Shown one piece after another: positions 1 through 28,262 of a DNA stretch of 28,262 nt. The DNA comes from a virus. Below the pieces are notes generated by a model. It worked only from the letters and a program-made list of their open reading frames with translations, made no database searches and was not told the DNA's origin. Numbering within the stretch: position 1 is the first letter of the stretch; the number at the start of each line of letters is the position of its first letter. The stretch lies in IMG/VR virus record IMGVR_UViG_3300042197_002487, positions 1 through 28,262 of that record. One strand, given 5' to 3'. A program made the translations under genes and the position numbers.

Positions 1-351
1 AAAAGTGATACACCTGAAGAACAATCTTGGTTTAGAAATGATTCTAATTGTGTTTGGTTACTAGAAAGTAATCCTCAATTTAATAAACCTAATTCTTGGA
101 ATGATATTGTTGAAGATTGTGTTAAAGCTCTAAAACATATTAAAGCTGATGTACTTAGTTTTGATGTTAGAGTACAAAGTGCTACTAAAGGTAATGGAAA
201 ACCAAGAGAATACCAAGAATACATTTTATTAGAATGTAATAGTGCTAGTAGCTTATCAAGTACTAATGATGATATTAGTGTTGTAGCTACTAAATATATT
301 GAAATGTTACCTAAATTAATAATTAAAAAAGGAAAAAATGCTTTTAGTTGA
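1..351 (+). CDS. ATP-grasp ligase, C-terminal fragment (5' end outside window)
   Basis: The frame is open from the first base to a TGA at 349-351, giving the last 116 residues of a protein that starts upstream. The fragment reads like the end of an ATP-grasp fold: a helix with ALKHIKAD, then a strand with SFDVRV (about residues 52-58), then LLECNSASSL with Glu78 and Asn80 in the place of the E-x-N metal-binding pair of ATP-grasp enzymes, then a helix ending ATKYIEMLPKLI. ATP-grasp enzymes join a carboxylate to an amine through an acyl-phosphate. Known phage amidoligase clusters often include one, which fits the genes that follow. It overlaps the next start codon by 14 nt, suggesting coupled translation. 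The N-terminal ATP-binding half is not visible, so the family call rests on the C-terminal motifs and context. Confidence 0.6.
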   Translation, partial: KSDTPEEQSWFRNDSNCVWLLESNPQFNKPNSWNDIVEDCVKALKHIKADVLSFDVRVQSATKGNGKPREYQEYILLECNSASSLSSTNDDISVVATKYIEMLPKLIIKKGKNAFS

Positions 352-1303
352 AGAACCAGTAATAAAAAAAGAAAGAGTTAAAGTTAAACCTTGTTTAGCT
401 TTAATACCTAATAAACATTTAGATGATAGAATGGTATCTTTAGGTAATTTAACATTACATAATGATCTATATCTTGGTGATAAAAATCATACGATATATA
501 ATCAACCTGAAAATTGTTGTCAATGTATATATGCTAATTATTACAGGTTTGTTGATTCTAATACACAAGTATTAGATTATACTTATCATAATGGAATTAA
601 ATATCTATTTGAAGATTCATATGCTCGTATGACTATTGTATTATCAGATTTTATTAATCCTCTTAAAGATTATTATACTGATATTAAATATATTACTATG
701 TATATAGATTTATTAAAAGAGATGGATTCTCCTTGGTTTATTGAAGAACAAAATAAAAATGTTGTAGTATTAAGAATGAATAATTCTTTTTACAACAAAA
801 ATGAGAAATCTTTATTAACATTTCATTGGCAAGCTGTTAGAAATTTAATACTTAATTATACTTTACATGTTCCAGCAAGATTTATTGAGTTAGTTAATTT
901 ATACAGAAAAGATTTTGATATCTTATTCTTATATCAAGCTGCTTATAGAATGATACCTGTTAAATGTTTATTTTCTCAAAAAGGTCAGTATACTGTAAAT
1001 AATTATGTTCCTTTTCTACATATAATAAAATTCTCTCCTACTGTTTTTGGTGTTGATACTATAACATTTAATAGAATTAATAGAACATTAAAAGCTAGTA
1101 ATTTAAGAAGTAAAATAGTAAAAAGTAATAGTAGTAAACATTTCTTTCTTAATTATGATGTTGTATATACAAATGATAAAAACATTACTTTTACTATAAA
1201 AGAATATGAAAAGTTATATAAAGAATTAACTACAAAACAAAGTAAAGAAAGTTTATATTTAAAATTAAGATTATTAAAAGCAAACAAATTACATGAAAAC
1301 TAA
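338..1303 (+). CDS. Uncharacterised 321-aa protein in amidoligase cassette
   Basis: I do not recognise this protein. It is a mixed alpha/beta, soluble-looking protein with no signal peptide or membrane segment. A Cys cluster, CCQC (about residues 60-63), lies near the N terminus, and the C terminus is basic and rich in Lys and Leu. It overlaps the ATP-grasp gene before it by 14 nt and the class I amidotransferase gene after it by 11 nt. Such tight packing implies it belongs to the same transcription and translation unit. By position it could be an accessory subunit, a substrate-recognition factor or an unrecognised enzyme of the pathway; this is inference only. The ATG at 338 is the first start in a long open frame and follows an A-rich leader. 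Confidence 0.75.
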   Translation: MLLVEEPVIKKERVKVKPCLALIPNKHLDDRMVSLGNLTLHNDLYLGDKNHTIYNQPENCCQCIYANYYRFVDSNTQVLDYTYHNGIKYLFEDSYARMTIVLSDFINPLKDYYTDIKYITMYIDLLKEMDSPWFIEEQNKNVVVLRMNNSFYNKNEKSLLTFHWQAVRNLILNYTLHVPARFIELVNLYRKDFDILFLYQAAYRMIPVKCLFSQKGQYTVNNYVPFLHIIKFSPTVFGVDTITFNRINRTLKASNLRSKIVKSNSSKHFFLNYDVVYTNDKNITFTIKEYEKLYKELTTKQSKESLYLKLRLLKANKLHEN

Positions 1304-2057
1304 TAAAAAATTAATAGGTATACCTGCTTGGTCTTTAGGTGAAAATAGCTTTGGTGTACAAAAAGCATATCTTGAGTATTTTAGTAATTTTGGTCAAGTA
1401 GAAATACTAACACCAAATAGTAATATTAGAGAAGACTTAGATTTAGTTATATTACCAGGTGGTGCAGATACTATGTCTTATAACTATAATCAACCTCCAG
1501 GTTTTACTAATAGTATGAGTGATCCTTATAAAGACTATTTTGCTAAAGTAAACTTACCTCAATATATTAATGCAGGTATTCCTGTATTTGGTATTTGTCT
1601 TGGTATGCAACAACTAGCAATACATTTTAATGTACCTCTAATACAAAATATTAGTGCTACACATGGTTATAGTGGAGATAAAGATAAAGAAGATGTTAAT
1701 ACTTGTAAAGTTAACTTTTCATTAATAAATAAACTATTCCATGATTTTACTACTATAAGTTTTAAAGGTATTTATAAAGTTAATAGTTATCATCATCAAG
1801 GTGTTACATTAGAAAGCTTATCTAAAAATACTGATTTAATTCCATTATTAGTAATGAAAGATACAGAATTTACTATTAGTGGTGAAGAGTATACACTTGT
1901 AGAAGCTTTTATGCATAAAGAATTAGATATAATTGCAGTACAATATCATCCTGAAAGAATGTCTTGTGATGAGTTTAGTAATGCTGCTATTAAATATTTA
2001 TTGAGCAGAAAATCTGTAAAATATAAAACAGTACAAACTTTAGAATCTTTTAATTAA
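1293..2057 (+). CDS. Class I glutamine amidotransferase-like / peptidase C26 (gamma-glutamyl hydrolase-like)
   Basis: The 254-aa protein has the full set of class I glutaminase landmarks: LPGGADT (about 54-60), the nucleophile elbow GICLGMQQ with Cys102, NSYHHQG further on, and VQYHPE with His219 and Glu221 completing the Cys-His-Glu triad. The length and the PGGADT and SYHHQ motifs fit the C26 group (gamma-glutamyl hydrolases and gamma-Glu-GABA hydrolase, PuuD-like) better than the GATase domains of purine or pyrimidine synthesis. Members hydrolyse gamma-glutamyl amides or release ammonia from glutamine. Beside amidoligases it could trim a gamma-glutamyl intermediate or supply ammonia; which one is not visible. 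The start ATG overlaps the upstream gene by 11 nt. Eighteen A/T-rich bases separate its stop from the next start. Confidence 0.85.
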   Translation: MKTNKKLIGIPAWSLGENSFGVQKAYLEYFSNFGQVEILTPNSNIREDLDLVILPGGADTMSYNYNQPPGFTNSMSDPYKDYFAKVNLPQYINAGIPVFGICLGMQQLAIHFNVPLIQNISATHGYSGDKDKEDVNTCKVNFSLINKLFHDFTTISFKGIYKVNSYHHQGVTLESLSKNTDLIPLLVMKDTEFTISGEEYTLVEAFMHKELDIIAVQYHPERMSCDEFSNAAIKYLLSRKSVKYKTVQTLESFN

Positions 2058-2075
2058 TAACTTAAAATTTAAATT

Positions 2076-2963
2076 ATGAAAAATATTATTGTAAAATTAG
2101 ATAAAAATAATATTACCAAAATAGAAAATGTAAGATTAGGTAGTGATCCTGAATTCTTTCTAAGAGATAAAACAACAGGTAAATATATATCTGCTGTTGG
2201 TCTAATAGGAGGTAGTAAAGATAATCCTAGATTTATTAAAACTGGTTATGGTGTACAAGAAGATAATGTTGCTTTAGAGTTAACTTTACCTCCTACTAAT
2301 CATTACCTTAAAATGTATAACGATTGTATGTATATTATTGATTTTATTAATAATGAATTACAATCTAAAGGTCTTAATATTGAAGTAGTAAATGATGGTA
2401 GTCCTGATGCTACTATATTTACAGATGATGAGCTTAATACAGATGCTGCTAGAGAGTTTGGTTGCAGTCCTAGTATGAATGCTTGGAATTTAGAAGTTAA
2501 TCCTAGACCTTGTGCTACTGATAGTAATTTAAGATCTATTGGTGGTCATTTACATGTATCTTATAATAATATGAACTATGAAACATCTATTAACTTATTA
2601 AGAATATTAGATTTGTATTTGACTGTTCCAAGTATTCTTATAAATACAAATGGTAGTCTTAGAAGACAACTATATGGTAAAGCTGGTGAACATAGAATTG
2701 GTGGTGTAACTACTGAACTTAGAACTCTAGGTCAATTTTGGTTTCAATCAGCTAATTATGTTAAATGGGTATTTGATAATACTTTTGCTGCTATTGAAGC
2801 TTGTAATAATGGATTTATAATGGATCAAGAAGAAGAAGATTCTCAAGCAATTATTAATTGTATTAACAATAATGATGCTGAAATAGCTGAATATCTATGT
2901 GATAAATATAATATAAATTATACTATATCTGCACAAGAAGTAAAAATTGCTGTAGAACAATAA
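2076..2963 (+). CDS. phiEco32-type COOH-NH2 ligase (amidoligase type 2)
   Basis: The 295-aa protein carries the signature of the phiEco32-like amidoligase family, a glutamine-synthetase-fold group predicted to form amide bonds using ATP. LGSDPEFFL (about 21-29) is the diagnostic N-terminal strand with acidic metal ligands. DNVALELTLPP follows near 67-77, then GGHLHVSY (about 156-163) with the His-x-His pair, KAGEHR, and TTELRTLG near 212-219, matching the distal catalytic Glu-Arg strand. The length is normal for the family. Known relatives lie beside class II amidotransferases and ATP-grasp ligases, exactly as here. The amine and carboxylate substrates cannot be read from the sequence. Confidence 0.85.
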   Translation: MKNIIVKLDKNNITKIENVRLGSDPEFFLRDKTTGKYISAVGLIGGSKDNPRFIKTGYGVQEDNVALELTLPPTNHYLKMYNDCMYIIDFINNELQSKGLNIEVVNDGSPDATIFTDDELNTDAAREFGCSPSMNAWNLEVNPRPCATDSNLRSIGGHLHVSYNNMNYETSINLLRILDLYLTVPSILINTNGSLRRQLYGKAGEHRIGGVTTELRTLGQFWFQSANYVKWVFDNTFAAIEACNNGFIMDQEEEDSQAIINCINNNDAEIAEYLCDKYNINYTISAQEVKIAVEQ

Positions 2964-2997
2964 TTAAAATTAATTACTAACTAATAAATAATAAAAT

Positions 2998-4608
2998 ATG
3001 TGTGGATTATTAGGTTTTTCAGGTCACAAAGGCCAAACATTTGATAAGAATAAAATAAGAACTTTGTTTTTGTATAATCAAGAAAGAGGTAAAGATGCTT
3101 CAGGTTTTTGGAGTCCTAAAAACAATTTAGTAAAATCTTTAGATCAAGCAACTAAATTTCTTACTAAAGATTTTAAGAAAATTCAAGAAGATTGTCTATT
3201 GATAGGTCATGTTAGACAAGGTACTATTGGTAAAAATATGTTAGGTGTTGCACATCCTTTTGAAGGTAATACTGCTGTATTAGCTCATAATGGTACATTA
3301 TCTAATTATATTAGATTAGCTTCTAAGTATGAAATACAATCATCTGATTATACAACAGATACTCAAGTATTACATAAAATACTAGATGCTAATTTTGGTA
3401 CTAAAATATTAACAGAAATTGATGGTTCTGCTAGTTTACTTATTGCTGATAAAAATATAAGTCTTAAAAAAGGTCAAGAGAATAGTTTCTTAATGGCTTT
3501 TAGATTAAATAATCAAAGACCTTTATTTTATGGTATAACTGAAGAAGGTATGTATATTAGTAGTATTGAAGAATCATTAGATGCTATTGATTGTACTGAA
3601 ATTAAAGAGTTTAAAACTAATGTGTTGTATAGTATCTTTGAAGGTAAGATTATTAAAGAAGTAGTAATTCCTCAAAGACCTATTCCCAGTTATTCTAGTA
3701 GCAATTATGCTAATAGTAACTATTCTTATAGTAATACTGCTTTAACAGGTGCAAATATACATTACTGGACTAAATATCTTAATAATTGGATTAAAGCTGA
3801 TAGAACTAATCTTAGTCACGGTGTTGAACAAAATAAATATTATCTTCTTAAAGAAGTTAGTATATCAAATAAAACACTTACTATTGAAAATGATTTAGGT
3901 GAAGAATTTAAAGATATTCCTGTATTTTCTTTTTATTACAATCAACCTAATGAACCTTTAAATGGTACTGTTGATTCTTATGTAGTTGTTATGAAAAAAC
4001 TAACAGATACTAAAGAGAAAAATAAAATTGTATTTAATAAAGGTGATGTTGTTAAGATTAAATCTTTAGAAAAAGTAGATAGTCAAGGTAATAAAACTGT
4101 TTGTTGTTTATCTTATTTAGATAATGACTATTATGATGTTAATGTTAAATTTGTTAGACCTTGTGAAAGTAATGAAATAATGCATTATAATGTTGTAGAT
4201 CCTGAACTAGAAAAATCAAATATAGAACTTAGTAATAAACATAAAAATACTAATTTTAAAAGTTCTAGTAATTCTAATGATAATACTAATACTAATTTTT
4301 CAATGATTAGACCTGAAAATGAATCTTTTATAGCTCAATACATAGTAGAATCAGGATTATTAACATCAGATGAATTATCTGAAATGGTTTTGTGTTGTAA
4401 TAACAAAGAAATAAGTGATTTGTTTGATCTTGCGGAAGAATCAGTTATTACTCTTAATGATATGAATGATGTATTACAAGAAGAAACTGATGCTTTAAGT
4501 ATGATAAGTATAAAAGCTTTAAATAACTATATAGATGAAACAAAAGAAAAAATTAGTAGTTTATTAATAAATGCAATAGAATTATGGAAGAAACAACAAT
4601 TAGTGTAA
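2998..4608 (+). CDS. Class II glutamine amidotransferase with long C-terminal extension
   Basis: The protein starts MCGLLGFSG, so Cys2 becomes the N-terminal nucleophile after Met removal, as in class II (Ntn-type) glutaminases such as PurF, GlmS and AsnB. The ERGKDASGFW segment, GHVRQGTIG (70-78, Arg73), AHNGTLSN (96-103) and DTQVL (from Asp121) supply the glutamine-binding residues. The glutaminase domain fills about residues 1-230. A Ser/Asn/Tyr-rich linker follows, then an unrecognised region (about 250-390) rich in beta strands with GDVVKIKS, an Asn/Ser-rich linker, and a helical C terminus. No known synthase partner domain is fused, so the ammonia or the glutaminyl group is probably handled by the neighbouring ligases. 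It overlaps the next gene by 25 nt. Confidence 0.85.
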   Translation: MCGLLGFSGHKGQTFDKNKIRTLFLYNQERGKDASGFWSPKNNLVKSLDQATKFLTKDFKKIQEDCLLIGHVRQGTIGKNMLGVAHPFEGNTAVLAHNGTLSNYIRLASKYEIQSSDYTTDTQVLHKILDANFGTKILTEIDGSASLLIADKNISLKKGQENSFLMAFRLNNQRPLFYGITEEGMYISSIEESLDAIDCTEIKEFKTNVLYSIFEGKIIKEVVIPQRPIPSYSSSNYANSNYSYSNTALTGANIHYWTKYLNNWIKADRTNLSHGVEQNKYYLLKEVSISNKTLTIENDLGEEFKDIPVFSFYYNQPNEPLNGTVDSYVVVMKKLTDTKEKNKIVFNKGDVVKIKSLEKVDSQGNKTVCCLSYLDNDYYDVNVKFVRPCESNEIMHYNVVDPELEKSNIELSNKHKNTNFKSSSNSNDNTNTNFSMIRPENESFIAQYIVESGLLTSDELSEMVLCCNNKEISDLFDLAEESVITLNDMNDVLQEETDALSMISIKALNNYIDETKEKISSLLINAIELWKKQQLV

Positions 4609-6386
4609 CCAAAGTAATAACTACAGGTGAAATTAATAGATTCAAGTATGTTTGTATAAATGATGTAAAATACTTTATTGGTGATTTTATTAAAATAGAT
4701 GTTGATGGTAAAAAAGATACTAAATATAGAATTGATGATATTTTATTTAGTTCTATAATAGTTAGCACTCTATCAGGAGCATCTCATCATTATTTATTTA
4801 GTACCATTAAAGAATTCTATTATAAAAAAGATTACAAAAAATATTGTTTACAAAAGAAATCAAGAATTTATGAAACAGATTTAAATTGTGAAGTAATTGA
4901 TTGTCTTGGTAACACAGATATACTAGGTAATATGATTTATTATAAAGGTAAATTATATAGTAAATCAGTATGTGGTCAAACTACAGACAGTTATTTAGAT
5001 AATGTTAAACCTATGCCTTTTAAAGAAATTAATAGGCTTAGTTATAAATTATGTGAATTATCTAATGTTTGGTGTCATCCAGGATATGTAAATAAAGTTT
5101 ATATTATTGATGCTGCAACTACTCATATTACTAATATAAAATTTGTTCATAAAAAATTAATTAATACTGTTTATAGTACTTATACTCATTATTTTAGTAT
5201 TATTGATAATAATATTAATTTAGATAGTACAATAATTCCAGTACTAAATGGTGAAGAATTACTAAAAAATGATAATTTTATAATAGGTCCTAAATCAAGT
5301 ATGATTATTAGAAAAGATAGACTTAAAAAAGATGATACTTATAAAATGTATCCTAATGGATATTATTTTCCTGAGTTTAATAATTTACAATCTAAAACTA
5401 AAGATATAGCTCACAACTATAAATTTGGTTTAGATTCTAATACTCATCTTATTACTGAAGGTCTTAAATATACCTTCGGTGTAGAAATAGAAATGGCTGA
5501 CTGTTGTTTTCCTCCACACTTTCTAACTGATATGAATATCAAAGTTGAGAAAGATGGTAGTATTAGAAATACTAGAAATGAGAAATACGGTCCAGAAGTC
5601 ATTACAGGTGTTCTTAAAGGCGACAAAGGCTTTGAGCATCTGCAGTACATTTGTACTGAATTAGCTAAAAGAAGTGAGCTTAATCATACTTGTGGTATTC
5701 ATACCCATATTGGTAATGCTAACTTTAATAATGCTAATATAGTTATGTTGTTTAAACTAGCTAAAACATTAGAGAATGATATCTTTAATATGTTACCTGC
5801 TAGTAGGAGAAAAAATGAGTATTGTAGATTACTACCTAATCTTGATTTTAACTTTAATAACTGCAAAGATATTATGGATTTAAAGATTAGAATTGATAAC
5901 TATTATACAGAGTTATTTACTCTAGCAGCTAACTGTCCTCCTAATGATAAAGTTAATAAAACTAAAAATCATCCTAAAGGTGCTAAAGTAGGTTATGATC
6001 ATTCTAATATTAGATATTGTTGGATTAATTTTATTCCAGCTTTATTTAATACTAGAAATACTAACCCTCCTATTTACACAATAGAATTTAGACCTTTTAA
6101 TGCTAGTACTAATTTTATTAAGATTAAAAATTGGGTTAAGATTTGTATGGGTATTGTAAACTTTTCTGAGAATTATCATAAAGATATAATTAATAGTTAT
6201 ATCAGTATTGATGGTATTAAAGAGCCTATTACACTTAAAAATGTAATGAAAAAAGTTTATCCTAAATCTTATAGAAAATTAAATGAATTTATTGATAGTA
6301 GAACAGAAATCTTTACTAAAACTAGTGACGAGGACTTTGATGCTAGTAGTACTAATGAAAAACTAAAAATTAAAGAACTAATATAA
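4584..6386 (+). CDS. Amidoligase family protein with N-terminal extension
   Basis: This 600-aa protein has a C-terminal amidoligase domain of the Amidoligase_2 type (glutamine-synthetase fold). TFGVEIEM (about 297-304) carries the first metal-binding acids, KVEKDGSI and GPEVITGVL follow, CGIHTHIG (about 370-377) holds the His-x-His pair, and YTIEFRPFNAS near 499-509 is the distal Glu-Arg strand. Residues 1-285 are an unrecognised beta-rich region that starts with a GDFIKIDVDG segment and contains several Cys residues. It is clearly different from the type 2 ligase upstream, so the cassette encodes two distinct amide-forming enzymes. The catalytic core uses noticeably more C-ending codons than its surroundings. 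The stop codon abuts the next ATG. Confidence 0.85.
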   Translation: MEETTISVTKVITTGEINRFKYVCINDVKYFIGDFIKIDVDGKKDTKYRIDDILFSSIIVSTLSGASHHYLFSTIKEFYYKKDYKKYCLQKKSRIYETDLNCEVIDCLGNTDILGNMIYYKGKLYSKSVCGQTTDSYLDNVKPMPFKEINRLSYKLCELSNVWCHPGYVNKVYIIDAATTHITNIKFVHKKLINTVYSTYTHYFSIIDNNINLDSTIIPVLNGEELLKNDNFIIGPKSSMIIRKDRLKKDDTYKMYPNGYYFPEFNNLQSKTKDIAHNYKFGLDSNTHLITEGLKYTFGVEIEMADCCFPPHFLTDMNIKVEKDGSIRNTRNEKYGPEVITGVLKGDKGFEHLQYICTELAKRSELNHTCGIHTHIGNANFNNANIVMLFKLAKTLENDIFNMLPASRRKNEYCRLLPNLDFNFNNCKDIMDLKIRIDNYYTELFTLAANCPPNDKVNKTKNHPKGAKVGYDHSNIRYCWINFIPALFNTRNTNPPIYTIEFRPFNASTNFIKIKNWVKICMGIVNFSENYHKDIINSYISIDGIKEPITLKNVMKKVYPKSYRKLNEFIDSRTEIFTKTSDEDFDASSTNEKLKIKELI

Positions 6387-7832
6387 ATGTGTTTATTAAT
6401 AATAAAACCTAAAAATGTAGAGTATGATCATGACTTTGTTGTATGGTCTATAAATAATGGATCAACATTTAATAGAGATGGTATTGGTGCGGCTGTTAGA
6501 AAACAGTCCACCAATACTCTTAAGTTAAATAAAGGATTCTTTAATAACAATGTAAATTATCTTATTAATTGGTTAAAAGAGTGTGATATACAAGCTGAAG
6601 ATGAGTTAATGGTTCACCTTAGACAAGGTACTGCAGGTGGAGTTACTACTTATAATTCTCATCCTTATATCTTGGGTGAAGAATCTTTTAAAGATTCTAT
6701 TAATCCTCTAGTATCAATATTAACTTTAGATGATGATAATGTTACAACAGGTGTATTTGCTCATAATGGTATCTTTTGGAGAAATTCTTATCATACTTTT
6801 GATGGTAACTTAAGTGATACTTATAATTGGGCTATAAATCATTTTGGTACTATAAGTGACATTGATAACTTAAAAGTTAAAGGTGATGAGTATTTTAATG
6901 AAAAAGAAAATAGTTATATATCTGAAGATTTAAATGGTCAGAAAGTATGTTTTATGTTTCCTGATAGAGATTTAATTAGAGTAGGTAACTTTATTTCTGA
7001 GAAAGGATATTTATTTAGTAATAGAGGATATAGTAATGGTTCTTATAATGATAGAGGTGGTGTTGAAATAACTGGATCTAATCATGTACCTATGAATATG
7101 CATAAACATACTCCTATTATAAATTTATTACCTGCTAAAAATGAAACTCCTGCAGAAATTATAGTTGATAATTCTGCTAATTTAGAAGTTAAAAAGACTA
7201 TTAATACTACTTTTGATTTTACAGTTGAAATAACTGCTAATCCTAAACCAGATACTAAAGTTATTGGATTTAGACCTAGTAAGAAAAGTATAAATACTTA
7301 TAGTTTAGATAGATCTAAATTATCTAATGATATTAGATTAGAAGATATTGATATTTTTATTAATATTAATAAAGATAACAAAGATCATTTTATTCTAAAA
7401 GCTAAAGAAAACTTATGTATAAATAATAAAAGTATCAATAAAAATGATAAGTTTTTTATTTATAATGTTTATGATAGTGTAACAACTGGTAATGCTCATG
7501 CTTTATCTTTAAGACCAACTAATATTGATAATGAACAAACATATATTATAAAGAATAGAGATATTAATATTGATTTTCAATTAAGTTGTAAAGATAAATA
7601 TTTCCCTATGTATAGAGATTATATGAAACTTGTTGGTTTATATGGTATAGATATATCTAATAATAAGAAAAAGAAGCTAAGAGCTTTGTATAATAGTCTA
7701 AAACAAAATAATAAGTTACCAGCTTATAAAACTTTTTATAAAGCAAAGTATGAGCCACAAGCTATTATTATGTTTTATGATAATTTTTATAAAGAAGATA
7801 GTATTAGAGAAATTGATTTTGAAACTACCTAA
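6387..7832 (+). CDS. Second class II glutamine amidotransferase-like protein
   Basis: The protein starts MCLLIIKP, placing Cys2 as the N-terminal nucleophile of an Ntn-type glutaminase. Supporting motifs are NRDGIGAA (about 30-37), VHLRQGTAGG (from about 72), NSHPY, FAHNGIFW (near 125-132) and LSDTYNW. These match the viral and bacterial class II amidotransferase-like family that is more divergent than PurF or GlmS. Residues beyond about 230 are unrecognised. A beta-rich stretch around 315-390 contains NKNDKFFIYNV, which recalls a similar stretch in the other amidotransferase. Its ATG directly follows the TAA of the amidoligase gene, so translation is probably coupled and the two products may act together. 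Confidence 0.8.
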   Translation: MCLLIIKPKNVEYDHDFVVWSINNGSTFNRDGIGAAVRKQSTNTLKLNKGFFNNNVNYLINWLKECDIQAEDELMVHLRQGTAGGVTTYNSHPYILGEESFKDSINPLVSILTLDDDNVTTGVFAHNGIFWRNSYHTFDGNLSDTYNWAINHFGTISDIDNLKVKGDEYFNEKENSYISEDLNGQKVCFMFPDRDLIRVGNFISEKGYLFSNRGYSNGSYNDRGGVEITGSNHVPMNMHKHTPIINLLPAKNETPAEIIVDNSANLEVKKTINTTFDFTVEITANPKPDTKVIGFRPSKKSINTYSLDRSKLSNDIRLEDIDIFININKDNKDHFILKAKENLCINNKSINKNDKFFIYNVYDSVTTGNAHALSLRPTNIDNEQTYIIKNRDINIDFQLSCKDKYFPMYRDYMKLVGLYGIDISNNKKKKLRALYNSLKQNNKLPAYKTFYKAKYEPQAIIMFYDNFYKEDSIREIDFETT

Positions 7833-7842
7833 TTAAATCAAA

Positions 7843-8346
7843 ATGGTTAAAAATATAAGAGATAAAAACATAAAAACAATAGTTAAAACTTCTTTTGATT
7901 TTAGTATACCTAAAGCTGAAATTATAGAAGAACTTAAACATAATGATACTTTAGATGATGGTCTTGAAAGTATTGGTGATATTATACTATTTGCAGAGTA
8001 TTCTAAATATACAATAGAATCATTAAGAAAAAAGTTATTAAACACATATAGTAAGTGTTATTATGATATGGCAGGATCTATATCAAGTAAAATATATGTA
8101 AGTGAAGGTGTTTTATTATCTATAATAGATAAAATAATTAAAGAAATGCCTGTGTCTATATTTTATATAAATTCTACACACATTCTTCAAATTAAAGATA
8201 CTTTGGAAGCTCGTTACAATATTGTATGGGATAATTCAGAGAATATATATTCTTATATAACAATCATTAAAAATATTAAAAATAACACATTATCAAATCA
8301 TTCTTCTAATTATGATTGGGGATATGCTTATGATGTATGGGATTAA
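7843..8346 (+). CDS. Uncharacterised 167-aa protein
   Basis: No family is recognised. The protein is mostly helical by eye, soluble, with a basic N terminus (MVKNIRDKNIK) and a short aromatic, acidic C terminus ending YAYDVWD. It lies 10 nt after the second class II amidotransferase and 12 nt before another unknown gene, in the same operon. It could be the last gene of the amidoligase cassette or the first of a separate pair. Base composition is like its neighbours. Confidence 0.65.
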   Translation: MVKNIRDKNIKTIVKTSFDFSIPKAEIIEELKHNDTLDDGLESIGDIILFAEYSKYTIESLRKKLLNTYSKCYYDMAGSISSKIYVSEGVLLSIIDKIIKEMPVSIFYINSTHILQIKDTLEARYNIVWDNSENIYSYITIIKNIKNNTLSNHSSNYDWGYAYDVWD

Positions 8347-8358
8347 TAACTAAAAAAT

Positions 8359-9438
8359 ATGAATAAAGAAGAAGCAACTAAAATACTAAAATTAATGTTT
8401 GAATTGGTTTTAAAAACCATTAATATAGAAGCAAATAATAAATTCAATGTAATTGAAAATATTGATTATTATTATAAAAATCATTATATGAATAACAATT
8501 GTTATTTAGATAATTTTATTAATTTGCTATCTGAAAAAAATTCTATTATATTGCCTATTAAAATAGTTAATGTGAATATAAATAATTCTTACATTGAAGA
8601 TTTTAATATTCTAAATGTTGAAAAAAGAATTAATGCAGAGTTATTAAAGTATGGTTTTAAAAGTGATTTGGCTGTATTTACTTTTAGTTTAAAAAGAAAT
8701 TTTCAAATTGATAACTACTATTTAAGTACTTTAAAAATTAAAAATATACAAAATCTAAATGATTTTGTTGTTTTATCTTTAGATTCATCTAAAATAAGTG
8801 TATTAAGTGAATTTAAAACTATTATATTAGATAATTTTAATGAATATTTAGATCAAACAAATACTTTTAATAGTCTTCAAGAAAGTATAATTAAAAGTAA
8901 TCCTAAATATCATAAACTTATTAATGATAGAAAGAAGTTTTCAGATAAATTAAGTAGATTACAAGATGCTTTTAATGAAGTTGATGATGAAATAAAAAAC
9001 ATTGAATATAATATTCTTAATGAAGAATTAGTTAGTAATTTTTATAATGAGTATACTAATGTAAAAAATAATTGTTTTAATAATTTATGGAATTCTATTA
9101 AAGATGATTCTTCTTCACAAAGTATTACTGAGGAATCTAATGAGTTATATCCTGCTAGTGTAGATCCTTTTGAAGATAGTAATGATGTTTATGTAAAAAA
9201 AAGAAAAGAGTCTGTAGATCTTATAAAGGACCATATTTCTCAAATAAATAAAAGATATTCAGGTAAATTAGGTCCATCAGGACATGTAAAATGGATACCT
9301 CCAGTATCTGATTTTATTACTAATAAATATGGTACTACTACATCAAATATTTCTATCAACTCTTATATTAATGAAAACCCAATACAACATGAAGACCTTG
9401 TCTGGAATCCAAGTCCTAGTGAGGAATTGCCTCTCTAA
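8359..9438 (+). CDS. Uncharacterised 359-aa protein with central coiled coil
   Basis: No family is recognised. Residues about 1-185 are Asn/Ile/Lys-rich alpha/beta sequence. A long helix with heptad character runs about 190-245 and contains DKLSRLQDAFNEVDDEIKN, which suggests a dimeric coiled coil. After an acidic Ser/Glu linker, the C terminus holds GPSGHVKWIPPVSD and ends EELPL. The acidic hydrophobic tail is loosely like SSB-type tips, but that could be chance. The gene is among the most AT-rich here. It overlaps the start of the next gene in another frame by about 50 nt. Confidence 0.65.
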   Translation: MNKEEATKILKLMFELVLKTINIEANNKFNVIENIDYYYKNHYMNNNCYLDNFINLLSEKNSIILPIKIVNVNINNSYIEDFNILNVEKRINAELLKYGFKSDLAVFTFSLKRNFQIDNYYLSTLKIKNIQNLNDFVVLSLDSSKISVLSEFKTIILDNFNEYLDQTNTFNSLQESIIKSNPKYHKLINDRKKFSDKLSRLQDAFNEVDDEIKNIEYNILNEELVSNFYNEYTNVKNNCFNNLWNSIKDDSSSQSITEESNELYPASVDPFEDSNDVYVKKRKESVDLIKDHISQINKRYSGKLGPSGHVKWIPPVSDFITNKYGTTTSNISINSYINENPIQHEDLVWNPSPSEELPL

Positions 9439-10000
9439 TAGCATAGATTTTCAAGAATATGTTTTATTATATGGGTTATATCATAATAATATTGATGTAT
9501 TTTGTGAATATAATGATGCAGAGCCTTACACTGCTTATGTTTTATGTAATCTAATAAATAAAGGATTTTTAACTAAAAAAACTAATCACAATTTACCTAC
9601 TACAATAGATGATTTACATGAACTGAATATAAAACTTACACCTCGTGCTGAAATGATCTTTAAAGATTCTATTAAAAGTGCTCCAAGCAATGAAAAGTTA
9701 TTTCCTAAAGGTATAAAATCAGGTGGTTTTTATGTAAGAAGTAGTATTCAAGATTGTAGTAATAAAATGTATAAGTTCATGAATGATAATCCCACATTCA
9801 CTAAAGAAATAATTCTTGAAGCCACAAAGAATTATATCAAAGACTGTGAAATGAGGAATTATGATAAAATGAAGTTAGCTCCATACTTTATAAATAAAGA
9901 TGGAACTAGTATGTTATCTGGTTATTGTGAAGCCTATGTCCAAGGTATTAATGATAATCAAGATACATATAAAATAAGTAATGATTTAGAAGGAGTATAG
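9389..10000 (+). CDS. Uncharacterised protein upstream of helicase, possible helicase accessory factor
   Basis: This 203-aa version starts at the ATG at 9389. Earlier in-frame ATGs (9329, 9371) lie deeper inside the preceding gene, and a GTG at 9419 is also possible, so the start is uncertain. Conserved-looking sequence begins at SIDFQEYVLLYGLY. The first half (to about residue 95) looks like a winged-helix or helical domain with YTAYVLCNLINKGFL. The C-terminal half holds KMYKFMNDNPTFTKEIIL and MKLAPYFINKDGTSMLSGYC. It ends with TAG 9 nt before the DnaB-like helicase gene. Because that helicase lacks the usual DnaB N-terminal domain, this protein may supply loader or partner functions; this is inference from position. 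Confidence 0.6.
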   Translation: MKTLSGIQVLVRNCLSNSIDFQEYVLLYGLYHNNIDVFCEYNDAEPYTAYVLCNLINKGFLTKKTNHNLPTTIDDLHELNIKLTPRAEMIFKDSIKSAPSNEKLFPKGIKSGGFYVRSSIQDCSNKMYKFMNDNPTFTKEIILEATKNYIKDCEMRNYDKMKLAPYFINKDGTSMLSGYCEAYVQGINDNQDTYKISNDLEGV

Positions 10001-10009
10001 AAGTAAAGA

Positions 10010-11062
10010 ATGAGTGATTTAAAACTTAGGATAGAAGAGGGGTTAGAAGGTAAATATGAAGGATTATCTAATGGTTTTAATAGACTAAATAATTACATAT
10101 TTGGTGTTCAAAGAAAGTGTAAGACTCTTATCGGTGGTAATTCTGGTACTGGTAAGACAACTTTATGTGATTATATGATTAGTAATGCTATTCAAGATGC
10201 TGATAAGAAAGGTATAAAACTAGATGTGTTTTATTATTCTTATGAGATTGATAAAGTTACTAAGCAATGTAATTGGTTAAGCAGTATTATTTACAACAAA
10301 TATGGAATTACAATTGCTCCTGAAACAATTAAGGGTCTAGGTCAAAACAGATTATCTCAGTCTGAACTAGATATAGTTAACAAGGAAATACCTTATATGG
10401 AAGAGATGTTTTCAAGAATAAACTTCTATTTCAAACCAGAAAATCCTACAGGGATGTATTTTACATTGTGGGAACATGGTAAGAAACATGGTAAGTTTAC
10501 TTATGAAAGTTATACTGACCATGAAGGTAAACAGAAACAAAAGATTGTAAGTTTTAAACCTTATGATCCAAATTGGCAATGCGTAGTAGTTTTAGATCAC
10601 TTATCTTTAATGAGCTTAGAGAGAGGTTTCTCTGTTAAGGAAAATATTGATAAGTGGTCTGAATATTGCGTAGAATTGTCCAACCAGTTTGGTATGAGTT
10701 TCTTTAATATTAGCCAATTTAATGACTCACTATCTAGTGTGGAACGTAGTAAACTTAAAGGTGTTGATATTTCACCTCAACAATCTGATTTTAAGAATAC
10801 TAGGAATCCATATGATGATAGTGATGTTGTTATTGGTCTAATGAATCCTTGGAAACTAGATATGAGAGAATGCTTAAAGTATAAATTACATGACTTTAGA
10901 GCTAATTTTGTAATGTTAAAGATCATTAAGAATAGATTATCTGTTGACAATATTGCAATAGGTACTTTATTTAATGCAAGAGCTGGTACATTTATAGAAT
11001 TACCTAAAGTAGATGAAATGACTGATGCTTTATATCAAGAGTACTTAAACAAATTAAAGTAA
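10010..11062 (+). CDS. DnaB-like replicative helicase (RecA-fold domain only)
   Basis: The 350-aa protein is a superfamily 4 helicase of the DnaB type, which unwinds DNA ahead of the phage fork as a hexamer. Sequence near 18-33 (GLSNGFNRLNNYIFGVQ) matches the linker and start of the RecA-fold domain. Walker A is GGNSGTGKTT (42-51), followed by an FYYSYEIDK strand. Walker B is VVVLDHLSL with Asp196. SQFNDSL, RNPYDDSDVVIGL and a final KNR motif fit the H3/H4 and arginine-finger regions. At 350 aa it is shorter than cellular DnaB because the N-terminal collar domain is absent. Its neighbours (SSB, primase) support a replication role. The ATG at 10010 is preceded by an A-rich spacer. Confidence 0.88.
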   Translation: MSDLKLRIEEGLEGKYEGLSNGFNRLNNYIFGVQRKCKTLIGGNSGTGKTTLCDYMISNAIQDADKKGIKLDVFYYSYEIDKVTKQCNWLSSIIYNKYGITIAPETIKGLGQNRLSQSELDIVNKEIPYMEEMFSRINFYFKPENPTGMYFTLWEHGKKHGKFTYESYTDHEGKQKQKIVSFKPYDPNWQCVVVLDHLSLMSLERGFSVKENIDKWSEYCVELSNQFGMSFFNISQFNDSLSSVERSKLKGVDISPQQSDFKNTRNPYDDSDVVIGLMNPWKLDMRECLKYKLHDFRANFVMLKIIKNRLSVDNIAIGTLFNARAGTFIELPKVDEMTDALYQEYLNKLK

Positions 11063-11080
11063 AACAATTAAAATAACTAA

Positions 11081-11827
11081 ATGAGTGTAGAAGTAGAAAA
11101 GAGTAGTAAAGTTATTTTACCAACTAGTAGGATTCCTCCTAGTAGAAAATCTCCTGGAGTATTGGTAATTTATTCTAAACCAAAAGCAGGTAAAACAAGT
11201 CTAATTGCACAATTAGATAATTGTTTATTACTAGATTTTGAGAAAGGTAGTGATTATGTAGATGCTATGAAAGTAACTATTAATGACTTAGCTGATCTTA
11301 GAACTTATGGTGAAGAAATTAAAAAAGCAGGTAGACCTTACAAGTATATTGCTGTAGATACTGTTACAGCTTTGGAAGATATGGTTATGCCGCTTGCTAT
11401 TAAAAAATACCAAAGTACCCCAATGGGTAAGAACTTTGATGGTGAAAGTGTTCTTAAATTACCAAACGGTGCAGGTTATCTGTATCTTAGAGAAGCATTT
11501 TTTGATGTTGTAGATTATATTAAAACATTATCTCACAACGTAATATTCTTAGGTCATCTAAAAGATAAATCTATTGAAATAAAAGGTAAAGAAGTTATGG
11601 CTGCTGATATTGATTTAACAGGTAAACTTAAAAGTTTATTGTGTTCAACCGCAGATGCTATTGGTTTCTTATCTAGAGATGGTGATAATACTATTTTGAA
11701 TTTTAATAGTAGTGATCTAATTACATGTGGTGCTAGACCTGAACACTTGAGAAATCAAGAACTTGTTGTAGCTACTATGAAAAACAATAAGTTAGAAACT
11801 TATTGGGATAAAGTCTATATTGATTAA
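11081..11827 (+). CDS. Sak4-like RecA-fold recombination ATPase
   Basis: A 248-aa RecA-core NTPase. The Walker A region is YSKPKAGKTSLI with Lys38 and Thr39; the first Gly of the usual motif is Ser32. The strand after it, CLLLDFEKGSDYVDAM, and Walker B YKYIAVDTVTAL (about 89-100) match the phage AAA_24/Sak4 group. Sak4 proteins are single-strand annealing and recombination proteins related to the RecA/Rad51 core and act with their cognate SSB. The next gene here encodes an SSB, the usual arrangement for this family. NVIFLGHLKDKSIEIKGKE and later GFLSRDGDN fit the sensor strands. A general phage ATPase role cannot be excluded, but recombination is the most likely. Confidence 0.78.
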   Translation: MSVEVEKSSKVILPTSRIPPSRKSPGVLVIYSKPKAGKTSLIAQLDNCLLLDFEKGSDYVDAMKVTINDLADLRTYGEEIKKAGRPYKYIAVDTVTALEDMVMPLAIKKYQSTPMGKNFDGESVLKLPNGAGYLYLREAFFDVVDYIKTLSHNVIFLGHLKDKSIEIKGKEVMAADIDLTGKLKSLLCSTADAIGFLSRDGDNTILNFNSSDLITCGARPEHLRNQELVVATMKNNKLETYWDKVYID

Positions 11828-11886
11828 TAGACATATAAGATTTATAAAACAATTTAATTAATTTTTAACTTTTAAACAATAAATAT
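11828..11886 (+). promoter_or_regulatory. A/T-rich leader of SSB gene
   Basis: This 59-nt gap is one of the longest in the forward block and is almost all A and T. It contains AATTTAATTAAT at 11851-11862, 36 nt before the SSB start codon. The same 12 bases occur at 12441-12452, 37 nt before the primase start. A strong initiation region for a highly expressed SSB, or a promoter, is plausible. No Bacteroides-type or sigma70-type promoter can be identified with confidence. Confidence 0.35.
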
Positions 11887-12426
11887 ATGAGTAATATTAC
11901 ATTTAATTTCAGTGACGTTCAAGCAGGTTCAAGTGTTAAACCATCTATCAAGCCAGGTGTACATGAAAATGTAACTATTGGTACAATTAGTTCTGAAACA
12001 ACACCTAATGGTAAATCAGTAGTTCGTGTACCTTTTAGCTTAGATAATGGAGCAGATTTAAATATTGATATGTCTATGGAAGGTAATGCTCCTCAATATA
12101 CTATGAGGAAACTAAAGCATCTTATGACTAAAGTAGCTGATGAAACTTTAGTTAATTCTGCTTCAACAATTCAAGATATTAATAAGATTCTTAGTGGTAA
12201 GAAACTAAGAATTAAGTTTACAGGTGAAGAATATGTATCTCAACGTGATGGTAAAGTATATGTTAAAACTGTATTAGGTTTACCTAACTTTGCAGAACCA
12301 ATGACTATCACACCTGAAATGAGTGCTCTTACTTACAATCCTAATATTGAGTATGATTTAAAACGTGTAAATAAAGCTACTGTGGAAGCTAATGCTTCTA
12401 AAGTAACTGATGATTTACCGTTTTAA
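11887..12426 (+). CDS. ssb: Single-stranded DNA-binding protein
   Basis: The 179-aa protein has an N-terminal beta-rich region compatible with an OB fold and a C-terminal tail ending VTDDLPF. The terminal D-D-L-P-F is the classic SSB tip that recruits replication and repair proteins. The OB-fold part is divergent: strands around VTIGTISSET, SVVRVPFSLDN and LRIKFTGEEYVSQRDGKVY. The last of these recalls the L45-type loop of SSB folds. It sits directly between the Sak4-like ATPase and the primase, and cognate SSBs stimulate Sak4 annealing. Its A/T-rich leader on one side and a second leader on the other suggest it may be expressed more strongly than its neighbours. Confidence 0.8.
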   Translation: MSNITFNFSDVQAGSSVKPSIKPGVHENVTIGTISSETTPNGKSVVRVPFSLDNGADLNIDMSMEGNAPQYTMRKLKHLMTKVADETLVNSASTIQDINKILSGKKLRIKFTGEEYVSQRDGKVYVKTVLGLPNFAEPMTITPEMSALTYNPNIEYDLKRVNKATVEANASKVTDDLPF

Positions 12427-12428
12427 TT

Positions 12429-12479
12429 ATAACTTAGTATAATTTAATTAATTAACAATTAACATAAATCTTAAGTTAT
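12429..12479 (+). repeat. Inverted repeat pairing with the primase start codon
   Basis: ATAACTTA at 12429-12436 is the reverse complement of TAAGTTAT at 12472-12479; the second arm takes in the A and T of the primase ATG (12478-12480). The arms are 8 bp and the loop is 35 nt. In the transcript this could hide the primase start in a weak stem. All pairs but one are A-U, so stability is low and chance pairing is possible in such AT-rich sequence. Confidence 0.4.
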
Positions 12480-13500
12480 GTTTGACTTTTCAAATATAAA
12501 ATCAGAAGATTCTTACATAACTAAAGATTTTGTGTTAAGTAAGCTATCTGATCAACAAATTATAGAGTATTATCTTAATATTAAATTACAATACAGTAAT
12601 TTAATTTCTTCTCCTTTTAGAAGAGATAGAAATCCTAGTTTTGGGATAAAGTATGTTGGTGATAAATTTATTGCTAAAGATTTTAGTACTAATGAAACAT
12701 TTGATTGTTTTAGTATAGTACAAAAATTATACAACTGTAATTTTCAGGAAGCTCTTAAAATTATTTCTAATGATTTTAAATTAAAAGATATTAGTACTAA
12801 TGCTACTAGAATGTTATTTAATTCTAGTGATAGTATTAAGTTATCTGTTAAAAAGAATATCATTACAATAGAAAGTCAAGATTATACACTTGTAGATAAA
12901 GAATATTGGGGTCAATATTACATTGATATTGATACTTTAAAACTATTTAATGTGTATAGTTGTAAATATGTATGGTTGAATGGTAGTTTATGTCGCATAT
13001 ACAATAGAAATAATCCTGTATATGCATATGAATTCAATCAATCATACAAAATCTATTGTCCTTTAACTAAAAACAAGAAAACTAAATGGCTGTTTTCTGG
13101 TAGTCAAAATGATATAGAGGGATATAACTATTTTAAAACCAAGTGTTTTTTAGATCCTAGTAAGAAGTTTACTTCTGAAAACATCCTAATCATAACCAAG
13201 AGTTTAAAAGATGTTATGTGTCTATATAAATTAGGTTACCAAAGTATAAGTTTACAGGGTGAAATGAATTCATTATCTAATAAGATTTATGAAGAGCTAA
13301 AACAAAATGGTATTGAACATATATATTCTTTATATGATAATGATAAAAGTGGTAAGCAGGGTACTGCTCACCTTACAAATACATATAAAGATATAATACC
13401 TAAGTTTATTCCTGATGAATATGGTGTAAAAGATATTAGCGACTTTATTAGAGTATATGGGTTAAATAATGCTCAAATGTTGATAGATAGCTTACTATAA
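12478..13500 (+). CDS. DnaG-like DNA primase (Toprim)
   Basis: The 340-aa protein combines a primase N-terminal region with a Toprim core. Residues about 38-60 (NLISSPFRRDRNPSFGIKY) match the segment of DnaG-like primases where the zinc-binding CHC2 domain reads SPFR-D-NPSF, but the zinc ligands are not evident. AKDFSTNETFDCFSIVQKLY (about 62-82) is the second half of that domain. The Toprim domain has LIITKSLKDVMCLYKLG (from about 238), a glutamate in SLQGEMNSL, and LYDNDKSGKQG (about 284-294) with the acidic Asp-x-Asp pair. It would make RNA primers for the phage fork beside the DnaB-like helicase. It lacks a helicase-interaction domain, so it is shorter than bacterial DnaG. Confidence 0.82.
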   Translation: MFDFSNIKSEDSYITKDFVLSKLSDQQIIEYYLNIKLQYSNLISSPFRRDRNPSFGIKYVGDKFIAKDFSTNETFDCFSIVQKLYNCNFQEALKIISNDFKLKDISTNATRMLFNSSDSIKLSVKKNIITIESQDYTLVDKEYWGQYYIDIDTLKLFNVYSCKYVWLNGSLCRIYNRNNPVYAYEFNQSYKIYCPLTKNKKTKWLFSGSQNDIEGYNYFKTKCFLDPSKKFTSENILIITKSLKDVMCLYKLGYQSISLQGEMNSLSNKIYEELKQNGIEHIYSLYDNDKSGKQGTAHLTNTYKDIIPKFIPDEYGVKDISDFIRVYGLNNAQMLIDSLL

Positions 13501-13510
13501 CACATTTAAT

Positions 13511-13556
13511 ATAGATTATTGTGGGATATAGAATAGAGGAGAAAGATATAATCTAT
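13511..13556 (+). repeat. Inverted repeat around the GTG start of the RusA-like gene
   Basis: ATAGATTAT at 13511-13519 is the exact reverse complement of ATAATCTAT at 13548-13556. The 28-nt loop between the arms holds the GTG start codon at 13521. A 9-bp perfect stem flanking a weak start codon could set translation level, presenting the start in a loop or blocking initiation. It is AT-rich, and chance cannot be ruled out. Confidence 0.4.
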
Positions 13557-14108
13557 CAGGTAAGTATTGATGATTATATAGAACATGTTGTTCTTAGTAA
13601 TAAAAGAAGACCTGTCTATTATAAGAAAACAGACAAGATACCTAAAAAGTATCAAACCAATAAATATCATTTTAATAAAGCAAATGAACTTATATGTACT
13701 GAAACTAATGAAAGAGTATTAAAGAATATTCGTAGTGTAGGTAAGCCAAGATACAAAAAAATATCTGGACAAAATATCTGGGTAGGTCTTAATCACAATC
13801 TTAGAAATAAGATTGCTAATGAAATTAAAAAGTTCTTTTATAAACATTTAAAAGGATTAAAAGTAATACCTAAATCAATGTTTCCAATAGGTGTCGACAT
13901 AAAATTTATAAAACCTATAGGTAGCAATAATTGGGATTTAGATAATCTAGCTTTAATATATCGTAAAGTATTATTAGATTGTTTAAAAACTATAATAGGT
14001 GCTGATGATTCTGTTGAATTTATAAGAGAAATACCTACTAAATTTAGTCCTAGTCCAGATGAAAATAGAAAACTCATAATAACAATTTATAGTATAACTG
14101 ATGAATAA
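13521..14108 (+). CDS. rusA: RusA-like Holliday junction resolvase
   Basis: The C-terminal 100 residues match the RusA family of dimeric endonucleases that cut Holliday junctions. IKPIGSNNWDLDNLALIYRK carries Asp139 and Asp141, the conserved D-x-D-N motif at the active site, and GADDSV gives Asp162 and Asp163. The final strand RKLIITIY closes the fold. The first 90 residues are an extra Lys/Tyr-rich region not typical of E. coli RusA, which is about 120 aa. The only start that includes the whole conserved region and clears the upstream gene is GTG at 13521. The gene overlaps the following small gene by 8 nt. Its place among helicase, primase and nuclease genes suits resolution of replication intermediates before packaging. 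Confidence 0.78.
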   Translation: MGYRIEEKDIIYQVSIDDYIEHVVLSNKRRPVYYKKTDKIPKKYQTNKYHFNKANELICTETNERVLKNIRSVGKPRYKKISGQNIWVGLNHNLRNKIANEIKKFFYKHLKGLKVIPKSMFPIGVDIKFIKPIGSNNWDLDNLALIYRKVLLDCLKTIIGADDSVEFIREIPTKFSPSPDENRKLIITIYSITDE

Positions 14109-14355
14109 CGTAGCTAAAAAAGCAATTAAAAGTGTTGATGTCACTTTAAATTCATTAACAATAGCTCAAGATCTAGCTGATATCTTTATTAAAAATAAAT
14201 ATATGATATTAGAAGATATATTTGATTATGACGAAGTTAATGACTGTTATATTTATAAAGAGCCTATACAAAAGGAATATGAGGCTATTGTTGATAATTT
14301 AAATGACTATTTAATTAATCAATATAGTAATAGTAATTTATATGGAAAAAGATAA
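14101..14355 (+). CDS. Uncharacterised 84-aa protein
   Basis: A small, largely helical protein with a basic N terminus (MNNVAKKAIKSVD) and an acidic middle (ILEDIFDYDEVND). It has no recognised motif. It overlaps both neighbours by 8 and 14 nt, and this tight packing is the main evidence that it is real. Confidence 0.6.
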   Translation: MNNVAKKAIKSVDVTLNSLTIAQDLADIFIKNKYMILEDIFDYDEVNDCYIYKEPIQKEYEAIVDNLNDYLINQYSNSNLYGKR

Positions 14356-14653
14356 AGTGTTATATTCTGAGAAACTAATTAGTTCTATTGAATCTAAATT
14401 TGGTATTCATTCAGATGAGTATGAAGCTGCAATTAACGGAGATTATGCTTTAGGTAGTATGATTGAAGAATATTGTAGTGAAGATGTAATACCTGCAGAT
14501 CAATTTATAATTGCTTATGAGCAAGGAGATGAAGAACTGTGGCGTTATTATCAAATGTTTATACAAAGTCAACCATACAGACAAATGTATGATTTATGGT
14601 TAGAAGCAATGCATACTGATGAAGTAGAAGCTTATTTAGAAAATGCAGAATAA
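14342..14653 (+). CDS. Uncharacterised acidic 103-aa protein
   Basis: The protein is strongly acidic, with many Glu and Asp residues and the aromatic-rich stretch EELWRYYQMFIQSQPYRQMY. No family is recognised. Its charge and size are the kind seen in phage DNA-mimic or host-takeover proteins, but nothing more specific supports that. It overlaps the exonuclease gene by 11 nt, so the two are probably co-translated. Confidence 0.6.
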   Translation: MEKDKVLYSEKLISSIESKFGIHSDEYEAAINGDYALGSMIEEYCSEDVIPADQFIIAYEQGDEELWRYYQMFIQSQPYRQMYDLWLEAMHTDEVEAYLENAE

Positions 14654-15515
14654 ACTAAAAATTAATGTTGATAGTCAGCTAAGGAGTTCCTTAGTTGACT
14701 ATCTTAACAATGTAAAGATTATACAAAAAGATGACTATAAAGTGGCTGTTATAGATGCTGATAGTATAATTTATGCAATTGCTGCTAATAAAAAGCAGAC
14801 AGATGAACAAATAGAGCAATATGGTGATCAAACTAATAGAACTTTAGAAGATGTAATAAATGAGTTTAATAACTATTTTATTAATATCTTAATAAGTTCA
14901 GGTTGTATATATTATGTTGCTTTATTAACAGGAGGATCTCATAGATATGATTTATATCCTGAGTATAAAGCTAATAGAAAACAATTAGAAAAACCTAAGT
15001 ATCTTAAAGAACTAACTGAGTATTGTATAGATAACTTAGAGTTTATTAAATTAAAAGGATACGAAGCTGATGATTTAGTTAATGTGGCTAATAACTATTT
15101 CAAAACTCAAAAGATTTCTACAGTATTAGCTCATACAGATAAGGATTTAAATCAAATTGAAGGTACTCATTTTAATTACAAAACTAATGATTTCTATCAA
15201 GTTAATAATAGTGAAGCATCTTATAGCTTGTGGACACAAGTTATTGTCGGTGATTCTACTGATAATATTAAAGGATTAAAAGGTAAGGGTAAAGCTTTTG
15301 CTTATAAACTTTTACTTAATTTAGATGATAATGAATCTATGAGAAATACAATTTTAGATTGTTATTGTGATATATTAGGAGAGTCTATAGGTATTAATGA
15401 ATTTACTTTAAATTATAATCTTATTAAATTATTAGATAGTATTAAAGATTATGAAACATTTATTCCTATTAAATTAGAAGAAATTGTTAATTTTGAAATA
15501 TCAATAAATATATAA
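14643..15515 (+). CDS. FEN-like 5'-3' exonuclease (PIN fold)
   Basis: The 290-aa protein is a flap-endonuclease/5'-3' exonuclease of the T4 RNase H and T7 gp6 type, which removes RNA primers and flaps. VAVIDADSIIYA holds Asp38 and Asp40. RYDLYPEYKANRK matches the helical clamp region where these enzymes have Y-x-x-Y-K-x-x-R. GYEADDLV gives Glu141, Asp143 and Asp144; HTDKDLNQ gives Asp166 and Asp168; and GDSTDNIKGLKGKGKAFA gives Asp204, Asp207 and the helix-hairpin-helix-like DNA-binding loop. The length is usual. The first 35 residues lie before the fold and contain a strong hairpin at DNA and RNA level. The start overlaps the previous gene by 11 nt. Confidence 0.88.
   Translation: MQNKLKINVDSQLRSSLVDYLNNVKIIQKDDYKVAVIDADSIIYAIAANKKQTDEQIEQYGDQTNRTLEDVINEFNNYFINILISSGCIYYVALLTGGSHRYDLYPEYKANRKQLEKPKYLKELTEYCIDNLEFIKLKGYEADDLVNVANNYFKTQKISTVLAHTDKDLNQIEGTHFNYKTNDFYQVNNSEASYSLWTQVIVGDSTDNIKGLKGKGKAFAYKLLLNLDDNESMRNTILDCYCDILGESIGINEFTLNYNLIKLLDSIKDYETFIPIKLEEIVNFEISINI
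14670..14703 (+). repeat. 16-bp hairpin inside the exonuclease coding region
   Basis: Bases 14670-14685 pair with 14688-14703: 15 Watson-Crick pairs plus one G-U (14678 with 14695), and two bases between the arms. It covers codons 10 to 21 of the exonuclease. The codons CAG, AGG, TCC and GAC used here are rare in this AT-rich gene, and the commoner synonyms would break pairs. This suggests the structure is maintained rather than accidental. Possible roles are control of initiation just upstream, an RNA processing site, or a protein-binding site on DNA. Confidence 0.8.
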
Positions 15516-15532
15516 TAATAAACAGATTAAGG

Positions 15533-16099
15533 ATGATTGTTGTGGAGAATGAGGAAACTAATAACAAAAAATCTAGTTTTGATTATGATAAATTAACCAA
15601 AGCTAGAGTATTTATTAGATGTATGTTGGGTTATCCTTTTGATTTTTATGGTGAAGATTTTCACAATTGTTATATAGGTAAAACAGATCCAGTAATATAC
15701 CTTGTATTTAAGAAACCTTATAAAGATATTTATTCTTTTAATAAGGTAAATGATTTATTAAATACAGATGAATACTATTGTGGAACAAAATCTACAAATA
15801 GTTGGCATATTATTAAGATGAATATACCTCAACAATATGTGAATGATTATTATAAATTTATAGATGGTAAGTATTCTAAAATGTCTGAAGACTATAAAGA
15901 ACATCTACTAAATATGTTGTTAAAATATGATGTTACTAAACTAGTTTATAAGAAAATTAAAGAATGTTTATATCCTACTAAAGAAGCTAGAAAGAAGCTT
16001 GAAGATGAACTAGGTGTTATATTAGATCCTAGTGCAGAAGTAATGAGTATACCAAACTTAGATATTGAAATTTATAAAGATGAATACTTTAAGAACTAG
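15533..16099 (+). CDS. Uncharacterised 188-aa protein
   Basis: No family is assigned. After a hydrophilic N terminus, FIRCMLGYPFDFYGEDFHNC and VIYLVFKKPYKDIY look like a compact alpha/beta domain. The C-terminal 60 residues are helical, with LYPTKEARKKLEDELG. It lies 17 nt after the exonuclease and ends with TAG 4 nt before the diphosphohydrolase gene, in the replication operon. Confidence 0.65.
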   Translation: MIVVENEETNNKKSSFDYDKLTKARVFIRCMLGYPFDFYGEDFHNCYIGKTDPVIYLVFKKPYKDIYSFNKVNDLLNTDEYYCGTKSTNSWHIIKMNIPQQYVNDYYKFIDGKYSKMSEDYKEHLLNMLLKYDVTKLVYKKIKECLYPTKEARKKLEDELGVILDPSAEVMSIPNLDIEIYKDEYFKN

Positions 16100-16103
16100 T
16101 GAA

Positions 16104-16472
16104 ATGGCTACAAAGTTTGATAAAGGTAAACCTAGTTTTACTAGTATACCTCAAAAGGCTTTATTAGAAGTAGCAAAAGGCTTTACTGTTGGATTAAATA
16201 AATATGGACAATTTAATTACTCCAAACCAATGCCTGTTACTAGATACTTAGATGCTTTACATAGGCATTTAAATCAGTATCTAACTAACGTGGATAAGAA
16301 TGATATAGATGAATCTGGTGTACATCATTTAGCTTTAGTAGCATGTAATGCTTTAATGGCTTTAGATAGTATATTAACAGATACTGTAATTGATGATAGA
16401 AATAGTACATATATTTCTAAAAAAGAAGTAAGTAATAAACAAACAGAATTAATATTTGAACATAATGAATGA
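16104..16472 (+). CDS. dATP/dGTP diphosphohydrolase-like protein (DUF5664-type)
   Basis: The 122-aa protein starts MATKFDKGKPSF at the ATG at 16104, just after the upstream stop. Residues KFDKGKPS, LEVAKGFTVGLNKYGQFNY, YLDALHRHLNQYL and DESGVHHLALVACNALMAL follow the pattern of phage dATP/dGTP pyrophosphohydrolase-like proteins. These are all-alpha NTP pyrophosphohydrolase relatives in which Glu, Asp and His side chains bind metal. They change the deoxynucleotide pool by cleaving dATP or dGTP to the monophosphate. Next to a dUTPase and upstream of a ribonucleotide reductase, a pool-shaping role is likely. Substrate cannot be read directly. It overlaps the dUTPase gene by 8 nt. Confidence 0.72.
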   Translation: MATKFDKGKPSFTSIPQKALLEVAKGFTVGLNKYGQFNYSKPMPVTRYLDALHRHLNQYLTNVDKNDIDESGVHHLALVACNALMALDSILTDTVIDDRNSTYISKKEVSNKQTELIFEHNE

Positions 16473-16986
16473 AGAAGTAAAAGAAGTACAAGAAGACAAT
16501 GCAACACAAGTAAATCAGATAAAATATGCTGAAGACATTAAACCTAACTTTGTGTATGTTAAATTTAAGAAGCTACATCCTGATGCTAAAATGCCTTTTT
16601 ATGCTAATTTAAGTGATGCTGGTGCAGATTTAACTGCTGTAAGTGTTACTCATGTACCAGCTACTCCTGAAGAAGCTGCGTATTATGAGTATGGTACTGG
16701 TATTGCTGTAAAGATACCTGAAGGTTATGGTGGTTTTATTTATCCTAGAAGCAGTGTTTCTAAAAAAGATTTATTTCTTTCTAATGCAGTAGGTGTAGTA
16801 GATTCTGGATATGTAGGAGAGCTAAAATTACGTTTTAAGTATAAAACTAATCCTAAGATTTATAATGTAGGAGATAAGATAGGTCAGCTAATTGTAATGC
16901 CTGTACCTACTATTCATTTTAGTGAAGTAATTGAATTACCTGTAACTGATAGAGGACATGGAGGATTTGGCAGTTCAGGAAACTAA
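16465..16986 (+). CDS. dut: dUTP diphosphatase (trimeric dUTPase)
   Basis: All five dUTPase motifs are present: SDAGADL (motif 1), YPRSSVSKK (motif 2), GVVDSGYVGELKLRF with the catalytic Asp and Tyr (motif 3), GDKIGQLIVMPVP (motif 4), and DRGHGGFGSSG near the C terminus (motif 5). Motif 5 closes over the active site of the next subunit. The enzyme cuts dUTP to dUMP and pyrophosphate, keeping uracil out of DNA and feeding dTMP synthesis. An acidic N-terminal extension of about 25 residues precedes the fold. The ATG at 16465 is preferred over a TTG nine bases earlier. The gene overlaps its neighbours by 8 and 29 nt. Confidence 0.93.
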   Translation: MNEEVKEVQEDNATQVNQIKYAEDIKPNFVYVKFKKLHPDAKMPFYANLSDAGADLTAVSVTHVPATPEEAAYYEYGTGIAVKIPEGYGGFIYPRSSVSKKDLFLSNAVGVVDSGYVGELKLRFKYKTNPKIYNVGDKIGQLIVMPVPTIHFSEVIELPVTDRGHGGFGSSGN

Positions 16987-17179
16987 TGAAACTAGTGGTT
17001 TTATACAAATCACAGCTCATTTATTAGGTATAAAATCTGATCAAGTTATGACTCTTTATAATAGTTGTAGTGAAGAAGAAAGATCTATTATTAAAGAGTA
17101 TTTAACAAATGATCCTGATAAAGTTAAACCTAATATTGAAGGAATTATTAATAAATATTTAAAGAATGAAAGTAACTGA
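16958..17179 (+). CDS. Uncharacterised 73-aa protein
   Basis: A small acidic, helical protein with IQITAHLLGIKSDQVMTLYN and CSEEERSIIKEYL. No family is recognised. The ATG at 16958 lies inside the dUTPase motif 5 coding sequence in another frame, giving a 29-nt overlap. The first ten residues are therefore constrained by dUTPase, and a later start is possible. It also overlaps the exonuclease gene after it by 14 nt. Confidence 0.55.
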   Translation: MEDLAVQETNETSGFIQITAHLLGIKSDQVMTLYNSCSEEERSIIKEYLTNDPDKVKPNIEGIINKYLKNESN

Positions 17180-17930
17180 TAAGAGAGTTAATAAGATCAA
17201 AAGATTATACTTTGATATAGAAACTAGTTATAATATTGTAAAATCCTGGAGGATTGGTTATGATATTAAACTAGATCCTAGTAGTATAATTAAAGAAAGA
17301 GCCATAATTTGTATATGTTACAAATGGGAAGGTGATAAAAATGTTAAATCTTTAACATGGAATAGAGGTGATGATAGTAGCATGATAATTAAGTTCTCAG
17401 AGATCTTAAATTCTGCTGATGAAGTGGTTACACATAATGGTGATAAATTTGATGTTAAATGGTTTAGAACTAGATGTTTGTATCATGGAGTAGCATTAAC
17501 TCCTTATATTCAATCTATTGATACTTTAAAAGAAGCTAAGAAACTATTCTTATTTAATTCTAATAAATTAGATTATATAAGTAAGTTTATAGGTCTTAGT
17601 GGTAAAATAGAAACAGGTGGATTAGAGTTATGGGATGATATTATTCTAAGAAATGATAGACAAGCTTTACATAAGATGGTAACTTATTGTAAAAATGATG
17701 TTACATTATTAGAAAAAGTATTCTTAAAACTTAATCCATATTTAAAGAACAAAATTACAAAAACTGTGCGTATAGAAGGTAATGGTATTCATTGTGTAGA
17801 ATGTAACTCAACTAATATTAAGAAAGTTAAACTACGCATAAGTGCTGCTGGTAGATATACTCAACAGTATAGATGTAGTGATTGTGGTAAGTATCATTCA
17901 ATTTCAATTAAAAACCCTAATAAAAAGTAA
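17166..17930 (+). CDS. 3'-5' exonuclease (DEDD, PolB/DnaQ-like) with C-terminal zinc ribbon
   Basis: Residues 1-190 form an RNase H-fold DEDD exonuclease: LYFDIETS with Asp17 and Glu19, THNGDKFDVKWF with Asp93 and Asp96, and TYCKNDVTLLEKV with Asp178. This resembles the proofreading domain of family B polymerases and YprB-type nucleases, but no polymerase domain is attached. The C terminus has Cys210-x2-Cys213 and Cys237-x2-Cys240, a zinc ribbon that probably binds DNA or a partner. It may proofread in trans for a polymerase encoded outside the window, or process recombination ends. It follows the 73-aa gene with a 14-nt overlap. Confidence 0.82.
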   Translation: MKVTDKRVNKIKRLYFDIETSYNIVKSWRIGYDIKLDPSSIIKERAIICICYKWEGDKNVKSLTWNRGDDSSMIIKFSEILNSADEVVTHNGDKFDVKWFRTRCLYHGVALTPYIQSIDTLKEAKKLFLFNSNKLDYISKFIGLSGKIETGGLELWDDIILRNDRQALHKMVTYCKNDVTLLEKVFLKLNPYLKNKITKTVRIEGNGIHCVECNSTNIKKVKLRISAAGRYTQQYRCSDCGKYHSISIKNPNKK

Positions 17931-17931
17931 T

Positions 17932-18252
17932 ATGTATCCAAATTATTTAAATCAGTATCTTAACAAAATGTTATCAAATAGATCTTTAGAAGAATCTATT
18001 AAATCAGAACTTAATGAGTCTGAAATGACTAAAAAAGTATATGAAAAAAATGGTCTTATTGTAACAGAAATTAGTGGTAGAACTCCAAGTGGAGGTTACT
18101 ATTCAGAAACTACTTATAGTTACAAAGAACCTGAAAATAATAAACTTATTAAGCAAAAAGAAGCTGAACTAAATGAAGCTGTTAAAACTCAAGATTTTGA
18201 GAAAGCAGCTGTATTAAGAGATGCTATATTAGCTCTTAGAGAAAATAAGTAA
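17932..18252 (+). CDS. Small UVR-motif protein
   Basis: The 106-aa protein starts at the ATG at 17932, one base after the exonuclease stop. Its last 37 residues are a UVR motif: EAELNEAVKTQDFEKAAVLR followed by DAILALRENK. This is the helical hairpin that joins UvrB to UvrC and is also found in McsA and ClpC-type proteins. The N-terminal part has a helical segment and a beta stretch with GRTPSGGYYSETTYSY. No nuclease or ATPase domain is present. It could bind host UvrB/UvrC or a Clp partner, or form a coiled coil with a phage protein. It sits directly before the structured leader of the ribonucleotide reductase gene. Confidence 0.7.
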   Translation: MYPNYLNQYLNKMLSNRSLEESIKSELNESEMTKKVYEKNGLIVTEISGRTPSGGYYSETTYSYKEPENNKLIKQKEAELNEAVKTQDFEKAAVLRDAILALRENK

Positions 18253-18350
18253 ATGCTATTCTATATATTATTAGAATAAGTTGGGAATGAAGAGTCGGGG
18301 GAATAAATTAGTTCCCCCACTCAATTAAGTGTGGAAATTAAATAATATAT
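18253..18350 (+). promoter_or_regulatory. Structured 5' leader of class II ribonucleotide reductase (candidate riboswitch / nrdJ-type motif)
   Basis: This 98-nt gap has structure and G/C runs unlike any other gap here. Stem 1: TATTCTA (18257-18263) with TAGAATA (18272-18278). Stem 2: GAGT (18292-18295) and GGGGGAA (18297-18303) with TTCCCCC and ACTC (18312-18322), leaving one bulged C; AGTT (18279-18282) can add pairs with AATT (18323-18326). An unpaired GGGAA lies at 18283-18287. CCAC (18317-18320) can instead pair with GTGG (18331-18334), which would disrupt stem 2. The gene that follows encodes a B12-dependent enzyme. Known regulators of such genes are cobalamin riboswitches and the candidate nrdJ RNA motif. 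Which of these, if either, is not settled here. Confidence 0.6.
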
Positions 18351-20219
18351 ATGATAGAAAACAAAAAAGAAACTTCAATTGAAGTGTTAAGTGACATTGT
18401 TGTATTCAACAAGTATGCAAAGTATGTACCTTCTTTAAAAAGGAGAGAAACTTATAGTGAAGTAGTAGATAGGTATGTTAATATGATGTTAAAGAAATAT
18501 CCTCATTTAAAAGAAGATATTATTTATCAATCAAAATTTATATATGATAAGAAAGTATTGCCTAGTATGAGAGCTATGCAGTTTTCTGGTGCTGCTATTG
18601 AGAAAAATGAAGCTAGAATTTATAACTGTTGTTATCTACCTATAGATGATTATAGAAGTTTTAGTGAAATAATGTTTCTCTTATTAGGTGGTACAGGTGT
18701 TGGATATTCTGTTCAAAACAATCATATTGATAAGTTACCTGAAATACATAAACCTACTAAAGAACAAAAATATCTTGTAGGTGATAGTATTGAAGGTTGG
18801 GCTGATGCTGTAAGACATCTTATGGCTAGTTACTTTGGACTTAGAACTACTAAACCTAAATTTGATTTTAGTGATATTAGACCTAAAGGACAAAGACTTA
18901 TTACTGCTGGTGGTAAAGCCCCTGGTCCTGAACCACTTATGAGGTGTTTATTTGAAATAGAAAGAATTCTTGATAGAAAGAATAATGGTGAGAAATTAAC
19001 ATCATTAGAAGTACATGATATTGTATGTCACTTAGCTGATTCAGTATTAGCTGGAGGTATTCGTAGAGCTGCATTAATTTGTTTATTTAATGCTGATGAT
19101 GAAGATATGCTTACTTGTAAGTTTGGTAATTGGTGGGAAACTAATCCACAAAGAGGTAGAGCTAATAACTCTGCTGTTCTTGTAAGACATAAAATATCTG
19201 AGCAATTCTTCTTAGATTTGTGGAAAAAGATTGAGCTGTCTAATAGTGGAGAACCAGGTATTTATTTTACTAATAACCCAGATTGGGGTACAAATCCTTG
19301 CTGTGAAATAGCATTACGTCCTTATCAGTTTTGTAACTTATCTGAAATTAATGTATCAAATTTAGAGTCACAAGAAGATTATAATAATAGAGCACAAGCT
19401 GCTGCATTCTTTGGTACATTACAAGCAGGTTTTACAGATTTTCATTACTTAAGACCTATTTGGAAGAAAACTACTGAGAAAGATGCTCTTATAGGTATAG
19501 GAATGACTGGTATTGCTTCTAATGAAGTATTTAAGTATAGTCCTAGAGAAGCTACAGAAGTTGTTATTGAAACTAATAAACGAGTAGCTAACTATATAAA
19601 TATTAAATCTGCAGCTAGAACAACTTGTATTAAACCTTCAGGTACTACTAGTTTAGTATTAGGAGTTAGTTCAGGTATTCATGCTTGGCATAATGATTAT
19701 TATATTAGAAGGATGCAGATGAATAAGTCTGAAGCTATTTATGACTACTTAAGTAAAAATCATCCTGAGATTATACAAGACTATAAGATGATTCCTAATA
19801 GTGCTGTAGTAGAAATTCCCATTAAAGCTCCTGAAGGTGCTACTATTAGAAACAAAGAAACAGCTTTAGAGTTACTTAATAAGGTTAAGCTTTTAAATGA
19901 AACTTGGATTAAACCAGGTCATAATGCAGGTGAAAATACTCACAACATATCTGCTACTATATCTGTAAAAGATACTGAGTGGGAAACTGTAGGTGAATGG
20001 ATGTGGATTAATAGATCTTATTTTAATGGTCTATCTGTTTTACCTTATGATGGTGGTAGTTATGTACAAGCTCCTTTTGAAGATATAAGTAAAGAGCAAT
20101 ATGAAGAAATGATTAAACATGTTCATTCTATTGATCTTACTAAAGTTATTGAAGCTGATGATAATACTACATTAGTTGATGAAATAGCTTGTGGAGCAGC
20201 TGGTTGTGAAGTAAAATAA
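18351..20219 (+). CDS. nrdJ: Adenosylcobalamin-dependent ribonucleotide reductase (class II, monomeric RTPR type)
   Basis: The 622-aa enzyme reduces ribonucleotides to deoxyribonucleotides using a thiyl radical generated from coenzyme B12. YNCCYLP (Cys93/94) and FCNLSEI (Cys328) give the reducing pair. NPCCEIAL (315-322) gives the radical Cys317 and Glu319. The spacing from Glu319 to Cys328 matches Lactobacillus leichmannii RTPR (410 to 419). IKPSGTTSLVLGVSSGIHAW is the conserved phosphate-binding loop. The C terminus, ACGAAGCEVK with Cys614 and Cys619, is the re-reduction pair. It is shorter than the about 739-aa bacterial enzyme. No small subunit or activase is nearby, as expected for class II. 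It makes phage deoxynucleotides with or without oxygen if the host supplies B12. Confidence 0.93.
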   Translation: MIENKKETSIEVLSDIVVFNKYAKYVPSLKRRETYSEVVDRYVNMMLKKYPHLKEDIIYQSKFIYDKKVLPSMRAMQFSGAAIEKNEARIYNCCYLPIDDYRSFSEIMFLLLGGTGVGYSVQNNHIDKLPEIHKPTKEQKYLVGDSIEGWADAVRHLMASYFGLRTTKPKFDFSDIRPKGQRLITAGGKAPGPEPLMRCLFEIERILDRKNNGEKLTSLEVHDIVCHLADSVLAGGIRRAALICLFNADDEDMLTCKFGNWWETNPQRGRANNSAVLVRHKISEQFFLDLWKKIELSNSGEPGIYFTNNPDWGTNPCCEIALRPYQFCNLSEINVSNLESQEDYNNRAQAAAFFGTLQAGFTDFHYLRPIWKKTTEKDALIGIGMTGIASNEVFKYSPREATEVVIETNKRVANYINIKSAARTTCIKPSGTTSLVLGVSSGIHAWHNDYYIRRMQMNKSEAIYDYLSKNHPEIIQDYKMIPNSAVVEIPIKAPEGATIRNKETALELLNKVKLLNETWIKPGHNAGENTHNISATISVKDTEWETVGEWMWINRSYFNGLSVLPYDGGSYVQAPFEDISKEQYEEMIKHVHSIDLTKVIEADDNTTLVDEIACGAAGCEVK

Positions 20220-20225
20220 AATCTC

Positions 20226-20882
20226 ATGAAAACACCAAATAAAACAAAAGTGACGTTAAAAACAGAACCTAAATTAAAAGTCAATCTGAATGAAGAACAA
20301 AAAGAATTTGTAAAAGAATTTTATAAATATGATGTTTGTTTTTTACATGGTGATTTTGGATCTGGAAAAAGTTTAGCAGCTGTACATACAGCTATTACAG
20401 CTTTTAGAAAAAAACAATTTAGTAATATATGGATTACTAGACCAATGTTAAAAAATTCATTAGCAGCTTTACCTGGAACTCTTGAAGAAAAAATGGCTCC
20501 TTATACTTTTCCAATTATTCAAAATATGGAAGTATGTCAAGGTAAAGAAATTACTGATAAAATGTTAAAAGAAGGTGAAGTTAAAATAATGCCTATTGAA
20601 GTTGCTAAAGGATGCTCTTTTATAGATTCTGTTGTTATAGTAGATGAATATCAAGATATGAATTATCAAGATTTTAGAACTATATTAACAAGATTAAGTA
20701 AAGGTAGTAAAATGATTTTTTGCGGTTCTAAAGAACAAATAGATAAACAAATTGGTAAAAATAGTTGTATATATGATACAATAAGATTAGAAAAATCTGA
20801 ATTAGTTGGTTATAGAACTTTAAAAAGTAATCATAGAAATGAAGCTTTAACAGCAATTATAGAATATTTAGAAAATGCCTAG
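20226..20882 (+). CDS. phoH: PhoH-like P-loop ATPase
   Basis: The 218-aa protein has Walker A GDFGSGKS (42-49), TRPMLKNSLAALPGTLEEKM (from about 76) typical of the PhoH family R-P segment, Walker B VVIVDEYQDMNY, and RLSKGSKMIFCGSKEQID, matching the motif that follows Walker B in PhoH and related superfamily 1 helicase cores. SNHRNEALT near the C terminus supplies the arginine-containing motif. PhoH-like genes are common in phages; their role, perhaps RNA-related ATPase activity, is not settled. It starts 6 nt after the reductase stop and overlaps the next gene by 8 nt. Confidence 0.87.
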   Translation: MKTPNKTKVTLKTEPKLKVNLNEEQKEFVKEFYKYDVCFLHGDFGSGKSLAAVHTAITAFRKKQFSNIWITRPMLKNSLAALPGTLEEKMAPYTFPIIQNMEVCQGKEITDKMLKEGEVKIMPIEVAKGCSFIDSVVIVDEYQDMNYQDFRTILTRLSKGSKMIFCGSKEQIDKQIGKNSCIYDTIRLEKSELVGYRTLKSNHRNEALTAIIEYLENA

Positions 20883-21480
20883 TTTAAAAACAACAGAGGA
20901 ATTTATAATCAGTGCTATTAAAATTCATGGTAATAAATATAATTATTCTAAAGTTAATTATTTAGGTAATAAAATAAAAGTAACTATTATTTGTGATAAG
21001 CATGGTGAATTTTTACAAACTCCTAATGATCATATTGGAAACCATGGTTGTAGAAAATGTTCTGAAGAAAATACTTTGAATTATAATTTAAAAGAAGCTT
21101 ATTCTGAAAAGAATAAAGACTTTCCTTTAGATTTATATGTTATAGAGTTATCTTCAGAAACAGAAAAGTTTTTAAAAATAGGTATTTCTAAACAATCTAA
21201 AAGAAGATTTTTTAATATAAAAGCTAAAAGTGGTTATTTAGTTTATCCAAGATTAATTCTTCCTACAACTTTACAAGAAGCAACGTTATTAGAAGATTTA
21301 GTATTATCAAAACTTAGAGTTAAATATGCTAAAATATTTACAACTAAATTTCCTGGATATAAAGAATGTTTGGATTATAAAGCCGTAGATAAAATATTAG
21401 AAATTATAAAACAAGAAATACATAAAACAAGATCTGATCTAGTAGGTAAGATATTAGATTATGAATATAATGGTAAGTAA
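20875..21480 (+). CDS. GIY-YIG-type nuclease with N-terminal zinc finger (homing-endonuclease-like)
   Basis: Residues 1-65 form the DUF723-like module of phage endonucleases: HGNKYNYSKVNYLG, then ICDKHGEFLQTPNDHI and HGCRKCSEE, giving a Cys-x2-His and Cys-x2-Cys zinc site. The second half looks like a GIY-YIG nuclease of the T5orf172 or MUG113 type: DLYVIEL (about 86-92), FLKIGISKQSKRRF (about 99-112) with Arg, QEATLLEDLVL with the catalytic Glu, and a final FPGYKECLD. Such genes spread as free-standing homing endonucleases. It sits at the end of the operon beside an AP2 protein, and AP2 domains are also common in homing enzymes, so the pair may be a mobile addition. Confidence 0.72.
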   Translation: MPSLKTTEEFIISAIKIHGNKYNYSKVNYLGNKIKVTIICDKHGEFLQTPNDHIGNHGCRKCSEENTLNYNLKEAYSEKNKDFPLDLYVIELSSETEKFLKIGISKQSKRRFFNIKAKSGYLVYPRLILPTTLQEATLLEDLVLSKLRVKYAKIFTTKFPGYKECLDYKAVDKILEIIKQEIHKTRSDLVGKILDYEYNGK

Positions 21481-21502
21481 TAACAATTTTAAATTAAAGA
21501 TT

Positions 21503-21745
21503 ATGAAGAAAGGTAAAGGAACTACAAAAGGTAAAATTAAATGTGTAACTACTAAAACTATTAAAGGTAAGCGTGTTACAAATACAGGTGAAACACTTCC
21601 TAAAGGAATCTATGTTTCTAACAATAACCCTGATAATGTAACTTATATGGCACGTCCTACTATTAATGGTACTAGAACATACCTAGGTAGTTTTAAGTCT
21701 GTTAATCGAGCTAAAAAGGCTATTAAACAAGCTAATAAAGCATAA
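21503..21745 (+). CDS. AP2-like DNA-binding protein
   Basis: The 80-aa version starting at the ATG at 21503 avoids overlap with the nuclease gene; an ATG at 21461 is less likely. The N terminus is Lys/Gly/Thr-rich and basic. The C-terminal half reads LPKGIYVSNNN, then VTYMARPTINGTRTYLGSF and KSVNRAKKAIKQ. This is the three-strand-plus-helix pattern of AP2 integrase-like/ERF DNA-binding domains (GVY-x-YxAxI-LGxFxTxxxA). No catalytic domain is attached. It could be a small regulator or the DNA-binding remnant of a homing endonuclease. It is the last gene before the terminator. Confidence 0.75.
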   Translation: MKKGKGTTKGKIKCVTTKTIKGKRVTNTGETLPKGIYVSNNNPDNVTYMARPTINGTRTYLGSFKSVNRAKKAIKQANKA

Positions 21746-21749
21746 TAAG

Positions 21750-21776
21750 AAAGGGGAGCTAATAACTCCCCTTTTT
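21750..21776. terminator. Bidirectional intrinsic terminator between convergent operons
   Basis: AAAGGGGAG (21750-21758) pairs fully with CTCCCCTTT (21766-21774) around a 7-base loop, followed on the plus strand by more T (TTTTATTT to 21780). On the minus strand the stem is followed by CTTATTATG, less U-rich. It sits between the stop of the AP2 gene (21745) and the stop of the facing 1395-aa gene (21780), so it can end both transcripts. It is one of the few G/C-rich runs in the window. Confidence 0.9.
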
Positions 21777-21779
21777 ATT

Positions 21780-24700
21780 TTAATACTCATTATTTTTATC
21801 TCTTTCAAATGGTTCAAATAATTTTGCAAGTTGAAAACCATATAACCATTTAAAACTATAATAAAAAAGAGGAGTGTCATCTTTTTTCTTAGCTTTTTTA
21901 CCTGTTTTACCAAGAGGATGAATTAATGACCTACCTTCAGCTTCACCAAAAATATCTAAAGATTCATCAAAAGTATTACCAAGGGTTTTAAAAAAGTCAT
22001 CACCTAAAGCCATAATAGGGATAGGATTTTTAAATAAAGCATACCAGTCGGCAGGGTTGATTATACCAACTAACTCTCTACGGTATCTATTAAGAGTTCT
22101 ATAAAATTCTCGCGTGGCTAAGTTTTTTTTATAGTACTTCTCATCATCATCACCTCCACCTGCTAAAGCACTTAATAAAAAGTATATACCAAGAATAAAT
22201 CTTAATTCTGTAGCAAGAGCTTTTATTTGACCTTGTTTATATTCTAAGAAATCTTCAAATCTATAAGTACCATTAGCAATTGCAGGTATATTAGGATTTT
22301 GTAATTTAAAATGTTCAAAAGCTACTCTAGCTCTATGCTCATTAACTTGATATCTTAAAGGTGATGTTGCTGACATTTTATCAAAAAATCCACCAAACGT
22401 AACTACTTCAAAACCAAGTCTAGCTATATTTTGTGCTACATAACCAAGTAATCTAAATGAAGCTTTTTCATGAACACCTAATTGATCAGTTAATATAGCA
22501 GTATATCTAGCTTCAGTAATGGTACGAGTTCTAGGTGAATATTTTAAACTACTTCTATTAGAATTATTAACAAAAATATTAACAAGTCCTTCACCAAAAC
22601 CTCTAAACCTTTCTTCAGCAAGAGCAGGTAACCAACCTCTAAATGCCATAACTAATTTACCAAACATAGTAGTATTAAACGCATTTAAATCTTCAGCATT
22701 TATACCACCTTTAATAGTATTAACAGTAGCCATAACATTACCTCTAAATTCAGAATATAATCTTACACCTTCTTTAGTTAATCCATTTTTATCAATAATA
22801 CCATCTATAATAAGATCATCACCTTCAAGTCTAGATGTATCTAATAAACTTTTATAAGTACCAGCTTCTCTATCTTTTTTAGTTAATCTTGTTAATTGTC
22901 CATTAATAATAGTATAATTTTGTAACATACTATACATTACCTGTTCATCAACATGTTCATCACCTGATCTAAAAGCAGCTAATAAAGTATCATAATTTAT
23001 TAATTTAGCAATTTTATTTTTAGATGAAAACTCTTTAGCAATATCAGCACCACGTTTATTTGCATAAGGTTGAAAAAAGTTAGCTAAAGCAAAGTATAAT
23101 TCTTTATTTCTAAATCTATCATTTAAAGATTTTCTAAATTGTTGTTTAGTATAAAAATAACCTTTTTCACCTTCAAATAAAGCATTAGTTCTAGCACCCA
23201 TTAAGTTAACTGTAGCTGATTTAAAAGCTAATGCTAATTGTTTTAACTGTTGATAATTTTTAGCTTTTAAAAGTAATTGACCAAGTTCATTACCTTGAGT
23301 AGATATACCATATAAATGAAAATTTACTAGCTGTTCAAATGTTTTAGATTCATCACTTTGTTTAGATTTCTCTCTATTAGGAGTATTAACACCACTAATT
23401 GATTTAGTAGTACCATCGCTAGTAGTTTCAACAACACCTTTTGTAGCTAATATTTCTTTTAAAGCTTCCATATTAGCTTCAATTTCTTTAAGATTGTTAT
23501 AATTATAAGCCATTTCAGCAAATAACACTATACTTGAAGATAAATCAAAAGATTTTAAAGTATTATCTATTTCTCCTTGTTGATTAATTAAAGGATTAAC
23601 AAATATTCTAGGTACTTCTCTTTTAGCTAAACCAGTTTCAGGATCTATTTCAGTACGAACTGTCATAGTATCTTGTCTATATGTTGTAACATTTTCTTGA
23701 ACAGACATCATATTTTTCATCATATCTGTTGATAATGTAAAGTTACCTGTTAAATATTGCTCTACTAAATCAGCTTTTATATTAGGAATAAAGTTATTTG
23801 GTATCTTGTTATATGGTAAATCTAAAAGTATTCTAAATTCTTCCATACTATCATTCCAAAAATTATAATAATCTAGTAAAGGTTTATTATTTTTAATCTT
23901 TAAAAAGTCAGGATTAAAATCAGATTCAATTAAAGTACTTTCATCAATTTCTTGATAAATATACCAATAGTCACTATACTTTACTTTATTGTTTATATTA
24001 TCAGGATTATTTTCTTTCATCCAGTCATCAAGTATTGAGCTATTATCTTGGTCAGCAATACTTATTGAATTAATAGCCATAAACTTAAGTTTACGTTCTT
24101 CATAAATTTCTTTATAGTTATCTTTAAACCTAAGATGTTTTTTTAAAAAACTATCATCTTTTGCATCTCTAGCAACTTTAAGTTTATCATAAAAGTCACC
24201 TTTAATTTTAGTATGTAAATTACCAGTCTTTTCATTTACTAATAACTTATATACACTAAAGCCAGGCATTCCATTAGATTGACCCCACTTTTGTATTTCT
24301 TGATCAAACTTTTTAAGTTTTTTAGAAAATGATTGTAAAGATAATCTTGTATTATCATTAGCTTTACTTATTTTATTATAAGCTTCTTTAAATATAGTAT
24401 TATTAATACCACTAAACTTTCTAAAATATTTATCCCACCAACTTATACTTTTATCTCCTTTAAGAAGTTCTTGTTGACTAGCACTTAAATTTCTATCAAT
24501 AAGTTTTTGTTGTAATATTTTTTCTAAAGCATCAGTCTTACCGCCTAATACATTAATTGCATTGATATACTCTATTTTTTTATCTTCTGATAAATTAGGA
24601 AGAGTTTTAAGAAACTCTGAAGAACTTGCTGCAATACTTTTAAATATAGTAATATCTGCTTTTAAATCAAGGATTTTATCATTGCTTAAATATTCAGGAC

Positions 24701-25967
24701 TATCGGGATTATCAATATCTTTAGTAATATTATTTAAACCATCTAAATAATTATTAACAATAGTTTGATATTCTTTTTTTACATACTCAAAATCTTTAGA
24801 TAACATTAACTGACTAATACTAGTATTTAAGTTTCTAATTCTAATCATAAGTTTTTTATACTCAGGAGAACTTTGCACAAGTCCTTGAGCACGTTTAGTT
24901 AAATTATTTCTAAGAATTAAAGCATCTTCTAAACTTTGATTTAATGCTTTACTACCAGTATCTTCTAATATAATAGGAATTTGTTGTAAATATTCATTAG
25001 CTGCAGTACCAATTTTAACACTTCTTATTTTATTAGTAAGTGTTTGACCAATTTTATTAGTTGGATCTGTTTTAGCTTTAGCTTGAATATTCATTTGAAT
25101 AGGAGCAACTCTAGCAAATCTATAACTAGTAACACCTAAAGTCTTACCCATTTCCATAAGTAATGGTATCTGAGCATTAAAATCTTCCATCTTATAATCA
25201 GGAATCCAATTAGGATCTACAATTTTTCCTGCTTTAAGAGTAGATGGTTTAGGAGTAATAGTTTTCCAATCTATAAGACCACCAGTTTTATCTGAAAAAA
25301 CAACATGAACGTCAGCAGTACCACCTATATTTTTAAGTTTATTAAATAAGGTAGCTTCAACTTGTAATAAAGCTTTACCTTTAGGATCTATTTTTTTCTG
25401 AGTTTCAATAATAAATTTAATATTATTTTCAACTTCAGTAACTAATGATTTCCAATCAGTATTAGAAGGTAATTCTAATTCTTTTAAAATAGTTTGTTGA
25501 GATTTAACTTTAGTTTTATCATATATAGGTTCTAAATAACCTGATGAATCATTAGCAATAAAAAATCTAAATAAATCTTCTATTGCTTTATGTACTTTAG
25601 TACCAACATTAGCTTTAATTTCATTATCAGGAAGTTTAGTTTCTTCATCAGCAGTGTTAACACCTCTTCTTCTAGTATATTTAATTTTAGTAATATCTGT
25701 AGTTCTACCTTTAAATGCTAGTTCTTTAGTATCTAACCATACATAACGCATAGTTTTACCACTAGGATCTAAATGATATCCTTTAGTTAATTGTGTATTA
25801 TCTACTAATTCAGTAGTTAGCTTATCTTGTATTACTTTAAGTCTATTAAAAACATCTTGTGTTTTTTCATTAGGATCAGATGATAACCAATTATTTGTTA
25901 TCTTATTATTAACAGCATCTCTAACTTCAGCAATTGTTGTTTTATTTGGATCTATTGAACAACTCAT
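21780..25967 (-). CDS. 1395-aa multidomain protein with N-terminal PD-(D/E)XK nuclease, probable virion/ejected protein
   Basis: Residues about 110-290 look like a RecB/AddB-type PD-(D/E)XK nuclease: VGTKVHKAIEDLF with a His near 125, VEATLFN, GGTADVHVVF with an Asp near 217, GGLIDWKT with Asp and Lys near 231-233, and FNAQIPLLMEM with the Gln. No Cas4-style iron-sulphur cysteines are evident. The rest (about 300-1395) is unrecognised and mostly helical, with coiled-coil-like stretches. Near the C terminus, FGKLVMAFRGWLPALAEERF and a hydrophobic segment (about 1255-1272, FILGIYFLLSALAGGG) precede an acidic patch. Giant proteins coded opposite the replication genes are usually virion-associated or ejected polyvalent proteins in such phages. 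The ATG at 25965-25967 overlaps the upstream stop (ATGA). Confidence 0.7.
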   Translation of the reverse strand: MSCSIDPNKTTIAEVRDAVNNKITNNWLSSDPNEKTQDVFNRLKVIQDKLTTELVDNTQLTKGYHLDPSGKTMRYVWLDTKELAFKGRTTDITKIKYTRRRGVNTADEETKLPDNEIKANVGTKVHKAIEDLFRFFIANDSSGYLEPIYDKTKVKSQQTILKELELPSNTDWKSLVTEVENNIKFIIETQKKIDPKGKALLQVEATLFNKLKNIGGTADVHVVFSDKTGGLIDWKTITPKPSTLKAGKIVDPNWIPDYKMEDFNAQIPLLMEMGKTLGVTSYRFARVAPIQMNIQAKAKTDPTNKIGQTLTNKIRSVKIGTAANEYLQQIPIILEDTGSKALNQSLEDALILRNNLTKRAQGLVQSSPEYKKLMIRIRNLNTSISQLMLSKDFEYVKKEYQTIVNNYLDGLNNITKDIDNPDSPEYLSNDKILDLKADITIFKSIAASSSEFLKTLPNLSEDKKIEYINAINVLGGKTDALEKILQQKLIDRNLSASQQELLKGDKSISWWDKYFRKFSGINNTIFKEAYNKISKANDNTRLSLQSFSKKLKKFDQEIQKWGQSNGMPGFSVYKLLVNEKTGNLHTKIKGDFYDKLKVARDAKDDSFLKKHLRFKDNYKEIYEERKLKFMAINSISIADQDNSSILDDWMKENNPDNINNKVKYSDYWYIYQEIDESTLIESDFNPDFLKIKNNKPLLDYYNFWNDSMEEFRILLDLPYNKIPNNFIPNIKADLVEQYLTGNFTLSTDMMKNMMSVQENVTTYRQDTMTVRTEIDPETGLAKREVPRIFVNPLINQQGEIDNTLKSFDLSSSIVLFAEMAYNYNNLKEIEANMEALKEILATKGVVETTSDGTTKSISGVNTPNREKSKQSDESKTFEQLVNFHLYGISTQGNELGQLLLKAKNYQQLKQLALAFKSATVNLMGARTNALFEGEKGYFYTKQQFRKSLNDRFRNKELYFALANFFQPYANKRGADIAKEFSSKNKIAKLINYDTLLAAFRSGDEHVDEQVMYSMLQNYTIINGQLTRLTKKDREAGTYKSLLDTSRLEGDDLIIDGIIDKNGLTKEGVRLYSEFRGNVMATVNTIKGGINAEDLNAFNTTMFGKLVMAFRGWLPALAEERFRGFGEGLVNIFVNNSNRSSLKYSPRTRTITEARYTAILTDQLGVHEKASFRLLGYVAQNIARLGFEVVTFGGFFDKMSATSPLRYQVNEHRARVAFEHFKLQNPNIPAIANGTYRFEDFLEYKQGQIKALATELRFILGIYFLLSALAGGGDDDEKYYKKNLATREFYRTLNRYRRELVGIINPADWYALFKNPIPIMALGDDFFKTLGNTFDESLDIFGEAEGRSLIHPLGKTGKKAKKKDDTPLFYYSFKWLYGFQLAKLFEPFERDKNNEY

Positions 25968-26194
25968 TTTATGTATTCTGATTTATTTAATTTATTTATT
26001 TTATTTCTAGATTTAGTTCTATTAACACAAAATCTAACTCTTCTATTATCAAGTATCCATATCTCACCATTATCTAAAGCAACAGTAAAATAAAGATAAT
26101 CTTCTTCATGTGTTTCATTAACTAAAAATGCATATCCTTCAGCATCAAACTCAGGAATATATACAGGTATTGTTGGGTTTAATTGTAATAACAT
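25964..26194 (-). CDS. Small phage protein, 76 aa
   Basis: A compact beta-rich protein: VYIPEFDAEGYAFLVNETHE, then LYFTVALDNGEIWILDNRRV and RFCVNRT, then a basic tail. The pattern (P-x-GxA, acidic turn, Y/W-x-V-x-LDxGExW, N-xxVR-xxxN-T) resembles small conserved proteins in phage structural regions, whose function is unknown. It is coupled on both sides: its ATG overlaps the stop of the gene before it, and its stop overlaps the ATG of the 1395-aa gene. Shared translation suggests a chaperone or partner of these large proteins; that part is inference. Confidence 0.65.
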   Translation of the reverse strand: MLLQLNPTIPVYIPEFDAEGYAFLVNETHEEDYLYFTVALDNGEIWILDNRRVRFCVNRTKSRNKINKLNKSEYIK

Positions 26195-28262
26195 TATTCA
26201 CATTTAATTGATATTGTACCATCATTTACTAAACTATTAAAAGCAATAGCTTCATCATTAGACATAGCTAATCCTACATCAGCAGTTTTAGTTTCACCTT
26301 GTACAAACTCTCTAAATCCTTCTATATCTTGTTTAGAACCTAATATATGGATTTGCTCTGGTTCAAATACTACAACTTGGTCTGCTGAATCTGCTGTAGC
26401 AGGTTTTTTAGAATTAGGATGATGAAATAATGCAGCATCATCAGTTTTTCTATCATATTGTTCTTCAAATTTAGAAGGAGTTTGAACTAATAAAGCTCCA
26501 GTAGCATTATAAAAGTTTTTAGGATTTTTGATGTTTAAAACAACTTGATACATTGTAGGAGCACCTCTTAATTTTCTACCTATAAGTGATTCAGAAGGTT
26601 GTGCTCTATCCATTTGAATTTGAGCATATTTTTTAGAACCAGAAAACCAAATACCTCTTCCTGTAGCCCCTTCTCTTTTAGCAAATTTTTCTCCTTCAAT
26701 AGGTTCATTTGCTCCATGATAAACAATATCTTTTACTTTACTAGTATAGTTATACTCGCCACTTGAAGGATTCTTTATTATACCTAAAGATACTCTTGCT
26801 ATGTAATCATTATATTGTTCTTGTGTACCAAATTGTTGTAAAGCAGGAGTAGATTCGTAAGCATTTTTAGCTCCTTCTAAGAACTCTTTATTATTTAGTC
26901 TTTCTTGTAATTCTGCAAACTTTTTAACTTGTTCTTGTTGATTACCTTGAAGTATAGGATTAGTGTTAGGTTTGTTTAATGATTCAAGATATTGAGAGTA
27001 TAGTTGTTGAGCAGTTGCTTTTTGTTGTAAAAAACTTTCACTTACTTTTTTTCCTTTTTCTTTTATATTAAAAATATCATAAAGAGCTTCTTTAGAAAAT
27101 TCCTGTAGTGACATTTTTTTAACATCTTCTATTCTTTTATTTTGTAATCCTGATAATTTAAGTAATTCATTATATAACTGTATTAACCACTTTAGAAAAC
27201 TTTGTTTATCATTACTACTTAATTTAGAACCCTCATCTTTAATTGATTTAGATAATGCTTCTTCTAATATGTAATTTTGATATTCTTTTGATGATTCATT
27301 ACCTAGTTTTAATGCTTCTTTTACATAAAAAGAATTATTTAATACTTTTTGAACATATACACTATTTTTAATTTTTTCTAATCCTTCACTATACAAAGCA
27401 GGGTTAATAGTCTTAATTTTATCTAACCACAAATGCCCTGCTTCTTCTATTAATGTTTTATTTTCAGCATCTTTATTTAAAAATATATTACCATTATGTG
27501 TAAATCCTTGTATTTTTCCATTATTGTCATATTTTATAGAAGAATTTCCTTTAATATTTATTTCAGTAAGTATTTGTTTAATTACATCTTGTCTAACTTT
27601 ATTCTTTTCTTTAATTGCTCTATTTAATTCATCTAATAAATAATCTTGATCTCTAAATGTATAATCATTATTAACTTCTTTTTTATTTGTATTTTTAATT
27701 AATCTATCTATTTCAGTTTCTTCATACGTTTCATCTATTTCATTTCCTGAACTATCTACTAAAACCCCTCCATCACCAGTATTATCTGCAATATCTTGTG
27801 TAGGCACATCTTTAGAAAATTCTTTTTCAATCCATTCATTCAGTTTTTCAAGATATTCTATACCATATTCAGAATTATAAAATTGTTTTAAATTAATATC
27901 ATCTTTTGAAAACTCCATAGCATCATAAGCTAATTCAAAATCAGAAGCTAATCCAGGATTAGAAATTTTCATTTCTTTTACAAAAGATCTTAAATATGTT
28001 TTTATATAAACATCATAATACTCTTTTGTAAAATTATTAGTTATTGGTTTTGATAATTTTGAAAGTTTAATTACATTAAAACCAGTGTACTTATTATCTT
28101 GATATTTATTAAAATAAGAATCATTTTGTGTAAAGCTTTGAATAATTTGTACAGCTTGTTCTGGATTAAATACTCTCCAAATCCCTTTTTTACCTTTGTT
28201 AACTATTATTTTGTTAAACTTATCAAAAGGTATAGTTTTTGAATATCCTTTATCACTAGTAA
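26194..28262 (-). CDS. Polyvalent protein with degenerate zincin-like segment and ADP-ribosyltransferase-like domain (N terminus outside window)
   Basis: The frame stays open from the window edge through the ATG at 27972, so that Met is probably internal and at least 96 more residues precede it. Counting from it, about 150-190 holds GKIQGFTHNGNIFLNKD and then LIEEAGHLW. This matches the zincin segment of phage polyvalent proteins, except that the first His of HExxH is Glu. Residues about 410-560 look like an ART-PolyVal ADP-ribosyltransferase: DIVYHGANEPIEGEKF, GRGIWFSGSKKYAQ, TMYQVVLNIKNPKNF and VVFEPEQIHILGS with the late Glu. Such proteins are packaged and delivered to modify or counter host factors. 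The target cannot be read. Confidence 0.65.
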   Translation of the reverse strand, partial: TSDKGYSKTIPFDKFNKIIVNKGKKGIWRVFNPEQAVQIIQSFTQNDSYFNKYQDNKYTGFNVIKLSKLSKPITNNFTKEYYDVYIKTYLRSFVKEMKISNPGLASDFELAYDAMEFSKDDINLKQFYNSEYGIEYLEKLNEWIEKEFSKDVPTQDIADNTGDGGVLVDSSGNEIDETYEETEIDRLIKNTNKKEVNNDYTFRDQDYLLDELNRAIKEKNKVRQDVIKQILTEINIKGNSSIKYDNNGKIQGFTHNGNIFLNKDAENKTLIEEAGHLWLDKIKTINPALYSEGLEKIKNSVYVQKVLNNSFYVKEALKLGNESSKEYQNYILEEALSKSIKDEGSKLSSNDKQSFLKWLIQLYNELLKLSGLQNKRIEDVKKMSLQEFSKEALYDIFNIKEKGKKVSESFLQQKATAQQLYSQYLESLNKPNTNPILQGNQQEQVKKFAELQERLNNKEFLEGAKNAYESTPALQQFGTQEQYNDYIARVSLGIIKNPSSGEYNYTSKVKDIVYHGANEPIEGEKFAKREGATGRGIWFSGSKKYAQIQMDRAQPSESLIGRKLRGAPTMYQVVLNIKNPKNFYNATGALLVQTPSKFEEQYDRKTDDAALFHHPNSKKPATADSADQVVVFEPEQIHILGSKQDIEGFREFVQGETKTADVGLAMSNDEAIAFNSLVNDGTISIKCE

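Follow-up and report, generated by a model that had tools for sequence, protein, structure and literature searches.

Analysis of a 28,262-base IMG/VR virus contig (hereafter the window) indicated that positions 1-7832 quite likely carry a crAss-like-phage version of a known phage amidoligase cassette, encoding a pathway of amide and glutamine chemistry of which the least certain element is the target, possibly a peptidoglycan precursor. As an earlier note on this DNA had proposed, the genes appear to form a co-inherited, multi-step pathway, and sequence comparison supports this reading well: the gene set recurred in other phages and the catalytic residues of every cassette enzyme were kept in nearly all homologues. 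The system itself is not novel: a phage cassette already in print has here a crAss-like variant. What is new is the arrangement of the crAss-like genes, the recurrence of a second class II glutamine amidotransferase (GATase II), the loss of gamma-glutamyl cyclotransferase (GGCT) in near relatives and the evidence that the second gene of the window belongs to the cassette.

Gene content of the window

The earlier note had delimited a seven-gene unit spanning positions 1 to 7832. All seven open frames were found on the + strand where that note had placed them, but neither end held as a border: the window begins within the ATP-grasp gene and thereby truncates the cassette at its left, and no clear border was seen on the right, where more genes follow 10-12 bases on and continue into the replication module. 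The features were:

1..351, + strand: gene 1, RimK-type ATP-grasp ligase, C-terminal 116 aa, with the 5' end outside the window (identity to relative L003 and family profile)
338..1303, + strand: gene 2, 321-aa protein of no sequence family (AlphaFold model, viral fold match)
1293..2057, + strand: gene 3, class-I GATase / C26 gamma-glutamyl hydrolase-like protein (Pfam)
2076..2963, + strand: gene 4, COOH-NH2 ligase type 2, phiEco32-like, PF14395 (Pfam 1.5e-10; PHROG 3815 2e-55)
2998..4608, + strand: gene 5, class II GATase with nucleophile Cys2 (GATase_6 2.3e-12)
4584..6386, + strand: gene 6, Amidoligase_2, PF12224, glutamate-cysteine-ligase/glutamine-synthetase-like (Pfam 1.4e-16)
6387..7832, + strand: gene 7, the second class II GATase, divergent and beginning MCLLIIKP (profile match to other cassette GATases)
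7843..9438, + strand: genes 8 and 9, flanking unknown proteins (homologues at the same place in relatives L002 and L003)

Neighbouring cassette genes overlapped or abutted, as had been claimed, with spacings between -25 and +34 bases (-14, -11, +18, +34, -25 and 0 from gene 1 to gene 7). Genes 8 and 9, at a distance of 10-12 bases from the cassette, were kept in the closest relatives. Downstream of the cassette, the + strand encoded a DnaB-like helicase, Sak4, primase, RusA, an exonuclease, ribonucleotide reductase, dUTPase and PhoH, and giant proteins were encoded on the minus strand from about 21.8 kb. No structured RNAs were found in the window, and its promoter and terminator predictions did not rise above the level of shuffled sequence.

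Pfam, PHROG and profile searches placed six of the seven genes in families of amide-bond or glutamine chemistry, in agreement with the earlier note; the ATP-grasp and both amidoligase assignments survived profile searches, and catalytic residues were not lost in most homologues. Gene 1 shared 91-94% identity with the C-terminal third of a 289-aa ATP-grasp protein in L003, a relative represented by a 97-kb contig with a complete ATP-grasp gene and the same gene order as the window. In L015, another relative, the cassette likewise has a full-length ATP-grasp and contains no intron. The full-length L003 protein matched PHROG 2599 (RimK-like, 9e-21), and the ATP-grasp family profile matched solved structures of RimK alpha-L-glutamate ligase (1.5e-11). 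The metal-binding E-x-N was present in gene 1 (LLECNSASS), and among 112 homologues the Asp and Glu were each kept in all 112 and the Asn in 108. At the sequence level, RimK and related ATP-grasp amino-acid ligases share with the cassette enzyme the ATP-grasp fold, the metal-binding Asp and the Glu-x-Asn, although the similarity to RimK is weak. Gene 3 matched both Peptidase_C26 (1.9e-19) and GATase (6e-15) in Pfam, with its triad of Cys102, His219 and Glu221 kept in 71/72, 71/72 and 72/72 homologues, respectively.

For the two amidoligases, conservation was close to complete. The GS-like catalytic site of gene 4 (acidic, His and Arg residues) was invariant at ten of the 12 tested positions in 124/124 homologues, and the other two positions were kept in 122/124. 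In gene 6, which has an N-terminal extension of about 290 aa, E301, E303, H373, H375, E501 and R503 were present in 135/135 homologues (133-135/135 over the Amidoligase_2 catalytic residues). Sequence searches found no solved-structure relatives of genes 4 and 6. Relatives of the COOH-NH2 ligase in bacterial genomes included at least one MAG contig among the matches listed.

Gene 5, whose C-terminal region of about 300 aa showed no recognised fold, kept Cys2, Arg73, Asn98, Gly99 and Asp121 in 136-143 of 145 homologues. Gene 7 passed no Pfam cut-off (best GATase_4, 0.13) and was assigned through its match to a profile of other phage class II GATases (2e-11; HHalign 97.6%, E 3e-12); its Cys2 (after Met), Arg79, Thr82, His126-Asn127-Gly128 and Asp144 were invariant across 15 relatives. 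HHalign detected no accessory domain that genes 5-7 and the c42 protein encoded upstream have in common.

Relation to the published phage cassette

No recognised virion genes were present in the window, and its lineage call rests on near relatives. TerL of phage phi14:2 matched L003, L015 and L016 at 4e-76 or better and its major head protein matched at about 1e-68, showing that the close relatives of the window are of crAss-like origin (Crassvirales). Among named phages no near-identical DNA to the window was found. The same cassette was present in phiEco32, UFV-P2 (also PMC3890496), BUCT695, Alcaligenes phage QDWS535, the crAss-like phages cr108_1 and phi14:2 and cyanophage Lbo-JY46, a set that includes phages of Aeromonas and Alcaligenes.

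A seven-gene "peptidoglycan modification cassette" has been described under that name in PSA-HP1/RIO-1, phiEco32, 7-11, PA11, tf, LUZ24, PaP3 and CW02 (PMC5498523; the set also appears in PMC11945000). Like the window, it holds a COOH-NH2 ligase, an Amidoligase_2, a class II GATase, an ATP-grasp enzyme and a glutamine amidotransferase in one early/replication-side block, and an unannotated Cys-motif protein often lies beside its COOH-NH2 ligase. The window differs from it in gene order, in having no c7-type gene between the ligases and in carrying an extra GATase II, and the near relatives of the window differ in being without GGCT. Both cr108_1 (NC_055878) and Cellulophaga phage phi14:2 (NC_021806) resemble the window in that ATP-grasp is followed by COOH-NH2 ligase, GATase II and Amidoligase_2, near DnaB/Sak4/primase. 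Unlike the window, neither has a second GATase II, and in phi14:2 GGCT is present, the C26 gene is missing and the GATase II is anchored to the membrane.

We surveyed co-occurrence using two scans for the COOH-NH2 ligase, which returned 160 partly overlapping loci on viral contigs, of which 81 were left once near-duplicates and poorly covered loci were removed. Across these 81 loci the ligase was accompanied by class II GATase (81), Amidoligase_2 (80), ATP-grasp (67), C26 (50) and GGCT (30), and the three-enzyme core was kept within a few genes in 80. The near-obligate minimal core is two ligases and a class II GATase, usually joined by ATP-grasp and a C26-type enzyme. The combination of two ligases with several glutaminases, which the earlier note had singled out as special, is instead the ordinary state, since almost every cassette, those of phiEco32 and UFV-P2 included, carried both ligases and a class II GATase, usually with ATP-grasp.

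The podovirus layout ran C26, COOH-NH2 ligase, c7, Amidoligase_2, GATase II, ATP-grasp and sometimes GGCT, followed by primase/helicase. The crAss layout ran ATP-grasp, a variable gene, C26, COOH-NH2 ligase, GATase II, Amidoligase_2 and often a second GATase II, followed by replication genes. The window is of the crAss type, its order being the C-terminal end of ATP-grasp, an unknown protein, C26/class-I GATase, COOH-NH2 ligase, GATase II, Amidoligase_2 and the divergent GATase II. A second GATase II of the gene 7 type was seen only in crAss-type cassettes; a second class II GATase occurred in 17 loci, the window included, and is thus a lineage trait rather than the oddity of a single phage. 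GGCT (PF06094) had no match in the approximately 97-kb relatives L003, L015 and L016, the window itself being cut. As GGCT was missing from 51 of the 81 well-covered loci, it is not required for cassette membership, and we call the window a variant of the published cassette rather than identical to it.

Gene 2 and the Cys-motif proteins

Gene 2 is probably a component of the cassette rather than a passenger. It had no match in Pfam, PHROG or NCBIfam, and its Cys60-Cys61 was invariant. A fold search of the PDB with its AlphaFold model (pLDDT 68, pTM 0.77) matched no solved structure, and the best match in a viral fold library was a 300-aa protein of cr108_1 (E 4e-3, prob 0.98), followed by weaker matches to proteins of ctelJ1 and LAh_8. 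The cr108_1 match was tied by length, not accession, to gp030, which is the sole annotated cr108_1 gene of exactly 300 aa and is placed between the ATP-grasp and C26 genes of the cr108_1 cassette. The model of c23, a protein of podovirus-type cassettes whose gene lies upstream of that for the COOH-NH2 ligase, matched proteins of RIO-1, CW02, CVT22, Cronobacter phage GAP52, LAh_8 and ctelJ1, the last two being fold neighbours common to the gene 2 and c23 models; the cassette has been reported in RIO-1 and CW02 (PMC5498523). By sequence profile, HHalign comparisons of gene 2 with other cassette proteins remained below 25%.

In the main Cys-motif sequence family, Cys-Phe was kept in 26 of 28 members, and Arg, Gln and Tyr-x-Arg in 28/28 each. 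A papain-like reading of this family was dropped because no His is invariant across the main family. Of 57 unlabelled genes of medium size sitting directly upstream of the COOH-NH2 ligase, 39 contained a C-[FYWC]-[GSA] motif, compared with 65 of 472 control genes; as the sequences are related by descent, a literal reading of the P value is not warranted. In gene 2 the residues are Cys-Cys-Gln rather than the exact motif, at a helix start within a poorly predicted stretch. Judging from its predicted structure, gene 2 may well be a diverged representative of a fold family that is particular to the cassette, is uncharacterised and has a conserved Cys motif.

Proposed pathway and its target

If the cassette enzymes follow the chemistry of their families, the products of genes 1, 4 and 6 would spend ATP on converting carboxylates to acyl phosphates and couple these to amines, yielding gamma-glutamyl- or aminoacyl-type amide bonds, and those of genes 5 and 7 would take ammonia from glutamine to turn one or two carboxyls into primary amides. 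Gene 3 may hydrolyse gamma-glutamyl amides (trimming or unmasking) or provide a further source of ammonia, and gene 2 would act as a cassette-specific accessory protein. As a guess, the target could be a cytosolic or membrane-face peptidoglycan precursor, with the stem peptide being amidated or branched early in infection.

A similar target has been proposed before. The published hypothesis is that the cassette blocks superinfection and furnishes the side chains of peptidoglycan with three unusual linkages (PMC5498523), a prediction credited to Iyer et al. and Hardies et al. 2013 (PMC5498523, PMC10580990); an alternative in print has the cassette readying the wall for lysis (PMC11945000). The earlier note's statement that the pathway has no known product was thus correct insofar as our literature search found no biochemical test of enzyme activity or product, but this specific hypothesis exists. 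Cassette genes of phage HP1 were transcribed immediate-early (PMC7082346), and in the SU10 proteome ATP-grasp and GATase proteins were detected and classed as early gene products (PMC4281155).

A peptidoglycan precursor is a plausible target that nevertheless falls short of being probable; it is the least certain part of our reading, suggested solely by comparative genomics. A possible clue to location came from 11 unique crAss-type class II GATases, that of phi14:2 included, whose N-terminal anchor comprised about 20 hydrophobic residues, basic residues and the nucleophile Cys. No Met precedes the Cys in these proteins, so processing is needed to free it, and this cleavage could release the enzyme from the membrane. 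By the positive-inside rule, the catalytic domain is predicted to be cytoplasmic, at the membrane. Amidation of lipid-linked peptidoglycan precursors at the cytoplasmic face is an established reaction in bacteria (MurT/GatD), so that the anchored GATases of related phages mildly favour an envelope-linked substrate. Speaking against this, cassette ligases were, as a rule, without membrane segments. Against the peptidoglycan-cassette reading of the window, its own GATases (MCGLLG and MCLLII starts) have no membrane anchor, GGCT was not found in its relatives and c7 is absent.

An overlooked extra component may also contribute: a fast-evolving family with an N-terminal Cys-aromatic motif (represented by gene 2 in the window and by a copy or two in several further cassettes) would serve as carrier or transferase with the ligases, and the crAss-like machine would be held at the cytoplasmic membrane face by an anchored, proteolytically activated GATase II, amidating or extending lipid-linked peptidoglycan precursors. 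We regard this fuller scheme as quite unlikely as it stands.

Other substrates would fit parts of the evidence. Since the ATP-grasp enzyme is nearest to RimK, an enzyme that modifies ribosomal protein S6 with glutamate, the cassette might tag some protein of the host or the phage with amino acids or a small peptide, and the GATases would amidate that tag; host proteins are the predicted targets of related phage ATP-grasp families (PMC4431377), and early expression would suit host takeover (PMC7082346). We nonetheless think such tagging unlikely, as a single tag would need fewer ligases and glutaminases, nearby genes encode no target protein, and the presence of the cassette in phages of very different hosts would require a near-universal protein target. 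Equally doubtful is a small soluble product (a nucleotide amidate, or a peptide of gamma-glutamyl or amidated type) acting as signal, inhibitor or counter-defence. All cassette proteins of the window look soluble, the best NCBIfam model for gene 3 was gamma-glutamyl-CDP-amidate hydrolase, with a score far below the model cut-off, and the cassettes of L003 (NAPRTase family, 8e-21) and Lbo-JY46 (PncB, PrsA) have NAD-salvage genes nearby. However, neither a linked exporter nor a biosynthetic end-enzyme was found, and such neighbours are not general: NAD salvage was rejected as a general cassette partner, with a PRPP synthetase match in only one of six relatives, below the cut-off.

DNA bases bearing amino acids occur in other phages, and the cassette adjoins primase/helicase or replication genes in most layouts, so hypermodification of phage DNA with amino acids or amides was also considered. 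It is improbable, given that DNA of the cassette phage tf was cut by HaeIII and Sanger-sequenced directly (PMC3517423), that PF00303 (thymidylate-synthase type, the family of phage pyrimidine hydroxymethylases) was not found in eight cassette phages, and that no base-modifying anchor enzyme is linked to the cassette. Phage genomes are mosaic and the layouts vary between lineages, as would be expected of unrelated metabolic genes that are neighbours by accident, but this reading is exceedingly improbable with the three-enzyme core kept within a few genes in nearly all well-covered loci, and the retention of cassette content in more than 100 other phage contigs excludes a chance arrangement. The probability remaining beyond peptidoglycan, protein, metabolite and DNA is left to other substrates.

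Phages that infect Pseudomonas, Escherichia, Vibrio, Bacteroidota and cyanobacteria commonly carry the cassette, and its product has been a guess for over a decade despite early expression and intact catalytic residues. For a pathway possibly directed at peptidoglycan precursors, our comparison gives a minimal core, a likely missing component and, in the anchored GATases, a clue to location.

Genes of related cassettes

Most cassettes of the podovirus type carry c7, a protein of about 200 amino acids encoded between the COOH-NH2 ligase and Amidoligase_2, in which the Arg-Gln of the motif RQWxRG is near-invariant; the crAss-type cassettes, by contrast, lack it. Some related loci (viral contigs numbered with L) encode class II glutamine amidotransferases in which an N-terminal hydrophobic anchor and a basic cluster precede the catalytic Cys. 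No Met stands before this Cys, and processing would be required for activity. In many crAss-type loci a uracil-DNA glycosylase gene lies immediately behind or near the cassette, and none was seen in the window.

L009:9767-10387, c7 (with homologues elsewhere)
L006:9489-11405, anchored class II amidotransferase (also L019, L023, L024, L030, L038, L079, L080, L082 and L176)
L004:17765-18403 and L006:12948-13658, uracil-DNA glycosylase (further in L056, L062, L079 and L080)

An intron and extra reading frames in relatives of the window

The class I glutamine amidotransferase-like (C26) gene of L003 is split by a group I intron immediately after the nucleophile motif GICLG; the intron is absent from the close relative L015 and from the window. 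Two other relatives carry extra open reading frames, the one in L002 homing-endonuclease-like by eye.

L003:9253-9507, group I intron (RF00028, E 4.5e-24) inside the C26 gene (8957-9989)
L002:9783-10358, extra frame within a split helicase gene
L016:2822-3631, extra frame between gene 2 and C26

Minus-strand genes and NAD-related neighbours

Two long proteins are encoded on the minus strand of the window, and the GC skew changes sign at the longer one, together with the switch in coding strand.

21780-25967, minus strand, 1395 amino acids, weak exonuclease-family match near the N-terminus (phrog_298, 7e-6)
26194-28260, minus strand, 688 amino acids, open at the window edge, no Pfam match under 0.01

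By eye, the C-terminal part of the 688-residue protein is ADP-ribosyltransferase-like (YHGANEP...GRGIWFSGSKKYA).

A gene of phosphoribosyltransferase type neighbours the cassette in L003, a contig that also holds a weak PRPP-synthetase match; in cyanophage Lbo-JY46 (L005) the neighbours are PncB and PrsA.

L003:1697-2569, upstream of the cassette, a gene resembling nicotinate/nicotinamide phosphoribosyltransferases (PF04095, 8e-21)
L005:4038-8247, PncB and PrsA, immediately ahead of the cassette

These neighbours possibly form an NAD-rebuilding module.

Follow-up and report, generated by a model that had tools for sequence, protein, structure and literature searches.

Within the 28,262-base virus record analysed here (the window, by which we mean that whole stretch of DNA), a strong hairpin lies inside the first codons of a gene for a 5'-3' exonuclease. 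The hairpin is real, and as a coding hairpin it is specific to one clade of crAss-like phages. We tentatively favour the view, at a little under even confidence, that it acts in the mRNA upon translation, from +28 to +61 relative to an AUG that overlaps the upstream stop, in a manner resembling the published START class of structures. The features on which the argument turns are these.

14670-14685 and 14688-14703, plus strand: arms of the hairpin, with 15 Watson-Crick pairs and one G-U
14666-14709, plus strand: extended stem, with a lower helix UGUU/AACA across a 2-nt bulge
14685-14688, plus strand: loop AGUU predicted by RNA folding (GGAA in the relative L025)
14643-15515, plus strand: 5'-3' exonuclease gene, PF02739 from residue 34; phrog_107
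14643-14741, plus strand: 33-codon N-terminal extension holding the hairpin, most likely translated; peptide conserved in the sister clade
14643-14653, plus strand: gene overlap of 11 nt, between the exonuclease ATG at 14643 and the upstream stop TAA at 14651-14653
14342-14653, plus strand: upstream ORF of 103 aa, without a PHROG hit; its stop is 16 nt upstream of the arms

The earlier note on this DNA had claimed 15 pairs and a G-U at 14670-14703, overlapping codons 10-21 near the start of a 5'-3' exonuclease gene, and both the coordinates and the pairing are exact, as is the placement in the gene: the ORF matches PF02739 (the resolvase-like N-terminal domain) at 44.7 bits against a curated cut-off of 34.3, while PF01367 (the C-terminal SAM fold) scores 22.8 bits, below its curated cut-off of 40. 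The sole non-Watson-Crick pair between the arms is G14678-T14695, the lower helix adds four pairs (14666-14669 with 14706-14709), and the predicted loop is one of four nucleotides because a loop of two cannot close. Folding of 14660-14715 as RNA gives -24.5 kcal/mol (z -6.8), a value matched by none of 200 shuffles, and with the window sampled every 5 nt no other 50-nt stretch is as stable; none of 60 dinucleotide-preserving shuffles of the window reached -24.5 or lower in 50 nt (best -23.7, mean best -17.1). The length of the stem is by itself unexceptional, at least 16 pairs with G-U allowed being found in 6 of 40 shuffles of this AT-rich 28-kb sequence. In the codon-shuffled control proposed with the original observation, versions encoding the same protein were equally stable in 0 of 5000 cases for codons 9-23 (mean -7.3, best -19.0) and in 1 of 5000 for codons 1-33, and permutation of codons within the gene likewise yielded none of 5000 for codons 9-23 (best -20.7). 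The sense strand folds better than the antisense in five of the six sequences tried, L007 being the one in which it does not.

Four codons within the hairpin, CAG, AGG, TCC and GAC, had been singled out as uncommon, and they are, making up 11%, 6%, 1% and 8% of their respective synonyms in the window. The further claim that their common synonyms would break the stem was too strong, since the stem is only weakened by them: CAG to CAA leaves the energy the same and turns the G-U into an A-U, the common synonyms of AGG, TCC and GAC cost 2.3-3.1 kcal/mol apiece, and with all four in place a hairpin of -15.9 kcal/mol with a 6-nt loop is still left. As evidence for a selected structure, the four named codons do not prove the point.

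The exonuclease gene sits in a long run of same-strand genes, and its first 33 codons form an extension ahead of the recognised domain. Judging from codon-level variation and a shared peptide, this extension is most likely translated: pN/pS over five sequences is 0.35 for codons 1-33 and 0.32 for codons 34-290, and the sister clade (L035-L038), at 51-52% identity to the window protein, keeps the extension as SIRGTLVDFISNTK, with the conserved motif [LI]R[GS][TS]LVD[FY]-x-x-N-x-K. AlphaFold2 (mean pLDDT 84.1) predicts a helix at extension residues 11-28. The beginning of the protein near the first strand in distant relatives had raised the alternative of a non-coding leader, with which a GTG start at 14742 would agree; it was rejected on the same pN/pS values and the sister-clade peptide. 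The extension was not seen in L004, L012, L013 and L016 or in 32 further loci viewed, which comprise L040 and L041 (L040 and L067 being one contig) and 30 of the at least 80 viral matches listed, a list that may lack intermediate relatives; in 27 of these 32 the first strand lies no more than 14 residues from the upstream stop (24 by motif scan, 3 by eye), and in the other five a longer, unrelated stretch precedes it. Among the loci viewed, the extension is present in the clade and its sister clade only. A blastn search with the locus in phages returned no match, and the corresponding tblastn search returned 1541 records, in none of which 80% of the query was covered; a scan of genome contigs yielded 80 loci, all of them distant. 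As the hairpin overlaps a conserved peptide, the latter explains part of the hairpin's sequence conservation.

The window has a gene order like that of Cellulophaga phage phi14:2. A 97-kb relative, G001 (L053-L057), encodes a protein of which a 292-residue fragment shares 29% identity with crAss001 gp32, the major capsid protein, across 296 alignment columns (E 2e-38), and carries head, terminase and portal PHROGs. By this sequence comparison the phage is crAss-like (Crassvirales), the capsid test having been made on G001 and not on the window. The two isolated crAss-like phages compared infect Bacteroides and Cellulophaga, and the host is probably a member of the Bacteroidota.

Conservation of the hairpin is confined to one clade. 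It is kept at the same place in ten records, namely the window, L001, L002, L003, L007-L011 and L025. The core is identical to that of the window in L001, L002 and L003; L007, L008 and L010 carry CAG to CAA (G-U to A-U) and AGG to AGA (with loss of the apical G-C); L009 and L011 carry the same two changes together with TCC to TCT (G-C to G-U); and L025 retains a 12-pair core with the loop GGAA for AGTT and the residues GT for SS. The apical G-C has therefore been lost by synonymous change in five of the ten records (three of eight distinct sequences), and 12-13 stacked pairs are left in the eroded relatives. The lower helix of the relatives pairs in another register, and in L009 and L011 it includes one compensatory pair, G-C to A-U, in which a V9I change has a synonymous partner. 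Predicted energies for codons 9-23 range from -14.8 to -23.8 across the ten records, with codon-sampled controls equally stable in 0 of 2000 cases for nine of them and 1 of 2000 for L011. All four sister records, L035-L038, possess the same gene overlap and peptide and lack the hairpin; their corresponding stretch folds at -8.2, and 233-251 of 2000 controls are as stable.

Selection upon the stem is suggested, and it is probably weak selection that has kept the stem within the clade. We ran simulations of synonymous drift along the gene tree, beginning with an ancestor that bore the hairpin, for comparison with an observed mean of -19.9. Usage-weighted neutral models gave a mean dG of -12.5 to -14.9 (P 0-0.005 by model and root), uniform and transition-weighted models gave -17.6 to -18.0 (P 0.15-0.23), and rates scaled to the lower synonymous rate of codons 1-8 and 21-80 gave P of 0.09-0.66; because the simulated P depends on the neutral model, selection is suggested and no more. 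Synonymous divergence tells against selection, pS in the hairpin codons (0.22) being just slightly lower than in codons 34-290 (0.29) and higher than in codons 34-66 (0.08). Covariation was rejected as proof of selection, with invariant pairs and equally good shuffles: across the eight distinct sequences 95.8% of cells in helix 1 are paired, 10 of its 18 pairs never vary, and the single pair changed on both sides is equalled in 121 of 500 column shuffles, such that pair changes among these sequences do not clearly beat either control. By hand count the departures within the stem consist of six pairs with G-U against one A-C, a 6:1 ratio that is not significant (P 0.125). The earlier proposal that the structure exceeds the needs of the protein is consequently upheld in part, by the codon-sampled controls, the stem of L025 and the usage-weighted simulations, and is opposed by the other null models and by the sister records that lack the hairpin. 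Its suggested comparison with relatives had a similarly divided outcome, the hairpin being kept in nine of them, while five break the apical G-C by synonymous change and the covariation does not exceed its shuffle null.

A second predicted structure follows immediately downstream.

14716-14772, plus strand: helix of 14716-14724 with 14764-14772, and inner helices

In the relatives 100% of its cells are paired, but it is nearly invariant. Its outer helix overlaps exonuclease codons 34-48 (14742-14786), which show zero synonymous variation among nine sequences, less than the hairpin.

How might the hairpin act? In the reading that we favour, the exonuclease AUG, which overlaps the stop of the upstream gene, would be used in a host that does not rely upon Shine-Dalgarno pairing, and a hairpin starting 24-28 nt past this AUG would sit directly ahead of a ribosome that is either finishing the upstream gene or beginning the exonuclease. 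The hairpin could hold that ribosome at the overlapping stop and start, and would thereby tune initiation or reinitiation on the exonuclease. We infer here the action at the RNA level and the direction of its effect, as we do the selection and the host. Initiation is more often lowered than raised by structure close to a start, which counts against this reading. Phage mRNAs offer familiar examples of hairpins that govern translation or processing close to the starts of genes, including those of lambda cIII, the T7 RNase III sites and T4 gene 49; these resemble the present case in standing at or near the starts of phage genes in polycistronic messages, and differ from it in that they cover the ribosome-binding site or are intergenic, whereas the exonuclease hairpin lies wholly inside codons 8-23. 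Bacteroidota of the kind presumed to be the host are described in PMC6847099 as lacking Shine-Dalgarno sequences, with initiation tuned by structure and by an A at -3, and an A stands at -3 of the exonuclease start in all 14 records.

The closest published parallel is START (structure-assisted RNA translation), which PMC7664666 describes as stable coding structures between +16 and +65 in eukaryotic and bacterial genes, selected by a stable structure within that interval and a ratio of MFE to MFErand of at least 2. Over the same interval the exonuclease is an outlier among the 29 ORFs of the window (-23.5, the next being -9.5 and the median -5.5), and the ratio to random lies between 3.95 and 4.79 for all ten clade records and between 0.87 and 1.19 for the four sister records; the published screen is hence passed by every clade record and by none (0/4) of the sister records. 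The start position that PMC7664666 describes as crucial is +16 to +19, and the present stem begins at +24 (14666) or +28 (14670); since this is later, membership of START is not claimed. A further difference from START as presented there is that we are concerned with a phage gene overlapping its upstream neighbour. No paper on coding hairpins in crAss-like phages appeared among the top-ranked literature matches. If translation is indeed tuned in this way, the hairpin would offer a concrete and testable control of start-codon use in phages whose hosts lack Shine-Dalgarno pairing, and it would bear on the selection of start codons by ribosomes where genes overlap closely.

Translation is not the only account that the comparisons permit, and of the functions listed in the earlier note it is a translation role that fits best. 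The strongest rival, which we consider possible but less probable, is that the hairpin has no function, being a short inverted repeat that became almost perfect in the ancestor of the clade, for example by template switching of a DNA polymerase between the arms, and that has been eroding by descent ever since. Its absence from four sister records is in keeping with this, as is the finding that the right-arm residues LVD(F/Y) are common to both clades and the left-arm residues differ (SQLR vs PSIR); the erosion of the stem in five records and the fit of the uniform neutral models point the same way. Template switching can create or repair hairpins, as set out in PMC8794818, and rewrites codons in yeast genes according to PMC8604942, and the repeats described in these works share with ours a near-perfect inverted repeat in coding sequence that a sister lineage lacks; they differ in that no arm-copying intermediate was found for the exonuclease hairpin. 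Against an origin of this kind, the clades differ generally across extension residues 3-13, and hence no rewriting specific to the left arm is shown; the usage-weighted models reject drift; and template switching does not obviously predict that hairpins should be over-represented among the first 45 codons, as described below. Should the exonuclease hairpin be no more than an inverted repeat in decay, it would illustrate clearly that a striking structure in coding sequence can mislead.

It is improbable, though less so than the readings that follow, that the hairpin serves for RNase III-type processing or for mRNA stability where the upstream ORF meets the exonuclease in a polycistronic message. 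Its place between two genes of a long same-strand run and its 15 stacked pairs, continued by the lower helix across a bulge, would suit this role, but stems with 12-13 stacked pairs, as in the eroded relatives, are short for an RNase III substrate, and with the hairpin inside codons a cut would destroy the exonuclease message. An element acting in DNA (a palindromic binding site, a cruciform, or a signal for replication or packaging) is very unlikely: the hairpin does amount to a 34-bp near-palindrome at the DNA level, but this occurs at one site per record in nine of the 11 records searched (among them several fragments; the other two belong to the sister clade) in place of the repeats of an operator, the G-T mismatch is retained in five of eight distinct sequences, and strong hairpins track gene starts. 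The single site and the mismatch likewise disfavour the cruciform proposed at the outset. Scarcely credible is a transcription terminator or a known structured RNA, which the strong stem-loop might call to mind, given that no T-run follows the stem, that 14300-15600 contains no terminator-like site on either strand, and that no Rfam model comes near its gathering score in 14400-15000 (best 23.1 bits vs 65, on the minus strand).

Two other candidates were rejected. A sequestered Shine-Dalgarno sequence fails in that the AAGGAG of the stem has no in-frame start at a fitting distance (the motif reads AAGAAG in five relatives and AAGGGG in L025), and a programmed frameshift fails in that the hairpin comes after the end of the upstream frame, and inspection by eye showed no slippery heptamer.

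The part of this work that appears most worth following is an excess of strong hairpins in early codons; the single exonuclease hairpin is ordinary enough. We compared G001 with a related genome, G008 (L058-L062), over those 53 of 66 reciprocal orthologous gene pairs whose starts are conserved, a strong hairpin being defined as -14.5 or lower in 45 nt and the null by 30 shuffles. In the first 45 codons G001 has 7 strong hairpins against a null mean of 1.6 (max 4), and G008 has 8 against 1.4 (max 4), a four- to six-fold excess in the two related phage genomes, while later codons show none (6 vs 6.4 expected in G001, 9 vs 8.5 in G008). With mechanically assigned starts and overlapping windows, the later codons of G008 hold 11 against 5.5 (max 8), and in every bin the average folding exceeds that of the null in strength. 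Four genes have an early hairpin in both genomes (hypergeometric P 0.004, a value inflated by sequence similarity). With mechanically assigned starts and a threshold of -15, the early excess is seen also in crAss001 and phi14:2, the latter having an excess in later codons too (9 vs 2.3 at this threshold, 11 vs 3.4 with a threshold set for each genome). Mechanical starts with a threshold set for each genome gave an early excess in the crAss-like stretches and early counts of 5 vs 1.1 in T4, 3 vs 0.7 in phi10:1, 2 vs 0.4 in B40-8 and 4 vs 0.4 in elemoC, and no early excess in Staphylococcus phage K (0 vs 0.1) or CP220 (0 vs 0.4); because T4, phi10:1, B40-8 and elemoC also show it, the excess is not proven to be special to crAss-like phages. 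Of the genes with early hairpins, 13 of 14 overlap their upstream neighbour or lie no more than 5 nt from it, against about 100 of 172 others (P 0.01), in a post hoc count in which orthologues enter twice and the figure of 100 was back-calculated from rounded fractions; rank tests were not significant (P 0.18 and 0.43).

The window itself holds a second hairpin of this type.

6475-6521: second coding hairpin, in codons 30-45 of a glutamine-amidotransferase-like gene (ORF 6387-7832), -23.9 kcal/mol

The gene has no Pfam hit, and its name therefore rests on the MC at its start and a neighbouring GATase gene. The hairpin contains the rare codons CAG, TCC and ACC, and is kept in six records (the window and L223-L227) from both clades at z of -4.2 to -5.8; its bases have changed and its register has shifted between relatives, and the conservation is hence not one of column-wise covariation. 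It is conceivable, if doubtful, that crAss-like phages place early-codon hairpins in selected, tightly packed genes as a general, Shine-Dalgarno-independent means of start choice or coupling, of which the exonuclease hairpin would be a clade-specific instance and that at 6475-6521 a cross-clade, re-registered one. PMC7063772 reports, as an average trend over species, that selected folding peaks downstream of starts, and the early-hairpin pattern accordingly extends a known kind; the likeness lies in the excess folding of the first part of coding sequences, and the difference in that the trend described there is a species-average profile, whereas here single strong hairpins occur in a few genes of one phage group. 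Should the exonuclease hairpin tune translation, the early-codon excess would make such control of starts testable genome-wide.

Other features of the window were noted in passing. A strong intergenic hairpin, GGGGGAA / TTCCCCC, lies at 18292-18322, between the ORF at 17842-18252 and a ribonucleotide reductase gene that begins at 18351, and a terminator-like hairpin with a T-run stands at 21748-21776, where two converging gene blocks meet. The reductase (18351-20219) carries a class II (B12-type) insertion domain by Pfam; phi14:2, by contrast, has annotated large and small reductase subunits.
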